36,488 bases of DNA from Candidatus Poseidoniaceae archaeon (GTDB lineage Archaea; Thermoplasmatota; Poseidoniia; Poseidoniales; Poseidoniaceae), in NCBI GenBank assembly GCA_016777125.1, contig JADHSC010000016.1, positions 1 to 36,488 on the forward strand, given 5' to 3'. Both the position numbers and the translations under genes were made by a program. How positions within the stretch are numbered: position 1 is the stretch's first letter; the number at the start of each line of letters is the position of its first letter. Of the stretch, positions 1-36,488 are shown piece by piece. Below the pieces are notes generated by a model. The model ran no database searches and was not told where the DNA came from. It saw only the letters and a list, made by a program, of their open reading frames with translations.

Positions 1-3000
1 TGGACATCCATTCCCATCAGTTCCATCCATCACCCCATACTGGAATGGACAAGCATCAGCATTGTTCCCTGTTGAATTATCACCGAAGCCATCGCCATCA
101 TAATCGAGGAATTGGGTCGGGTCGAGAGGGAAGTCATCATCCGTGTTTGCCCAGCCATCAAGATCGCTGTCAGGACAACCTGGAACAGGGTCTGTAGAGG
201 TGCCGTAAACGTTTGGACAGCCATCCAAAACCAAACCTCCGTTATATGCTACAGGGTTAACACTCGACTGGTTTCGTAATATCGGATTTGTATTGCAACC
301 ATTCATACCAATCGTGTCGGACAGGTTACTATCCCCACAATAATCCTCTGTGTTAATGACGCCATCGCCATCGTCGTCCCCTGTCCTGTTTGCTTCATTC
401 CAGAGGTCTGTCCACCTGTCGGGGTAATCATCTGAGTCGTTATCTTCGGCAGCAGCGTAGTTGTTCGGGAAGGAATCAGGATTGGTGGCTCCAATCGTTC
501 CATTGTCACCATATCCATCTCCATCAGTGTCAGCCCATTGTGTTGGGTCATCGACCCATAAGTCTGCACCTTTATCAGTGTCCCAGTTAATTCCGCCGAC
601 ATTCGATGGATCACTTGCACCATCGCCATCACTGTCTTCACAGCCATTGCGGTCTCTGTAAGAAGTACCGTAATTATACGGGCAGAAGTCGCCTGTAATC
701 AAATCGCTTTCATTATCGCCATAGCCGTCGTCATCATAATCCTTGTATTGACGTGGATTGAATGGGAATTTATCTCCAGCACTTGGTTCAATATTTCCTG
801 CAAGTCCAAAGATTGCATCACAACAATCTGGGCCGTAGTTGTCTCCTACACCATCACCATCACTGTCTTGGACTTGCTTCCAATTTTGTTGATAGCGGTC
901 GCCATAAACCCAAGATCCGTCATTGTTTGACCATCCATCTTCATCATAATCAGGACAACCATATCGATCATGAATTGAGCGCCCAGTGTCAGCAGGGCAG
1001 GCATCTATGCTGTCTGCAAAGCCGTCATTATCGAAATCTACACAGCCTTGCGTGAAGTATTCGGAAGGGCCATTATCACTAGGACATTCATCTGACAATG
1101 GACCGTTTGGATTGTCACCAAATCCATCTGAATCGTTATCCACCCATTGGTCTCCAGTGTGTGGTAAAGCATCGAGGGAATCGAAAATCATATCTCTATC
1201 AGAATCCAGATAGAGACGAAGCATGTCAACATCCTCGTCAAGAGTATCGAAGTATGAGAGAACAATTGTCCCATTTGAATCGACTAAGGAAGAGAAGTTT
1301 TCGTTCGTATAGACGTTTTTCATTTCATGTGTTGACCATCCAATCACGTCGTTCTTGATGGAGAGGGTGTTGTTTACTGGATTCATGGTATTGATACGTA
1401 GTGTTTCAGTACCAGGTGTAGATGTAAACAGTATGAGACCTGAGTCGGTTGAAACCAAATCCCAACTTCCGTTGGCACTCGCAACAAGATTATTCATTGG
1501 ATTGTCAACTGAATACATCCATGAGTTATTTCCACCATCAAGAATCGATTGACGCTCATAGAGAGGATGATCAAGGCCTCGAAGTGCAATATACAACGAA
1601 TCTCCATGGCTGGTGCATGAAAGGTCTGGTGAACCATTCAATTGGCTGAGATGCCCAGATCCAATCTCGGACTGAGTAACGTTTCTCCAGGCCATGGAAG
1701 AGTTGTTGCGCTCGTGTACTCTGAAGAAATGGTTCGAATCTATTGAAGCCACAATAAGATCACCATCTGGAGCAGCGCACATTGAAATCTCAGAATCTCC
1801 ATCTGTGAAGTCAACAAGAGTTTCTGAAGAGCCTGTGTTAATATTGACAACTTGCAGTTCAAATACGTCACTGTTGTTGACTGTTGTAGCGAGCATTGAG
1901 GCGCCATTCCAGAGTTGTGTTGTCGCCACATCTCTTCCGACTGCAAAGCCAGAAGCAACGATGGTCGAGGTTTGGAATCCTGATTGTGTCTTAACGATGT
2001 GTTGGATTCGGTCAAGTTCTGAATCTCTGGTAAGAATGTGCATGTCTGAGCCTTCAAACCACAGCGACGGAGATGTGGTGAGATTTGCGGTACCGAGTTC
2101 ATCACCCGACCATCCATCTGGCTTCGAGGAGTCTTCTGTACTGTAGTATAATTTTGAAATCGTAGCGTGGGAATAAACCACGTGTAAGTCGCCATTTGCA
2201 TCAACTGCAGAAGCTGGATTCGTTCCAAATTCGCTCAACGTGCGTATGTCTTGATGAAGAGCAGTCCAAGCGGTTGATGTCCTGAACAAGAAACCAGAGA
2301 GATCGCTTATTTGTGAATTTATGAGTTCACCTTCTAACCCAGTGTCGTAGTAGAGCAGGTATGGCTTTCCAGATGCTGATGATTCAAACTGAATACTGCT
2401 GATGTGAGATTCTACCATGTGCTCGGAAACCCAAGAACCACCGGGAGAGCCATCTCCAACGTGCTCGAGGTGAATCAACACTTGTTCTCCGTTCGCTTGA
2501 TTTTGGTCGAGAGCAAAGACCATCGCCGTCTCTCCACGATCGGCAGTTGCGAGTCGTAATTCACTCATCTCGCCATCGAAAGAGAAGGTGCTTGTATCGA
2601 AATCTTGTTTGGAAACAACAACGACATCGACTCCGTAATTGGTACCTCTCGACTGGTTCCTCACCGTGTAAAGTAATTCGATTGCACCATCTGCATTCGA
2701 ATCGAAATTACCAACTGTAATCAATCCAAGATGTTGGGATTGCCCTCCGGTTTGAATAACCTCAGATGTGCTTTGGAGACCACTTGCAGAACCGAGGTGT
2801 AATTCGAGGAGACCCGAAGGAGTAAAGCCTGAACTTGAGCCAATCATTGTATCCATGTATCCATCATCGTTGATATCGCCAACGCTTTCAAACATCCACC
2901 CAAGACGTTGATTCATACTTCCTTCACTGGTCCAATTTGCTGTTGAAGTGAAGTTCTCCATTGGAGTACCATGGAAAAGGTGAACCTTCCCCGATAGAAG

Positions 3001-4863
3001 ATCACCGCCGAGTGGAGCAAGTTCTTGAAGGATCAATTCATCCATTCCATCGTTGTTAATATCACCAATGATTTCAACCACTGTACCAAACATTCTTCCT
3101 TGGGATAACACTTGAATTTCATTGTTTGGAGTTGAAGAGAATCCTGATGCAGACCCGTAAAACACTTCAATTGCTGAATAACCTGTAGGAGAGGACTCTG
3201 AACCCGTATTCGAGACGACAAAGTCGCCATACCCATCGCCGTTCAAATCTCCACCGCTTGACATTGAGCGGCCGAAATAAGCTCCGTCTGTCGATTCTGT
3301 AATGTTAAATTCCCAAACAAATCCAGATGGGGTTCCAGCGAAAACAGAAAGTCGGCCATTTGATTCTACACCATCAGTCCAATTTGATTGAAGGGCAACA
3401 AGATCAGAGTGTGAATTACCATACATGCTATCGATAACAGAAAGTGATGCTCCCAGCATTTCTTCATGGTCGGCAGAAGCATTCCAAATCAAATCATAAT
3501 CAGTCTGAGATTCTGCACTCCATTCATACATTGCGATACGGCCGTGATTTGATTCTCCAGTGCGAGAAGTGTTGTCAAATCCAGAGGAGCCGATGACGAG
3601 TTGGGAATTGCCGTTCGCTTTGAAATCTCCAACTGCAATATCGCTTCCAAAATATTCTGCGTTTTGGGCGCCAGCCATCACATGAGCATTGCTTGTGTCC
3701 AAGCCTGTTGCGCTTCCAAAGACGGTTACAACTCGTCCGTTTGAGGTCAATCCATTGCTTGAAGCCCTCGGTTGAGCCATGATGATATCATCAAATCCGT
3801 CAGCGTTTATGTCTGCGGAAAGGATTGTCCCTTCTTCAACATCAGGATAGAGTTCGTAGACTGAACTAGGTGTTGTTGAAATACGACCTGTAGATTGATC
3901 TTCAAGACTCTTGAAGATAGAGAGTTCTGTAATTCCATTTGAAAATGTGGTTGTGGCGACTTGTGCTAAATCATTACCATCAAGGTCGAGACCGAGGGCA
4001 GTGTGGATATCAGCACCTCTTGCAAGAATCTGAGTTGTCACTTCTGAATCGTCAATCTGTAATCGTACCGCTTCTTGAGATCGAGTATAGGCGATATTAA
4101 CGACACCAGTTGAATCAATCTTCAGTTCAAGTTCAGAACCAACTGGTCCAGAATCAAGGATACTGTGATACCAGCGCATTCCGCTATTGTTTACTTGCCA
4201 TAATACACCTGTTGCATTTCGCACCACTGCAAACTCTTGGCCTTCAGGAGTAAGTGCTAGATCGATTGAAACAGGTTCAATTCCTTCAACAATTGTTCTT
4301 TTCAGCCATATGTCAGATACAGTGTAAATTTGACCTTTAAACGCCAATCGAGCCATTTTCAAATCCTCGCCATCAGCATACACTGAACGAGGGCGTTCTG
4401 ATTCATCTACTGCAATAGAACATCCAATGAGTCCGGATGAGGTCGAGACCGTATCGATGAGAGAACTGGTAAATTCTCCGCTTGAATTTCTTTTACCCAT
4501 GAATACAGAACCAGTTGAATCCATCCAGCACAGGTATACAGTGCCATCTTCTGCGAGATACATATCTGGTTCACTGAGATTCGTAGAAGCATTATCATGC
4601 AACAATTCTGTCATCCAGTTATCAATTGAGGAATCTTGACGGACAACAAGATTTGACATTCCTTCAATATCGAGGTTTTGCCCTGCAAGATCATGACCAA
4701 AAGACATCGTGTTAGGAAGTGTGTCTAAAGGCTTGATTGAGTCTTCCAATGCAACGGTTTGGGGATTGAATTCACCACCCATTGGAGCGAAAAGTTGCAC
4801 CATCATGAGTACTGTCAAAAGGGTCGCAAGGACTCCTTTCCCAGACGTCGGACCCCTGCGCAT
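1..4863 (-). CDS. Giant secreted FG-GAP / thrombospondin type 3 repeat protein (3' end outside window)
   Basis: The reading frame stays open from an ATG at 4863 to the left edge, giving 1621 visible residues and no stop. The N-terminus has a basic stretch and a hydrophobic segment (about residues 8-28), which looks like a signal peptide. About residues 350-700 contain FG-GAP/VCBS-like beta-propeller blades with Ca-binding cores such as GDLNGDGYGD, GDINNDGMDE and GDINDDGYMD. From about residue 1215 onward come thrombospondin type 3 repeats (DxDxDGxGDN), with paired DxCP...GCxD cysteines. It is probably an exported, calcium-rigidified surface or adhesion protein; the ligand is unknown. The start is supported by a TATA-like TTTAGAA centred 26 bases upstream, which implies a leaderless mRNA. 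The family is well represented in marine Group II archaea. The frame is certain, the specific function is not. Confidence 0.9.
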   Translation of the reverse strand, partial: MRRGPTSGKGVLATLLTVLMMVQLFAPMGGEFNPQTVALEDSIKPLDTLPNTMSFGHDLAGQNLDIEGMSNLVVRQDSSIDNWMTELLHDNASTNLSEPDMYLAEDGTVYLCWMDSTGSVFMGKRNSSGEFTSSLIDTVSTSSGLIGCSIAVDESERPRSVYADGEDLKMARLAFKGQIYTVSDIWLKRTIVEGIEPVSIDLALTPEGQEFAVVRNATGVLWQVNNSGMRWYHSILDSGPVGSELELKIDSTGVVNIAYTRSQEAVRLQIDDSEVTTQILARGADIHTALGLDLDGNDLAQVATTTFSNGITELSIFKSLEDQSTGRISTTPSSVYELYPDVEEGTILSADINADGFDDIIMAQPRASSNGLTSNGRVVTVFGSATGLDTSNAHVMAGAQNAEYFGSDIAVGDFKANGNSQLVIGSSGFDNTSRTGESNHGRIAMYEWSAESQTDYDLIWNASADHEEMLGASLSVIDSMYGNSHSDLVALQSNWTDGVESNGRLSVFAGTPSGFVWEFNITESTDGAYFGRSMSSGGDLNGDGYGDFVVSNTGSESSPTGYSAIEVFYGSASGFSSTPNNEIQVLSQGRMFGTVVEIIGDINNDGMDELILQELAPLGGDLLSGKVHLFHGTPMENFTSTANWTSEGSMNQRLGWMFESVGDINDDGYMDTMIGSSSGFTPSGLLELHLGSASGLQSTSEVIQTGGQSQHLGLITVGNFDSNADGAIELLYTVRNQSRGTNYGVDVVVVSKQDFDTSTFSFDGEMSELRLATADRGETAMVFALDQNQANGEQVLIHLEHVGDGSPGGSWVSEHMVESHISSIQFESSASGKPYLLYYDTGLEGELINSQISDLSGFLFRTSTAWTALHQDIRTLSEFGTNPASAVDANGDLHVVYSHATISKLYYSTEDSSKPDGWSGDELGTANLTTSPSLWFEGSDMHILTRDSELDRIQHIVKTQSGFQTSTIVASGFAVGRDVATTQLWNGASMLATTVNNSDVFELQVVNINTGSSETLVDFTDGDSEISMCAAPDGDLIVASIDSNHFFRVHERNNSSMAWRNVTQSEIGSGHLSQLNGSPDLSCTSHGDSLYIALRGLDHPLYERQSILDGGNNSWMYSVDNPMNNLVASANGSWDLVSTDSGLILFTSTPGTETLRINTMNPVNNTLSIKNDVIGWSTHEMKNVYTNENFSSLVDSNGTIVLSYFDTLDEDVDMLRLYLDSDRDMIFDSLDALPHTGDQWVDNDSDGFGDNPNGPLSDECPSDNGPSEYFTQGCVDFDNDGFADSIDACPADTGRSIHDRYGCPDYDEDGWSNNDGSWVYGDRYQQNWKQVQDSDGDGVGDNYGPDCCDAIFGLAGNIEPSAGDKFPFNPRQYKDYDDDGYGDNESDLITGDFCPYNYGTSYRDRNGCEDSDGDGASDPSNVGGINWDTDKGADLWVDDPTQWADTDGDGYGDNGTIGATNPDSFPNNYAAAEDNDSDDYPDRWTDLWNEANRTGDDDGDGVINTEDYCGDSNLSDTIGMNGCNTNPILRNQSSVNPVAYNGGLVLDGCPNVYGTSTDPVPGCPDSDLDGWANTDDDFPLDPTQFLDYDGDGFGDNSTGNNADACPFQYGVMDGTDGNGCP

Positions 4864-4870
4864 AAAGTGA

Positions 4871-4891
4871 TTAGAATGTTCAACGTTCTAA
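4871..4891. promoter_or_regulatory. 21-bp near-perfect palindrome overlapping the promoter of the giant surface protein
   Basis: On the plus strand, half-site TTAGAATGTT and mirror half-site AACGTTCTAA flank a central C, with only one mismatched pair (T/G). The palindrome ends 7 bases before the minus-strand ATG at 4863. It covers most of the TATA-like element at 4886-4892. This is the geometry of a dimeric repressor operator in an archaeal promoter. The regulator is unknown, and I saw no second copy in the window. Confidence 0.55.
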
Positions 4892-4892
4892 A
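4886..4892 (-). promoter_or_regulatory. TATA-like element for the giant surface protein gene
   Basis: TTTAGAA on the minus strand is centred at 4889, 26 bases upstream of the ATG at 4863. The same distance is seen at other starts in this window, so a leaderless transcript is likely. It overlaps the palindrome at 4871-4891. Confidence 0.5.
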
Positions 4893-4963
4893 CCATTGTC
4901 CGAAGTTGATTCTTAGAGACGCTAAAATCACTTCACCCATCAGGTCAAGAACTAGGATGAAAT

Positions 4964-4968
4964 GGAGG
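4964..4968 (+). promoter_or_regulatory. Shine-Dalgarno site of the thiamine pyrophosphokinase gene
   Basis: GGAGG lies 4 bases before the ATG at 4973. An AT-rich CTAAAATC around 4921-4928 could be the TATA box of a short-leadered transcript. Confidence 0.5.
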
Positions 4969-4972
4969 TTTT

Positions 4973-5596
4973 ATGACAGACATTCTTATTGTTGGAAACG
5001 GCAATCAGCCCTCTCATTCTGTCTTGGAATATTTTGTTGCGGCATCCCCTGTAATTATTGCCCTCGATGGAGCTGCCATAATGCTCCAAAAACGACAGAT
5101 TAGGCCAGATGTAATCATCGGTGACATGGACAGCTTGACATCGGAACAGCTTGCTGCATTTCACTCGCAAGGTGTCCAAATTGTCAAGGACTCAACGCAG
5201 GACACAAGTGATATTTCGAAAGGACTCACATGGAGTCAGAAACAATACCCTGGGGAACATATTGATGTCATTGGAGTCGATGGAGGACGGTTGGATCATC
5301 GACTTGCAACTTTTTCTGCACTTTTTGAGTGTCAAAGCGAGGCTCATATTCACATCGATGAGTGGTTGGTTGTACGCGTTACAACCACGCCGATTCAATA
5401 CAGCACAACAGCATCAAGGAACATCAGTTTGATTCCCTTTGGTGAAGTTTCTGGTGTAACGTTAGTGGGTTGCAAATACCCACTTGAAAATGAGCAACTC
5501 ACATCAGGAACGAGAGGGATACACAACGAAACTCTTGGCGATCAAATTACTGTCTCATGTCAGCAAGGCGACCTCTTACTCTTGATCAGAGTTTGA
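4973..5596 (+). CDS. Thiamine pyrophosphokinase (thiamin diphosphokinase)
   Basis: This 207-residue protein matches the thiamine pyrophosphokinase family, which transfers pyrophosphate from ATP to thiamine to make thiamine diphosphate in the cytosol. Visible motifs are the metal-binding GDMDS at residues 50-54, QDTSDISKG at 76-84 (the family's DQDxTDxxKAL region) and GGRLDH at 104-109. The length is normal. A GGAGG site precedes the ATG. It is a single-gene unit that diverges from the giant surface protein gene. Its last 21 bases overlap the 3' end of the convergent DUF4105 gene. The related archaeal pterin pyrophosphokinase MptE shares the fold, but these motifs fit the thiamine enzyme better. 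Confidence 0.85.
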   Translation: MTDILIVGNGNQPSHSVLEYFVAASPVIIALDGAAIMLQKRQIRPDVIIGDMDSLTSEQLAAFHSQGVQIVKDSTQDTSDISKGLTWSQKQYPGEHIDVIGVDGGRLDHRLATFSALFECQSEAHIHIDEWLVVRVTTTPIQYSTTASRNISLIPFGEVSGVTLVGCKYPLENEQLTSGTRGIHNETLGDQITVSCQQGDLLLLIRV

Positions 5597-6451
5597 AGGT
5601 GGAAGAAAATTACGCAGCATTTCACTGTACTCTTCCTTCTCATCCCATGTTTGTGAACGCTGATCTACACGAGCCTTTTCACGAGTCATTTCCAATCCAC
5701 CCCAGTCCTCGATAAGACCAAGTTTTAATGCAGCCTTTGGAGTATATCCTGGAAGAAAATTTCGCCATAGGAATGGAATACGGCCAGGCGTAACAGTGTT
5801 GACTGCTCGAACAATCGAGGTATTACATGTCTTAAACAGGGTATGGTAAAACTCAGGCCGTTGTGTAAGTTGGTTGAGACGATGAGACATTTGAACAATC
5901 ATTTGTCGATCTTTGTCAGGTGGAGTTACGACTCGATACATATGAACAATATTGCTTCTTCCATGCGTCCTTAGTTGCGTTACATCTCTCTCAAAACCAA
6001 GAAGGAGATATAATTCATAAGAACGCCAAAGTCCTGTCCAAGGATGGTACCTTTTGCCCTTTACTCGACGTGCTTCAAAGGAAAAAGAGAGACATGTGCC
6101 GTCTTTAAACTCAAACGTTAGGTACGTATGTGACATGCCTCTGAACGAATGGAATTGGTCGACGACGAACCAGATGTGTTTGACTTTTTCAGAATCAACC
6201 TTTACTTCATCAGCCCATCGTTCATCGCGGTCCCTCGTGGTTCTCCAATGAAAATCTCTTACATTTCGGAATGTAATCATTGAATCTTCAAATTCAGCAG
6301 ATGATATGAACTCACAATCTGATTGCCAATCTGCATTTAGGCGTGGTTGTTTTGTTCGTACACGAGTCCACCAAAGCCACAATCCATGAAGGAATATCAA
6401 CCCAATAACACTTCCAACAACGATGAGGGAAATCAGTAACCAGTCTTGCAA
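5576..6451 (-). CDS. DUF4105 (Lnb N-terminal domain-like) membrane protein
   Basis: The protein has one N-terminal transmembrane segment, followed by a domain resembling DUF4105, known as the Lnb N-terminal periplasmic domain. The family pattern is visible: NVRDFHWR, then HTYLTFEF, then a SFEARR segment and YELYLLLGFERD. No enzymatic role is established for the family. I chose the TTG at 6451 because GGTGAT lies 3 bases before it and the upstream gene stops at 6456-6458. That gives 291 residues. An ATG at 6541 would add 30 residues without a hydrophobic signal and would overlap the upstream gene by 86 bases. The gene is the last member of a minus-strand run of surface protein genes, and its 3' end overlaps the thiamine pyrophosphokinase gene. 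Confidence 0.7.
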   Translation of the reverse strand: MQDWLLISLIVVGSVIGLIFLHGLWLWWTRVRTKQPRLNADWQSDCEFISSAEFEDSMITFRNVRDFHWRTTRDRDERWADEVKVDSEKVKHIWFVVDQFHSFRGMSHTYLTFEFKDGTCLSFSFEARRVKGKRYHPWTGLWRSYELYLLLGFERDVTQLRTHGRSNIVHMYRVVTPPDKDRQMIVQMSHRLNQLTQRPEFYHTLFKTCNTSIVRAVNTVTPGRIPFLWRNFLPGYTPKAALKLGLIEDWGGLEMTREKARVDQRSQTWDEKEEYSEMLRNFLPPSNSDQE

Positions 6452-6455
6452 ATTA

Positions 6456-7754
6456 TCACCAGCGCTGCCAGATATTGAATGATGTATCCCACCAATCGAG
6501 GGAACCATCTGGATGCTTACGCCATAATTGACCCTCATCATCGTTCATGGTTGGAAGCCCCTCTGAGTCAGGAGTTCCGTCTGCTAAAATTTGAGGAGGA
6601 GGACCCAATTCAGGTAAAGCAAGTAACTCATCATGCTCTTTGATTCGAACGAGTAAGACGAAGACAACAATCGCAACAATGAGTCCTAATGCAGCCATTG
6701 TATACCATCCAACTGCTTCGGTGTTGGTATCAGCGCCATAGGATTGACTCGGAAGAGCTTCTTGCTCCTCTGCTGAAAGATCGAGAGCAGGTAAACGAAC
6801 AAGGTTCACAGCCTCAGTACTGACAATGTTCTCTAAATTGGTGACCTTGAGGATGATGAGGTGAACGCCGGCCGGTAAACTAGAGCAATCGAAAACGGAA
6901 GAATTGGAGATGGTCCCTTTGAGTGTTGAAACCTCCCATGCCTTTTCGTAGGATGTGAAATCTTCATCGGAATTGAGCCCTTGTAAAGCGACAAGACAAG
7001 GTCGATCTGTCGCCATTTGATCGCCGGTTAGAAGTAATTCAAATTCTGGTGCTGGTCGGTTTTGAATCGATAAGTTTAGCCATGATTCCGCTGTTTGTCC
7101 AAGCTCATTTCGATAGGTTTCCTTAAGCGAATACTGGCCCGCAGGCCAGTTCGAACAATCGATGACTGTGGCATTGTCGAGAACTGTGAATGGAGCGCCA
7201 ATGAACGTTTGAGTACCTATTGCACCATAGCGAGGGCCCGTTTCATCAGCAAACATTCGATTCACTTCGCAAGAGGATCCTGTTTCAAGTGTGTCAGATC
7301 CGAATAACTCGAGACCTAACATCGGTGTTTGCAATGAAGGAACCATGTCGTAAGTTGGTAATTCAAGGCCAGTGATTCGAACACCGTTCATATCAAAGAA
7401 AGCCAATTCAAGGTCATGTTTACCGCTCGCCCAGGCATCATAGGTCAGACTTGCATTTGTTTGCCCTGAAATTTCCATGGTCGTTTTCTCGACAACCTCT
7501 CGGTCATTATGGGAGGCAATAAGTCGTAATTCAATGAAGGTTGAAGGAGATGTGGAATTCAAAATAACGACGACTCGAATTGCATCGATATCCCCGTCTT
7601 GGTTAAGATCTAATGTGTCATTACGTAAGGCGACCAGAGTGATACCTGCATCGGATAATTCGGATAATTCGCCTTCTGCAGATACTGGTAATGTCATCAT
7701 CGATGCACTGAGCAGAACGAAAAGCATCAACAAACAATTACGCAGATTCTTCAC
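6456..7754 (-). CDS. Single-pass surface protein with signal peptide and Trp-rich cytoplasmic tail
   Basis: I do not recognise a named family. The 432-residue protein has a signal peptide (about residues 1-26), an all-beta extracellular part with repeated short blocks ending in 'VxDCSxxPAG' (residues about 195-310), and one transmembrane segment at about 350-371. A 60-residue cytoplasmic tail follows. The tail has a proline-rich LPELGPPP stretch and ends in a Trp-rich motif (residues 410-432: LWRKHPDGS, DWWD, W, RW). The start is a GTG at 7754, overlapping the upstream thrombospondin-repeat gene by 17 bases, so the two are probably translationally coupled. Early residues mention a DLNQDGD Ca-like loop at about 50. 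It is probably a partner or paralogous anchor of the neighbouring surface protein. Confidence 0.7.
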   Translation of the reverse strand: MKNLRNCLLMLFVLLSASMMTLPVSAEGELSELSDAGITLVALRNDTLDLNQDGDIDAIRVVVILNSTSPSTFIELRLIASHNDREVVEKTTMEISGQTNASLTYDAWASGKHDLELAFFDMNGVRITGLELPTYDMVPSLQTPMLGLELFGSDTLETGSSCEVNRMFADETGPRYGAIGTQTFIGAPFTVLDNATVIDCSNWPAGQYSLKETYRNELGQTAESWLNLSIQNRPAPEFELLLTGDQMATDRPCLVALQGLNSDEDFTSYEKAWEVSTLKGTISNSSVFDCSSLPAGVHLIILKVTNLENIVSTEAVNLVRLPALDLSAEEQEALPSQSYGADTNTEAVGWYTMAALGLIVAIVVFVLLVRIKEHDELLALPELGPPPQILADGTPDSEGLPTMNDDEGQLWRKHPDGSLDWWDTSFNIWQRW

Positions 7755-10260
7755 CCCCTGGTGCTGGAGGAAGTGGGATTGCCAGATCTGGTAATGCGTC
7801 CATATGAGGTTCTGAAGGCATCATCGCATCGTTTGTTATGAGGAAATCGTCATCCAGTGTTTTCTCTTCTACTCGCAGTGTACGAGCAATAAGTGCTGCT
7901 GAAGCCCCAAGAATGAAGGCAATTCCTACGATGAGATAAGTCATCCACGAAGCAGCAGGGTCTTCGCCCATGATAGCGAGAGCAGCGTTCCATTCACCAT
8001 ATTTATTTGACCATCCATCGTCATTCGAATCTTCACATCCTTGAACATCTCGGGTCGAGGTTCCAAAGATTTCTGGGCAATCATCTCGCATAGCACCCAG
8101 AGGTACGTCTCCAAATCCGTCAGCATCGGTATCTCGCCACTGAAGGGCTTCAGTCGGGAATGAATCAGCAGGCCCGTATGGATGAGCTTCCCAGCCATCT
8201 GTTGGGTCCGACCATCCATCACCATCTGTATCTCTGCATCCAAGTCGATCAAGAATTGATGTCCCTCGTGTTGTTGGGCAAGCATCTGCTTCGTTTCCAT
8301 CTTCCTGATCCCCGAATCCATCACCATCAGTATCTCTCCATTGAGTTGGTTCGTGAATGAAGGCATCTCCTAGATTTGACCAGCCATCGCCATCGGTATC
8401 TGGACAGCCCCAACGGTCTCCACCTGAACTAGGTCCAACTGAAGTCCCCGGATGAGCAGGACAAACGTCTGCTGTTGTACCCGAAGGATTGTCACCACGA
8501 CCATCCCCGTCTGAATCATGCCATTGAGTGGAATCTTCAGGCCATGCATCGGCCATTCCTCCTGGACTGGTTAGCCAGTAAGACGTAGGGTTGGACCAAC
8601 CATCGCCATCTGAATCAGGGCATCCCCATCGATCAAATGTTGACTGTCCTAAGGTGGTTCTACAACCGTCTCCGCGGAATGCTAAGCGCCAAGCTTGGCC
8701 ATCAAACCATTCCAAGTTGTCTCCAAATCCATCACCATCTGTATCGTACCATTGGGAAGGATCGCTCGGGAATGCATCTGCGAACCCCTCGGGGTGAGGT
8801 ATCCAGTCTTCTGTTGGATCCGAATATCCATCAGAATCCACATCTCGGCAACCAAGACGATCAAATCTTGAAATCCAGCCACTTTCAACTTCTTCTGCAT
8901 CTGAATTCGTGCAAACATCGCCTTCGAATCCATTTAGATTGTCGCCATAGCCATCACCATCTGTGTCTCGATATTGGCTTGGAATCATTGGGAAATCATC
9001 GACTTGTGTTGCCCCATAGGTTTGATTATCTCCCCAACCATCAAAATCAGTATCTCTGAATTGTGTTGGATTGTCAGGGAAGTCATCGATGAGATTTGCT
9101 CCTATGGTTTGATTGTCTCCGTAACCGTCGAAGTCGCGGTCTCGCCACTGAGTTGGTTCCGCAGGGAAGGCATCTGCACCTTGACTTGTGGTCCAGTTTT
9201 CGCTTGGATCAGACCAAGCATCGCCATCTGTATCAGGACAGCCATATCGGTCAGCAAAGGAAAGTCCGACAATGAACGGACAAGCATCAGGTTGTTCTAC
9301 AGAAAGCAGCCATTCTCCAATACCCCAAGCAATATGTGTCTCATTCCACATAGGGTCGTCCCAATTATCTCCGAAACCGTCACCATCAGTGTCTCTCCAT
9401 TGAGAGGATTCGTATGGAAACGAATCTGCTAATCCATCAGGATGTGCGTACCATGGTTCAAGTCCATCAAGACCTCCTGGGTCAGCATCTGAAAAGCCAT
9501 CAGCATCGGAGTCAATGCATCCATACCGATCGTCAGTGGAATAGCCACGGTTATCTGGACAATGGTCTGGTTGATTACCAAGAATGTTGTCGCCGTATCC
9601 ATCAAAATCTCGGTCTCTCCACTGGGTTCCATCATTTTCAAAGGCATCTGCTCCGTTTTGAACATCCCATCCAGAATCTGTATCTGACCAACCATCACTA
9701 TCACTGTCGATGCAACCCTTACGATCATTTGTTGAGGAACCAACAATCAGGTCACAGTCATCCTCAGCGTCAACAAATCCATCTTCATCGGTATCACGCG
9801 CTGTCTTATCGATGGAAGCGAGAAGAGTGTAGTCGAATCCATCATTACACCACGAGTCTTTTCCTTTGATTTTCACAAATACATTACCTGCTTGTGGCAT
9901 CGTTTTCGAGAGTGTTCCGGAAGGATTGTTGTCGTCTTTAGCCATGCTTGCGACTTGAGAACCTGTTTCATCGTGCATCGAATAATCAGCTTCCCATCCA
10001 TCTCCCGGGCACCACCATGCGGCATTGTTCATCGAACCTGAGAAAGCGATACTGACGATGTCGCCTTGATAGGCGTAAATTCGCCACCAATCCGTTCCAT
10101 CATTCGAAGAACAACCATCAGGATCGCAAACGTAACCGTTGGAAGAAACACCATCAGTTAGGAGATTTGAGGATTGTTGAGAATCGTCAGCGTTCACTGC
10201 AGGAAGCATTGAAACAAGCAGTAGGGCGAAGAGGCCGACACCTATGCAACGCCCGAGCAT
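7738..10260 (-). CDS. Thrombospondin type 3 repeat surface protein, membrane anchored
   Basis: The 840-residue protein has a signal peptide (about residues 1-25) and an N-terminal beta domain resembling pre-peptidase C-type domains (CDPDG..DWWRIYAYQGD). A long array of Ca-binding thrombospondin type 3 repeats spans about residues 155-765, followed by a transmembrane helix at about 773-793 and a cytoplasmic tail with a PLPPAP motif. The array alternates two blocks: a DxCP...DRxGCxDxDxDGWSD block (8 GCxD copies) and an ADAFPxxPxQWRDxDGDGxGDN block (9 QW/QF/QY copies). The asparagine- and aspartate-rich loops bind calcium in the known family. It is probably a rigid stalk projecting from the cell. 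Its ATG has a weak TATA-like TTCATAAC about 26 bases upstream, so it may also have its own promoter. Confidence 0.88.
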   Translation of the reverse strand: MLGRCIGVGLFALLLVSMLPAVNADDSQQSSNLLTDGVSSNGYVCDPDGCSSNDGTDWWRIYAYQGDIVSIAFSGSMNNAAWWCPGDGWEADYSMHDETGSQVASMAKDDNNPSGTLSKTMPQAGNVFVKIKGKDSWCNDGFDYTLLASIDKTARDTDEDGFVDAEDDCDLIVGSSTNDRKGCIDSDSDGWSDTDSGWDVQNGADAFENDGTQWRDRDFDGYGDNILGNQPDHCPDNRGYSTDDRYGCIDSDADGFSDADPGGLDGLEPWYAHPDGLADSFPYESSQWRDTDGDGFGDNWDDPMWNETHIAWGIGEWLLSVEQPDACPFIVGLSFADRYGCPDTDGDAWSDPSENWTTSQGADAFPAEPTQWRDRDFDGYGDNQTIGANLIDDFPDNPTQFRDTDFDGWGDNQTYGATQVDDFPMIPSQYRDTDGDGYGDNLNGFEGDVCTNSDAEEVESGWISRFDRLGCRDVDSDGYSDPTEDWIPHPEGFADAFPSDPSQWYDTDGDGFGDNLEWFDGQAWRLAFRGDGCRTTLGQSTFDRWGCPDSDGDGWSNPTSYWLTSPGGMADAWPEDSTQWHDSDGDGRGDNPSGTTADVCPAHPGTSVGPSSGGDRWGCPDTDGDGWSNLGDAFIHEPTQWRDTDGDGFGDQEDGNEADACPTTRGTSILDRLGCRDTDGDGWSDPTDGWEAHPYGPADSFPTEALQWRDTDADGFGDVPLGAMRDDCPEIFGTSTRDVQGCEDSNDDGWSNKYGEWNAALAIMGEDPAASWMTYLIVGIAFILGASAALIARTLRVEEKTLDDDFLITNDAMMPSEPHMDALPDLAIPLPPAPGGEESA
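7990..9795 (-). repeat. Degenerate coding repeat array (thrombospondin type 3 units)
   Basis: The plus strand shows recurring blocks such as ccatcgccatctgtatctc and ccactgagttgg at irregular 100-250 base spacing. These are the DNA image of the DTDGDGxGD and QWRD protein units. Copies have diverged at synonymous and non-synonymous positions, so the array is old rather than a recent tandem expansion. A similar array lies at about 1-1240. Confidence 0.7.
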
Positions 10261-10282
10261 GTTACGCCAAGTTCGAATTCGG

Positions 10283-10290
10283 TTATGAAT
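10283..10290 (-). promoter_or_regulatory. Weak TATA-like element before the thrombospondin-repeat gene
   Basis: The minus strand reads ATTCATAA, centred about 26 bases upstream of the ATG at 10260, in a 40-base gap after the SDR gene. It is a poor match, but the spacing equals that of the clear promoters here. Confidence 0.3.
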
Positions 10291-10300
10291 AAAGCGACGA

Positions 10301-11698
10301 CTAGTTAAATCGCCCTAATGTATCTCGAAGTGCTGATTCAAGGTCTGAATGTTCAAAATCATATCCTGATTCTATCAATCGTTTAGGATGGACTTTTTGC
10401 CCATCCAAAATCAATCCTTTACCCATTTTCCCAAAGAGGAGTTTCATCATGAAGCCAGGGATTGGAGCAAAGGCGGGTCTTTTCAAAACACGGCCTAGTG
10501 TTTTTGCATACACTTTCTGAGTTACTGGATTTGGAGCGGTAAGATTGTACACGCCTTCCGAATCATCTTGGTTCATGAGATGATGAATTGAGTAAATATG
10601 ATCGTCGAAGGAAATCCACGATTGCCATTGACGGCCGCCTCCAACAGGACCCATTCCACCCATCTTTGCAGGGAGAAGTAATTTCTGTAACATACCTCCT
10701 GCAGCAGTCGTGACAATACCTGTTCGGAAGATGACTGTTCGGATACCTGCGGAGCGTGCAGGCTCAGTGGATTGCTCCCATTGCTGGCAAGTTTCAGCAA
10801 GGAATCCTGAACCGATAGAACTGGTCTCATCTAATTCTTCGTCCCCTCTGTTGTCATAGAAACCAATCGCAGATGCGCTCATGAAAAGAGAAGGAGGTGA
10901 TGCGAGATGTGCAATATTTTCTGCAAGATTTTTTGTCGGAATGGTACGACTGTTGAGAATCAGTTGTTTTCGTTTCTTACTCCATCGCTTGTCGCCTATT
11001 CCTGCACCAGCCAAGTGTATGATGACATCAAAATTTTCCATCGAACCTTCCAAAACTTCACCTGTTTGATCATCCCATCGAACGATTTTATTCTTATCAG
11101 AATCAGGGTGTAGAGCAGATGTCTTTCGCAATAAGCGATGAACATCATGTCCATCTGTCTCCAAAAAGGCTGAGAGTTGAGTGCCGATTAGACCGGTTGA
11201 ACCGCTGATAAGAATACGCTTTCGAGGGGCATCTTTGTATTTTGCTTGTCGATTCATGTCAGCATTAATTCTTCGTGTACGATGTTTGAACATCTGCCTA
11301 AGGCGTGGCATGACCATTATTGGAGCGCCAATCCTGCTGAAAAAGTGAAATGGTAATTTCCAATCAACATGATCATGAATGGTCATTTCATCATCACTTA
11401 CTGCAAGGAATTTGTGAGCGTGATCCCAACGTCCAAATGGCCCCTTGACCATGTTATCGCAGAATTGCTCGCCTTCGATGTAGCTGTGGTGTTCGGCAAC
11501 CCAGCGCTGTGGAATTGGCCCAATTGAAATTTTGAACGAGGTCTTTGCACCGTCATGGATTCCTCCGACTTCGATAGGGCGTATACCCTCCCAACCAGGC
11601 ATGATTCGCCGGATTGCTCCTGGGCGGGCGTGCCACGCCCAGACGTCTTCTCTCGAAAATGGGAAATTGGCTGAGTGTTCATAAATTGGCAATTGCAT
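10301..11698 (-). CDS. SRPBCC domain fused to TIGR01777-type NAD(P)-dependent epimerase/SDR
   Basis: The protein (about 465 residues) has an N-terminal SRPBCC/polyketide-cyclase-like domain (about residues 1-150, with the family's WAWHARPGAIRRIMP opening). This is fused to an atypical short-chain dehydrogenase of the TIGR01777/YfcH type. The Rossmann signature ISGSTGLIG is at about 164-172, and later blocks include VIHLAGAGIGDKRW, the S..AIGFY region and VIFRTGIV. The two-domain architecture is known in other microbes, but the substrate is not established. The start is the ATG at 11698; the immediately preceding GTG at 11701 is an alternative. The gene begins only a few bases after the photolyase stop, and a GAGGTGATG string overlaps the start codon itself. 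It probably belongs to the Nudix-photolyase operon. Confidence 0.85.
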   Translation of the reverse strand: MQLPIYEHSANFPFSREDVWAWHARPGAIRRIMPGWEGIRPIEVGGIHDGAKTSFKISIGPIPQRWVAEHHSYIEGEQFCDNMVKGPFGRWDHAHKFLAVSDDEMTIHDHVDWKLPFHFFSRIGAPIMVMPRLRQMFKHRTRRINADMNRQAKYKDAPRKRILISGSTGLIGTQLSAFLETDGHDVHRLLRKTSALHPDSDKNKIVRWDDQTGEVLEGSMENFDVIIHLAGAGIGDKRWSKKRKQLILNSRTIPTKNLAENIAHLASPPSLFMSASAIGFYDNRGDEELDETSSIGSGFLAETCQQWEQSTEPARSAGIRTVIFRTGIVTTAAGGMLQKLLLPAKMGGMGPVGGGRQWQSWISFDDHIYSIHHLMNQDDSEGVYNLTAPNPVTQKVYAKTLGRVLKRPAFAPIPGFMMKLLFGKMGKGLILDGQKVHPKRLIESGYDFEHSDLESALRDTLGRFN

Positions 11699-11706
11699 CA
11701 CCTCTG

Positions 11707-13197
11707 TTAAGAATCAGCGTACTTTTGTATATAATCCTCAGTTTTGAACTTACGTTGTGTTGATGCTGAAGTCATATAGCGTATCTTTCCGAAGACTGCT
11801 CTTTCGAACCATCCGCGATCGAATCGTCCGAAAATCCAGAAGATGCCTGTATAGGAATTTGGATCTCTTCCATCGAGTGCCCATCTGTCGTTGAGTCGAA
11901 TCAGCCATTCACATGCGGTCTTGGGATCGGAGGACCATTCAAGCACCTTCTTACCCCATAGCATTCTCAAGTAATTGTGAATAAATCCTTCAGTTCGCAG
12001 TTGCATTTGAGCTGCATTCCACAACGGGTCATGGGTTTGTCCATTTTCAAGTTCTTCGAACGTGTAAAGATACGGCCGTTCATCTTCAGAGTGTTCATTC
12101 AACGTTTGTTTGGCCCACTCAGGCAAGGTTTCGTATTTCGCGTGATTCGGAGTTTGATGACAATAAATGAAACCTAACTCTCTCCAGGTAATGATTTGGT
12201 CAAGGAATGCTTCTGCTCCTTCGTTCGCTCCCCACCAACCTTCTCTGCGGCCGTTGTGAGGTGGAGTTATTTTCATTGGATTCCATTTTTGGTGTTTCAA
12301 GACTGCATCGACAATCTCGAATGAAGAGATGTGTCCGAAATGCAACCATGGAGAAAGTCCGCTGCTTCCGTGACGTTCTGGGTGATTCCGGTCGACATGA
12401 TAGTGATCAAGCCTTTGCTCGATGAATTTACTAAGTTCGACTCGTGCCTTGACAGAGCCACCTGTTGTAGAATCGATTGGAGACACCTCATGGTCAATAT
12501 CGAGATAGGACAGAGCGTCTCTTCCTTCACGAGAAGCTTCGGCAACTCTCCAAATGAATTCATATGGCGTAATTGGAACGTCGACTCTTGCAAATGCTTC
12601 ATCGGCAATGGATTTACCATCAGGTAAATCGTTCAATGCTTTCAGAGGTTCAGCCATTGGAGGTCTAGCCAGGAAGCCCAGTATGTTCTTGTGAAGGTAG
12701 CGTCGGAAAGAATAGGCTGTAGTGAAGGAACGTTGCGGTGTTCGTAGAGGAAGAATACCATTACTGTCGACTGCAATAACACAACACTCACCAATTTCCA
12801 TTGCTCTATTGGCAACTTCTCTCGGCATATATGTTGGATAATCATCGATGACCATGGCCACTGCTCCTTTGGTAAATGAGCGCAAAAGGCCAGAAGCTTG
12901 CCCGTATTTTGTTTCGACATATGGGATGTATGTAAGAGGTGCTGATTCGAACAACTTTCTGTTATCGATCATCCCTTGAAGGACAAAGGTGTGAATTCGG
13001 TCATTCGCCCAACGATGTCCAAGCGCAAGTGACTCCACTACGATAAGAGGGACATTCGCCTCGTTAGCAAGATCAATTGCATGGTCCAGGCCGTGGTTCC
13101 ATCGAGGACGACGTGCACTGGTCATCCAGTAAACCACGTGAGAACCTTCACGATTGATTGGTATTGAATTTGCTACAATGCGTTCGGTGTCAATCAT
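11707..13197 (-). CDS. phr: Class II deoxyribodipyrimidine (CPD) photolyase
   Basis: This is a 496-residue flavoprotein of the photolyase/cryptochrome superfamily that splits UV-induced cyclobutane pyrimidine dimers using blue light. Class II features are clear: an N-terminal antenna domain opening (VVYWMTSARRPRWNHGL), and the FAD-binding domain with WGKKVLEWSSDP and LNDRWALDGRDPNSYTG. The C-terminal ERAVFGKIRYM block is also diagnostic of class II. The length is normal for the class. The ATG overlaps the stop of the upstream Nudix gene by 4 bases (13194-13197), so the two are co-translated. The gene fits a sunlit-water lifestyle together with uvrC and the carotenoid genes in this window. Confidence 0.92.
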   Translation of the reverse strand: MIDTERIVANSIPINREGSHVVYWMTSARRPRWNHGLDHAIDLANEANVPLIVVESLALGHRWANDRIHTFVLQGMIDNRKLFESAPLTYIPYVETKYGQASGLLRSFTKGAVAMVIDDYPTYMPREVANRAMEIGECCVIAVDSNGILPLRTPQRSFTTAYSFRRYLHKNILGFLARPPMAEPLKALNDLPDGKSIADEAFARVDVPITPYEFIWRVAEASREGRDALSYLDIDHEVSPIDSTTGGSVKARVELSKFIEQRLDHYHVDRNHPERHGSSGLSPWLHFGHISSFEIVDAVLKHQKWNPMKITPPHNGRREGWWGANEGAEAFLDQIITWRELGFIYCHQTPNHAKYETLPEWAKQTLNEHSEDERPYLYTFEELENGQTHDPLWNAAQMQLRTEGFIHNYLRMLWGKKVLEWSSDPKTACEWLIRLNDRWALDGRDPNSYTGIFWIFGRFDRGWFERAVFGKIRYMTSASTQRKFKTEDYIQKYADS

Positions 13198-13694
13198 GCG
13201 CCAACCTCCTTGGAGAGTGAGGTTCTAGCGTCACTGAAGACAACATGATACGGTCGTTGAGATTCTTCAGAGAGATCAACAATCGGAAGTTTTTGCCCAG
13301 AGACAGCAACTTCTGCAAACGAGCGGAGCGTGGGGGAGATCCATTCAAGTTGTGAAAACATCTCTTTACTCACAAATTTAGCTTGCTGGATTTCTTCTTC
13401 TTGTATGTGCAAGGTATCGCTTTGAACCGTGACAGAATAACACAGGAATAATCCTACGTTCTCAGAGGTCTTTGTAGAGCGGAAACCAATGAATCCTTCA
13501 ACAACACCATTCAGGCCAGTCTCTTCCTTCAGTTCCCGTAGAACGGCATGCTCAATCGATTCATCTGGGTCGACATACCCCTTTGGCAAGCCCCATCTCC
13601 CTTCATAAGGGCCTCTAGCTTCTTGCACTAGGAGAACATGGTTGTCACGGACTACAGCAGCAGCCACACCGACATCGAATCCCATGCGAATCAC
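13194..13694 (-). CDS. Nudix hydrolase
   Basis: The 166-residue protein has a complete Nudix box at residues 39-61 (G39, E45, R53, E54, E57, E58, G60), the Mg-binding site that hydrolyses nucleoside diphosphates linked to another moiety. The substrate cannot be read from the sequence. Its place as first gene of the photolyase operon makes clean-up of damaged nucleotides a reasonable guess, but only a guess. The start is a GTG at 13694, with CATATAC on the minus strand centred about 24 bases upstream, so the mRNA may be leaderless. An ATG at 13685 is an alternative and would remove three residues. The 4-base overlap with phr indicates co-transcription. Confidence 0.88.
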   Translation of the reverse strand: MIRMGFDVGVAAAVVRDNHVLLVQEARGPYEGRWGLPKGYVDPDESIEHAVLRELKEETGLNGVVEGFIGFRSTKTSENVGLFLCYSVTVQSDTLHIQEEEIQQAKFVSKEMFSQLEWISPTLRSFAEVAVSGQKLPIVDLSEESQRPYHVVFSDARTSLSKEVGA

Positions 13695-13714
13695 ATTATC
13701 CAGTCGAACACACA

Positions 13715-13721
13715 GTATATG
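13715..13721 (-). promoter_or_regulatory. TATA box of the Nudix-photolyase operon
   Basis: CATATAC on the minus strand is centred at 13718, 24 bases before the GTG start at 13694. It sits in a 107-base divergent intergenic region shared with the ribA promoter. Confidence 0.5.
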
Positions 13722-13772
13722 AAGAACCGTTTATTGAAAACTCACAACTCCCCTGTAGGCTGAGAACAGTGC

Positions 13773-13778
13773 TTTATA
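13773..13778 (+). promoter_or_regulatory. TATA box of the GTP cyclohydrolase II operon
   Basis: GCTTTATACC has its TTTATA core centred 26 bases before the ATG at 13802. There is no Shine-Dalgarno site, so a leaderless transcript is likely. Confidence 0.65.
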
Positions 13779-13801
13779 CCTAAAACGCCAATCTTAGGTT
13801 T

Positions 13802-14419
13802 ATGTCCAAACATGAAGTAGAACAATACACAGCAGTTCCAGCAGATGCCAAACTTCCAACAAAATACGGAGATTTTAGAATCCGCTCTTACATCGACCCG
13901 AGAGACGGATCCGAACACGCAGCAATTTACACAGGCGACATGGACAGTCAACAGCCACCTCTCGTGCGCGTCCATTCCGAATGTCTGACCGGTGATGCTC
14001 TTGGAAGCCTCCGCTGTGATTGTGGCCCACAACTACAGAGAGCCCTAAAAACGATTCAAGAAGAAGGCAGAGGAATTGTACTCTATCTTCGCCAAGAAGG
14101 CAGAGGAATCGGCCTGTTTGCTAAAATGCAAGCATACAACCTCCAAGATAGAGGCCTTGATACACTCGACGCAAATCTTGCTCTAAACCTCCCTGCTGAT
14201 GGAAGAGACTACACAATCGCAGCGAGTATTCTAAAGGACATCGGCCACGATACTGTCCGTCTCATGACCAACAATCCTGACAAAGTCGCTCAACTTGAGC
14301 AACACAACATTACTGTTCTCCACAGAGTCGAGCACAAAGCTGGAATCTGCAGTGAAAATAGAGATTATCTTCGAACGAAGGCCCAAAGAATGGGACATAT
14401 TCTCTCGATAGTGGAGTAA
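13802..14419 (+). CDS. ribA: GTP cyclohydrolase II
   Basis: This 205-residue enzyme converts GTP to the pyrimidine precursor of riboflavin, releasing formate and pyrophosphate. The zinc-binding cysteines 61, 72 and 74 are present in ECLTGDALGSLRCDC. The GTP-binding and catalytic blocks RQEGRGIGL and TNNP are intact. It is a stand-alone cyclohydrolase II without the RibB domain found fused in many bacteria. It is the first gene of a plus-strand unit with its own TATA box and a likely leaderless start. The flavin supply fits the many flavin-dependent enzymes around it (photolyase, CrtI), though that link is inference. Confidence 0.95.
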   Translation: MSKHEVEQYTAVPADAKLPTKYGDFRIRSYIDPRDGSEHAAIYTGDMDSQQPPLVRVHSECLTGDALGSLRCDCGPQLQRALKTIQEEGRGIVLYLRQEGRGIGLFAKMQAYNLQDRGLDTLDANLALNLPADGRDYTIAASILKDIGHDTVRLMTNNPDKVAQLEQHNITVLHRVEHKAGICSENRDYLRTKAQRMGHILSIVE

Positions 14420-14424
14420 TATAC

Positions 14425-14949
14425 ATGGCAGAAGTTATTTTGACAGCAGACCGCGTCACAACAAATGAGGAAAAGAAAATGAGCAAAGATTTGATCGGAG
14501 AAACCGCACCAGAATTCATACTAATGGACGATGAGGGTAACGAATTCGACAGCCGAAGCTTGGACGGAGAATGGAGAATTCTCTTCTTCTACGCCAAAGA
14601 CGGCTCTCCTACGTGCAAGCGTGGCTGTTTGACCTTCAAAGAGCAACATGATTTGTTTGCATCTGCTGGCTGCAAAGTCGTCGGCGTTGGTGAAGGAACC
14701 GTAGAATCCCACTCGAAGTTCAAGAAAAGTCTAGGAGGACTTCCATTCCCACTCTTGTCCGATCAGGATAGGTCAGTTGCAGACCAATACCTCGTCCCAG
14801 TACATCTTGGAATGTTTCCTGCGAAATCGAGTTTCTTGATTGGGCCAGATAACCAAATCAAGCACGTGTACGATTGGCTTTTCCGCCCTCGACGACACGT
14901 TGCTCGAATCCTTAAGCACCTGTCACCAGTAACTGGAGGCGACTCTTGA
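14425..14949 (+). CDS. PrxQ/BCP-type peroxiredoxin (AhpC/TSA family)
   Basis: This is a thioredoxin-fold peroxidase of 174 residues. The predicted peroxidatic Cys64 lies in SPTCKRGC, and the likely resolving Cys68 is only three residues further on. The usual PrxQ spacing is C-x4-C. The VESHSKFKKSLGGLPFPLLSD block is typical of bacterioferritin-comigratory proteins. There are two plausible starts. The ATG at 14425 has GGAG 8 bases upstream, and the ATG at 14479 (residue 19) has GAGG 8 bases upstream and gives a more usual family N-terminus. The gene follows ribA by 5 bases and overlaps the next gene, so all three are probably one operon. The likely role is reduction of hydrogen or lipid peroxides. 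Confidence 0.85.
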   Translation: MAEVILTADRVTTNEEKKMSKDLIGETAPEFILMDDEGNEFDSRSLDGEWRILFFYAKDGSPTCKRGCLTFKEQHDLFASAGCKVVGVGEGTVESHSKFKKSLGGLPFPLLSDQDRSVADQYLVPVHLGMFPAKSSFLIGPDNQIKHVYDWLFRPRRHVARILKHLSPVTGGDS

Positions 14950-16346
14950 TGTGGGAACAACTCCTCAACGAAGCTGGCCTAACAGACCGTGAAGTGCGCT
15001 CGATCATGGTTCTTGGAAACAATCCAGACATGAGAGCAAGCGAACTTGCAAAAGAACTGCAGACAACTCGTCTCGATGCATACAACAGTCTATCAAGACT
15101 GCAAGAAATGGGAATCGTTACAGCAACCGCTGACAGACCAATGCTCTTCTCGAGTCTGCGTGTCGACGAAGCCCTCCAGCACATTATCGAAATGCGCCGA
15201 AGACAACTTGACAACCTCCAGGAAGGCTTTGACGAAGTTGCAAAGGGCATTACAGAAAACAACGCATCATTCGAGGCAAGCCGTCGTCAAAGAGACGAGC
15301 CAAGATTCGCAGTATTGAAGGAACGAAGTCACATCTACAAGCGTCTTGAAAAGATGGCTGATGAGGCAGAAGAACGCCTCGTTCTCCTCCTAGGACGCTA
15401 CGGAATTCTTCACCTCTGTCGAAGTGAGGCCCTCGACTCAATTAACACAGCTGCTCAGAAGGGTGTTGTCGTGCAAGTCATTGCACAACTCGACCGTCGA
15501 ACAACCCGGTTCTTCGAGAAGTTGCACGATTCAATTGAAATCAAGCATTCAGACGATCTTGACTCTCAAGGTTTCCTCCAAGACTGCACACACGTTGTCC
15601 AATTTTTGAACATTGAAGAAAATCCTGTAGGGCGCGGTAAAGAAGATGCTGCCCTTGTTATCGAAAGCCAACCATTTGCTAAAGCACAAGAAAACCTCAT
15701 CGACACCATTTGGGAAGATGCTGTAAAATTTTCTACTGCAGAAGCACGGTTTACCAAAGGACGAATTCACGATCCTCTACGACTTACTATTGGAGAAGGT
15801 TCTTTCCTAGACTCCTTAGTCGGAGCGCTTGGTGTCAACGACCTTCCAGAACACGATACTCCGTTCGATCCAGAAGCGTTCATGGCTGCTGGAAAGGAAG
15901 TCAACCAGGCTCGGCAAGAACTAACCAAAGGACGTCTTTCAAATCTGAAAATTCTTGGTATCGATCTTTCACGCATGCTTCGACAAGTAGGAAACCGAGT
16001 CGGACACGAACTCGCTTTCTCTCTTCGCTCAATTGAAAACCACGTCGAATTCCTCGATGAAATGATGGATTGGTGGGAATATGCTGGACTAGGCCGTCTA
16101 GAGTACGGAATAGATCCTGTCTTCCATGTACAAGTCGGTCTTGACCATCCCCCGAGTGAAGATCCTGACGTATTGCCGATGTGGGAGCTTGACGATGGAA
16201 TCATCGAAGGCGCACTCATGACCCGTTTCCCGCGTGATGGACAAGTTACAGTACGTCGCTTCGACGGAACTGGTGATTCTGATGACTTGTGGCGATACCA
16301 CATCATCATGAACAATGAAGAAGAACCTGCAGAATCAACAGTGTGA
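14949..16346 (+). CDS. TrmB-like transcriptional regulator
   Basis: The protein of about 465 residues begins with a winged helix-turn-helix like that of the TrmB family (about residues 1-85: LTDREVRSIMVLG, RASELAKELQTTRLDAYNSLSRLQEMGIV). A coiled-coil stretch follows, then a domain reminiscent of the phospholipase-D-like sensor region of archaeal TrmB regulators (about 110-240), then a C-terminal region I do not recognise. TrmB proteins are known as sugar-responsive regulators, but the ligand here is unknown. The ATG at 14949 overlaps the peroxiredoxin stop in TGATG; a TTG directly before it is an alternative. Being encoded inside a ribA-peroxiredoxin unit, it may regulate a redox or light response rather than sugar uptake (inference). 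Confidence 0.75.
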   Translation: MWEQLLNEAGLTDREVRSIMVLGNNPDMRASELAKELQTTRLDAYNSLSRLQEMGIVTATADRPMLFSSLRVDEALQHIIEMRRRQLDNLQEGFDEVAKGITENNASFEASRRQRDEPRFAVLKERSHIYKRLEKMADEAEERLVLLLGRYGILHLCRSEALDSINTAAQKGVVVQVIAQLDRRTTRFFEKLHDSIEIKHSDDLDSQGFLQDCTHVVQFLNIEENPVGRGKEDAALVIESQPFAKAQENLIDTIWEDAVKFSTAEARFTKGRIHDPLRLTIGEGSFLDSLVGALGVNDLPEHDTPFDPEAFMAAGKEVNQARQELTKGRLSNLKILGIDLSRMLRQVGNRVGHELAFSLRSIENHVEFLDEMMDWWEYAGLGRLEYGIDPVFHVQVGLDHPPSEDPDVLPMWELDDGIIEGALMTRFPRDGQVTVRRFDGTGDSDDLWRYHIIMNNEEEPAESTV

Positions 16347-17161
16347 TTGCCTTGAATGTCAACGCTGCCACATGTGTTGTCATCTTTGCATACATCACTC
16401 TTGCATGGCTTCGAACAGTCTCAAGCGGTAAAGTAAGCGTTATGGACGTTTTATGGGGGCTTGGTTTTGTCATTATTGCCTGGTCAAGAGCGTTGCAACT
16501 GAACTCATTCAATGCGATAACTGTACTTACATTAACTGCTGTTAGCCTCTGGGGACTACGATTAGCATTTGTCCTTCATCAACGCACGAAAAATCGTGGT
16601 GAAGATATGCGATATGTTCGCATGATGGAATCCGCAGGGAAAAATTGGTGGTGGATAAGTTTCCTGCAAGTGTTTCTTTTGCAAGGGATCTTACTCGTCC
16701 TCGTTGCGCTCCCAATCTTGTCCCTAATCTCTGAAGGCAACACTGACAGTTCACTGTCAACAAACCAACTTATTGGAACTGCTTTGCTAATCGCAACATA
16801 TTGTATTGGAATGATAATTGAGCATAGAGGGGATATCGAACTTCGAGAATTCAAGAAAACCAGCGGCCCTGGGCAATTGAAAACTGATGGCATTTTCTCA
16901 ATCACTCGCCACCCGAACCATCTGGGAGAAGCCATCATTTGGTGGTCGATTGGTGGCTTCGCTGTTTTAGTCGGAGGCATCTCCTCATCGTGGGCTTTGA
17001 TTGGACCTCTCATTCTCACCCTCCTCTTGCGATTTGTGAGTGGAGTTGCAATGTCTGAAGTCGATTTGAAGGACAGGGACGGATATCAAGAGTGGGTGGA
17101 ATCTACTCCAGCCATGTTCGCTAATCCAATCAAAGTCCTGTTGCGAAAAAACGCCGATTGA
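16343..17161 (+). CDS. DUF1295 membrane protein (steroid 5-alpha-reductase / ICMT-like)
   Basis: This 272-residue polytopic membrane protein belongs to the DUF1295 family, related to 3-oxo-5-alpha-steroid 4-dehydrogenases and isoprenylcysteine methyltransferases. The family's signature is visible near the C-terminus: TDGIFSITRHPNHLGE followed by WW, with several hydrophobic helices before it. The start is a GTG at 16343 that overlaps the previous stop by 4 bases, so it is translationally coupled to the TrmB-like regulator. Neighbouring UbiB-like and carotenoid genes make an isoprenoid or lipid substrate a fair inference, but the reaction is unknown. Confidence 0.8.
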   Translation: MIALNVNAATCVVIFAYITLAWLRTVSSGKVSVMDVLWGLGFVIIAWSRALQLNSFNAITVLTLTAVSLWGLRLAFVLHQRTKNRGEDMRYVRMMESAGKNWWWISFLQVFLLQGILLVLVALPILSLISEGNTDSSLSTNQLIGTALLIATYCIGMIIEHRGDIELREFKKTSGPGQLKTDGIFSITRHPNHLGEAIIWWSIGGFAVLVGGISSSWALIGPLILTLLLRFVSGVAMSEVDLKDRDGYQEWVESTPAMFANPIKVLLRKNAD

Positions 17162-17170
17162 TAAACTAAA

Positions 17171-17175
17171 GGAGG
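17171..17175 (+). promoter_or_regulatory. Shine-Dalgarno site of the ABC1/UbiB gene
   Basis: AAAGGAGGATT contains a full GGAGG, 11 bases before the ATG at 17187. The gap is longer than the 7 bases used by crtB. Confidence 0.5.
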
Positions 17176-17186
17176 ATTTTTTAACT

Positions 17187-18437
17187 ATGCGCCTTGTTAC
17201 TTTTGCACGTTTTATCCGCATGATAACAAAGAAAGGTCCTGCGGATTTAGATAAAATCCAGAATATGGGCTTACTCGCTGTGAAACTCACTCAGATTTTC
17301 GCTCTTCGCCCGGACTTGCTTTCTGAGGAAAAGTGTAAGCAACTCCAATCGTTGTATCAGCGAGCAAATTCAATACCGCGCGAAGACTCAATGAAACTGA
17401 TTCATGAACGAGCGCCTGTTGGTTTTCTCGATGCTTTTTCATCGTTTGATGAGGAACCCTTTGCAGCTGCCAGTATCGGACAGGTCCACAAAGGTGTCCT
17501 CAACGATGGAACAAATGTCGTTGTAAAGATCATCAAAGCGGACTTCGAAAAGTCATTTCGCAAAGACGTTGTTCGAATGAAGCGATGGCTTCGAATGGGT
17601 CTTTTCCTCAATCCCCGATTGAGAAAGGTTGGCAACCCAGTCGGCCTTCTCCAGCACGTTGAGGATTACACATTGAAAGAACTCGATCTTCGAAACGAGA
17701 TTGAAGGGGCTGAACTCTTGCAACGAAAAGCGAAAGAAGTTGAACATCAATTCCCAATGCCGCTCTTGTCGTTCCCTCGCGTTTGGCCTGAACTTTCGAA
17801 TCAACACATCCTCGTGATGGAACACATTGAAGCTCCTACATTAGAAGATAGGCTTGCTGAAGGGACAATGTCTTGGGATAATCTCCTGCAACTTTTCAGA
17901 ATTCACGGAGCGTTCATGTTTGGTATAGGAACCTTCCATGGAGATCTCCATCCAGGCAATGCAATGGTTGATGATAATGGCAGATTCACATTTATTGACA
18001 CGGGTGCAATATCTCACGCACCGGATAAAGTTCGTTCAGCCTTATTTGGATTCTTTTTCCATCTCGCTAAAGGCGAATTGGATCAATCCTTTGAAGCGAT
18101 GCTGTTGATGGCAGACACTCCTCCGAGTGGTGCAGCCAAACAAAAATACATGGAAAGTATGCATGAAATATATACTGGATTTATTGGAAAGACTGTGAGT
18201 GAAATTTCACTCACCCAACAGATGATGAAAACGGTTCGATGTGCAGTCCTTGCTGGATGTCGATTCGGAGAAGAAGCATTTCCAATTATCCGTTCGTTGA
18301 TGTATATGGACGGGATGGTTCTTCGTGGACAACCAAATGTAGACCTGATCACATCAATGGGCCCATATCTCGATGAGTTTGCATCGATTGTTGAATTGCC
18401 TTACTCTGAGAAGTCAAAAAACATCTCAAAGAACTGA
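17187..18437 (+). CDS. ABC1/AarF/UbiB-type atypical protein kinase
   Basis: The 416-residue protein shows the hallmarks of the ABC1/ADCK/UbiB family: the alanine-rich nucleotide loop AAASIGQVHKG (residues 93-103), lysine 114 in VVVKIIK, the catalytic HGDLHPGN (251-258) and a metal-binding DTG in place of DFG around residue 272. The family's N-terminal KxGQ motif appears as KLTQ (33-36), so its glycine is missing. Bacterial members support quinone biosynthesis, and plant members associate with isoprenoid and carotenoid metabolism in plastids. No transmembrane segment is obvious at the C-terminus. It lies 25 bases after the DUF1295 gene, with its own strong ribosome-binding site, and just before the carotenoid genes. 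Confidence 0.85.
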   Translation: MRLVTFARFIRMITKKGPADLDKIQNMGLLAVKLTQIFALRPDLLSEEKCKQLQSLYQRANSIPREDSMKLIHERAPVGFLDAFSSFDEEPFAAASIGQVHKGVLNDGTNVVVKIIKADFEKSFRKDVVRMKRWLRMGLFLNPRLRKVGNPVGLLQHVEDYTLKELDLRNEIEGAELLQRKAKEVEHQFPMPLLSFPRVWPELSNQHILVMEHIEAPTLEDRLAEGTMSWDNLLQLFRIHGAFMFGIGTFHGDLHPGNAMVDDNGRFTFIDTGAISHAPDKVRSALFGFFFHLAKGELDQSFEAMLLMADTPPSGAAKQKYMESMHEIYTGFIGKTVSEISLTQQMMKTVRCAVLAGCRFGEEAFPIIRSLMYMDGMVLRGQPNVDLITSMGPYLDEFASIVELPYSEKSKNISKN

Positions 18438-18497
18438 TAATTCAACCATCTGGGATTGGAATCTAAAACCAACTGTCAAGATGGTTGAAAACGCCGC

Positions 18498-18505
18498 TTT
18501 ATAAG
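18498..18505 (+). promoter_or_regulatory. TATA box of the carotenoid operon
   Basis: TTTATAAG is centred 26 bases before the ATG at 18527. It is the best archaeal TATA box in the window and shares GCTTTATA with the ribA promoter. It implies a leaderless crtI transcript and fixes the crtI start. Confidence 0.7.
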
Positions 18506-18526
18506 CCGAATCCCGGTAGTTGCACT

Positions 18527-20131
18527 ATGTCCAACAGCGATGCTCAACGCGTAATAATTGTCGGCTCAGGCCCCGGCGGTCTCGCCTCTGCTTTGCTACT
18601 CGCTCACTCAGGTGTGGACGTAACCGTCCTCGAAAAAGCAGAAGCTGTCGGCGGACGAACCAGATTGTACAAGAAAGATGGGTTCACCTTCGACCGAGGC
18701 CCAACCTTCTTTCACTATCCAGAAGTTATCGAAGAGATCTTCCAAGCAATTGGTAGAGACGCTCACAAGGAACTCGGCCTGATGCCACTTGACCCAATGT
18801 ACCGCCTGGTGTTTGGAGCAGGTGGTCACATCGATGCCACGAGTAACCTTGATGAAATGACAGAACGTATTCGTGAACTCGCAGGCGACAAGAACGCTAA
18901 CGGTTTCAAGAATTACGTGAAGCAGAATCGCAAGAAGCTCGACTTATCGAAGGAATGCCTTCAGACACCATGGTCGAGCCCATTGGATGTGCTCTCGAAG
19001 CGAGCCTTCCGAGTGGCTGCGGTTCTCAAACCGTGGGCAAGCGTTGCTGGCGATTTAGGAAAGCACTTCGACGATGAGCGCGTTCGATTGGCAATGTCAT
19101 TCCAAACCAAGTACCTCGGCATGAGTCCATTCCATGCACCTTCGCTGTTCACCATCCTCGCTTTCTTAGAATATGAGCACGGGATTTTCCACGCCAAGGG
19201 CGGCCTCGGAAGCATCACAGCTCGAATGGCAGAGATTGCAGAAGAGATGGGGGTTAAAATCCACCTTAACACTCCAGTCAAGTCATTGATCTATGAAGGA
19301 AAAACCGTAACGGGAGTTCGCATCGAAGGCAAAGAAATGCTTGCCGACAAGGTCGTTGTCAATGCAGACTTCGCCCATGCTATGACAACTCTAGTCCCTG
19401 ATGAAAAGCGAAAGAAGTGGTCCAATAAGAAACTCGAGAAGAAGGGATACTCTTGCTCCACATTTATGCTATACCTCGGCGTTGACAAGAAGTACACCCA
19501 CCCACATCATCAGATCTATGCTTCAACATCTTACGAGGAGAACCTGCGAGATATTACGAATCATAAGCTCACATGGGACGATCCGTCTGTCTACGTGCAA
19601 AACGCATCCATCACCGATGACTCACTTGCCCCTGAAGGCCACTCGACCATCTACGTCCTCGTGCCAGTACCCAATCAACATGAGAGCATCGTTTGGGACG
19701 ATATCAAGGCTGACTTCCGTGACACTATCGTGAAGCAGTTGGCAAAACTCGGGTACGATGACATCGCAGACCACATTGTCTCTGAGACTGTGATCACACC
19801 TGATGACTGGGGCGCATCCGACATCTACAGAGGCGCCGTGTTCAACCTAACTCATGACCTCAAGCAAATGCTATGGCGACGTCCTCACAACCGCTTTGAA
19901 GAAGCAAACAACCTCTACATTGTTGGTGGAGGCACACACCCAGGTAGCGGCCTTCCAACCATCTTTGAAAGCGCACGAATCAGCAGCAAGCTCGTTCTCG
20001 CTGATCTCGGCATGAGACCTGACTGGAATGGCGTCGACTCTTGGTTCAAGGACGTGAAGCGCCCCAAAGTCGCTGCTCGACCCCGCAACCCAACTCCAAA
20101 GAAGGAAAGCGTCACTACAACCAAGGCCTGA
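18527..20131 (+). CDS. crtI: Phytoene desaturase / carotenoid FAD-dependent oxidoreductase
   Basis: This 534-residue CrtI-type flavoprotein introduces double bases into, or isomerises, C40 (or C30) carotenoid precursors. The FAD-binding VGSGPGG (residues 12-18) and VLEKAEAVGGRTRLY are at the N-terminus. The C-terminal block LYIVGGGTHPGSGLPTIFESA is the family signature. The last 25 or so residues form a basic, proline-containing tail that most relatives lack. I chose the ATG at 18527 because a TATA box lies 26 bases upstream; the longer TTG start at 18485 would begin upstream of that box. The number of desaturation steps cannot be read. By eye it is richer in G and C at third positions than the following genes. 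Confidence 0.92.
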   Translation: MSNSDAQRVIIVGSGPGGLASALLLAHSGVDVTVLEKAEAVGGRTRLYKKDGFTFDRGPTFFHYPEVIEEIFQAIGRDAHKELGLMPLDPMYRLVFGAGGHIDATSNLDEMTERIRELAGDKNANGFKNYVKQNRKKLDLSKECLQTPWSSPLDVLSKRAFRVAAVLKPWASVAGDLGKHFDDERVRLAMSFQTKYLGMSPFHAPSLFTILAFLEYEHGIFHAKGGLGSITARMAEIAEEMGVKIHLNTPVKSLIYEGKTVTGVRIEGKEMLADKVVVNADFAHAMTTLVPDEKRKKWSNKKLEKKGYSCSTFMLYLGVDKKYTHPHHQIYASTSYEENLRDITNHKLTWDDPSVYVQNASITDDSLAPEGHSTIYVLVPVPNQHESIVWDDIKADFRDTIVKQLAKLGYDDIADHIVSETVITPDDWGASDIYRGAVFNLTHDLKQMLWRRPHNRFEEANNLYIVGGGTHPGSGLPTIFESARISSKLVLADLGMRPDWNGVDSWFKDVKRPKVAARPRNPTPKKESVTTTKA

Positions 20132-20141
20132 GTGATTCAAG

Positions 20142-20708
20142 TTGAGAATCATTGGCGTCCTAGTAGCATTGCTTATGCTATCTGGTTGCATCGATCCTGT
20201 CGTGGAAGAGGGGCGAGTATTTACGCTACAGACACTCGACAGAGCAGAAGATTCTGGAGCAACATACTCCTTGAAAGACAATCTTTCAGAAGGTCCTGTC
20301 CTGATTCTCTTCATCGGTGTAGGATGTATTGGATGTAAAGAGTGGACTGATGAACTACGCTCGAACCATCAAGAATGGATGAATATGGAACCTCCTCTCC
20401 AACTGGTGTCTATTGAACGGTATCCCTCTTTTGAATCCCAAGAAGACGTGGCCCTTGAATTTGGGACTCCAGAAAGCAATCACTACACTCCTTGGCCAAT
20501 AACCTTGCCAACGGATGAAGATCCCATTCGGAAATATGATGATGAGACCAAACTCAGTACTACAGTTTTCGAGTATTACGGAATGCCTGGGACTCCGACA
20601 CTTTTGCTCATTGATGAAGGTGGAGTAACCCAATGGAAAAGCTCCACATATTACCCGGACAATGAAACAATATCCGAAATTGAAGCGCAATACAAGGACA
20701 TGATTTAA
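20142..20708 (+). CDS. Thioredoxin-fold lipoprotein with CxxC
   Basis: The 188-residue protein has a short signal peptide ending in a lipobox (LSGC, Cys16), so it is probably lipid-anchored outside the cell. The mature part resembles thioredoxin/AlpA-Redoxin-like folds: ILFIGVGCIGCKEW with CxxC at 62/65, and YGMPGTPTLLLID carrying the cis-proline loop. It probably exchanges disulfides or reduces oxidised substrates at the membrane surface. The start is a TTG at 20142, 10 bases after the crtI stop, and the gene overlaps the next one by one base. This places a redox protein inside a carotenoid operon. The target is unknown. Confidence 0.75.
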   Translation: MRIIGVLVALLMLSGCIDPVVEEGRVFTLQTLDRAEDSGATYSLKDNLSEGPVLILFIGVGCIGCKEWTDELRSNHQEWMNMEPPLQLVSIERYPSFESQEDVALEFGTPESNHYTPWPITLPTDEDPIRKYDDETKLSTTVFEYYGMPGTPTLLLIDEGGVTQWKSSTYYPDNETISEIEAQYKDMI

Positions 20709-21163
20709 TGGCAGACATACTTTTACTCTCAGCACTCGCTTTAGCCTCAATGTGGGTTGGCCCGTTTTGGCTCCTCATGATGATTCAACCATATGAAGAA
20801 AGAACACAAAAGTGGATGAGTGGGCCATGGTTTGTCCTAGGCCCATTGGTCTCCTATCTGATCATTCTAATGATGAATCTCGGAGCCCTTGCGGACATGA
20901 TGGGAGATGGAACCCTCAGTGGTTTTGTTGAAGCATTAGCAGATATTCTTGGCACTGAAGAAGGAGCCGTTCTTGCATGGACTCACTTTGTCATCGGTGA
21001 CATCATCACTACCCGTTGGATTTGGAAGCGAAGCATAGAGACAGAAATAAACAAAACCGCGACGCAGACGGCGATATTGTTCGGAGTCATGTTGATGCCA
21101 GTCGGCCTTGCCATTCACTTTGTATCCGTGCAACTGAAGAAGGCAACGAACACGCATTCATAA
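20708..21163 (+). CDS. ABA4-like (DUF4281) membrane protein
   Basis: The 151-residue protein has about four hydrophobic helices and the pattern of the ABA4-like family (DUF4281): an early VGPFWLLMM segment and a conserved AWTHFVIGDIITTRWIW stretch with His93, Asp98 and Arg103-Trp104. In plants, ABA4 is required for neoxanthin formation; the bacterial relatives are uncharacterised. Its ATG shares a base with the preceding TAA (20706-20710), so it is translated with the lipoprotein. Its position between crtI and crtB points to a role in carotenoid modification or membrane organisation. The family assignment is by pattern recognition only. Confidence 0.65.
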   Translation: MADILLLSALALASMWVGPFWLLMMIQPYEERTQKWMSGPWFVLGPLVSYLIILMMNLGALADMMGDGTLSGFVEALADILGTEEGAVLAWTHFVIGDIITTRWIWKRSIETEINKTATQTAILFGVMLMPVGLAIHFVSVQLKKATNTHS

Positions 21164-21174
21164 CCAAAAACTGT

Positions 21175-21179
21175 GGAGG
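21175..21179 (+). promoter_or_regulatory. Shine-Dalgarno site that fixes the crtB start
   Basis: GGAGG is placed 7 bases before the ATG at 21187, just after the upstream stop. It excludes the long in-frame extension that begins at 21016 inside the ABA4-like gene. Confidence 0.65.
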
Positions 21180-21186
21180 GAAGAGT

Positions 21187-22179
21187 ATGCAAGGAGAAAT
21201 CACTGTTGAAGAAGCATTTCTTCGATGTGAAGAAATTTGTCGAAATGCATCCTCCACATTCTTTGCCAGTTTCTCAGCACTTCCGATCCAAAAAAGAAAG
21301 GCAGTGCATGCAGTCTACGCATTATGCAGGTACCTTGACGACATAGCAGACGGAGATACTCGCCCGGACGTCAAGGAAACTGAAGCATTAAATCAACTCG
21401 TTATCGAACGAGATACACTGCTTCAATCGATTCACCAATCCAAACCAAACAACTCAGAAGAAGAACACAAATACCGCTTAATGGCCCTTGTCGATGCTAA
21501 AGAACGATTAACACGTTTGTTTAATGGTGATAAAACAGCAACTCAGAACGAACCCATTTTCGTTGCTATGCATCAGGTATTCAATCAATTCCGATTCCGT
21601 CTGGATGATTTTGAAACCATCATTGAAGGGATGGAAGACGATCTCTTTGAAGTCAGACTCAGAACATGGGATGAAGTTCGTTCATACTGTTACAAAGTCG
21701 CTTCTGCTGTTGGCCTCGTATTGATAGAAATCTACGGATGTGAGGATGCTGGAGCACGTATTCATGCTATTGACATGGGCATTCAATTACAGATGATCAA
21801 TATCCTCCGAGACGTTGCTGAGGATTATCGTTCTGGAAGAATATACCTTCCAATTCAAGCATTAGCTGAACACAATATCAATGTAGATGAACTCGGAAAA
21901 ACCGACTTTGGAACCAACAAGCGATGGAAAGCCTTCGTGCAAGAATACATCGAAGTCGTACGAAGACATCAGCAATCTGCGAAACATCTCTTCGAATATC
22001 TTGATTCAAAATCGAGATTGCAACCACAACTCATGTGTGAAGCATACGATGCAATCTTCCATGAAATCGTACGACGATCTGGAGATGTGTTTAGCAGTCG
22101 ACCAAAACTCTCCAAGTGGAGAAAACTGCAATTGGCTGCCAAACTTTCGTTGAGAAGAATTCGCGCCAAATGGTCTTGA
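21187..22179 (+). CDS. crtB: Phytoene/squalene synthase family (CrtB)
   Basis: This 330-residue all-alpha prenyltransferase condenses two prenyl diphosphates head to head, GGPP to phytoene if it is a true CrtB. The two Asp-rich Mg sites are DDIAD (residues 51-55) and NILRDVAEDYRSGR with Asp209 and Asp213, followed by IYLP. The opening SSTFFASFSALP and YALCRYLDDIADG also resemble HpnD-type squalene-pathway enzymes, so a C30 product cannot be excluded. Neighbouring crtI favours carotenoid synthesis. The start at 21187 is supported by a good GGAGG. There is a 23-base gap after the ABA4-like gene. Confidence 0.9.
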   Translation: MQGEITVEEAFLRCEEICRNASSTFFASFSALPIQKRKAVHAVYALCRYLDDIADGDTRPDVKETEALNQLVIERDTLLQSIHQSKPNNSEEEHKYRLMALVDAKERLTRLFNGDKTATQNEPIFVAMHQVFNQFRFRLDDFETIIEGMEDDLFEVRLRTWDEVRSYCYKVASAVGLVLIEIYGCEDAGARIHAIDMGIQLQMINILRDVAEDYRSGRIYLPIQALAEHNINVDELGKTDFGTNKRWKAFVQEYIEVVRRHQQSAKHLFEYLDSKSRLQPQLMCEAYDAIFHEIVRRSGDVFSSRPKLSKWRKLQLAAKLSLRRIRAKWS

Positions 22180-22218
22180 TGCAACAGCATAGAGCACACC
22201 CAATGGATTGAAACACTA

Positions 22219-23013
22219 ATGTCCACTGGCCTGCTCATGGTTGAGGTCTTACCCGTTTCAGTTACGGTTCTCTTGCCCACTCGGAATGAAGAAGAAGCAT
22301 TGGGTGCTACTGTTGATGCCATCCCCCGAGGATGGTGTGAATCACTTGAAATCATGATCGTCGATGGATCATCTACAGATCGTACAAGAGAAATTGCACT
22401 GGAAAAGGATGTCCGCGTCCATCTCGAACCTCGGAAAGGATATGGGCGAGCATATCGCACTGGTTTTGCAGTTGCATCAAATGACATCATCGTTACAATG
22501 GATGCAGATTGCACCTATCCTGCCGAACTTATTCCAGAACTTGTTAAGAAACTCATTGATGATGATTTGAAATTCATCACTTGTGATCGATTGAGCATGG
22601 CAGAATCAGGGTCGATGTCTGGCCTACATGGATTCGGTAACTGGGTTCTTTCATTCACAGCCAGAGTCCTGTTTGGCTATGGAATCAAAGATTCTCAATC
22701 AGGAATGTGGGTTTTCCGCAAGGACATTTTCGAGAATGAAAAGATACGTCCAAGCAACGATGGAATGCCTCTTTCTGAAGAAGTCAAGATCCTTGCAAGA
22801 AGGCACCTAGGAAAGAAAAAAGCAATCGAAATCTCAGTTCCATACAGAGAGCGTGTTGGAGAAGCTGAAATTCATACATGGGGAGATGGTTGGAAGAACC
22901 TACGTTTCCTCTTTGCTAAGCGAATCGGACTAGCACGCACTCGTACCGAATGGGGTCCTCTTGATGACAACCCGGACAGTCTGAACGGCGATTTACCAGA
23001 ACAGAAAAAGTGA
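22219..23013 (+). CDS. Family 2 glycosyltransferase (dolichyl-phosphate sugar synthase-like)
   Basis: The 264-residue cytosolic GT-A enzyme has the N-terminal VTVLLPTRNEEEALG motif, a VDGSSTDRT nucleotide-binding segment and a metal-binding DAD at residues 95-97. Its overall shape is that of dolichyl-phosphate mannose/glucose synthases (KGYGRAYRTGF, DSQSGMWVF). It lacks C-terminal transmembrane helices. It sits 39 bases after crtB as the last gene of the carotenoid unit. It could glycosylate a carotenoid or simply be a polyprenol sugar transferase for surface glycoproteins. I saw no ribosome-binding site or TATA box of its own. Its stop codon abuts the stop of the convergent gene. Confidence 0.82.
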   Translation: MSTGLLMVEVLPVSVTVLLPTRNEEEALGATVDAIPRGWCESLEIMIVDGSSTDRTREIALEKDVRVHLEPRKGYGRAYRTGFAVASNDIIVTMDADCTYPAELIPELVKKLIDDDLKFITCDRLSMAESGSMSGLHGFGNWVLSFTARVLFGYGIKDSQSGMWVFRKDIFENEKIRPSNDGMPLSEEVKILARRHLGKKKAIEISVPYRERVGEAEIHTWGDGWKNLRFLFAKRIGLARTRTEWGPLDDNPDSLNGDLPEQKK

Positions 23014-23955
23014 TTATTCCTGTTTAAGGAATTTCAATGGAGCCAATCTTGAATCGATTGCAATTCGTTGATGCAGCATAAGCAAGAATGGGACCAGTAC
23101 CCACAAAGCCATCCAGTAATAGATTGTGGATTCCAAGAATTCAGGCGTTGTTGTACTCACCTCGCCTTTCACTCCGATGTAGGTTTCTGCATCAACTGAT
23201 CCAGGAGCAGGCGGTTCTGCTTCAACAGCAGTTCGGTTTGCGGGACGCACCATTCCAATATCGTACCCTCCACCTTCAAACTCCAAGACAAAACCATCGA
23301 GACCAAACGATGTCTCTGCCCCAAATTCAGAATGGGCTAAGAAGGCCTCTGAATTATCATTTTCAGCATACAATTCAGGATCTCCCGCTGCAGTTGAAAA
23401 CCAAGAGATTGGAAGAAGTATCAAGATCATTACGAACACTGTTAGGACCATCGTCATCGAAGTGAAGGATAGTAATCGACGGCCAATGGTAAGCCAGAAT
23501 CCACTATGCTGCTTCCAAAAATCAATGAGAATTAGGACCAAAAGAACGACAGATACCAACATTGAGCCATAGATTAATTGATGTGTGTTGGATTTAATAT
23601 CATCAGGAGTTGGGGATGAAAATGTTTCATTCCAATCCTCTTCATAGGTTTCTTGATTCTGTAATGCAGCTCTTGAATCTCGCTCACTTTGCCAATGGCT
23701 CAGACGTATAGGACCAAACAATTCGATAGAGAGATCATCCTGATCTTCTTTCATGTCAATAGTGATATTGACCGCTACACCTTCAAGAGAAAGTGGACCT
23801 TCCTCTACAGTTGCTGAAAGACGTCCTGTAAACCATGATTCGTCTTCGAGCGATGTGTTCAATCCTTGAAGAACAACCAATTGAACTACAAGCACAATAC
23901 AGGAGACAATGCGCCATCGAACAATACGACGAGGTGCTATCTCATCTTGGCTCAT
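23014..23955 (-). CDS. Polytopic membrane protein of unknown function
   Basis: I do not recognise this 313-residue protein. It has a transmembrane segment near the N-terminus (about residues 15-33), an external domain of about 90 residues, two helices at about 127-147 and 163-185, a second external loop rich in acidic residues and glycine, and a last helix at about 273-295. The ATG overlaps the stop of the upstream LDLa-like gene by 4 bases, which suggests the two proteins work together, perhaps as a membrane partner for the secreted protein. Its stop directly abuts that of the convergent glycosyltransferase gene. Confidence 0.6.
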   Translation of the reverse strand: MSQDEIAPRRIVRWRIVSCIVLVVQLVVLQGLNTSLEDESWFTGRLSATVEEGPLSLEGVAVNITIDMKEDQDDLSIELFGPIRLSHWQSERDSRAALQNQETYEEDWNETFSSPTPDDIKSNTHQLIYGSMLVSVVLLVLILIDFWKQHSGFWLTIGRRLLSFTSMTMVLTVFVMILILLPISWFSTAAGDPELYAENDNSEAFLAHSEFGAETSFGLDGFVLEFEGGGYDIGMVRPANRTAVEAEPPAPGSVDAETYIGVKGEVSTTTPEFLESTIYYWMALWVLVPFLLMLHQRIAIDSRLAPLKFLKQE

Positions 23956-26243
23956 TCTTCGTCCTTAGAACGGATTGTTACAAACATTCCTGCAAGAGCA
24001 ATCATTGAGACTGTCATTAGAGGCGATACAAACGGCAGCAAGCTCGATGCTTCTTCTTGCGTAGTGTTGGTTTCTCCTTCTGTGCCTCCCTCAGGGTCAA
24101 CTGGGTCTTCAGGGAGTGTCTCAGGGAGTGTCTCAGGGTCGATGCCTTCGTTGACTGCGTCAACTTCATCGGTGTTATGTGTTGTAAGATCGACCAAGTC
24201 TGCTAATTCGGTTTGGTTTTCAATAACTTCTGCTTCTTCTTGCGCTGCAATTCCTGTGAAGTAAGTGACTGAAACACCACGTGTTGGTGTGCCGTATGCA
24301 TTGCTTTCTGGACCGATGAGCGTGTACCATTGTGTGCCACCAGGGGAGGCAACAACTTGGAATCCAACGAATCTGTCGTCTTCTGTATCAAACAGAGCGT
24401 AAGCCATACCATCTTCGTATGCGATATCGAAATCATCATCAAAGTTTGAAAGGCGATTTTCAAGATTTTCTCCGAAGATTTCCAATGCATTCTCAAGCGT
24501 AGATTCTCCAATTGCTTCAACAATTGTTACAACCTTATCGCTTGGTTCCATATCTCTTGAAACTGATTCACATTCTTGGCTTCCAGAAATCATAACGTCA
24601 TCGCTTTGGCGAGTGACTTCTACATCAATACAATATTCACCAGGTCCATTAATTGAAGCGGTTTCATAGCCGTATGCATAATCGTTTTGTGTTACTACCA
24701 TTGACCCAGCATCTGAGGTTGTGCCTTCATCATCTGTAACGGTCCAAGATATTTCATAATCCTCTTCATAATCAAGACCATAGACTCGATAATCAAACTC
24801 CATTTCATCTTCTGAAGAAGACTGCATATTAATGCTGAGATCGTACTGTGGACCCATGGTTTCATCCTCGCCGTTTTCACAGTCTTCATAGCCATCATTT
24901 ACCCAGCCAGGAGGAATTTCGTCCCCATTGTTGCAGAAGAATTCTTCATCAGAGTTATCCCCACAGTCGTCATACCCATCTTCTAGGTAATCTCCTGGGA
25001 TTTCGTTCAAATTTGCGCAGGTGAAGTAGTAATCCTCATCTTCTCCGCCTTCAAGTTCACCTTCAATCTCATCTGCAAAGTCTCCAAAGATTTCTTCGAA
25101 GTTTGCATTGCCCATGAGTGCATCAACGATCGTTGGGTAATCTCCGCTACCAATAACAGAGTTTGCCCACATCATAGCCCACATTGCAGGGAATGCAAGT
25201 GGTGTAGGAGAGGCATATGCTTGATGGACTTCAAGCGTGCTTCCATCATCGATTGTGATCATCTGAGAAGGCTCATCGAGCAGTTGCATTGCACCGCCCA
25301 TGAAGAAGAGTTCTACTTCTCCATCGTACAAATCTGTAACAGAGTCTGTGATAAAGATGTCAAAGTCGCCTGCTGGAAGGCCAAGTTCTTCTGTAGGAAT
25401 ACCTGTTAGTTCGAATACAACAGAGGTTGCGGTTTCGTAATGGATATTTCTCTCTGAACATTGATCAGTAACTCCAATCTCTCCACCATCATCACTGGTG
25501 GATGGAGAATCCGAGCCCTCGTCAGCGTTACAGGACCAGGTAAGTTGTTCTCCAGGTTGGAGATTTGTCATCTCGTTGTATACAGGCGATGGCTCGTCCA
25601 TTCGAACCTCGAGTAGACCATTGTTGATTTCGTAAGAAGTTCCAATCTTTAATTCAACATCAAAAGGAAGTGATTCGCCGTCACCAGAAAGTTCACCAGA
25701 AATACCGACACTGTACTCGATCATAGCATCAATGTCCATTTCCATGTCCATTCCATGAAGTCCCATGTTCGCATCAAAGTATTCTGTGTAGAGAACATCT
25801 GCATTGAATAATTGCTCAGCATCGTATCCAATAGTCAATTCAATGCCAGCATAGGAATCATCCCATTCTGCGTTGACTGCAAAGTCATCAAGGACTCCGT
25901 GGCGTACGGTTAATTCAGTTATTTTTGTTGAGAAATCGGTTGGTGTCCCATCGACATCGAGTGTTACCATATCACCATCATATTGCTCGAAAACAATTGT
26001 TGTCGTTCCAGTTGTAACACGTCCAATCAACAAATCGATTCCTGCATCATCGCCAGCAGCCATAACTTCTTGGAAGATCTCAGTAAGGTCTAATCCAATC
26101 ATCGATTCAATGTCAGCGTTGATGTTTGAGTAATCGTATTCAATTCCAAAAGCGATCGGTTCTGCATCTTCTGCAGCTACGTTAGCAGGTATGGTTGTGA
26201 CAATCATTAGGCAAGTAAAAAGCAGGGCAATAGTCCTCTTCAT
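23952..26243 (-). CDS. Secreted surface protein with two LDL-receptor class A-like modules
   Basis: The 763-residue protein has a signal peptide (about residues 1-24), a large N-terminal beta-rich region with no family I can name, and two adjacent LDLa-like modules at about 408-457 (CxNxxEIPGDYLEDGYDDCGDNSDEE and CNNGDEIPPGWVNDGYEDCENGEDE). An Ig-like section follows (about 460-570), then a further domain, an acidic/Pro linker with a tandem ETLP repeat, and a C-terminal transmembrane anchor ending in RSKDEE. The central WVCDG cysteine of eukaryotic LDLa is replaced by Asn. The ATG at 26243 has CATATAG centred 26 bases upstream, so I prefer it to the TTG at 26258. The next gene overlaps it by 4 bases. 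Confidence 0.8.
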   Translation of the reverse strand: MKRTIALLFTCLMIVTTIPANVAAEDAEPIAFGIEYDYSNINADIESMIGLDLTEIFQEVMAAGDDAGIDLLIGRVTTGTTTIVFEQYDGDMVTLDVDGTPTDFSTKITELTVRHGVLDDFAVNAEWDDSYAGIELTIGYDAEQLFNADVLYTEYFDANMGLHGMDMEMDIDAMIEYSVGISGELSGDGESLPFDVELKIGTSYEINNGLLEVRMDEPSPVYNEMTNLQPGEQLTWSCNADEGSDSPSTSDDGGEIGVTDQCSERNIHYETATSVVFELTGIPTEELGLPAGDFDIFITDSVTDLYDGEVELFFMGGAMQLLDEPSQMITIDDGSTLEVHQAYASPTPLAFPAMWAMMWANSVIGSGDYPTIVDALMGNANFEEIFGDFADEIEGELEGGEDEDYYFTCANLNEIPGDYLEDGYDDCGDNSDEEFFCNNGDEIPPGWVNDGYEDCENGEDETMGPQYDLSINMQSSSEDEMEFDYRVYGLDYEEDYEISWTVTDDEGTTSDAGSMVVTQNDYAYGYETASINGPGEYCIDVEVTRQSDDVMISGSQECESVSRDMEPSDKVVTIVEAIGESTLENALEIFGENLENRLSNFDDDFDIAYEDGMAYALFDTEDDRFVGFQVVASPGGTQWYTLIGPESNAYGTPTRGVSVTYFTGIAAQEEAEVIENQTELADLVDLTTHNTDEVDAVNEGIDPETLPETLPEDPVDPEGGTEGETNTTQEEASSLLPFVSPLMTVSMIALAGMFVTIRSKDEE
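24109..24138. repeat. 12-base tandem repeat (2.5 copies)
   Basis: Unit tcagggagtgtc occurs at 24109-24120 and 24121-24132, followed by a partial tcaggg. It encodes the ETLP repeat of an extended linker and keeps the frame. Confidence 0.7.
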
Positions 26244-26265
26244 GGGTAATTCAAGCAAAACACTT

Positions 26266-26272
26266 CTATATG
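26266..26272 (-). promoter_or_regulatory. TATA box of the LDLa-like protein gene
   Basis: CATATAG on the minus strand is centred 26 bases upstream of the ATG at 26243, in a 57-base intergenic gap. It decides between the ATG and the in-frame TTG at 26258. Confidence 0.6.
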
Positions 26273-26300
26273 AAAGATTTGGGCATAAATCAAAGAGATT

Positions 26301-29300
26301 TCAAACACTGTCCCAATCCAAAACCTCTTCAGAAGATTCCTCTGATTCAGCATCCTCTGATTCAGCATCGTCCTCCATCCCATTTCCGAAAACGCCCCAC
26401 GTATCGATTAATTTCATCTCAGCATTGGCTTGTCGGCGACGTTGAATCGTAATGAGCAGTCCGACGAGAAGAACAAGAGAAACTGCACCGATCAATACAG
26501 GAGTAGACAAGAAGCCGCCGGCCTCTTCGCCAACTACTTTCAACGGTTCGGAAAGGATGTCGATATTGGCGTCATCACCTTCGCCATCGGTTGCAATTAC
26601 TTTCAGACTCGGGCTACCTTCGCCCTCAGGCTGGAATTCGATGGACCCTGTCCAAACCGAATCTCCGTCAGCGTCTGAGAGATTGAAACTCCATGATTGA
26701 ATGAGGTGGTCAATATCAACACGTACGTCATCTGTCGAGCCATCCGCATCAATCAATTGAATCGAAACTTCTAGAGTTACAATCTCACCGGATACAAATT
26801 CTGTTTGAGAAAGTTGTAAACTGGTTCGGACTAACTCCGGTAGACTTGAGCGTACTGTGAAGTTGATGTGGTCTTGAGATACAGCGCCTCGGGCATCTTC
26901 AACGTAGAGAGAGATATGGTGAGACCCTGGAGCAAAGACTTGAGAAAACGTCGATTGTGTGCTTAAAACAGTCACTTGGCCGTTGCTTTCCTGAGTTGTA
27001 GAAGGCCATAATCTCCATTCTCGAACAACAAGATCACCGTCTGCATCTGAGGAATCGCCTTCAAACAAGATTGTTGCCCCTGGATCAATGGATTCTAGAT
27101 TGGAAGGCGAGAGAATAACTGCAACAGGATCACTTGCTTCAATTATCAAGTGTACATACTCAATTCGAATTGCTCCAGTCGAATCAATCAATTCAATCTG
27201 TACGTCCTGTTCACCTGCATCCAAATTGATCGAATGTGTAATCGAAGCGTTAACATCTGTAAGAAGAGGAACATATGTTTCTGTGACTGGATCGTACTTT
27301 CGAACTGTCATCGTAAACTCATCACCATCATAATCAATACTTGAACGAGCATCGAAGAGAATCATGTCACTCGAAGAATAAACACTGTTGTTCTGTGGAG
27401 AATCAAGGCCTAGAACTGGAGCAGATGTCGAAACAGAAAGTGATCGAGTCGTTGTGACTACAGGGTTGATACCGTCACTGATTGAGAGAGTGATAACGTG
27501 TTCACCTGGGCTTAATCGTTCTTCAAACGTTAACCAGTCTTCACCTTCTGGAGTGAGAAGACCATCCACATCACTTACCCAAACAATTTGCAGGAATTCT
27601 GAACCTGCTGCCGGTTCAATTTCTGAACAATGCCAAACTCCCCCTGTCGGGAAAGTCGAACAGGCCGAATCCCAATCTCCGCTTCCATTGGCGCTGAACG
27701 GAATGAGAATTGATGTATCAAGATTATCAAAGACATCGAGATCTTCAATGATCGCTCTAGGAACGGAATTGTCGATTGTGATAAGTTCGGAATACACAGA
27801 CATTTGTCCACCGTGCTCCATTCGATTATCGGTTATCCTCAATTCGATTTGGTGGACGCCTCTCGAGAGATAACCGTCCCAAGAAATATTGTTCATATCA
27901 TTTCCAAACATCAAGGTTCCATCGACGTTGGACCACCATTCAAAGGAAATCTCATTCCCTTCAGGATCGTATGAAGAACTGCCATTGAAGAAGATAATCT
28001 CTTCACTTGCAGTTCCATTTCGCTCAAGGGTAAACGAAGATTCCGGCATTTCATTGTACAACTTAACTTCAACAGAATAGGTGTCGTTGTTACCCACCTC
28101 ATCCCATGCAATCACAGTCATGAAAAAGGAAGCAGGGGGATCGTCACCAAAGTGATCGAATGTGTAGGTGATCTCCTCGGGGCAAACCCATTGATTGTTC
28201 CAAACTGGTGATTGACGAGTATAACCACCAAATATTATGCCACATGCAAAATCGTCCCCCTCAGGATCAAACGTACCTGTTGTGTTGATTACTACGGTAC
28301 CGGTTTGTGGCATAATCAGTTCACTGTATTGAGTTAAACCTGGTTCAAATGTCACATTCAATTCAGGTGCAAGGTTGGTTAATTCAATGGTTCTACTTTC
28401 AGATTCACAATGACCAGCATCATCGCATACTTCCAACGTAATGATGTGGAGACCATCAGACAATGCACATGCCCACTGATCGTTTGTATTCGCAGTAAAT
28501 GGAATGCCATTGCTTGGCCCATTCGATGGAGTCCATGTTCCAGAACATGATGATTCAACATCACCATCAAGATCACTCGTCCAAGTAAACGTGAGTTCAT
28601 CTTCATCCAAATCCCATGTGTCTGATGCATTGAACTCAACAGCACCTTGCGACGGGAAGACGGAGCCATCTTGCGGAGAAGTCCACATCAGGAACGGGGC
28701 TTGGTTATCCAAATCCAAACGGCAATACATGATTTGATCTGAATCTAGAACGATTGTTGTTGAATTACTCACGCTGTCATACCCGCAGTTGACGGTTACA
28801 TCATTGTGGACCGACGCACCAGTATTGCTCCAACGCTGCCCAATGAAATCAGTAAGTTGTGCCGTCCCTATATCGTTGGTAAACTTGGACACAGATGGCT
28901 CAAATTGACTGAATGTAACGTTTGCAAAGGCAGATGGAACACCGTTGGAGAGATTGTTCACAACCCAGATTGTAACATCCCAAGCAACATCAATCGTAGC
29001 TCCCGATGGGATGTTGGCAATGGTTAGATCCACATTGTTCGGTTGGTGAAGATGCAGGGTCGAAGAAGCATCCAAATCAAGGATATGGCTTCCTGTAGAA
29101 TCAAGGAGATTTGAGAAATTCACATCTGCATTTTCTAAGTAAACATTTCCTGTACAGTCTGAATCAATTGCGTTTCCATAACCTCCTAAGTTTGGATGAT
29201 TCACCAATTTCAGACACTCAGTGCCTCGTAGGACTGTATTGCTAAGTGTCGAAGGATATGCCCCGTTATGGTTTGCATCCCAAAAGATTCCTGAGTGATT

Positions 29301-31082
29301 CCCATCGATGGTTATGTCGTCGAGTTGACCTGCAGCTTGTTCGACGTATACTGCATATTCAGTAGTGGATTCGTGCTGTATGTTTGCACTAAGTATGTGG
29401 AATCGCCCACCTTGAGAGCCAGTGGTCAAGCCACCATTATCGATGTAAACTGGAGTAAACGAGGACCCGATATCTGAAACAGTTAGATTCTCAAGCCATA
29501 GGTCAACAGAATCCTCGGCATATACACCATGCCCAGAGGATGAATGAACCGCACATGATCGACAGGTGACATCACCTGATGTCGATTCAAGGTCATTCGA
29601 TTTCTTAAACGATAACCCTGCAGTTTGAAGAGGAGTTACACCAAGTGTCCCATCGTTTTCAGAAGTGACATTTGTGAGTGTAACATATCGAGAATCATAG
29701 ACATGTGCACCAGAATAGCCATTGTCGTATGTATCGAGCCCATCGACGACAACAGTCGCTGAATCGATATACAACCCGTACTCAGAATTGTTATGGAAAT
29801 GCCAATCATATCCTTGGACTGCACCGCCTGATGAAGACCAAAGTGCTGGACCTGGTGAGCCACTGATTTCAACGTCTTCCAAATGTGCAGCAAAGTATGA
29901 ACTTGTAATTGCTAAACCTGCGCTGTGAGGGCCTTTTCCAGCCTCTCCTGCATCGTTGATGGTGAGATTTCTAAAAGTGGTACTCGAATCGACGTAATGA
30001 AGACGGACTCCAACACTCGATGAATCATCAACAAGAACATTCTCGAGCCAAGCACCAGTCGCATTTACTTCGATTGCAGCCACAGCAATGTTTGCCGTTT
30101 TCGCACCTGCTGAGCCAGTGCCTAGAACAGACAGGTTGGTGAAATCAGCAGTTTCATAATTTGTGTAATTGAAATGATTATCCTTATCGAGATAAACGCC
30201 ACGAAACATACTGTTTGTGATGACAACATCTCTGAACACACCTCGAGTATTGCCTGAATCATCGATGTGACGAACGATGATTCCTGTATCGCTCTTGTCG
30301 ATGCGTAAGTCTTCAAACAACGGAACACTGTCTTCGACCCAAACACCCGTTGGCTCACCTAAAGTTGCTCCCGATATGTTGTCCATGACAATATCTCGGA
30401 AGATACCACCTGAACCTCCCCAGAGATTTAATCCCCGCAACAAATGGTCTGTGAAATAAGCACGCTCAACGATTGGAGTCGAACCCGACCCTACGGACAT
30501 ACCAATTCCATAGCGCCAATCGTTTTGGAAAGTCAGCAGGCGACCTGCTTGTTCAATATGCAAGTCACGTATTACTGGACTGGAACTTCCAAACATGTCA
30601 ATACCGACTCGATCTGGGTTGAAGATTGTAACATTGTTGAGAACGGGATCAGACCCGTACAACGTCAATCCGTAAATTGAATCTTCAATATGGAGATGAT
30701 TAATGATGCTACCTCGCCCATTTGATGTCGAATTGAATTGAATTCCTTCGTGGTCGCTTGTGCTGGACGAACTCGAAGAAAGAACAACAGGGCAAGTTGG
30801 CGTCCCTTGTATCGTAATTCTTCCATCAACAACAATACGGACACCTGAGGACATCGTGACATTCGTACAGGATGTGATCAAGAGCTCATCTTGAATATCC
30901 ACATAATAGTTCGAAGTTAAATCGACAGTACCTGACCATGTTGTTGTTGATCTTGCAGAAACGAAATTCTCACTTTCAGAATCCGTCTGTTCAAGTGATT
31001 CACCATTTGCCAACGGCGAAAGAGACATGAAAAGAAGAAGACATAGCAATACGCCTGCCACCAACGGTTGCCTCCTTACCAT
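26301..31082 (-). CDS. Giant surface protein: right-handed beta-helix plus PKD/Ig-like domains
   Basis: The 1593-residue protein has a signal peptide (about 1-28) and a long parallel beta-helix region (about 80-720). Its coils repeat short DVxI/NLTVSD-like strands with Asn and Gly turns, as in pectate-lyase-like folds. A series of PKD/Ig-like beta-sandwiches (about 790-1510) has cores such as SSYDPEGNEISFEW and SSIDYDGDEFTM. A transmembrane helix lies at about 1525-1546, followed by a short acidic tail. Similar architectures bind or cleave polysaccharides, but no catalytic residues can be assigned here. It is probably a surface polysaccharide-binding protein. It is the first of three minus-strand genes and diverges from the RAM-domain genes across a 102-base gap; no convincing TATA box was found at the usual distance. 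Confidence 0.85.
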   Translation of the reverse strand: MVRRQPLVAGVLLCLLLFMSLSPLANGESLEQTDSESENFVSARSTTTWSGTVDLTSNYYVDIQDELLITSCTNVTMSSGVRIVVDGRITIQGTPTCPVVLSSSSSSTSDHEGIQFNSTSNGRGSIINHLHIEDSIYGLTLYGSDPVLNNVTIFNPDRVGIDMFGSSSPVIRDLHIEQAGRLLTFQNDWRYGIGMSVGSGSTPIVERAYFTDHLLRGLNLWGGSGGIFRDIVMDNISGATLGEPTGVWVEDSVPLFEDLRIDKSDTGIIVRHIDDSGNTRGVFRDVVITNSMFRGVYLDKDNHFNYTNYETADFTNLSVLGTGSAGAKTANIAVAAIEVNATGAWLENVLVDDSSSVGVRLHYVDSSTTFRNLTINDAGEAGKGPHSAGLAITSSYFAAHLEDVEISGSPGPALWSSSGGAVQGYDWHFHNNSEYGLYIDSATVVVDGLDTYDNGYSGAHVYDSRYVTLTNVTSENDGTLGVTPLQTAGLSFKKSNDLESTSGDVTCRSCAVHSSSGHGVYAEDSVDLWLENLTVSDIGSSFTPVYIDNGGLTTGSQGGRFHILSANIQHESTTEYAVYVEQAAGQLDDITIDGNHSGIFWDANHNGAYPSTLSNTVLRGTECLKLVNHPNLGGYGNAIDSDCTGNVYLENADVNFSNLLDSTGSHILDLDASSTLHLHQPNNVDLTIANIPSGATIDVAWDVTIWVVNNLSNGVPSAFANVTFSQFEPSVSKFTNDIGTAQLTDFIGQRWSNTGASVHNDVTVNCGYDSVSNSTTIVLDSDQIMYCRLDLDNQAPFLMWTSPQDGSVFPSQGAVEFNASDTWDLDEDELTFTWTSDLDGDVESSCSGTWTPSNGPSNGIPFTANTNDQWACALSDGLHIITLEVCDDAGHCESESRTIELTNLAPELNVTFEPGLTQYSELIMPQTGTVVINTTGTFDPEGDDFACGIIFGGYTRQSPVWNNQWVCPEEITYTFDHFGDDPPASFFMTVIAWDEVGNNDTYSVEVKLYNEMPESSFTLERNGTASEEIIFFNGSSSYDPEGNEISFEWWSNVDGTLMFGNDMNNISWDGYLSRGVHQIELRITDNRMEHGGQMSVYSELITIDNSVPRAIIEDLDVFDNLDTSILIPFSANGSGDWDSACSTFPTGGVWHCSEIEPAAGSEFLQIVWVSDVDGLLTPEGEDWLTFEERLSPGEHVITLSISDGINPVVTTTRSLSVSTSAPVLGLDSPQNNSVYSSSDMILFDARSSIDYDGDEFTMTVRKYDPVTETYVPLLTDVNASITHSINLDAGEQDVQIELIDSTGAIRIEYVHLIIEASDPVAVILSPSNLESIDPGATILFEGDSSDADGDLVVREWRLWPSTTQESNGQVTVLSTQSTFSQVFAPGSHHISLYVEDARGAVSQDHINFTVRSSLPELVRTSLQLSQTEFVSGEIVTLEVSIQLIDADGSTDDVRVDIDHLIQSWSFNLSDADGDSVWTGSIEFQPEGEGSPSLKVIATDGEGDDANIDILSEPLKVVGEEAGGFLSTPVLIGAVSLVLLVGLLITIQRRRQANAEMKLIDTWGVFGNGMEDDAESEDAESEESSEEVLDWDSV
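26341..26370. repeat. 15-base tandem duplication in the acidic tail
   Basis: tctgattcagcatcc at 26341-26355 is repeated at 26356-26370 with one base changed. It encodes duplicated DAESE in the C-terminal cytoplasmic tail. Confidence 0.7.
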
Positions 31083-31184
31083 GTTATCTCATCAATAGCA
31101 ATGCCATTTGAAGTCATCCGTTGGTTGATTAAAGCAAAATCACTTACCCCAAGCGATAAAACCCGTATACTCAAGGGTTAAATC

Positions 31185-31418
31185 ATGCCTGAGGCATTTA
31201 TCTTGTTCAAAACTGAGCCGTCGCATGAGCGTGACGTCTACCTCTCACTCACATCGCACAAAGCGGTACAAGAAGTCCATGCCCTGTATGGTGAATTCGA
31301 TTTACTTGCCCGTATAAGCAGTGATTCAGCACAGAGTTTAACCAATCTTTTGATGAAGGAATTTAGAACGATACAAGGAATTCGAGACACACAGACGCTG
31401 ATTGCCGTCGAATACTGA
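31185..31418 (+). CDS. Stand-alone Lrp/AsnC ligand-binding (RAM) domain protein, copy 1
   Basis: The 77-residue protein is one alpha/beta RAM domain, as found at the C-terminus of Lrp/AsnC regulators, without the DNA-binding half. The family pattern VQEVHALYGEFDLLARI and the C-terminal IQGIRDTQTLIAVEY are visible. Stand-alone RAM proteins form dimers or octamers and bind amino acids in studied cases. They may modulate other Lrp proteins. A weak GATAAAAC lies about 26 bases upstream of the ATG. It is followed 9 bases later by a paralogue. Confidence 0.85.
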   Translation: MPEAFILFKTEPSHERDVYLSLTSHKAVQEVHALYGEFDLLARISSDSAQSLTNLLMKEFRTIQGIRDTQTLIAVEY

Positions 31419-31424
31419 GGTGAT
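31417..31424 (+). promoter_or_regulatory. Shine-Dalgarno site of the second RAM-domain gene
   Basis: GAGGTGAT, an extended match to the archaeal anti-Shine-Dalgarno, overlaps the stop of the first RAM gene and lies 3 bases before the ATG at 31428. The same GGTGAT-plus-3 spacing supports the TTG start at 6451. Confidence 0.65.
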
Positions 31425-31427
31425 GAA

Positions 31428-31661
31428 ATGGCAATAGGATTTGTATTGATTACAACAAACCCCGGTGATGAAGAAAAGGTTCGTACTGCGTTAGATTCCA
31501 TCGAGCATGTGACCGCTCGTTGGATGTTGTTCGGAGAATTCGATATTATCGCTCGTGTTCAAGCGGATGATGAGTTTGTACTCACCCGTTGTATTGTTGA
31601 AGAAATACGACCCATCCAAGGGATCAAAGATACGAAAACAATGATTGGTGCTGAACTCTAA
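31428..31661 (+). CDS. Stand-alone Lrp/AsnC ligand-binding (RAM) domain protein, copy 2
   Basis: This 77-residue paralogue of the preceding gene has the same fold blocks (WMLFGEFDIIARV and IQGIKDTKTMIGAEL). The two differ widely in their N-terminal halves, so the duplication is old and they may pair as a heteromer. An extended Shine-Dalgarno inside the end of copy 1 makes co-translation likely. The stop directly abuts that of the convergent STAND-type gene. The ligand is unknown. Confidence 0.85.
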   Translation: MAIGFVLITTNPGDEEKVRTALDSIEHVTARWMLFGEFDIIARVQADDEFVLTRCIVEEIRPIQGIKDTKTMIGAEL

Positions 31662-33986
31662 TCAGATTGACTGATGAAGTTGTTTGGAAAGAGTTCGCGC
31701 CCTGTTTGGACATCCAGACAAACGGAATCGAAGAATCGCCTCGCGAATTGAGGGGACTTTTTGTTGCGGTTCCAAGAAGGCCCGTAGCGCCCACCACCGT
31801 GCAACCAATCGATTTGCAGTTGCTGTCTCCATCGATTCAATCATGGTGATATCAACGGTCGAGTGAATATGTTGAGCACGGAACGGTTCTGTTTCAAGCA
31901 ATGCTTCGCACAGAAGAAGTTGAAGCGAGGCTTTGTAGAGTGGTTGCTTCAAGTGTTCAGAAATACGTTCAACTTCCTTAATGGTGAGAGCAAATTCCAT
32001 CGTGTTTGGTTTGGATGATGCTACAGATGCTTTTGCGGATAAAAATTGAACAAGAGTGTCATGCTCAGAGGCTATTGAAATCAATTGGTCTCGAAGGAAA
32101 GCAGCACCTGAATAATCACCCCTTTGCAGTGCGATTGAATGCTTCATGACTACAAGAGATGTGAGGACAATTTGGCGGACTGAAGCCTCCTCTGGAGGAC
32201 GAATATCCTGAATCATTCGTTCTAAAATATCCAATTGTTCAGAATGATTCTCTTCAACCATATCATCGATTGCTCTTGAAACAACAGACAATTGAAGGCG
32301 TAATTTTTCATCCGGATCTTCAAGAGCCTTGTACGCTTTTTCGAATGATTCTATCGTCCCCTTTTTCCCTTCAAAGTGAGCGATTTGAAGACGAAGATGA
32401 TCAAGATTTGAATCACCTTCAGCTTGAGAAATATATTCTTTGGCTACATCGAGTTCTGCGCGATTCAAGGCGTGTTGAGTTGCAAGTCCAATCAATTCAA
32501 TATTCTCTGGTTGTAAAACAACAGCTTCATCGAGAAGAGTTGCGAAGGAACCTGAACGTTCATGCATAAGGACGGTCGCTTGTTGAGACAACATCGAACC
32601 GATATCCTGTTCTCCACGTTGAATTCGATGATGGAATTCAGCGATTGAAGAAAAAGAATCGCTGTGTTGAGACCAATGTTCAATCGATTCAAGATGAAGT
32701 TTATCCAGTTCATTCTCTGTTAGATTTGAACGACAAACGTTACGAACAAGATGTTGCATTTCCATCGACAAATCATTCGGTATCCATCGCAATAAAGCAT
32801 GTTCATCGAGAAGAGAGACATCTTCTGGATTGATCATTCGCTCTGCTGGAACGGGGAAAGGAAGCATGAGGAAAGGAGGTATTGCATCATGCACATCAGC
32901 GGACACTTCACCCAGAACGACTTGTTCGACATATGCACGGACATCGTCACTTTCTTCTGGCAAAGGTGTCGAATCATCGTACATCAAAATGGCAAGAGGA
33001 TGCCCTCCAAGCCGATCAGCGATTTCAGTTCTCTTTTCATCGTCCATTTCTTCACCAAGCAATTGTATTGCTTGCTTTGTTTCTAGTGGCCCCAGAGATA
33101 GAACTGGACCTTCTGTTGCAAATGGTTGAGGCTCTCTACCAATGAGAATAGTTGGTATATTCATTTCCTCCAATGAAGAAAAGAATTGGGAAAAGGCATC
33201 TTTGTGTCGGTCACTTACTGCTTGGATATCATCGATAATGAGTGTCAATTCTGGTTGGTCGATGAAAAGAGAAACATAGGATGAGACATCAAGCATTGTC
33301 GTAGTTTCAAAACCAAAACGTTGCATTAGCATCGAAACGTCTGTATAAGCATCAATTCCTGCCCATCGTACTTCCTTACCATCTTTAGCCAATGTTTCTG
33401 CAAGAGAGCGAGCAAGTGTTGATTTTCCAATTCCAGGTAATCCACGAAGATGAATTTGTTTCCTTGCATTAAGATGGTTTAGCAATTGCTCCGTTTCCTT
33501 TTCTCTCCCTATCAGTGATGTGTATGTTGGCGCTTGTCCAAATATTTTCAACGAGGCATCGGGCCGGGACGTTACCTTTTCATCACTATTCTGAAGAACG
33601 AAATCCCGCCCCTCTTGGGTGATATGGACAACCTTTCTCTTCCGCCTTCCGCCTCCTAAAACATGAGCTTGTCGCGTGAAAAGGAGTTCTTTTTCTTCGA
33701 GTAGGGACATTGGTTGGAAGAGAGCAGAACGGACTACGCCTACACCATCTGCAATCCCTTCAAGAGAAAGTGAACGAGGCACATCCCATGCGGATTCAAG
33801 AGAGGCTGGATGGGATTCCAACCATCGTAAAATCCGTAGCATTGAGGACGATAACACGTTGATTCCTAGTTTATCGAAGCACGTCATACATTTGGATTTG
33901 TCCGCTTCATGTGTGAGAAGAAGAAATGCGCGTTCTTTTGACCTATGAGTGTGAGCAATTTCCATGCCGGTCGATGCTGCATCCAT
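31662..33986 (-). CDS. wHTH / STAND-type P-loop ATPase with helical repeats
   Basis: The 774-residue protein (from the ATG at 33986) begins with a segment carrying CMTC. A winged-helix region follows (about 40-135: VLSSSMLRILRWLESHP, SALFQPMSLLEEKELL), then an NTPase with Walker A GLPGIGKST (about 182-190) and Walker B LTLIIDDI (about 247-254). The remaining 400 residues are alpha-helical and TPR-like. This is the layout of STAND signalling ATPases that switch on ligand binding, probably controlling transcription. The start is set by GATATAC centred 26 bases upstream; ATGs at 34022 and 33965 are alternatives. Its 5' end overlaps uvrC by 23 bases. Confidence 0.75.
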   Translation of the reverse strand: MDAASTGMEIAHTHRSKERAFLLLTHEADKSKCMTCFDKLGINVLSSSMLRILRWLESHPASLESAWDVPRSLSLEGIADGVGVVRSALFQPMSLLEEKELLFTRQAHVLGGGRRKRKVVHITQEGRDFVLQNSDEKVTSRPDASLKIFGQAPTYTSLIGREKETEQLLNHLNARKQIHLRGLPGIGKSTLARSLAETLAKDGKEVRWAGIDAYTDVSMLMQRFGFETTTMLDVSSYVSLFIDQPELTLIIDDIQAVSDRHKDAFSQFFSSLEEMNIPTILIGREPQPFATEGPVLSLGPLETKQAIQLLGEEMDDEKRTEIADRLGGHPLAILMYDDSTPLPEESDDVRAYVEQVVLGEVSADVHDAIPPFLMLPFPVPAERMINPEDVSLLDEHALLRWIPNDLSMEMQHLVRNVCRSNLTENELDKLHLESIEHWSQHSDSFSSIAEFHHRIQRGEQDIGSMLSQQATVLMHERSGSFATLLDEAVVLQPENIELIGLATQHALNRAELDVAKEYISQAEGDSNLDHLRLQIAHFEGKKGTIESFEKAYKALEDPDEKLRLQLSVVSRAIDDMVEENHSEQLDILERMIQDIRPPEEASVRQIVLTSLVVMKHSIALQRGDYSGAAFLRDQLISIASEHDTLVQFLSAKASVASSKPNTMEFALTIKEVERISEHLKQPLYKASLQLLLCEALLETEPFRAQHIHSTVDITMIESMETATANRLVARWWALRAFLEPQQKVPSIREAILRFRLSGCPNRARTLSKQLHQSI

Positions 33987-35691
33987 TGATTTGCCGGCAT
34001 CTCCCGGCGTATATCTCTTCAAAACAAATGAAGGACGAGTCCTCTATGTTGGGAAAGCAACTCGATTGAATGAACGAATACGTTCGTATTTTGCCACCAA
34101 TCCTGATCGTCAAATGATTCCCGAACTTGTTTCTCGTTCTGATGATGTTGAATGCATTGTTACAACAACTCCACAAGAAGCATTGATCCTTGAGCGTCAA
34201 CTCATTCGAGAACATAAACCGCGTTTCAATTCGATGTTAAAGGATGACAAATCCTACCCCTATCTGGTTCTAACTGCTGAGGAGTACCCGCGTATCATGT
34301 ATACACGTCACCCTCCAAAGAAATCACATCGCTGGGGTCCATTCCCCAATGCTGGAGCAGCCAAGCAAGTCATGCAATTGCTACGACGTCATTTTGGAAT
34401 ACGTGATTGTAAGGAATTATTGCCACAAGGATGCTTAGCAATGCACATTGGATTGTGCACAGGTCCTTGTATCGATGCTGAAGGATACGATGAGCAAGTT
34501 TCAATGGTCAAGAAGATTCTCAATGGGGAAGCGACTGAATTGCTTGAGGAACTTGGAGAAAAGATGGATGAATGTTCGAGTAAAATGATGTTTGAAAGAG
34601 CTGCATATTACAGAGACCAGATTCGCTCAATACGCACAACAATTGGACAACATGTCGTTTCCAGTAAGTTATATCGCGACTGTGACGCCATTGGATTTGC
34701 TGAACAAGGTGACCTTGCTGCATTAATCGTTCTTCATGCTGACGAAGGCGTTGTTAAGGGCCAGGAAGTCTGGCCCTACGTTCATCGAGGAGACATCGGA
34801 GAAACTGTCAGTCATTTCATCAGTGAACACTATGTGAACAGAAGACCACCACGTTTGTTGCTTACACCAACACCACTTCTCGATGGTTTGCAAGAATGGT
34901 TGGATGAACGTCGCGGTTCTGCCGTCGAAGTTCGAACACCAGTTCGAGGCGATATGGTTACACTTCGAACGCTTGCAGATCAAAACGCTGAAATTCAAGT
35001 TTCTCGATTGTCGAATAAATCCAGCGGATCTTTGGAACAAAGGGCTGCAGATGAAGCGGCACTCCTGTTAGGCTCTGAACAAATGAATCACGTTGTTTGC
35101 TTTGATATGGCTCAACTCCAAGGTGATGAACGAGTCGGTGCAAGCGTAGTCATGCGTCATGGCAGGCCTGCAAAGAAAGAGTATCGAACATACATCGTAA
35201 AAGGAGATGCTATGGATGATCTACGTATGATGAAAGAAGTCATAGAACGATGGTTGAAACGGCAAGAAGAATGGCCAGACTTGTTACTTCTTGATGGTGG
35301 TCAGACACATCTGGATATTATTCGAAAACTGCTTAAGGAACATGGCGTCCAAGATCGATTTGAATTAGCAGCACTCGCAAAGCGAGAAGAAACACTCTTC
35401 AGAGAGGAGAAGGAACCAATCGTTCTTGATCGTAGAGGGAGAGTATTTGTTCATGCCCGAGATGAAGCCCATCGATTTGTCAACACCTTCCATCGAAAGA
35501 GAAGAAAGAAATCACGCTTAGGAGATCCATTGGAAAATGTTCTCGGGCTTGGAGCAAAGAAACTACAGACATTAATTCGTCATTTCGGAGGACGTCAAGG
35601 CATCAGCAACTCAAGTATTGAGGACCTTAGGACGGTACCTGGCATTGGACCATCCCTTGCAGAACGGATTCACGAAGCCTTGCATCGTTAA
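33964..35691 (+). CDS. uvrC: Excinuclease ABC subunit C
   Basis: This is a 575-residue UvrC, the dual-incision nuclease of UvrABC nucleotide excision repair. The GIY-YIG domain is at the N-terminus (PGVYLF, VLYVGKATRL). A UVR motif (SSKMMFERAAYYRDQI) is at about 195-215. The RNase H-like nuclease core shows Asp381 (CFDMAQ), Asp444 (LLDGGQTHL) and His510 (DEAHRFVNTFHRKRR), and a C-terminal helix-hairpin-helix region spans about 520-575. The length is close to the bacterial average. UvrABC in archaea is regarded as acquired from bacteria. The start fits the usual distance to PGVY. No TATA box is seen 26 bases upstream. The stop overlaps the convergent gene's stop by 4 bases. Confidence 0.95.
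   Translation: MPVDAASIDLPASPGVYLFKTNEGRVLYVGKATRLNERIRSYFATNPDRQMIPELVSRSDDVECIVTTTPQEALILERQLIREHKPRFNSMLKDDKSYPYLVLTAEEYPRIMYTRHPPKKSHRWGPFPNAGAAKQVMQLLRRHFGIRDCKELLPQGCLAMHIGLCTGPCIDAEGYDEQVSMVKKILNGEATELLEELGEKMDECSSKMMFERAAYYRDQIRSIRTTIGQHVVSSKLYRDCDAIGFAEQGDLAALIVLHADEGVVKGQEVWPYVHRGDIGETVSHFISEHYVNRRPPRLLLTPTPLLDGLQEWLDERRGSAVEVRTPVRGDMVTLRTLADQNAEIQVSRLSNKSSGSLEQRAADEAALLLGSEQMNHVVCFDMAQLQGDERVGASVVMRHGRPAKKEYRTYIVKGDAMDDLRMMKEVIERWLKRQEEWPDLLLLDGGQTHLDIIRKLLKEHGVQDRFELAALAKREETLFREEKEPIVLDRRGRVFVHARDEAHRFVNTFHRKRRKKSRLGDPLENVLGLGAKKLQTLIRHFGGRQGISNSSIEDLRTVPGIGPSLAERIHEALHR
34009..34015 (-). promoter_or_regulatory. TATA box of the STAND-type regulator, inside uvrC
   Basis: GATATAC on the minus strand is centred at 34012, 26 bases upstream of the ATG at 33986. 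It lies within codons 16-18 of uvrC on the other strand. Confidence 0.45.
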
Positions 35692-36488
35692 TTGAGTTGG
35701 TCGTTTTGCATCGCTTCAAAGGGATCGATTCCCTCTTCGTATCCACCGACTTGTCGATCAACCAAACCTGCCATTTGAGCGAAATCAGATTCAGATAAGC
35801 CCATTTTCTGTGCCTTTAGTAGCGAATTCTTAGATTCTCGTGCAGCTCTCTTCTTTCGCTTTTTCTTACGTCGTCTACGAACAAGGAGAATCAAAAGAAT
35901 GAGCACAACAGCAGGATATGCCCAGAATTGACCGAGAAGATACATCCATGTCACTTGTAATCGGATTGTAATCTCGTCATCAAGATCAGATGGTGGTATC
36001 GTGTAGGTGATGACCTGACGACCATCTTCCATTGAGAGGACCATGTTACCCTGTGTTGAGGTCGCTTCAATAGCTTTGATTCCCTTTGGTAGTGTGAAAC
36101 TTACTGGTCCCGAGAGATCGAATTCTGTTTCTTCGTGAATGGTTGTATCCCATGAACCGGTTTCAAAGACCAACGCTTCTCCATCTTCTGGAGGGAACGT
36201 TATACCATCTGTTGAAACAATGCTGTTTGAAAACATCGAGGAAATACTGTCAACCATCGAAACCATTGGAGACAGGAACGGTGAGCGTATCGAGTCTTCA
36301 GTGAGTAATGAGAAGGTCAACAAATCCAAATCTCCTGAGAAAAGGTCACCCCATGGGCTCGAGATTGCGAGAGTATACCTCACCTTTGGAATCTTAATCG
36401 AAACGCTCAGAGGAATCTCATCACCCATTATTGGCCCAGGTTCGCCAAGTCCTGCCAAACTGGTTTTGATTTCAAAATCACCAATATC
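35688..36488 (-). CDS. Single-pass membrane protein with basic cytoplasmic tail (5' end outside window)
   Basis: The frame is open to the right edge, and 266 residues are visible. The visible part is a beta-rich extracellular domain, including a 90-residue section ending just before the membrane. One transmembrane helix (AYPAVVLILLILLV) follows, then a very basic stretch (RRRRKKKRKKR) and a 50-residue cytoplasmic tail with a weak helical segment. I do not recognise a family. The visible part lacks a start, since the TTG at 36458 is preceded by an open frame. Its stop overlaps uvrC's stop by 4 bases. It resembles the other single-pass surface proteins of this window in layout. Confidence 0.7.
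   Translation of the reverse strand, partial: DIGDFEIKTSLAGLGEPGPIMGDEIPLSVSIKIPKVRYTLAISSPWGDLFSGDLDLLTFSLLTEDSIRSPFLSPMVSMVDSISSMFSNSIVSTDGITFPPEDGEALVFETGSWDTTIHEETEFDLSGPVSFTLPKGIKAIEATSTQGNMVLSMEDGRQVITYTIPPSDLDDEITIRLQVTWMYLLGQFWAYPAVVLILLILLVRRRRKKKRKKRAARESKNSLLKAQKMGLSESDFAQMAGLVDRQVGGYEEGIDPFEAMQNDQLN

Follow-up and report, generated by a model that had tools for sequence, protein, structure and literature searches.

An ABA4-like membrane protein in the native carotenoid gene cluster of a rhodopsin-bearing archaeal lineage is a candidate carotenoid-modifying or carotenoid-binding protein

A small ABA4-like membrane protein is encoded in a carotenoid gene cluster of a Candidatus Poseidoniaceae archaeon, and the same cluster recurs across many genomes of its class. 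We consider it probable (roughly 0.6) that this protein belongs to the native carotenoid pathway, after CrtB and CrtI, within a package of genes that supports rhodopsin. The best-supported reading of the sequence is the one that an earlier note on this DNA had proposed, namely, a predicted carotenoid-modifying or carotenoid-binding role. The stretch analysed (contig JADHSC010000016.1 of assembly GCA_016777125.1, 36,488 nucleotides) is referred to as the window.

The gene is a complete open reading frame with an ATG start and the sole ABA4-like copy in its genome (Table 1). The PF14108 match covers profile positions 4–127 of 127 and reaches 74.1 bits, with the curated cut-off at 27, so that the assignment to the ABA4/DUF4281 family, previously made from the letters only, is borne out over the full length of the profile. 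The gene lies in a same-strand run (16343–23013) that comprises, in order, genes for a DUF1295 protein, an ABC1/UbiB-like kinase, CrtI, a thioredoxin-like lipoprotein, the ABA4-like protein, a CrtB-like synthase and a GT2 glycosyltransferase. Its start codon (20708–20710) overlaps by one base the TAA stop codon (20706–20708) of the lipoprotein gene, in agreement with the one-base coupling described in the earlier note. The same note had placed the gene between crtI and crtB, which is right as to order, but the lipoprotein gene intervenes and crtI is not the coupled gene; it had also named crtI, ABA4 and crtB correctly as operon members, while missing the thioredoxin-like and ABC1 kinase genes of the recurring cluster as well as the co-occurrence with rhodopsin. 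For the synthase, none of the curated phytoene-synthase equivalog models scored above its cut-off, so that C40 chemistry, as opposed to C30 or squalene, is inferred from the neighboring crtI.

Table 1. Features of the carotenoid gene run in the window (positions are those of the whole stretch)
Feature	Position	Strand	Evidence
DUF1295 membrane protein, first gene of the run	16343–17161	+	PF06966, E = 1e-51; family F31 in 4 loci, kept mainly within the genus
ABC1/UbiB-like kinase, upstream of crtI	17187–18437	+	PF03109, E = 1e-42; found in most sampled crtI-ABA4 loci
crtI-type carotenoid desaturase	18485–20131 (alternative ATG 18527)	+	TIGR02734, 481.8 bits (cut-off 238)
Thioredoxin-like (TlpA/AhpC type) lipoprotein	20142–20708	+	Signal sequence, lipobox Cys, CIGC (CxxC); PF13098/PF00578, E ~ 1e-3, below cut-off
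ABA4-like (PF14108) four-helix-bundle membrane protein, 151 aa	20708–21163	+	PF14108, E = 1.7e-20; AlphaFold2 pLDDT 94.8; clade B by tree
Codons of the conserved core W91-x-H93-x4-D98-x4-R103-W104 (TM3), candidate polar site	20978–21019	+	Alignments
crtB-like squalene/phytoene synthase	21187–22179	+	PF00494, E = 3e-60; best equivalog models below cut-off
GT2 glycosyltransferase (dolichyl-phosphate hexose transferase-like), last gene of the run	22219–23013	+	PF00535, E = 2e-25; NF041391 below cut-off; family F20 in 5 loci, conserved at genus level only

The gene order of the window is not a chance arrangement, because the same neighborhood recurs in many genomes. We surveyed 195 genomes of one class, with two main families, f1 and f2, and a third, f3. 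The class is probably Poseidoniia, to judge by these two families, its rhodopsin content and published accounts of Marine Group II (PMC6461757, PMC6336850). An ABA4-like gene is present in 123 of these genomes, nearly all of them in f1 and f2, and, within the phylum, PF14108 exceeded its cut-off only in this class (184 sampled genomes), with a single sub-cut-off match elsewhere. At least 53 of the 143 ABA4 genes of the class start no more than 3.2 kb from a same-strand crtI and directly behind it, and in the sister family f2 this position directly behind crtI is held by at least 42 of 45, against a chance expectation of ~0.002 per gene. The recurring unit can be written as ABC1 kinase–crtI–(thioredoxin-like)–ABA4, often adjoined by crtB in either orientation. 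The window holds such a native cluster, with a same-strand ABA4 behind crtI accompanied by the ABC1 kinase, crtB and TlpA-like genes; its order at 17187–22179 is matched by loci L032–L035 and, in varied form, by L042–L050, L055, L061, L063 and L066–L071.

The most constant upstream neighbor of the crtI-ABA4 pair is the ABC1/UbiB-like kinase gene (in the window as well as L042–L050, L055, L061, L069 and L071). In plastids, kinases related to it have been connected with the metabolism of carotenoids and quinones.

A phylogenetic tree of 62 ABA4-like sequences from the lineage and 78 others, with no plant sequence included, divides those of the lineage into two clades, each well supported and on a long stem, and a single common clade was not rejected by the AU test (p = 0.41). 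Clade A members are located behind crtI in L055, L061 and L069 (genera g9 and g14), and clade B members in the genus of the window and most of f2 (the window, L032–L035, L042–L050 and others). That two divergent forms occupy the same slot speaks for a functional link with the step catalyzed by CrtI and against one accidental insertion. This arrangement also bears on the alternative that the protein has nothing to do with carotenoids and is a membrane lipid or thiol/redox component that works with the thioredoxin-like lipoprotein and merely rides in the crt operon: hitchhiking would hardly explain why members of both clades hold this one position in the crt cluster. Such a role would fit the thioredoxin-like family F6, which adjoins ABA4 in many loci and stays with it away from crtI in L053 and L057 (genus g3), the MauE/DoxX-like gene behind ABA4 in genus g13, and the bacterial ABA4-like genes that have no crt neighbors. 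Conversely, the TlpA-like gene is absent from many crtI-ABA4 pairs (L042–L044 and L046–L048), and ABA4 is seldom found in genomes that lack crtI (7 of 123). On balance, we regard this alternative as unlikely.

In genus g13, the gene for the MauE/DoxX-like membrane protein comes directly after ABA4 in loci that lack the thioredoxin-like gene (L042, L044 and L047). Elsewhere, the MauE and TlpA-like families are partners.

Genera g2–g5 have their ABA4 genes away from crtI; six of the seven sampled copies lie behind a gene for an MMPL transporter, and two of these MMPL-linked copies keep the thioredoxin-like gene attached. In L052, L053, L054, L057, L058 and L060, a clade A ABA4 follows the large MMPL-family transporter gene, often with overlapping ends. 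It is possible that the MMPL-ABA4 pairing in genera that lack crtI-ABA4 linkage serves the export of pigment or lipid.

The earlier note had made its proposal depend on an association of ABA4 homologs with carotenoid genes in other genomes. Such an association holds in this lineage and fails outside it. A GTDB scan yielded 80 ABA4 loci from Actinomycetota, Chloroflexota, Pseudomonadota, Planctomycetota, Bacteroidota and one haloarchaeon, and crtB or crtI lies within 10 kb of ABA4 in only one of them (L155); plasmid copies have no crt genes among their annotated neighbors. Judged by this context, the ABA4-like family as a whole is not a carotenoid family, its general function need not concern carotenoids, and the name "ABA4-like" alone should not imply such a function in bacteria. 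The link to carotenoids is genuine but specific to one lineage: it is this archaeal lineage that has wired the protein into the carotenoid pathway.

The bacterial and haloarchaeal proteins (Nocardia, Micromonospora, Anaerolineae, Sphingomonadaceae and Halorientalis) have the fold family and the W-x-H-x4-D core in common with the archaeal protein but differ from it in context not only by the scarcity of nearby crt genes but also by a frequent partner. In 41 of the 80 loci, ABA4 adjoins, or is fused to, an unannotated multi-transmembrane protein of ~280 aa, and in Halorientalis the two are fused. The partner carries the motifs RGTTSHFN and GGDLR-x2-HF-x-GLHALQ (L094:7158–8447, L096, L122:10457–11290 and 38 more loci in L097–L171). 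The first member matched no Pfam family, and searches of NCBIfam and the PDB gave no match; one of 32 members touches PF04240 (E = 0.003), and the AlphaFold2 model is confident, with no fold relative. A search of 50 genomes of the class, run without a positive control, did not recover the partner. A Blh-like oxygenase was considered for the partner and dismissed, as neither profile nor fold supports it. The bacterial ABA4-like protein and this partner look like a two-part system.

Within the class, ABA4 is distributed together with both crtI and rhodopsin. Rhodopsin (PF01036) is encoded in 122 of the 195 genomes, including that of the window (G000:C26:408–1088); 104 genomes have both ABA4 and rhodopsin, 19 only ABA4, 18 only rhodopsin and 54 neither. 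The associations persist within genera, with Mantel-Haenszel odds ratios of 11 for ABA4 and rhodopsin (p = 4e-6), 9.7 for ABA4 and crtI (p = 2e-6) and 18 for crtI and rhodopsin (p = 7e-7). Among crtI-positive genomes, the within-genus association of ABA4 with rhodopsin is not significant (odds ratio 2.5, p = 0.39), so that ABA4's own tie to rhodopsin is inseparable from that of crtI, and carotenoids may account for the whole of the link. Judged by their frequency, most discordant genomes in f1 and f2 would probably be explained by incomplete MAGs (mostly 75–95% complete). In f3, five of the six rhodopsin genomes are devoid of ABA4.

Many of these rhodopsin-bearing archaea are without a recognizable route to retinal. 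The β-carotene cleavage enzyme is missing from most MGII (PMC6336850), and a bacterium that lacks blh produces retinal by an unknown route (PMC7734400). In our set, Blh is encoded in 18 of the 195 genomes, that of the window not among them, and RPE65/CCD and the CrtYcd-type cyclase (PF18916) are found in none of the 195, the window's genome included; neither is the C50 pathway enzyme CruF (PF04240). A convincing CrtY is present in only ~19 genomes, encoded by a gene other than ABA4 and almost always adjoining Blh, and not in the genome of the window (best PF05834 match 31 bits, partial). With Blh and RPE65/CCD absent, 107 of the 122 rhodopsin genomes, including the window's, are left without a known retinal synthase, and 91 of the 107 carry ABA4.

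Those 91 genomes, the window's own combination of rhodopsin with the absence of Blh, RPE65/CCD, a CrtYcd-type cyclase and a convincing CrtY, and the published precedents would all be in line with an ABA4-like protein that fills a gap in retinal synthesis, with lycopene end-group cyclization as the most plausible step, in archaea devoid of the known cyclases and Blh. However, ABA4 is retained in 15 of the 18 Blh genomes, nearly all of these with CrtY, whereas five rhodopsin-positive f3 genomes, four of them with crtI, have neither ABA4 nor Blh. Furthermore, the protein has no profile similarity to Blh or lycopene cyclases, and cyclization and cleavage by one small protein are hardly likely. We therefore consider this reading quite improbable. 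Similarly doubtful is the related proposal that the protein performs a required step, end-group cyclization or an equivalent isomerization, of an undescribed route to retinal or an antenna carotenoid in archaea that lack CrtY and Blh; if this were true, acid-base chemistry on carotenoid end groups would be common to plant and archaeal ABA4.

Four f3 genomes (G007, G011, G017 and G019) encode rhodopsin and crtI, yet no ABA4, Blh or RPE65/CCD, and ABA4 cannot explain their retinal gap. The neighborhoods of rhodopsin genes were inspected as a possible site of the missing retinal gene, and no crt, ABA4 or Blh gene was found within ~6 kb (20 loci).

Comparison with known enzymes of the pathway yielded few points of contact. 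Lycopene cyclases (CrtYcd/CarRA, PF18916; CrtY/CrtL, PF05834) would act at the same pathway point if ABA4 were a cyclase, but they do not match it in sequence; cyclase identity by homology was rejected, as neither profile matched and the PxE(E/D)-like string QPYEER in the window is not conserved in relatives. Blh/Brp (PF15461) is an integral membrane protein like ABA4 and its operon neighbor in three genomes, but homology between the two was likewise rejected, given no Pfam match and an hhalign probability of 0.2.

Structure prediction, which the earlier note had suggested as a check on the family, produced a confident model: AlphaFold2 with 44 homologs gave an all-helical bundle (pLDDT 94.8, pTM 0.85) with a membrane topology that fits PF14108. 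Foldseek searches of this model against the PDB and viral models recovered no relatives at E ≤ 0.001, nor did sequence and profile searches of the PDB return a match; thus, solved structures offer no mechanism to borrow. No viral carriers of the ABA4-like protein were confirmed. Across mixed archaeal and bacterial alignments, W91, H93, D98 and P131 are invariant, R103 and W104 are invariant in some alignment sets and nearly so in others, and W21 and G133 are also conserved. In the 44-sequence alignment, the W-x-H-x4-D core is followed by P-x-G, and W91, H93, D98, P131 and G133 are all invariant. Conserved residues such as H93, D98 and R103 would be natural candidates for protonating or holding the end group of a polyene.

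Under the preferred reading of a carotenoid-pathway membrane protein, the ABA4-like protein would bind the hydrophobic product of CrtI within the membrane. It would then either modify the end group of this product, using His93/Asp98/Arg103 for acid-base chemistry, or pass the product on. What results could be an antenna pigment for light harvesting, a pigment with a protective role or a precursor of retinal. A somewhat unlikely alternative is a non-catalytic binder of carotenoid or retinal that stores, transports or delivers pigment, for instance, to rhodopsin or an MMPL exporter. It would suit a small helix bundle with a single conserved polar patch, the MMPL transporters encoded next to ABA4 in some genera and the ABA4-rhodopsin link, but the strictly conserved His, Asp and Arg suggest more than passive binding, and in the 20 loci, rhodopsin is never within ~6 kb of ABA4 or crt genes.

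Plant ABA4 (ABA DEFICIENT 4) was placed in carotenoid metabolism, specifically neoxanthin formation from violaxanthin, by genetics, whereas the archaeal protein is placed there by operon context and co-occurrence. Both belong to PF14108, and their likeness is one at the level of this Pfam family. Several proteins are said to be required for neoxanthin in plants (PMC7004913). The plant analogy is not simply transferable, because the GTDB loci outside this archaeal lineage show, with one exception in 80, no link of ABA4 to carotenoid genes, and we found no support for neoxanthin-type chemistry in the archaeal protein or for epoxy-xanthophylls.

Rhodopsin phototrophy of marine Group II archaea is thought to be important for energy flow in the surface ocean, and in most of their genomes no known enzyme is encoded for the last step to retinal (PMC6336850). 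A light response has been reported for crtD-like transcripts (PMC9723583). A gene named within the native carotenoid operon, and kept or lost with rhodopsin, narrows this broad gap to a small set of genes that can be expressed. The ABA4-like protein is thus a candidate, accessible to experiment, for the part of the retinal pathway that known enzymes do not cover in rhodopsin-bearing relatives.

In G052, the crtI-linked ABA4 gene (G052:C37:5048–5434) contains two in-frame TAG codons, due to either pseudogenization or assembly error, and an intact second copy is present at G052:C29. In addition, ~19 of the 195 genomes contain a second, bacterial-type cassette, in which a divergent crtI faces crtB-crtY-blh (L064, L184, L186–L190, L193 and related genomes) and which looks to have been acquired horizontally on top of the native crtI cluster. 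Three genomes (L184, L064 and L191) have a clade B ABA4 copy behind the blh of this imported cassette, with the full crtB-crtY-blh-ABA4 order in two of them and a break at blh in the third.
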